This document shows positions 1 to 16,605 of a stretch of 16,605 bases of DNA, piece by piece; the first letter of the stretch is position 1; every line of letters starts with the position of its first letter. The notes under the pieces were generated by a model. That model saw only the letters and a program-made list of their open reading frames with translations, made no database searches and was not told the DNA's origin. The translations under genes were made by a program, and so were the position numbers. The stretch is from a bacterium. Its GTDB lineage: Bacteria; UBP18; UBA7526. The stretch covers positions 1 through 16,605 of the forward strand of contig JAUWYL010000023.1 of NCBI GenBank assembly GCA_030615855.1. Direction: 5' to 3'.

Positions 1-160
1 ATAGAGCCACCTTCTTCTTTGCTTTAGCAAGATAATAGGCAGCGCAGAGGCCCGCCGGTCCACCGCCGGCGATGGCCACATCAGAGGATAAATAATCCAG
101 GAACTTCTTGGTAAAACTCTCTATGATGGCCTCGGTTATGATGATCTCATCCAGTTTCAT
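1..160 (-). CDS. thi4: Thiamine thiazole synthase Thi4 family, N-terminal part
   Basis: This is the first 53 codons of a gene that runs off the left edge. The protein begins MKLDEIIITEAIIESF and reaches an FAD/NAD-binding GGGPAGLCAAYYLAKA motif at about residues 37-50. That opening, with the phrase 'SDVAIAGGGPAGL', is characteristic of the Thi4/ribulose-1,5-bisphosphate-isomerase-like family of archaea and many anaerobic bacteria. Family members make the ADP-thiazole precursor of thiamine from NAD, glycine and sulfur, releasing nicotinamide. The residue that decides between a suicidal (Cys) and a sulfide-using (His) enzyme lies outside the window. A strong ribosome binding site (GAGGAGGGG) precedes the ATG. 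It follows the nicotinate phosphoribosyltransferase gene by about 70 bases, probably in the same transcript. A thioredoxin-reductase-like flavoprotein is the less likely alternative, because the N-terminal helix before the dinucleotide fold fits Thi4. Confidence 0.8.
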   Translation of the reverse strand, partial: MKLDEIIITEAIIESFTKKFLDYLSSDVAIAGGGPAGLCAAYYLAKAKKKVAL

Positions 161-229
161 CCTTTCCCCTCCTCTAAAAATGATTACAGTGATTATTAAA
201 TGATTATGGCAATAAAATCACCAATGGGA

Positions 230-1387
230 TTAGAGTTCTACTTTCTTAAGCTCTTTCAAGACAGCTTTGCGAATTTCTTGGACTTTAGGAAGCTTGGTGA
301 CCAACCTTCCCTTCCTCATTAATGGTCTGATCAGTCCTTCAAACCTTCCTCCACAGGAGCATTTGATGAGTCTCTTATTAGCTAAGGTGACCTCCCTCCT
401 CGCACATTTATTACACTGCCAGACCTGTTTCCTACCAGATAATTTCCCCCTTTTAGCAAAGGGCTTTCTTTCGATCTCAACGATATCTAAAGAGAAGTCA
501 ATTACTCTTGCATTACTTATCGCTGTCCCCACCCCATAGGCATCGGCACAGGGATTTAGTTTCAGAATCTCTTCCTCATCCATTCCCCCGCTTAAGAATA
601 ACTTTACACTCTTAAATCCCCTCTGATCCAACTCCCACCTCACCTCTTCCAGTAATCTTAAGAAGTCCCCCCTCCTTGACGCCGGGGTATCGAGCCTTAC
701 AGCAAAAAGATTTTTTCCTAGGGCTTTAGCCACTTTTAAGGCCTCGAACTTCTCATCCCCTAAGGTATCGATTAATGATACCCTCTTTATCTCTTTGGGT
801 ATTACTTTATCAAAGGCCTTGGTTGCCTTTATTGTATCCCCCATAATCAGGATCAGGGCATGGGGCATGGTCCCCACTGCTTTCTCACCGATGAGTTCTG
901 CGCTCTTGATTACTGCTACCCCATCACAACCTCCTAAAAAGGCACTTCTTTCAATCATGGGAGAGATTGCCGGATGCATCCTCCTCGCTCCAAAACTTAT
1001 CACTGACCTTGCACCTGCCGCCTTTTTGCATCTTGCAGCCTTGGTCGCTACCCCACTTGCCTGGCAGATCAATCCCAATAAGGAGGTCTCATAGACCGCG
1101 AAGCTACTATACTCCCCGCTAACGGTTAAAACCGGTTCCTCAGGATAGAAGAACGCTCCTTCAGGTACAGAATCAATACTTACTGGCTTATCTTTAAATA
1201 GTTCCACTACCTCTTCTATTCCAGCCAATATCGCCCAGGGATAATTAGAAGGGAACTTATGGGCTACCACCTCCATGACTACTCTCTTTTTAATCCTTTT
1301 CTTCTTTAGAATCTCCTCTGTCCTCTTAAAATAGACATCAGTGACCTTCCCTTCCTTTATCTCCTTCTCACTTGCAACATGGAACAT
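230..1387 (-). CDS. pncB: Nicotinate phosphoribosyltransferase (archaeal-type, zinc-ribbon tail)
   Basis: The 385-residue product converts nicotinate and PRPP to nicotinate mononucleotide, the committed step of NAD salvage, in the cytoplasm. Family signatures are visible: KFPSNYPWAILAGIEE near residue 45, SFGARRMHPAI near 131, GTMPHALI near 172, and a C-terminal half with LDTPASRRGD and FLSGGMDEEEI. Near residue 325 there is a four-cysteine zinc ribbon (CNKC ... CSCGG), as in the shorter archaeal/Thermotoga-like NAPRTases rather than the E. coli form. AAAGGAG sits at good spacing before the ATG. The gene begins 16 bases after the stop of the nicotinamidase-like gene, so the two steps from nicotinamide to NaMN are adjacent and in order. 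Length is normal for this subfamily. The one alternative is nicotinamide phosphoribosyltransferase, which the neighbouring amidase makes less likely. Confidence 0.9.
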   Translation of the reverse strand: MFHVASEKEIKEGKVTDVYFKRTEEILKKKRIKKRVVMEVVAHKFPSNYPWAILAGIEEVVELFKDKPVSIDSVPEGAFFYPEEPVLTVSGEYSSFAVYETSLLGLICQASGVATKAARCKKAAGARSVISFGARRMHPAISPMIERSAFLGGCDGVAVIKSAELIGEKAVGTMPHALILIMGDTIKATKAFDKVIPKEIKRVSLIDTLGDEKFEALKVAKALGKNLFAVRLDTPASRRGDFLRLLEEVRWELDQRGFKSVKLFLSGGMDEEEILKLNPCADAYGVGTAISNARVIDFSLDIVEIERKPFAKRGKLSGRKQVWQCNKCARREVTLANKRLIKCSCGGRFEGLIRPLMRKGRLVTKLPKVQEIRKAVLKELKKVEL

Positions 1388-1403
1388 TTTCTGCTCCTTT
1401 GAT

Positions 1404-1922
1404 TTAGATTATTTTTGCTTTAAGGATATTTGCCATCTGGTTGAGGGCGAATCTGCCATCCTCTTCACTCAGGGCAGCAATGCTATCCTTAGGAATGGTA
1501 ACTTGATAGCCTCTCATCACTGCATCTGCTGTAGTATAGAGAACGCAGATATTGGTAACCAGTCCAGTTATGATTAGTTCCTTTACTCCTAATTTTTTTA
1601 AAGTGTTATCCAGGTCTGTTTCGAAGAAGCCTGAATAGCGCTTCTTTCTAATTATATAATCTTTCTCTTCTGGTTTCAACTCTTTAATTATCTCTGCCCC
1701 TTTGGTCCCTGAGATAGCATGAGGAGGCCAGACCTTGAACTCCTCATCATCTCTGTCGTGACTATCGCAGATATAGATGATAGGAATTCCTTCTCTTCTC
1801 GCTTCTTCTATCCTCTTCTTTAAAGTAGGTGTAATCTCCCTTCCTTTAGGAACCTCTAATGGCGCTCCTTCAAGAAGGAAATCATTAAGTATATCAATTA
1901 CAAGCAAGGCCTTTTTAGGCAT
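1404..1922 (-). CDS. pncA: Nicotinamidase-like cysteine hydrolase (isochorismatase superfamily)
   Basis: A 172-residue protein with the full isochorismatase-fold catalytic set: D10 in LLVIDILNDF, K94 in IIRKKRYSGF, and the nucleophile C126 in TGLVTNICVLYTA-like context (GLVTNICVLYTTADAVMRGY). The metal-ligand pattern of nicotinamidases is also present, with D53 and H55 in CDSHD and H68 in WPPHAISG. That pattern separates nicotinamidases from isochorismatases, which lack the metal site. The predicted reaction is nicotinamide to nicotinate and ammonia, feeding the NAPRTase encoded 16 bases downstream. The ATG follows GGGGG by about eight bases. The gene is preceded by a 120-base palindromic repeat that separates it from the PP-loop gene. 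The isochorismatase/ureidoacrylate hydrolase alternatives are disfavoured by the metal residues and the neighbour. Confidence 0.82.
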   Translation of the reverse strand: MPKKALLVIDILNDFLLEGAPLEVPKGREITPTLKKRIEEARREGIPIIYICDSHDRDDEEFKVWPPHAISGTKGAEIIKELKPEEKDYIIRKKRYSGFFETDLDNTLKKLGVKELIITGLVTNICVLYTTADAVMRGYQVTIPKDSIAALSEEDGRFALNQMANILKAKII

Positions 1923-1939
1923 GGTAATACCCCCTAATT

Positions 1940-2061
1940 GCTCGTTTACGGTTGAGCGGTGCGTTTTACTTGCCCCGCTGGTAAATAGCTACTACTTAAT
2001 TTGCCCGTCCCAACTCTGTCGGGACTGTTTACCGTTAACCGTACACCGTAAACTGTTAACC
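1940..2061. repeat. GTTAAC-rich palindromic repeat, long copy
   Basis: Fills the gap between the PP-loop gene and the nicotinamidase gene. It begins CGTTTACGGTTGA, and its last 44 bases (2018-2061) are identical to 3097-3140 on the other side of the PP-loop gene. The ends are complementary (GTTTACGGT against ACCGTAAAC), so the unit can fold. It contains about 45 bases absent from the other copy. No U-tract follows, so it does not look like an intrinsic terminator. Confidence 0.85.
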
Positions 2062-2065
2062 TCTT

Positions 2066-3046
2066 TTAGATTCGTTTGATTCCCAACTCAGTAGCATCGA
2101 CTGGGGTTACGATTATAGATTTAATCGCTCCATCTGGCAATCTTCTATAACCTACCTTTACCTTAGGGAATTCCTTTCCATCGCTATATCGTGCACAGAG
2201 AGAAGCAGCCTCTTCTAAAGTCTCCGCATCCAAATTTCCCCGAACAATGGCCAAGGGTCCCTTGTGACCTATCACATTGAAAGAGGTATCGCCTTCCTTA
2301 GCAAGAGACTTAAGCCTCTTATTCTCATCTTTATTCCTTCCGATTATAATCTTTGATTCCGCTGAGGACCTGAAGTGCCTTCCCAGTTTAAGAAGTAGAA
2401 TATTATCTAAGGTATATTCGTTATGCTTTAAGAGGTCTTTTAGACGCTTGGAAAAGATAGCGTCTGTTAAAAGGCAACCACCTGCTGGAGTGCTATACCT
2501 TCTTAAATTATATCTCTTAGCTAATCCCAGTTGGGGCTTCCTGCTCTTTCCAGAAAGGGCCAATAATTTCTCTCTATTAATCGATCCTCTTTTTTCTGGA
2601 TCTGTAATTGGCAGGAGTTTTGCAGAAAGGGGTCTTAAGAGCTTTTCCTGGATATTTGCTCTCTTCGCTATGGCTTCCAGGATTTGCTTATTCTGGGATC
2701 TCGGCCTCTGTCCCACCACCTCTCCTGTAATGATGAAGGAGGCCTTTACTTCTTCCGTTAGCTCCTTTGCCTTCTTGACCATCAGGATGTGGCAGTCGAT
2801 GCAGGGGTTCATATTCTTTCCATAGCCATACCTGGGATTTTTAACAATCTCTAATATCTCGCTTGATACATCTCTGATGTAGAGTTTGATTCCCAGTTCT
2901 TCTGCTGCCTCTTTAGCATTCTCTGGGCCAAAGAATGGAGAAGTAAAGCTTACTCCCTCAACCTCAATCCCCTGCTCCTGAATTAGCTTAACCGCTAAAG
3001 AACTATCCAGACCCCCAGATAATAAGGCCAGGGCCTTCACTGCCAT
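2066..3046 (-). CDS. PP-loop ATPase with NFACT-R-like C-terminal domain (ThiI/TrmU-like sulfur transfer family)
   Basis: A 326-residue protein. The N-terminus carries a PP-loop ATP-pyrophosphatase motif (LLSGGLDSSLA, residues 9-19), which adenylates a substrate, usually a tRNA uridine. NMNPCIDCHILM near residue 78 resembles the paired cysteines of 2-thiouridine enzymes. The C-terminal third (GRHFRSS, KIIIGRNKDENKRL, GHKGPLAIVRG, EEAASLCARYSDGK) matches the NFACT-R/DUF814-type RNA-binding domain. Such fusions are often annotated as ThiI-like or 'tRNA methyltransferase-like'; the exact modification is unknown to me. I start it at ATG 3044-3046 because AAGGA precedes that codon and the family begins directly with the PP-loop. 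A further 16 codons are open upstream, but they are palindromic-repeat sequence. It follows mnmA, another PP-loop thiolase, and lies between two copies of the same repeat. Confidence 0.75.
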   Translation of the reverse strand: MAVKALALLSGGLDSSLAVKLIQEQGIEVEGVSFTSPFFGPENAKEAAEELGIKLYIRDVSSEILEIVKNPRYGYGKNMNPCIDCHILMVKKAKELTEEVKASFIITGEVVGQRPRSQNKQILEAIAKRANIQEKLLRPLSAKLLPITDPEKRGSINREKLLALSGKSRKPQLGLAKRYNLRRYSTPAGGCLLTDAIFSKRLKDLLKHNEYTLDNILLLKLGRHFRSSAESKIIIGRNKDENKRLKSLAKEGDTSFNVIGHKGPLAIVRGNLDAETLEEAASLCARYSDGKEFPKVKVGYRRLPDGAIKSIIVTPVDATELGIKRI

Positions 3047-3065
3047 ACTAAAATCCTTATTAGAA

Positions 3066-3140
3066 GTTCGTTTACGGTTGACCCGTCCCGACATTCGTCG
3101 GGACTGTTTACCGTTAACCGTACACCGTAAACTGTTAACC
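3066..3140. repeat. GTTAAC-rich palindromic repeat, short copy
   Basis: Lies between the mnmA stop and the PP-loop gene start. It begins CGTTTACGGTTGACCCGTCCC and ends with 44 bases identical to 2018-2061, in the same orientation. Inside is a perfect GTCCCGA/TCGGGAC stem around a five-base loop (about 3085-3103). Translated, its right side forms the false N-terminal extension of the PP-loop gene. Confidence 0.85.
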
Positions 3141-3145
3141 CCATA

Positions 3146-4174
3146 TTAGCAGATCCAGCCCCCACCGAGGACAATATCCTTATCATAGAAAACTACTGCT
3201 TGTCCGGGAGTAATCGCCCTCTGGGGTTTCTTAAACTTTACCCTTGCTCTATTTTTAGATGGGGGGGTGACTGTCGCTTCTGCCTCTCTATGCTGATACC
3301 TTATCTTTGCTCTTACCTTTATGGGCTTCTTCAATCTGTCAATAGCGACCCAGTTAACATCCCTTGCTATTAGTTCATCCCTGAGTATTTCTTCCTCACT
3401 TCCCACAACAATGACATCTCTACCGCTATCAATGGCTATAATGTATAGAGGCTTGCCAGTGGCGATCCCCAGTCCCCTCCTCTGACCAATGGTATAGAAG
3501 GCGATCCCCTTATGTTTTCCCAAAACCTTCCCTTCTCTATCGACAATCAACCCTTCCTTCAAACTATCCGTGCCTATCCGTGTCCTTAAAAATCCGTGAT
3601 AATCCGTGTTTGGAACGAAGCATATCTCCTGACTGGATGGTCTATTATGAATCCCCAGTTCCTTTGCCTTCTCTTTAACCTCTTCTTTAGTGAAGTTCGC
3701 TAAAGGAAATAGAGTATGCTTAAGTTGCCTTTGATCCAGACCGCACAGGACATAGGACTGGTCCTTCTTCTTGTCTTTTCCCTTCTTCAATAGATATCTC
3801 TTTCTTTTCTTATCATAGACTACTTTGGCATAGTGGCCGGTAGCGATATAATCTGCTCTTAGTTCCCTTGCTTTCTTCAGGAGAGCCTTAAACTTTATCT
3901 TCTTATTACAGACAATACAGGGATTGGGGGTACGGCCTTTAGAATATTCTCCTATAAAGTAGTCGATCACCTTCTTCTCAAACTCTTTCTTGAAATTAAG
4001 AAAGTAGAAGGGGATGTCTAATTTAGAGGCCATGCTTCTGGCAGACTCTTCTGTATTTAGATCACAGCCCAGATTGAGATGGATGCCAACAACCTCATAT
4101 CTCTCCTTTAAGAGAGAAGCGGCCACAGAGGAGTCTATTCCCCCGCTCATCCCAACCACTACTTTTTTCTTCAT
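3146..4174 (-). CDS. mnmA: tRNA-uridine 2-sulfurtransferase MnmA
   Basis: A 342-residue enzyme that thiolates C2 of the wobble uridine in tRNA Lys/Glu/Gln, using persulfide sulfur from a cysteine desulfurase. Visible motifs: PP-loop VVGMSGGIDSSVAASLL (residues 6-22), first catalytic cysteine C86 in RTPNPCIVCN, second catalytic cysteine C185 in SSQEICFVP, and AFYTIGQRRGLGIA near 226. The ATG overlaps the stop of the radical SAM gene (ATGA), which implies translational coupling. Oddly, residues 189-204, just after C185, are encoded by a four-fold 'ATCCGTG' repeat (3563-3610) of the type otherwise found between genes here. Overall length is still close to the family norm and the frame is intact, so the enzyme is probably functional. 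It works on the same wobble base as MnmE/MnmG, encoded about 10 kb upstream. Confidence 0.95.
   Translation of the reverse strand: MKKKVVVGMSGGIDSSVAASLLKERYEVVGIHLNLGCDLNTEESARSMASKLDIPFYFLNFKKEFEKKVIDYFIGEYSKGRTPNPCIVCNKKIKFKALLKKARELRADYIATGHYAKVVYDKKRKRYLLKKGKDKKKDQSYVLCGLDQRQLKHTLFPLANFTKEEVKEKAKELGIHNRPSSQEICFVPNTDYHGFLRTRIGTDSLKEGLIVDREGKVLGKHKGIAFYTIGQRRGLGIATGKPLYIIAIDSGRDVIVVGSEEEILRDELIARDVNWVAIDRLKKPIKVRAKIRYQHREAEATVTPPSKNRARVKFKKPQRAITPGQAVVFYDKDIVLGGGWIC
3563..3610. repeat. ATCCGTG-family repeat inside mnmA
   Basis: Four copies of ATCCGTG in 48 bases, in frame within mnmA, encoding NTDYHGFLRTRIGTDS. The same words (TATCCGTGCCTATCCGTG, AATCCGTG) occur in the intergenic repeats near 9100-9230, 11042-11082 and 13000-13026. 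Confidence 0.85.
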
Positions 4175-5376
4175 TTCTTCATTTGCGATAATTCGCGTTT
4201 TTTATTCGCGTCCATTCGCGTCTTCCAGACCCCGGGAATTCTCGCTCCGCAGTACTTACACCTTCCCTCTATCTCGCCCCCAGTAAAAGTATAGGAGAGA
4301 TTATTCCTCAAGACATGGAATCCCACCCTCTGAATGAGTAGTTTTCTACACCTGGAACAGTAGGTATTCTCTCCTCCATGCCCCGGGACATTCCCGATAT
4401 AGACATACTTCAGACCCTCCTCCCGGGCAATCCTCTTCGCCATCTCTAAGGTCTTGACCGGTGTGGGGGATAGGTTCCTCATCTTATACTGGGGCCAGAA
4501 ACGAGAGAAATGGATAGGAACTTCTTTTCCTAAATTCTCAACAATCCACTTACACATTCTTCTTATCTCTTCTAGGCTATCATTCTTTGTGGGGATAATG
4601 AGATTGGTAATCTCGGTATGAATCCCTTCTTCCTTTAGAATCTTCAGGGTATGCAGCACTGGTTCTAAATGGGTATCGGTAAGCTCCTGATAGAATTCAT
4701 CAGTAAACCCCTTTAAATCGATATTTGCAGCGTCCAGATATCTGCAGATTTCTCTTAAAGGTTCTTCATTGATATAGCCTGCGGAGTGCATGACATTCAT
4801 GATCCCAGATTCCTTAGCCAACTTTGCCGTTTCCAACATGTATTCATAAAAGATAGTCGGCTCAGTATAGGTATAGGCAATGGAAGGGCAGCCACTCCTT
4901 TTTGCCATCTTCACTACATCCTTAGGGGGAAGATAGTAGTTATCCGTCTCCTCTGGAGGATACTGGGAGATGGTCCAGTTCTGGCAGAACTTACACTTCA
5001 GGTTGCATCCTGCGGTAGCGATGGAGAAGGATTTTGTTCCCGGAAGAACATGGAACAAGGGTTTCTTTTCAATGGGATCGGCATGGACGGCACAGGGAAA
5101 GTCACAGACCATGGTATAGAGCCTGCCATTTCGATTCTCCCGCACCTTACACTCTCCTCTCTCTCCAGAACGAAGGACGCACCCCCTGGGACAGAGCTCA
5201 CATTGTACCACACCCTTACCTAAGGACCTCCAGTACATGGCGAGACGGGGAGTGATCTCCTTTGCCCTTGGTGTTGCTCCGGTCCTGGGAATCTCACTTT
5301 GGGCATTTTTAATCCCCAAGCTTGAGAGAGTCCCTAAAAGGCCAACAATAAGAAGTAAGATTAAAGTTTTTTTCAT
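4171..5376 (-). CDS. AmmeMemoRadiSam-type radical SAM enzyme with N-terminal signal/anchor
   Basis: A 401-residue radical SAM protein resembling pyruvate-formate-lyase-activating enzymes and the AmmeMemoRadiSam family. The 4Fe-4S site is C124/C128/C131 in GCNLKCKFCQNW. Ahead of it is a four-cysteine zinc-like cluster (C59, C62, C66, C76: CELCPRGC...GEC), and near the C-terminus a second set (YCSRC ... CKYCGARIPGVW). AYTYTEPTIFYEY near 170 is typical of the family. Unusually, it begins MKKTLILLLIVGLLGTLSSLG, a lysine-started hydrophobic segment like a signal peptide or anchor. The start follows AGGA at good spacing, one base after the stop of the CcdA-like gene. The last roughly 16 residues after GVWK are encoded by an ATTCGCG repeat. 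The substrate is unknown, and I see no Memo or AMMECR1 partner in the window. Confidence 0.85.
   Translation of the reverse strand: MKKTLILLLIVGLLGTLSSLGIKNAQSEIPRTGATPRAKEITPRLAMYWRSLGKGVVQCELCPRGCVLRSGERGECKVRENRNGRLYTMVCDFPCAVHADPIEKKPLFHVLPGTKSFSIATAGCNLKCKFCQNWTISQYPPEETDNYYLPPKDVVKMAKRSGCPSIAYTYTEPTIFYEYMLETAKLAKESGIMNVMHSAGYINEEPLREICRYLDAANIDLKGFTDEFYQELTDTHLEPVLHTLKILKEEGIHTEITNLIIPTKNDSLEEIRRMCKWIVENLGKEVPIHFSRFWPQYKMRNLSPTPVKTLEMAKRIAREEGLKYVYIGNVPGHGGENTYCSRCRKLLIQRVGFHVLRNNLSYTFTGGEIEGRCKYCGARIPGVWKTRMDANKKRELSQMKK
4181..4222. repeat. ATTCGCG repeat forming the radical SAM C-terminal tail
   Basis: Three copies of ATTCGCG plus ATTTGCG in 42 bases, coding for the end of the radical SAM protein (about TRMDANKKRELSQMK). 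The same words recur at the end of the Rrf2 gene (7021-7113). Confidence 0.75.
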
Positions 5377-5377
5377 T

Positions 5378-6031
5378 TTATGTCCTAATAACTCCTAAAA
5401 TTAAGCGGATGCCAAAATAGATTAAGAAGCAACCACAGAGACGGCTTGCTACCTGATGGAGAATCGGTTTTAAGGATAGGAGCTTTCCCAAGCTTCCGGC
5501 AACTAAAGCAAGGATAATTAAAGGAGAGATGACCGTCCCTAGGCCAAAGGAGAGACCCCAGAAGGCGCCAACAAAGGGCCCCTCTGCCAGTCCAGCAATA
5601 GTAGTCAAAGCACCGAGTAATGGTAAACAGGGTGAGACGCCGATTAAGATACCGAGTAAAATCATGCTCTTTGTGCTTCTCTCAATCGTCTCTCTATGGA
5701 GAATGCGACAGAAAGGAAATCTTACCTTGCCAAGCATCATGATTATTCCTAAGAGAAGGACAAATATTCCAGCCCCTAAGTATTTCACGAGATTAAACTT
5801 TGGAGAAGATATTACCTCTGTTGAGAAATAACCGATGCTACTTGCTAGTAAGCCTAAGAGTCCATATATCACTACTCGAGAGGCAGAAAAGATTAGAATA
5901 TCCTTCAATCCCCCAAGCCAGCTTCTTTTACTCCCCGCGATATAGGGGAGAAGGATGGGGGCACAGAAGGCGAGGCAGGGTCCAACGCCCATAGTGAGGC
6001 CGGTAATGAACAAGGCAGTATGCTCTTCCAT
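5378..6031 (-). CDS. CcdA/DsbD-like membrane thiol-electron carrier
   Basis: A 217-residue polytopic membrane protein with about six hydrophobic segments. It has paired, pseudo-symmetric cysteine motifs: GVGPCLAFC (C19, C23) in the first helix and GVSPCLPLL (C135) in the fourth. A cysteine at equivalent positions in two halves is the hallmark of CcdA and DsbD_2-type proteins, which move reducing equivalents from cytoplasmic thioredoxin across the inner membrane. These genes are also often labelled sulfite exporter TauE/SafE or UreH-like. The start codon shares a base with the nadA stop (TAATG), and its own stop lies one base before the radical SAM start, so it is translationally coupled on both sides. 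Its partner could be the signal-bearing radical SAM protein encoded next, but that is inference. Specific function is uncertain. Confidence 0.75.
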   Translation of the reverse strand: MEEHTALFITGLTMGVGPCLAFCAPILLPYIAGSKRSWLGGLKDILIFSASRVVIYGLLGLLASSIGYFSTEVISSPKFNLVKYLGAGIFVLLLGIIMMLGKVRFPFCRILHRETIERSTKSMILLGILIGVSPCLPLLGALTTIAGLAEGPFVGAFWGLSFGLGTVISPLIILALVAGSLGKLLSLKPILHQVASRLCGCFLIYFGIRLILGVIRT

Positions 6032-6996
6032 TAAACCTCGAGCATTCTATCTAGACTCTTCTTTGCTCTTTTGCGCACCTCTTCTGGAATTTCGATCTTA
6101 TATCTCATCTTTTCTAAGGATTCTGCAACCTCTTTTAAGGTAATGAGTTTCATACTGGAGCAGATAAGGTTCTCACTTGGCACATAGAAATTCTTACCTG
6201 GATTCTCCTTCTTCAACCTGTGAACCACCCCCATCTCTGTGCCGATGATGAACTCCTTCGCTTCACTCTTTTTAGCATACTCCAGCATCCCATTCGTCGA
6301 GAAGGCCTCATCTGCTAAGTCGATTACTGATAGGCGGCATTCGGGATGGACGAGCACCTTTGCCTGGGGATGTTCTTTTTTGGCTTTCAATATATCCTTG
6401 GGTAATAGGTTATAGTGTGCCGGGCAGAAACCCCTCCATAAAATGAAATCCTTATCCGTCTTGCTCTCCAGGTATCTTCCCAGATGCTCATCGGGAACGA
6501 ATAAAATTCTATTCTCTTTTAATGAATTTACTACCCCAATTCCATTGGCTGAGGTACAGCAGATGTCCGACTCTGCCTTCACCTCAGCACTAGAATTGAC
6601 ATAGCAGACGATTACTGCCTTAGGATTCTCCTTCTTTTTTTTGCGCAGTTCCTGGACAGTTATCATGTCTGCCAATTGACAGCCAGCCTCTTTAACCGGT
6701 AAGAGAACCGTCTTCTCTGGAGAGAGGATAGCCGCCGATTCCGCCATGAATTGCACCCCACAGAAGACGACGACTTTAGCATCTGAGGCCTGAGCCTTCT
6801 TGGAAAGGTCCAAGGAATCACCCACCAGATCCGCTAAGTCTTGGATCTCTGGCCTCTGATAGTTATGGGCTAAGATGATGGCCTTCCTCTTCCTCTTTAA
6901 CTCCTTTATCTTCTCTATGTATTGAGTATCAATAGACGAGGCAAGCGATAGCGCGTCGTCATAATATTCATCGTCTTTGATATCCCCACTATTCAT
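6031..6996 (-). CDS. nadA: Quinolinate synthase NadA
   Basis: A [4Fe-4S] enzyme that condenses iminoaspartate with dihydroxyacetone phosphate to quinolinate for de novo NAD synthesis. Visible signatures: AIILAHNYQRPEIQDLAD, the cluster cysteine in FCGVQFMAESA (about C79), CCTSANGIGVV, the second cluster cysteine in RGFCPAHYNLL, VLVHPECRLSV, and the third in LICSSMKLITL. I start it at the ATG of MNSGDIKDD (6994-6996) because AGGAGG lies four bases upstream of it; the earlier in-frame ATG at 7014 lies before that Shine-Dalgarno. The gene begins about 30 bases after the Rrf2 gene and overlaps the CcdA-like gene by one base. No nadB or nadC is visible here. Length, about 321 residues, is normal for the type that includes the Thermotoga enzyme. 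Confidence 0.95.
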   Translation of the reverse strand: MNSGDIKDDEYYDDALSLASSIDTQYIEKIKELKRKRKAIILAHNYQRPEIQDLADLVGDSLDLSKKAQASDAKVVVFCGVQFMAESAAILSPEKTVLLPVKEAGCQLADMITVQELRKKKKENPKAVIVCYVNSSAEVKAESDICCTSANGIGVVNSLKENRILFVPDEHLGRYLESKTDKDFILWRGFCPAHYNLLPKDILKAKKEHPQAKVLVHPECRLSVIDLADEAFSTNGMLEYAKKSEAKEFIIGTEMGVVHRLKKENPGKNFYVPSENLICSSMKLITLKEVAESLEKMRYKIEIPEEVRKRAKKSLDRMLEV

Positions 6997-7019
6997 TAGT
7001 CCTCCTTTGTTCATGATAA

Positions 7020-7113
7020 TTTGCGTCTATTCGTGTCCTTGTTTTTCTTTGCGTCTTTCATTTTCCTTTTGCGGTTTTGCAGTTGTAATTCGTGTATATT
7101 CGCGTTTCCGCGT
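7020..7113. repeat. ATTCGTG/TTGCG repeat at the end of the Rrf2 gene
   Basis: Contains TTGCGTCTATTCGTGTCC, TTTGCGTC, TTTTGCGG, ATTCGTGTATATTCGCG and CGCGTTTGC. It encodes the last 28 residues of the Rrf2 protein and supplies its stop codon (read as ACGAATAG on the minus strand). The same ATTCGTGTCTATTCGTG phrase directly follows the bactofilin stop (7801-7818). Confidence 0.75.
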
Positions 7114-7515
7114 TTGCAATAGGTCATCTAGGGTATTAGAATCCAAGAACTGGGTGATTCTCTCTCCCAATCTCTTCCACAATAAACGAGGAATACAGAC
7201 ATCTATCCTATGGCATTTGGGTTTCTTCTTGGGCTCGATACAGGAGATAGGAGCCAGGGACTCCTCAACCGCCCTTATAATGTCAGAGATCCTGATCTCT
7301 TTCGGCCTCTTTCTGAGCAGGTATCCTCCTCCTGGACCGCGCACGCTTTCCACCAGGCCGGCTTTCCTTAATTTCAAGAAGAGCTGCTCAAGATAGTTCA
7401 GAGAGATCTCCTCCCTCTCCGAGATCTGCTTCAGAGGAACCGGGCCATTCTGAGAATAGGAAGCGAGATCGAACATAGCTCTTACCCCATACTGTCCCTT
7501 CGTTGAAAGACGCAT
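7027..7515 (-). CDS. Rrf2 family (IscR-like) transcriptional regulator
   Basis: A 162-residue regulator. It opens with the Rrf2 signature MRLSTKGQYGVRAMFDLA, followed by a winged helix (ISLNYLEQLFLKLRKAGLVESVRGPGGGYLL). The effector region keeps three cysteines, C92, C101 and C107 (SCIEP ... KCHRIDVCIPRLLW). These match the three Fe-S ligands of IscR with a longer first spacing, so it probably senses an Fe-S cluster. The family fold ends near DLLQ (residue 134); the remaining 28 residues are repeat-encoded and rich in K, R and E. A strong GGAGG precedes the ATG. It heads a packed operon with nadA and a radical SAM gene, both encoding Fe-S enzymes. An IscR-type-1-like operator lies 220 bases upstream. 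CymR or NsrR-type alternatives are less likely given the cysteines. Confidence 0.88.
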   Translation of the reverse strand: MRLSTKGQYGVRAMFDLASYSQNGPVPLKQISEREEISLNYLEQLFLKLRKAGLVESVRGPGGGYLLRKRPKEIRISDIIRAVEESLAPISCIEPKKKPKCHRIDVCIPRLLWKRLGERITQFLDSNTLDDLLQTRKREYTRITTAKPQKENERRKEKQGHE

Positions 7516-7734
7516 AACTCCCTCCTCTAAACGCTGATTTCTTTTATTGCTTACTGTTTTTGCTTATTGGACGCTGATACTCAACGCACTTCGTTTGCCT
7601 TGAGATGTTAGCCGCTGATTCAGCAGTTCGGAGCACGGCCTTCGGCCTTGAGTTCGGTGTTTCCTTTGTCTCCGAACTCTGAACTCTGAACTCCGAACTC
7701 CGAACTAAACTATCTGCGGTCATCTGCGTTTGCA
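7516..7734. other. Repeat-filled leader of the Rrf2 operon
   Basis: About 220 bases between the putative operator and the Rrf2 start, with no convincing -10 box or gene. It holds two 'CGCTGAT' motifs, an AAGGCCGAAGGCC hairpin, inverted AGTTCGGAG/CTCCGAACT arms, the 7-base tandem array at 7674-7706 and an ATCTGCGGTCATCTGCG unit (about 7711-7728). It looks like successive repeat insertions rather than a conserved leader. Confidence 0.5.
7674..7706. repeat. 7-base tandem repeat (GAACTCY), 4.7 copies
   Basis: Units GAACTCT, GAACTCT, GAACTCC, GAACTCC, GAACT in direct tandem. The unit is also present in inverted form nearby (AGTTCGGAG near 7625 and GAGTTCGG near 7650). It lies between the operator and the start of the Rrf2 gene. 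Confidence 0.9.
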
Positions 7735-7759
7735 GTGGTTGACTAAATTTGTCAAGTAT
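7735..7759 (-). promoter_or_regulatory. IscR type-1-like operator overlapping a -35 TTGACA
   Basis: Read on the minus strand, this 25-base site agrees with 22 of 25 positions of the E. coli IscR type-1 consensus as I recall it (ATASYYGACTRWWWYAGTCRRSTAT). It has the dyad TTGAC-N7-GTCAA. It contains a perfect -35 box TTGACA (7750-7755). At 16-19 bases downstream, where the -10 should be, only repeat sequence is found. It probably autoregulates the Rrf2 operon. Confidence 0.6.
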
Positions 7760-7764
7760 TTTTA

Positions 7765-7799
7765 CAAAAAAATAAAAAGTCTCTAAAAAGACGACTTTT
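7765..7799 (-). terminator. Intrinsic terminator after the bactofilin gene
   Basis: On the minus strand, AAAAGTC pairs with GACTTTT, and an inner TCT/AGA extends the stem past one bulged base. TATTTTTTT follows. It lies 20 bases past the bactofilin stop and ends the LytM-bactofilin transcript just before the Rrf2 operator. Confidence 0.75.
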
Positions 7800-7819
7800 C
7801 ATTCGTGTCTATTCGTGCC

Positions 7820-8236
7820 CTATTCCTTAATCTTTTTTACCTCGATCTCCTCCTCTTCTGTCTTTACCTTCTCCTTCGGTTCCACCTTTCCCTTCATGTT
7901 GCAGTTCCCCTGGAAGATGACCCCTTCTGCGATGGCCAATATGGGAGTCTGAATATCGCCATATAATTGAGCGGTGGAGAGAAGTTCCAACCTGGTCTCT
8001 GCGGTCATGTTTCCCGTCACCTTCCCCCCGATAACGATATTGGGGGCCATAATATCTGCCTTTATTATCCCTGTCTCACCAATAATCACGCTATCCCGGG
8101 CAAGGATCTTTCCATCCACCTTTCCATCAATCCTTAAAGTCCCTTCGCACTCTACCGTCCCCTTGAACCGCGAACCATCTCCCAGCAGAGTATTAATCGC
8201 TCCTCCCGCAGGAGCAGCCTTCTTCTCTCTAAACAT
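7820..8236 (-). CDS. Bactofilin
   Basis: A 138-residue bactofilin, a nucleotide-independent beta-helical cytoskeletal protein that polymerises and scaffolds cell-wall enzymes. The core runs from about residue 15 to 115 with the family's repeating hydrophobic/glycine pattern: GDGSRFKGTVECEGTLRIDG, GKVDGKILARDSVIIGETG, IKADIMAPNIVIGG, VTGNMTAETRLELLSTAQLYGDIQTP. The termini are short and disordered, with a charged K/E tail. GGAGG five bases before the ATG lies inside the end of the upstream LytM gene, two bases from its stop, so the pair is coupled. Bactofilin beside an M23/LytM gene is a widespread cell-shape pairing, as with CcmA and Csd1 in Helicobacter. The stop is followed directly by an ATTCGTG repeat and the terminator. 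Confidence 0.93.
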   Translation of the reverse strand: MFREKKAAPAGGAINTLLGDGSRFKGTVECEGTLRIDGKVDGKILARDSVIIGETGIIKADIMAPNIVIGGKVTGNMTAETRLELLSTAQLYGDIQTPILAIAEGVIFQGNCNMKGKVEPKEKVKTEEEEIEVKKIKE

Positions 8237-8238
8237 CC

Positions 8239-8982
8239 CTACCTCCAGTCACTAATATAATCTAAAGGATCTATTTCTTTGTCAAACCTTCCCACCTGGT
8301 AGGAGATTCCTCTCCCACCTAAATAGCCGATGGTCTCACCTTTTTTTACCTTTTTTCCAACCTTGACACTCACTTTTTCTAAATTCTTATATTCTGTCTT
8401 GAGATTATTTCCATGATCTATGATTACCTTTCCTCCAGAAGCACAAAGAATCCTTCCCTCTGCTGTTGCCCGAATCGCACTTCCCGGAAGAGAAGCAATC
8501 TCCAATCCTTTAAGAGATTTTGAAATAATCCATCCCTTCTCAACCGGACTTATGGAGGGGAGGAATGCTTCCTTCATCCTCTCCCCTTCCAATCCCTTCT
8601 CCAGTTCAGAGAGGCTCCTCTCCTCTCTTTCCAGGAACCTTTCTTCCATCAAGACTCGTGGGCTCTCCTGGGCTGGACCACCTGTTGCTACCTCAGTCTC
8701 CCGAGAAGAACCGGTCAAGACCTTCAACTTCGCCTCTAATCCACGAACATCGCTCATGGTCTCTCTAATCTTGGTCACCTCACTGGAAAGCTCTAAGTTG
8801 GCTCTCCTTGTCTCAGAGAATGCTCTAAATCTAAATAAGAAGAGGCCAGAAAGAATGATTGTCCCTGCGCATAGAAGGATGAGAGAACAAAAGATAGCCA
8901 GAGGGATTCTTAGATTATAAGAGTTCCTCTGGCTATGAGGAATAAAGATAACGGTTACTAATCTCCTAAATCCTTTTTTCAT
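8239..8982 (-). CDS. Membrane-anchored LytM (M23-like) protein lacking zinc ligands
   Basis: A 247-residue inner-membrane protein. A short cytoplasmic N-terminus (MKKGFRRLVTVIFIPHSQRN, typical of bacterial M23 membrane proteins) is followed by one TM helix (about residues 25-50), a coiled-coil region (about 55-150) and a C-terminal LytM domain (about 155-245). The domain keeps the fold's landmarks (ATAEGRILCASGGKVIIDHGN, VKVGKKVKKGETIGYLGG) but not the catalytic residues. HxGxD reads LKGLE, the Y-x-H-L histidine is N, and HLH reads SYQ. It is therefore probably a regulator rather than a peptidase. I start it at ATG 8980-8982, which has GGAGAG eight bases upstream. An in-frame ORF continues 27 codons further, but those codons lie in a repeat. 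Its own promoter is at 9061-9091. Confidence 0.8.
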   Translation of the reverse strand: MKKGFRRLVTVIFIPHSQRNSYNLRIPLAIFCSLILLCAGTIILSGLFLFRFRAFSETRRANLELSSEVTKIRETMSDVRGLEAKLKVLTGSSRETEVATGGPAQESPRVLMEERFLEREERSLSELEKGLEGERMKEAFLPSISPVEKGWIISKSLKGLEIASLPGSAIRATAEGRILCASGGKVIIDHGNNLKTEYKNLEKVSVKVGKKVKKGETIGYLGGRGISYQVGRFDKEIDPLDYISDWR

Positions 8983-9005
8983 CAGTTTCTCTCCACAAGT
9001 AGCAA

Positions 9006-9056
9006 AATAAGAACCTGACTCCGTCAGAACCTTGTTTTGCTTATTCAAGTTCCGAT
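9006..9056. repeat. AAGAACCTGAC palindromic repeat upstream of the LytM gene
   Basis: Begins AATAAGAACCTGAC, with a CTGAC-TCC-GTCAG hairpin, then CAGAACCTTGTT. It shares its first 14 bases and the CAGAACCTTGTT block with the insert inside rsmG (11805-11867). It lies between the promoter and the LytM start and creates the false N-terminal extension of that ORF. Confidence 0.8.
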
Positions 9057-9060
9057 GCTT

Positions 9061-9091
9061 CAAAATAACACAGGATAGATGGCTTTGTCAA
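9061..9091 (-). promoter_or_regulatory. Sigma70-like promoter for the LytM-bactofilin pair
   Basis: On the minus strand there is a perfect -35 TTGACA (9086-9091), followed at 15-17 bases by an AT-rich -10 region TGTTATTTT (9061-9070). The start codon of the LytM gene lies about 80 bases downstream. The -10 is imperfect, so the exact hexamer is uncertain. Confidence 0.6.
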
Positions 9092-9094
9092 GCA

Positions 9095-9230
9095 TTTTTT
9101 GAAACACGGATCTACACGGATAGGAACACGCCTGCCTGTCGACAGACAGAGATAGGCACGAATTTATCTGTGATCATCCGACCACGACAGCTGTCGTGGT
9201 GCCCGAAATCTGTGGTAATCCGTGCATAAA
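9095..9230. repeat. Composite CACGGAT/ATCCGTG repeat with nested palindromes
   Basis: Occupies most of the parB-LytM gap. Outer words are CACGGAT (twice) on the left and ATCTGTG, ATCCG, ATCTGTGGTAATCCGTG on the right, so the two ends are complementary. Inside are a near-perfect palindrome around CTGTCGACAG (about 9132-9149) and a perfect 20-base palindrome at 9181-9200. I see no gene. Confidence 0.8.
9181..9200. repeat. Perfect 20-base palindrome
   Basis: ACCACGACAGCTGTCGTGGT is fully self-complementary with no loop. It sits inside the composite repeat between ATCCG and GCCCGAAATC, as if inserted into that repeat. Confidence 0.9.
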
Positions 9231-9235
9231 GAGGT

Positions 9236-10111
9236 TTACAAAGATGAAGAAGGTTCGGGAGGTTTCTGCCCTCTTAACTTCTCTAAAATCCCCTCTAATT
9301 GCTCGCTGGAATAATACTCTATCTCAATCCTTCCCTTCTCTTCACTCACTGGCTTGATCCTAACCTTAGTCCCTAAAGCCTTGTTTAGCTCCTCCTCAAC
9401 TGCCAGGATCTCCGGGGGTCTGGGAATCACCTTCTTCGGTGGAAGGACTACCTTTCCTTTTAATTTATTGACCAAATCCTCTGTTTCCCTCACAGATAAT
9501 CCATTTCTCTTCACCTTCTTGACTGCCTTTATCTGTAAAGCCCGATTCTCAAGACTCAAGATTGCCAGTCCATGGCCCCGGGAGAGGTTTCCCTTAGAGA
9601 TCTCCCCCTGGACCTCTTTCGGGAGTTTTAACAATCTCAAGGTATTGGCTACCGTTGCCTGATCCTTTCCAATCTCCCTTGCTAAGTCCTCCTGCTTTAT
9701 TTTGAACTCCTTTATTACCCTGCGATAGGCATAGGCCTCCTCCATGGGATTCAGATCCTCCCTCTGTAAGTTCTCAATGAGAGCCAGTTCGAGCATCTCA
9801 GTATCAGAGACTTCCCTCACAATCAAAGGAATCTTCTCCAAGCCCAGCCTCTTCGCTGCCCTAAGCCTTCTCTCCCCAGTAATTAGCTCATATCCTCCCT
9901 CTACCACCCTTGCCAGCACCGGTTGGATGACCCCCTTTTCTCTTATGGAAGAAACGAGTTCTTTCAACTTCTGAGGATCGAACTCCTCCCGTGGCTGGAA
10001 CCTATTCGGCCTTATTGAGGACAATTTGGCCTCAATAACATTCTCCTCCTTCACCGGTCCCACCTCTGGTATGAGAGCAGCCAGCCCTTTACCTAATGCC
10101 TTCTTAGCCAT
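9236..10111 (-). CDS. parB: Chromosome-partitioning protein ParB (Spo0J)
   Basis: A CTPase clamp that loads at parS, spreads and recruits SMC while ParA moves the origin. The N-terminus is typical (MAKKALGKGLAALIPE). The ParB/Srx core includes IRPNRFQPREEFD, the C-motif GGYELITGERRLRAAKRLG near residue 75 and ENLQREDLNPMEEA near 113. The parS-binding helix-turn-helix follows (KQEDLAREIGKDQATVANTLRLLKLP, about 138-163), then a C-terminal dimerisation domain and a proline/serine tail. About 291 residues is normal length. I start at the second of two adjacent ATGs (10109-10111) because AGGAGG is six bases from it and only three from the first. It follows parA by about 65 bases containing GTTAAC/CCAGTTT repeat fragments. 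Confidence 0.96.
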   Translation of the reverse strand: MAKKALGKGLAALIPEVGPVKEENVIEAKLSSIRPNRFQPREEFDPQKLKELVSSIREKGVIQPVLARVVEGGYELITGERRLRAAKRLGLEKIPLIVREVSDTEMLELALIENLQREDLNPMEEAYAYRRVIKEFKIKQEDLAREIGKDQATVANTLRLLKLPKEVQGEISKGNLSRGHGLAILSLENRALQIKAVKKVKRNGLSVRETEDLVNKLKGKVVLPPKKVIPRPPEILAVEEELNKALGTKVRIKPVSEEKGRIEIEYYSSEQLEGILEKLRGQKPPEPSSSL

Positions 10112-10134
10112 CATTAACCTCCTAATAGTCTCTT

Positions 10135-10176
10135 TATCGTTAGCCAGTTTACCAGTTTTTCAGTTAACCGGCAAAC
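10135..10176. repeat. Short CCAGTTTACC/GTTAACCGG repeat fragment
   Basis: TTAGCCAGTTTACCAGTTTTTCAGTTAACCGG lies in the parA-parB gap. It uses the same vocabulary (CCAGTTTAC, GTTAAC) as the 11207-11272 repeat. Confidence 0.55.
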
Positions 10177-10179
10177 AAA

Positions 10180-10947
10180 TTATTCTTTAGACTGTGCAAT
10201 AATCTCTCTGGCAAATTTCTTGTATGCTTTTGCTCCCGCACAATGTCTATCGTACAGCGATATCGGTTTTCCAAAACTCGGTGCCTCTGAAAGCCTAACA
10301 TTCCTCGGAATAACTGTTTTGTAAACTTTATCTCCGAAGTATTCCTTTACTTCTGCCGCTACCTGATGGGATAAGTTCGTCCTGGTATCAAACATAGTGA
10401 GTAATACCCCGGCCAACTTTAAAGATGGATTATAATTCCTCTGGATTAAACCAATGGTATTCAGTAGTTGGCCTAATCCTTCCAAAGGATAGTACTCACA
10501 CTGCATGGGAACGATGACCTCATCAGAAGCGGTTAAAGTATTTATGGTCAAAAGCCCTAAAGAAGGAGGACAATCGACGATATTGTAATCGTATCTTTCC
10601 TTAATATTCCCCAATGCTCTCTTGAGCAATGTCTCTCGAGATTCTAAATTTACCAGCTCTATCTGAGCACCAGAGAGCTGGATATTTGAAGGGACAAGAT
10701 CCAAGTTCCTTATCTGGGTGGGTAGAAGGACCCTTTCTATCGGTCTATGGGCGATTAATACCTCATAGATAGAGTGCTCCACTCTATTCTTATCTATACC
10801 CACACCACTCGTTGTATTCCCCTGGGGATCGATGTCTATTAAGAGCGTTTTCCGACGATGGCTAGCTAAATAAGCAGCTAAATTAACAGCGGTGGTAGTC
10901 TTTCCCACTCCGCCCTTCTGATTGACAATAGCATAGACCTTTCCCAT
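10180..10947 (-). CDS. parA: Chromosome-partitioning ATPase ParA (Soj)
   Basis: A deviant-Walker P-loop ATPase that binds the nucleoid as an ATP dimer and is stimulated by ParB. Visible: MGKVYAIVNQKGGVGKTTTAVNLAAYLA with both signature lysines, Walker A' LLIDIDPQGNTTSGVG near residue 38, YDYNIVDCPPSLGLLT near 118, and MQCEYYPLEGLGQLL near 148. About 255 residues matches chromosomal Soj proteins. I start at ATG 10945-10947 because AGGTGG precedes it at five bases and the family starts with MGKV; the earlier ATG at 10956 touches the Shine-Dalgarno. It is preceded by a 149-base repeat, and before that by a promoter at 11110-11137. It heads the parAB unit. Confidence 0.97.
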   Translation of the reverse strand: MGKVYAIVNQKGGVGKTTTAVNLAAYLASHRRKTLLIDIDPQGNTTSGVGIDKNRVEHSIYEVLIAHRPIERVLLPTQIRNLDLVPSNIQLSGAQIELVNLESRETLLKRALGNIKERYDYNIVDCPPSLGLLTINTLTASDEVIVPMQCEYYPLEGLGQLLNTIGLIQRNYNPSLKLAGVLLTMFDTRTNLSHQVAAEVKEYFGDKVYKTVIPRNVRLSEAPSFGKPISLYDRHCAGAKAYKKFAREIIAQSKE

Positions 10948-10958
10948 TTCATCCACCT

Positions 10959-11107
10959 AGATAAGCCTCACTCCACTCAGCAATCTTCACAGATTAGCAC
11001 AGATTGACTAAACTGATTAGCACGGATTTAGTGATAAGAATCAGTGCTAATCCGTATCTTTTAGTCCGTGCCCATCCGTGTAACTATCAAAATTCCAAAG
11101 CTTAAAT
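10959..11107. repeat. Long intergenic repeat, copy A
   Basis: Starts AGATAAGCCTCACT, then AGATTAGCACAGATTGACTAAACTGATTAGCACGG, GTGCTAATCCGTATCTTTTA, GTCCGTGCCCATCCGTGTAACTAT and a tail CAAAATTCCAAAGC. Copy B (12824-13049) has the same parts in the same order and orientation, plus an extra 80-base insert. GATTAGCAC and GTGCTAATC form a 9-base stem. It lies between the parA promoter and parA, so it would be the 5' leader of the parAB mRNA. Confidence 0.9.
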
Positions 11108-11109
11108 CC

Positions 11110-11137
11110 ATTCTAACACAAAAATAACGAAAAGCAA
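11110..11137 (-). promoter_or_regulatory. Sigma70-like promoter for parAB
   Basis: On the minus strand: -35 TTGCTT (11132-11137), 16-base AT-rich spacer, -10 TAGAAT (11110-11115). It immediately follows the T-run of the rsmG terminator and is about 160 bases upstream of parA. Confidence 0.6.
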
Positions 11138-11138
11138 G

Positions 11139-11168
11139 AAAAAAATCTCTACCGCGATTAAACGGCAG
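11139..11168 (-). terminator. Intrinsic terminator downstream of rsmG
   Basis: On the minus strand, CTGCCG-TTTAATCG-CGGTAG (6-base stem, one G-T pair) is followed by AGATTTTTTT. It lies between the parS-like palindrome and the parAB promoter. Confidence 0.55.
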
Positions 11169-11179
11169 GGGATTCATAA

Positions 11180-11199
11180 AATATTCCACGTGGAATATT
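11180..11199. promoter_or_regulatory. parS-like ParB-binding palindrome 1
   Basis: AATATTCCACGTGGAATATT is a perfect 20-base palindrome with the core TTCCACGTGGAA of bacterial parS (commonly TGTTCCACGTGGAACA). The usual G/C at the outer position is A/T here. It lies in the rsmG-parA gap, as expected of parS. Confidence 0.85.
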
Positions 11200-11206
11200 C
11201 TGAAGA

Positions 11207-11272
11207 GTTTACAGTTACCAGTTTACAGTAACCAGTTTTTTACTGTTAACTGTTCGCTGGTTACTGGTTACT
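11207..11272. repeat. GTAACCAGT/ACTGGTTAC inverted repeat
   Basis: Contains several CCAGTTT/GTTAAC words and a 9-base stem GTAACCAGT (11228-11236) against ACTGGTTAC (11263-11271). It is in the gap after rsmG. No U-run follows, so it is not scored as a terminator. Confidence 0.65.
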
Positions 11273-11303
11273 TTTGAGACCACCGATCACCGATTACTGA
11301 TTA

Positions 11304-12092
11304 TTATCTCAAGGGCCTCTTCTGAGGGATTCCTGAACAGCGGGGGAATCTATGGGGTGTTTCCAATATCTTCTCAATAATTACTAATTTTCTCAATTTA
11401 CGGGAGAAGGGGAGTTTTAAAGAGATAATCCCTTTTAGATCTCCTCCTAATATCTCAATGGCCTTCCTCGCTTCTTCCAGTTCCTTACCTAAATTCTGGC
11501 CTTTTTGAGCGATGAATAGACCTCTAATTTTTAAGAAGGGGATTCCCAACTCAACGAGGATATTTAACCTTGCTAATGCCCGGGCTAAGACTATATCATA
11601 TCTTTCTCGATATCCTTCCTTTCTTCCATACTCTTCTGCCCGGCCCCAGATTATCTCTAAGTCCTTTAGTCGCAAGGACTTAGAGAGATATCTCAAGAAC
11701 TCTATCCTCTTTCTTGAAGAGTCAAGAAGCGATAGGGAAATCTGAGGTTTTAGAATCTTCAGAGGAATTCCAGGGAATCCAGCACCAGTCCCGATGTCTA
11801 TAACTCTAATAAGAACCTGACCTTTGGGCAGAACCTTGTTACTTTGTAAGTTAAAGTTCGGGTAGGGCGTAATAGGACCAATCTCTTCTATTCCTTTGAT
11901 AATTGTCAGGGAATCCAAAAAGTGGGTAATGATGATCTCTCTTGGATCCTTAAGAGAAGTTAGGTTCATCCTCTTGTTCCAATTCCGGAGGATCTCTAAA
12001 TAGGTGAGAAACTGTTTGACCTGCCTCTCACTTAACTCAAGCCCTAACTCTTCTGCTCCGTCAACAAGGATCTTCTTTAATTTGCTTGACAT
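11304..12092 (-). CDS. rsmG: 16S rRNA (guanine527-N7)-methyltransferase RsmG (GidB)
   Basis: A 262-residue SAM-dependent methyltransferase of 16S rRNA G527. Motifs: NWNKRMNLTSLKDP near residue 37, THFLDSL at 56, the SAM loop VIDIGTGAGFPGIPLKI at 97-113, DSSRKRIEFL near 123 and VLARALARLNILVEL near 158. The C-terminus PRCSGIPQKRPL is typical of Gram-positive-like RsmG. Between the FLDSL helix and the SAM loop there is an extra segment of about 21 residues (76-96) encoded by an AAGAACCTGAC repeat; B. subtilis RsmG has a much shorter link here. The frame is intact. Its Shine-Dalgarno (GGAA, nine bases before ATG) is the right half of parS-like site 2. It lies between DUF4416 and parA, in the classical origin-proximal place. 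Confidence 0.95.
   Translation of the reverse strand: MSSKLKKILVDGAEELGLELSERQVKQFLTYLEILRNWNKRMNLTSLKDPREIIITHFLDSLTIIKGIEEIGPITPYPNFNLQSNKVLPKGQVLIRVIDIGTGAGFPGIPLKILKPQISLSLLDSSRKRIEFLRYLSKSLRLKDLEIIWGRAEEYGRKEGYRERYDIVLARALARLNILVELGIPFLKIRGLFIAQKGQNLGKELEEARKAIEILGGDLKGIISLKLPFSRKLRKLVIIEKILETPHRFPRCSGIPQKRPLR
11805..11867. repeat. AAGAACCTGAC repeat inserted in rsmG
   Basis: AATAAGAACCTGAC, then CAGAACCTTGTT, then AAGTTCGG-like sequence. It is colinear with the intergenic copy at 9006-9056 and encodes residues 76-96 of RsmG in frame. Confidence 0.85.
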
Positions 12093-12097
12093 CTGAT

Positions 12098-12117
12098 TTT
12101 ATTCCACGTGGAATAAA
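12098..12117. promoter_or_regulatory. parS-like ParB-binding palindrome 2, overlapping the rsmG ribosome binding site
   Basis: TTTATTCCACGTGGAATAAA is a perfect 20-base palindrome with the same TTCCACGTGGAA core as the site at 11180-11199. Read on the minus strand, its GTGGAA lies nine bases before the rsmG ATG and is the only plausible Shine-Dalgarno. Confidence 0.85.
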
Positions 12118-12272
12118 CGCCTTCGGCGTAAATCCCAAATTACAAACCCCAAATCACAAACAATCACCAATTACCAAATAACCAATGAACCAAACAGATT
12201 GTATCTTGTATCTGCTCAATCTATCCTCTGCTTACTTTCCCACCTGCCCTGTATCGTCCCTCGTCCCACCGA
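12118..12272. other. Low-complexity gap between DUF4416 and rsmG
   Basis: No gene seen. Next to parS there is an ACGCCTTCGGCGT hairpin (12117-12129). Then follows an AT-rich stretch of overlapping words (CAAATTACAAACCCCAAATCACAAACAATCACC, in short CAAATYAC/CAATTACC units, about 12137-12187). Near the DUF4416 stop is CCCACCGATCAC, a word also found just after rsmG (11280-11290). I found no convincing promoter or terminator. Confidence 0.5.
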
Positions 12273-12800
12273 TCACTGTCTTAGTTGCTCCATATAGATT
12301 TTTCGGATATGGTTGAAGATTTTGATATATTCCTTCGTCCTATAATCGGGATAGGTCCACTCCCAGGGAGTGAAACTCCCTTTCTTGTATCTCAAGGTTA
12401 CTTCTCCATAGATCCCCTTTTCATAGTATATTCGGTGCTGATAATCCTTTGTAGTGGCCAAAACTAACTTGGCCGGAGCGAGATATCCCGGATCCAAGTT
12501 GATCAAACGATTCCCTCTTTTATCACCAAACCTTTTCTCTAAGTTATTGGTGAGTATCTTAATCCTGGGCAATTCCTCTGCCTTAATCAGTCTCTTAAAA
12601 GAGTAAAACTTTCTCTCCAAATCCTTCCCGAACTCTTCTTCATAGTAATCCGTCCTATCGAAGGGAAGCAGGGGACTCTCATAATCTACCGGCCCGAACC
12701 TCTTCTTCAATGCTCTCAAGGCTCCTTGAAAGAGTTCTGGCCTATTAGTAAACATCCCTATTACTAGTTTTACTGGTCTATGCTCTTTTACTTTGCCCAC
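12273..12800 (-). CDS. DUF4416 family protein
   Basis: A protein of about 175 residues. The N-terminus VGKVKEHRPVKLVIGMFTNRPELF and the later FDRTDYYEEEFGKDLERKFYSFKRL, RLINLDPGYLAPAKLVLATTKDYQHRIYY and TYPDYRTKEYIKIFNHIRKIYMEQLRQ are the conserved blocks of DUF4416. This is an uncharacterised cytoplasmic family found in Deltaproteobacteria-like, Omnitrophota and related lineages. No signal peptide or TM segment is visible, and no function is known to me. I start it at GTG 12798-12800 (Shine-Dalgarno AAAGGA six bases upstream), where family proteins normally begin. The open frame continues 18 codons to a GTG at 12854. That extension is shared repeat sequence (AGTGAGGCTTATCT also precedes parA), and its start codon lies in a MITE-like inverted repeat. 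It sits between mnmG and rsmG. Confidence 0.8.
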   Translation of the reverse strand: MGKVKEHRPVKLVIGMFTNRPELFQGALRALKKRFGPVDYESPLLPFDRTDYYEEEFGKDLERKFYSFKRLIKAEELPRIKILTNNLEKRFGDKRGNRLINLDPGYLAPAKLVLATTKDYQHRIYYEKGIYGEVTLRYKKGSFTPWEWTYPDYRTKEYIKIFNHIRKIYMEQLRQ

Positions 12801-12823
12801 TCTTCTTCCTTTCTCCTCTCGCA

Positions 12824-13049
12824 AGATAAGCCTCACTTCGTTTGGCAATTTCACCCCGCACCTTTTAAATATTCAGAATTTCCTGAATACTTAAATAATG
12901 CCTTTATGAATGCTAAAAAGGTGCGGGGCAAGCAGATTAGCACAGATTGACTAAACTGATTAGCACGGATTTAGCAATGAGCATCAGTGCTAATCCGTAT
13001 CTTTTAATCCGTGCCCATCCGTGTAACTATTCAAATTTCCAACGCTTTA
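12824..13049. repeat. Long intergenic repeat, copy B (interrupted)
   Basis: Same order of parts as copy A at 10959-11107: AGATAAGCCTCACT, then an extra 80-base insert at 12854-12933, then AGATTAGCACAGATTGACTAAACTGATTAGCACGG, GTGCTAATCCGTATCTTTTA, ATCCGTGCCCATCCGTGTAACTAT and a tail TCAAATTTCCAACGC. The right tail includes the mnmG stop codon and its last codons. The left end enters the DUF4416 reading frame. Confidence 0.9.
12854..12928. mobile_element. MITE-like element with 13-base terminal inverted repeats
   Basis: Perfect terminal inverted repeats CCCCGCACCTTTT (12854-12866) and AAAAGGTGCGGGG (12916-12928) enclose about 50 AT-rich bases with an internal TATTCAG/CTGAATA hairpin (12870-12889). 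Copy A of the surrounding repeat lacks this block, which gives an empty-site comparison. Too short to encode a protein. No clear target duplication. Confidence 0.7.
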
Positions 13050-14925
13050 AATAAACCAAGAGTAAGGAGATATCAGAGGGGTTTACTCCCGAGATTCTCG
13101 ATGCCTGACCGATGGAGACGGGCCTTATGCTATTCAGCTTCTCCTTAGATTCAATCCTCAGTCCCTCTAGTTTAGAATAATTGAAGTCAAGGGGGATTCT
13201 CTTTTCCTCAAGCCTCTTAAATTTTTCTATCTGCTCCAATTCTCTTTTAATATAACCCTCATACTTCAGGGCAATCTCCACTCCTTGGGCAACCTCAGAA
13301 GATATTTTCCTCTCGTCCTCATCGATCTTGACAAGGTCTTTATATCTCGCCTCTGGCCTCTTAAGAATCTGTGATAGGGAAGTATCCTCCTTTATGGAAT
13401 CTGTCCCCAGTTTCTTTAAGAGATTATTTACCCTTCTAGTCGGCCGGGCGAGACTCTTCCTCAACCTTTTGATCTCTTTTTCTATTTGAGTATACTTTCT
13501 CTGACATCTCTCATAGTCCTTTCGAGAGACAAGGCCGAACCTGTGACCATACTTCATGAGTCTCTGGTCGGCATTGTCGCACCTCAGGATCAACCTATGC
13601 TCTGCCCGGGAAGTGAACATGCGATAGGGCTCCCTTGTTCCCTTAGTCACTAAATCATCGATTAAGACGCCAATATAGGCTTCGGATCTATCGAGAATAA
13701 AGGTCTCTTTCCCTCGAATCTTCAATACCGCATTTATTCCTGCCATTAAACCCTGGGCAGCAGCCTCTTCATATCCCGAGGTTCCATTGATCTGTCCAAC
13801 AAGGAAAAGGTTTTTAACCCTCTTTGTTTCAAGGGAGGGTTTTAGCTGAGTAGGAGGAACGAAGTCATACTCAATGGCATATCCTGGCTTGGTAATCTCG
13901 ACCTTCTCCAGGCCCTTCACGGTGTGCAGGGCTTCAAGCTGTACTCTTTCAGAAAATCCAGTGAAAAAGCCGTTCACATAGTATTCAGTAGTATCCCTTC
14001 CCTCTGGCTCTAGGAATATCTGATGCCTCTTCTTCTCTGGGAATCGGGCAATCTTCTCCTCAATAGAGGGGCAGTATCTCGGTGGAAGGCCCCTTGCTTT
14101 ACCAGTGATAAGAGGGGAATCTCTTAAATTCTTCTTAATTACCCTGTGAGTAGCATCATTTGTGAAGGCGAGGTAGCAGGGGATTTGCTTGGTTTCGATC
14201 TCTTTAGTTGAGAAAGAAAGGGGCGGTGGGGGAGTATCTCCAGGCTGTTTAATCAGTTTACTGAAATTGACCGTCTTTCCCTCGATCCTGGGAGGGGTGC
14301 AGGTATTGAGCCTGCCCAACTTTAAGCCGATATCTTTTAGGCTATCAGAGAGTCTATCGGCAGGGAATTCACCCATCCTTCCCGCAGGAAAGGATACTTT
14401 ACCCATTAAGATTAAACCCCTTAAGAAGGTCCCTGTTGCTAAGATGATTGCTTTTCCCTTATATTCTATCCCTGTCTGAGTTTTGATCCCGATCGCTTTC
14501 TTACCTTTGACTATGATTTTCTCTACTAAGCCCTGTGTGAGATTAAGATTCTTCTCTTTCTTCAAGACCTTTCTCATGCTTATCCTATAATCTCTTCTAT
14601 CTGCCTGGGCGCGTGGGGCTTGAACCGCTGGCCCCTTCTTGGTATTGAGCATCCGGAACTGAATCCCAGTCCTATCGATATTCCTGGCCATCTTTCCACC
14701 AAGAGCGTCTATCTCCCGGACGAGATGGCTTTTACCCAATCCTCCGATGGCTGGATTACAGGACATATGGGCAATATTATCTAAGTTTGAAGTTATTAGT
14801 AGTGCCCTCGTTCCCATCCTTGATGAGGCCAAAGCGGCCTCACAACCAGCATGCCCCCCACCGATAACGATAACATCGTACTCTTTTTTAAAGGTGCGGA
14901 AAGAAACTTTTTTATATTTAGCCAT
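13027..14925 (-). CDS. mnmG: tRNA wobble-uridine modification FAD enzyme MnmG (GidA)
   Basis: A protein of about 632 residues that, with MnmE, adds the carboxymethylaminomethyl group to C5 of the wobble uridine. The FAD site VIVIGGGHAGCEAALASSRMG is at about residues 18-38. Catalytic cysteines sit in MSCNPAIGGLGKSHLVREID (near 56) and PPRYCPSIEEKI (near 285). Other signatures are MLNTKKGPAVQAPRAQADR and GTSGYEEAAAQGLMAGINA, and the C-terminal MnmE-binding helical domain ends SRISGVNPSDISLLLVYLK. Two ATGs are adjacent; the second (14923-14925) has better spacing to AAGGA. The final residues RWKFE and the TAG stop lie in the right tail of repeat copy B, so the natural C-terminus may have been replaced by repeat sequence. 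Length is normal for the family. Confidence 0.97.
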   Translation of the reverse strand: MAKYKKVSFRTFKKEYDVIVIGGGHAGCEAALASSRMGTRALLITSNLDNIAHMSCNPAIGGLGKSHLVREIDALGGKMARNIDRTGIQFRMLNTKKGPAVQAPRAQADRRDYRISMRKVLKKEKNLNLTQGLVEKIIVKGKKAIGIKTQTGIEYKGKAIILATGTFLRGLILMGKVSFPAGRMGEFPADRLSDSLKDIGLKLGRLNTCTPPRIEGKTVNFSKLIKQPGDTPPPPLSFSTKEIETKQIPCYLAFTNDATHRVIKKNLRDSPLITGKARGLPPRYCPSIEEKIARFPEKKRHQIFLEPEGRDTTEYYVNGFFTGFSERVQLEALHTVKGLEKVEITKPGYAIEYDFVPPTQLKPSLETKRVKNLFLVGQINGTSGYEEAAAQGLMAGINAVLKIRGKETFILDRSEAYIGVLIDDLVTKGTREPYRMFTSRAEHRLILRCDNADQRLMKYGHRFGLVSRKDYERCQRKYTQIEKEIKRLRKSLARPTRRVNNLLKKLGTDSIKEDTSLSQILKRPEARYKDLVKIDEDERKISSEVAQGVEIALKYEGYIKRELEQIEKFKRLEEKRIPLDFNYSKLEGLRIESKEKLNSIRPVSIGQASRISGVNPSDISLLLVYLKRWKFE

Positions 14926-14950
14926 CATTTTTCCTTTTTCCTTAATTAGT

Positions 14951-15015
14951 ATTCCCGAATTCCCGGGCTATTCTGGCTTTAGCCGGAATCCCGCTTCAGC
15001 GGGCCATGCGGGAAT
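14951..15015. repeat. Multi-hairpin repeat between mnmE and mnmG
   Basis: Outer arms ATTCCCG (14959-14965) and CGGGAAT (15009-15015) enclose two smaller perfect hairpins: GGCT-TT-AGCC (about 14975-14984) and CCCGCT-TC-AGCGGG (about 14990-15003). The whole could fold as a three-way or cloverleaf-like structure. It lies in the transcript between mnmE and mnmG. No U-run follows. Confidence 0.75.
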
Positions 15016-15041
15016 GAAATATTTTCTTTTGATAAAAGTTT

Positions 15042-16412
15042 TTACTTGCCGATGCAAAACTGAGAGAAGATCTCATCCAGGATATCCTCAGTCACTGTCT
15101 TTCCCGTAATCTCGCCCAGGCTATCCAGGGTTGCCTTGAGATCAAGAGAGATAAACTCTGCTGACATATTCTTCTTAATACTCTCTATCATATTCTCCAG
15201 ACTTTTTCTCGTTCTTCCTAAAGCATCCTTATGTCGGATATTAGTCACTAGTGTCCTATCAGAAGGAGCAACTCCTCCTTCGAAAATAAGGTCGATAACG
15301 AATTTTTCTAATCTTCCTAACCCAGTCTTCTTTGTTGCCGAGACTTTTAGTACTCTCTTATCATGTAAAATCTTCTTTATCTCATCGGCTTCGATGACCT
15401 CGGGAAGGTCGGTCTTATTTATGACCACAATAACCTTTTTATCTTTGACATCCCCCATTATCTTATGATCCTCTTTCGATAAGTGAGTAGCAGCATCCAT
15501 GACAAGAAGGACAAGATCCGCTGTCTTCAGGGACCTTCTTGTTCTGGCTATACTCTCCTTTTCAACGATCCCCTCTGCAGTAGTGAGGCCTGCGGTATCG
15601 ATGATTTTTAGAGGAATCCCCTTTACATTGATGATCTCCTCAATGATATCCCGGGTAGTCCCGGGAATTGAGGTCACAATGGCCCTCTTTTCTTTTAATA
15701 AGGCGTTGAGAAGACTCGATTTGCCCACATTTGGCCTTCCAATAATGACCGTCTTTATCCCTTCCCTCAGGACCTTACCTCTCTCGGCACCCTTCAGAAG
15801 TTTTCTTACCTCTCTTAAGACCTTCCTTGTCCTGAGAAGCATCTGAGGAGACTCAAGTCTCTCGATATCCTCTTCGGGAAAATCGATGGCTGCTTCGAGA
15901 TGAGCGGAGAGATTAATAAGTTCCTGGCGAAGGCCCTCTATTTTAGAGGAAAGCTCTCCATCTAACTGATGAAGGGCAACCCTCAGGCCCATCTCTGTCT
16001 TAGCCCTAATGATGTCCACTACTGCCTCTGCCTGAGCCAAATCTATTCGTTCATTCAGAAAGGCCCTCTTAGTAAACTCCCCTGGCTCAGCCAATCTGGC
16101 CCCATTTGTCAGGCACGCCTCCAAGATCTTTCTTAAAGGGACGATCCCTCCGTGGCCACTGATCTCGATCATATTCTCTGCGGTGAAGGATCTGGGCTTC
16201 TTAAATATAGAGAGCATGACCTCGTCTATCCTCTCCTTGCTTTTAGGATCAATGATATGGCCGTGATGGATGGTATGGGAGGGGAGTCGGGAAACTTTCT
16301 TGGAGAATATCTTACTAGCAATAGAAAAGGCCCGAGGACCGCTTATTCTAACGATTCCCAGGCCTCCTTCACCGATGGGTGTGGATATGGCGGCGATGGT
16401 ATCTTTTAACAT
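15042..16412 (-). CDS. mnmE: tRNA modification GTPase MnmE (TrmE)
   Basis: A 456-residue GTPase, partner of MnmG. Order: N-terminal tetrahydrofolate-binding domain (DTIAAISTPIGEGGLGIVRISG, residues 4-25), helical domain, then the inserted G domain with GRPNVGKS (225-232), GTTRD (251-255), DTAG (272-275) and NKTD (332-335). The C-terminus is the invariant FCIGK that binds folate and MnmG. Length is the family norm and no key residue is missing. GGAG lies five bases before the ATG. It follows jag by 13 bases, as in many genomes (rnpA-yidC-jag-mnmE-mnmG), and is separated from mnmG by a hairpin-rich repeat. Confidence 0.97.
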   Translation of the reverse strand: MLKDTIAAISTPIGEGGLGIVRISGPRAFSIASKIFSKKVSRLPSHTIHHGHIIDPKSKERIDEVMLSIFKKPRSFTAENMIEISGHGGIVPLRKILEACLTNGARLAEPGEFTKRAFLNERIDLAQAEAVVDIIRAKTEMGLRVALHQLDGELSSKIEGLRQELINLSAHLEAAIDFPEEDIERLESPQMLLRTRKVLREVRKLLKGAERGKVLREGIKTVIIGRPNVGKSSLLNALLKEKRAIVTSIPGTTRDIIEEIINVKGIPLKIIDTAGLTTAEGIVEKESIARTRRSLKTADLVLLVMDAATHLSKEDHKIMGDVKDKKVIVVINKTDLPEVIEADEIKKILHDKRVLKVSATKKTGLGRLEKFVIDLIFEGGVAPSDRTLVTNIRHKDALGRTRKSLENMIESIKKNMSAEFISLDLKATLDSLGEITGKTVTEDILDEIFSQFCIGK

Positions 16413-16425
16413 GAAATCTCCGAGG

Positions 16426-16605
16426 TTAAACTTCCTGTTCCTTGCCTTTTATTCCCTTAGGAACGATGACTACCTGCCTCTCAATCCCTTCCCCTACGCT
16501 CTCAGTCTCAACATCCGGGTCTTCTGCCAAGGTGGTATGGATGATTCTTCTCTCATAGGGGTTCATGGGCTCAAGGAAAACCTCCGTATTCTCCTCCTTT
16601 GCCCT
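16426..16605 (-). CDS. jag: Jag/KhpB-type RNA-binding protein, C-terminal part (R3H domain)
   Basis: The last 59 residues of a gene entering from the right edge. It shows the end of the R3H domain: [20 protein letters not shown], then [20 protein letters not shown] and a short charged tail. The MNPYERR...H pattern followed by a 'SxGxExxRxvvi' strand is specific to Jag/SpoIIIJ-associated proteins. These bind RNA through KH and R3H domains and pair with KhpA. It lies 13 bases before mnmE, in the same direction, as expected in the dnaA-rpmH-rnpA-yidC-jag-mnmE region. The KH and Jag-N domains are outside the window. Confidence 0.92.

Follow-up and report, generated by a model that had tools for sequence, protein, structure and literature searches.

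A two-hairpin repeat apparently inserted in frame in rsmG and the family of probable mobile elements to which it belongs

The rsmG gene and its 21 additional codons

The window, i.e., the whole stretch of 16,605 nt that was analysed, lies on contig 36 of a 1.375 Mb genome assembled in 45 contigs (G000). It includes an rsmG (gidB) gene with a complete repeat unit inside its coding sequence, and a second copy of the repeat in the leader of an M23/LytM gene:

11304..12092, minus strand: rsmG (gidB), 262 aa, frame intact; Pfam GidB (PF02527), E 2.4e-47
11812..11874, plus strand: complete repeat unit, 63 bp, AGAACC...GTAATA, in frame and antisense to rsmG
11811..11873, minus strand: codons of the insert (63 nt), RsmG residues 74-94, ITPYPNFNLQSNKVLPKGQVL, from the RsmG protein alignment
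11809..11811, plus strand: ATA immediately 5' of the unit; either the target motif or part of a target duplication
11818..11830, plus strand: hairpin 1 of the rsmG copy, TGACCTTTGGGCA, with one mismatch
11831..11838, plus strand: linker GAACCTTG of the rsmG copy, invariant in alignment A1 (Clostridia and the G000 family)
11839..11872, plus strand: hairpin 2 of the rsmG copy, long subtype, arms TTAC/GTAA
9010..9067, plus strand: 58-bp sister copy within the leader of the M23/LytM gene; covariance model match at 9007-9067, 39.6 bits, E 3e-8
9016-9026, 9027-9034 and 9035-9065, plus strand: hairpin 1, GAACCTTG and hairpin 2 of the second copy

The gene product is a member of the RsmG/GidB family, having both the GidB domain and, in the protein alignment, the SAM motif GTGAGFPG. 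The rsmG unit matches a covariance model of the repeat at 11809-11874 (40.4 bits, E 2e-8); its boundaries at 11812-11874 are fixed only to within a few bases. On an alternative reading, the ATA at 11809-11811 is one side of a target duplication of 3-5 bp, and TAATA at 11870-11874 holds the other. An earlier note on this DNA had described an in-frame insert at 11805-11867, encoding RsmG residues 76-96. The insert and its coding within RsmG are borne out, while the coordinates become 11812-11874 and, by alignment, the residues become 74-94. As that note had also claimed, the length is a multiple of three with the frame open, the two sister stretches (9006 and 11808) both contain AATAAGAACCTGAC and CAGAACCTTGTT in the same order, and the sister repeat precedes a LytM gene, an M23 domain having been found in the gene downstream of the 9010-9067 copy. 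The two copies have only a core of ~31 bp in common, and their hairpins 2 are of different subtypes. The covariance model finds exactly these two matches in the window (E ~1e-8). The core pattern, ATAAGAACCT-N(3-25)-GAACCTTGTT, occurred in 0 of 300 Markov-shuffled windows, and its reversed control had no occurrence in any genome searched.

Comparison with relatives provides strong evidence that the additional codons are an insertion. In an alignment of RsmG with 17 other sequences, the insert is present only in G000 and in a second genome of the same genus, G002, where it occupies the same site and differs at a single base of the 63. The 21 residues are absent from the RsmG of G001 (same genus), G003 and G004 (same family), in which the helix joins the SAM strand directly. 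They are also absent from B. subtilis RsmG (PDB 1XDZ), which has the shorter link that the earlier note had described. On the element strand, the empty sites read CTCTAATTGGTCC or CTCTAATGGGATC, and the filled site of G000 reads CTCTAATA, then AGAACC...GTAATA, then GGACC. Because two independent assemblies contain the insert, an artefact of assembly is unlikely. No repeat-free relative carries the same 21 residues; the sole other carrier, G002, is itself rich in the repeat (31 copies). Judged from these sequence comparisons, the 21 extra residues of RsmG are almost certainly a repeat inserted in frame.

Architecture and distribution of the element

Beyond the insert in RsmG, the more important result is the family of elements. 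Copies listed with their flanks have the layout ATA, then AGAACC-hairpin 1-GAACCTTG-hairpin 2-TA, in units of 37-81 bp. The invariant flanks are ATAAGAACC and GAACCTTG, and the same exact ends recur in more than 100 copies from several phyla. The sequence and length of hairpin 1 are free to vary while its pairing is kept, with compensatory changes over 98 distinct sequences; Watson-Crick pairing reaches 94% at position 2, versus 46% when shuffled, and 84% at position 5, versus 28%. Hairpin 2 has closing arms of the form TTnn/nnAA and occurs with 12 arm types (TTAC/GTAA, TTTT/AAAA, TTAT/ATAA, TTTC/GAAA, TTGC/GCAA and others). A 4-bp closure with TA directly after it is seen in 113 of 156 copies, versus 3% of control stretches. 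Alignment A1, a gap-free set of 14 copies comprising 12 Clostridia-type records and two from the G000 family, was the source of the covariance model, which is hence built mainly from Clostridia. It has both-sided changes in seven of its 12 pairs, including five of the six in hairpin 1, and its covariation score was reached by none of 500 shuffles. Since the rsmG copy folded alone is no better than shuffles (z ~0.3), and its hairpin 1 has a mismatch, the evidence for structure comes from the family as a whole; in G002, the counterpart of that hairpin, TGCCCTTTGGGCA, pairs perfectly.

The loops of hairpin 1 are informative about strand. Among 47 triloops, 25 read TNC, 41 are closed by C-G, and none reads GNA on the plus strand. 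TNC is GNA on the other strand, where the hairpin reads d(C-GNA-G). Sequences of the form d(C-GNA-G), GCGAAGC included, are a class of very stable DNA mini-hairpins. This loop bias favours single-stranded DNA of the strand opposite AGAACC as the working form.

The exact pattern finds 22 copies in G000, mostly between genes and in both orientations relative to the flanking genes, and the covariance model finds 41. By the same model, G001 has 46 copies, G002 31, G004 21, G005 32 and G003 one. Some copies form tandem arrays, in which neighbouring copies share an ATAA junction. An exact scan of genome contigs yielded at least 112 stretches in gut Clostridia, Patescibacteria, Desantisbacteria and other bacteria; the patescibacterial carriers among the matches listed are Shapiro-, Nealson-, Blackburn- and Parcubacteria. 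In a broad sample of 386 genomes, only seven carried the element: five of the six genomes from the G000 family and two that, from matching coordinates, appear to be Desantisbacteria assemblies. The element family is hence patchy across phyla. The 50-nt element consensus had no match in plasmid and phage collections, and an Rfam search at gathering thresholds matched no family. Pattern matches in viral contigs lacked hairpins, except for L160, and were taken as chance, as were two matches without a hairpin inside unrelated coding sequence (L045, L113). Hairpin 2 of the same type (TTTTATTCGCTTCGCTCATAAAA) also occurs coupled to another short family, GAGCCAAGCAAGTTGTCTC, at four loci (L165, L166, L174, L182).

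Copies inside genes and tRNAs

The earlier note had suggested looking for further copies inside genes across the genome, and such a search found the element in other genes with empty sites in relatives. In the G000 family, gene-internal units lie in rsmG (63 bp), ispE (48 bp), pilM (48 bp) and, in G002, Memo-AMMECR1 (48 bp). Elsewhere, they lie in genes for PBP1A (57 bp), acetyl-CoA synthetase (51 bp) and a GTPase (51 bp). The set is completed by genes for an APH-like protein (48 bp) and an HMA-DsbA protein (63 bp). The host genes are unrelated, and the copies occur on either strand and in several reading frames. All nine unit lengths are multiples of three, which by chance would have a probability of ~2e-5, but the set consists of ORFs open across the copy, and such picking alone favours multiples of three. 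A stronger point is that these ORFs run on into conserved domains on both sides of the copy. Over all 122 insertions, unit lengths are even modulo 3 (36/42/44). With nine of nine multiples of three inside genes, this places the origin of coding compatibility in selection: compatible insertions were kept, and compatibility is not intrinsic to the repeat. The earlier note's description of the repeat as coding-compatible thus holds for the rsmG copy and does not extend to the repeat in general. At four further loci (L046, L055, L097, L120), an ORF spans a copy whose length does not divide by three; the ORF end concerned lacks homology support, and these were not counted as gene insertions.

Clean empty sites are available for rsmG, ispE and Memo-AMMECR1. 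The Memo-AMMECR1 gene is empty in G000, G001 and G003, being exactly 48 bp shorter there than in G002. Four relatives have an empty ispE site, and the native site already equals the element over 12 bases, reading ATAAGAACCTGA or nearly so in the relatives. For pilM, the site is empty in G002 and holds two copies in a row in G000. Two of these genes also have other inserts. In G001, Memo-AMMECR1 (L263) has a different palindromic in-frame insert of 66 bp (AACCCCGTTAGAAGT...ACTTCTAACGGGG), ~12 codons from the site where G002 carries the element. The IspE of G002 and G005 (L235, L236) has, at the same place in both, another in-frame insert (..CPPSL..RSGVSRR..) that is absent from other relatives and represents a further repeat family in coding sequence.

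Several gut Clostridia have extra copies of tRNA-Arg(CCT) that are interrupted by the element between GGATA and TAA, with an intact tRNA-Arg(CCT) beside most of them. The interrupted loci are L067 (331-860), L049, L052, L091, L092, L094, L117 and L122. The extra copies are partly truncated, and the insertion point, at the junction of D-loop and D-stem, is a repeated hot spot. Splicing of the interrupted tRNAs was considered and is unneeded, given the adjoining intact copies. As at rsmG, ispE and Memo-AMMECR1, ATA precedes the element at the tRNA-Arg sites.

Mobility of the element and alternative explanations

The repeat family is very probably a mobile element, and the explanation that we favour as a whole, with good though lesser confidence, is that a small non-autonomous mobile element inserted into an ancestral, uninterrupted rsmG. 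Insertion would occur directly 3' of ATA; all empty sites fit this rule or, equally, a short target duplication, since the element ends in AATA. That 3' end would offer a target to the next copy, which would account for the tandem arrays. The form that moves would most likely be single-stranded DNA folded into the two hairpins; the odds on such a mechanism are about even. The mobilising enzyme would be supplied in trans. Inside genes, only copies with an open frame and a length that is a multiple of three, in tolerant loops, would be expected to survive. The site in RsmG lies between the N-terminal helices and the first SAM-domain strand, probably in a neutral surface loop, and the insert is fairly likely to be neutral for RsmG.

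Searches for an enzyme bear on this proposal. Y1 transposase (PF01797) was found in none of six G000-family genomes (53-94% complete), with positive controls, and reverse transcriptase was found in none of the same six; with this absence from all six, both were rejected as local mobilisers. Y1 genes are present in eight of 12 other carriers, where they are neither flanked by the element nor linked to copies; the single Y1 gene close to a copy is in a genome where copies are dense. An all-against-all comparison of ORFs near copies revealed no recurring gene. The family thus lacks a candidate enzyme, and this, like the poor folding of the rsmG copy by itself and the ambiguity over a target duplication, counts against the favoured explanation. 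A tentative and rather doubtful extension is that a hitherto undescribed single-stranded-DNA transposition system, without Y1 or reverse transcriptase, moves the two-hairpin element across phyla. Such a system would span Clostridia, Patescibacteria, Desantisbacteria and the G000 lineage, and would have repeatedly lengthened conserved proteins.

There are clear parallels with known systems. Rickettsia palindromic elements (RPEs; Ogata 2000, 2002) insert in frame into genes (PMC10969869). Like RPEs, the element is a short, hairpin-forming repeat found in frame in unrelated housekeeping genes and absent from orthologues, as with rsmG, ispE, pilM and Memo-AMMECR1, which are uninterrupted in relatives, and neither has a known enzyme. 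RPEs differ in being ~150 bp long with a conserved encoded peptide, whereas the element described here is 37-81 bp, has two separate hairpins, lies in several frames without a conserved peptide, has a neutral length distribution and occurs in several other phyla. GTAG/CGTC REPs can be intragenic, adding 20-30 residues (PMC3733652). REPs and REPINs (PMC3733652, PMC3116915) are likewise small dispersed palindromes, partly intragenic, in phylogenetically scattered hosts; however, the present element has no GTAG or CGTC tag, has a fixed AGAACC and GAACCTTG, forms direct tandem arrays, and occurs in a family without the Y1 protein RAYT. IS200/IS605 elements and their palindrome-associated non-autonomous derivatives resemble it in having subterminal hairpins near both ends (here two, both covarying), strand asymmetry, no inverted terminal repeats and, apparently, insertion 3' of a short motif; here the element always follows ATA, but its AATA end would also fit a target duplication. 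In contrast to them, the five element-bearing family genomes have no Y1 gene, and no autonomous copy was seen. MITEs are also short, non-autonomous, dispersed and occasionally coding, but the ends of the present element (AGAACC, AATA) are not inverted copies of each other, and a target duplication is not demonstrable for it. Thus, the element works like RPEs and intragenic REPs without their tags or partner enzyme, and no description of its motifs was found in the open-access literature. Palindromic insertions in frame had been a curiosity of Rickettsia, apart from scattered cases among REPs. The element described here is sharply defined by its fixed motifs and its variable, covarying stems, and it breaks up both genes and tRNA copies across several phyla. 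The many natural pairs of filled and empty sites could be used to measure the tolerance of proteins to insertions of 15-21 residues, and the defined ends, target and strand make the element a precise substrate for finding the mobilising enzyme.

The main rival to a mobile element, which we consider unlikely, needs no dedicated enzyme: replication forks would spread copies by switching templates at short homologies (AATAAGAACC). The native ispE site is its best support: the 12-base identity of ATAAGAACCTGA with the start of the element is not predicted by a pure ATA rule and counts against the favoured explanation. The AATAAACC-like tRNA target, the tandem arrays, and the lack of Y1 and reverse transcriptase in the G000 family are also consistent with template switching. 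However, chance homology gives scattered ends, whereas the ends are constant in more than 100 copies from several phyla, and the rsmG and Memo sites have little more than ATA in common with the element.

It is improbable that the repeat is instead a functional regulatory RNA (a processing site, a terminator or an attenuator) carried along with genes and not selfish mobile DNA, the rsmG copy having become coding. Such a role would fit the strong covariation, the intergenic position of most G000 copies, and the slow divergence of shared copies. At three sites common to G000 and G002 (L015/L228, L219/L226, L221/L168), the elements differ at 2 of ~181 bases, versus ~17 predicted from flanking DNA that is ~13% different; this is unexpected for neutral debris and counts against the favoured explanation. 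Evidence against a regulatory RNA comes from the presence of both orientations relative to flanking genes, from copies inside unrelated genes on either strand, inside tRNA copies and in tandem arrays, and from the lack of an Rfam match; the loop bias is also easier to reconcile with a DNA triloop on the opposite strand than with an RNA tetraloop. Slightly less probable is that RsmG has adopted the insert and kept it as useful. While a single difference in 63 bp between flanks ~13% different would suggest constraint, the intergenic copies at the two other common sites are equally conserved, so the low divergence is not specific to RsmG, and three relatives do without the insert. An ordinary lineage-specific expansion of a loop, resembling the repeat by chance, has next to no probability: helix-strand loops of RsmG often vary in length in the alignment, but this one holds a full-length element (E ~1e-8, with a mostly clostridial training set) and the genome has 41 copies; the RsmG alignment, the empty sites at the DNA level and the covariance match refute it.

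The window contains other repeats apart from the mobile element proposed here. Two intergenic copies of 110 bp (10990-11099 and 12933-13042), 92% identical, are built on ATCCGTG words, and short related stretches recur elsewhere in the window. A perfect 44-bp direct repeat (2018-2061 and 3097-3140) lies on both sides of the gene at 2066-3094, and a weaker relative occupies 11198-11241. An inverted repeat, CCCCGCACCTTTT / AAAAGGTGCGGGG (12854-12928 and 14886-14906), lies beside the gene at 12273-12854, and a third arm related to these is found close to where the gidA-like gene starts.
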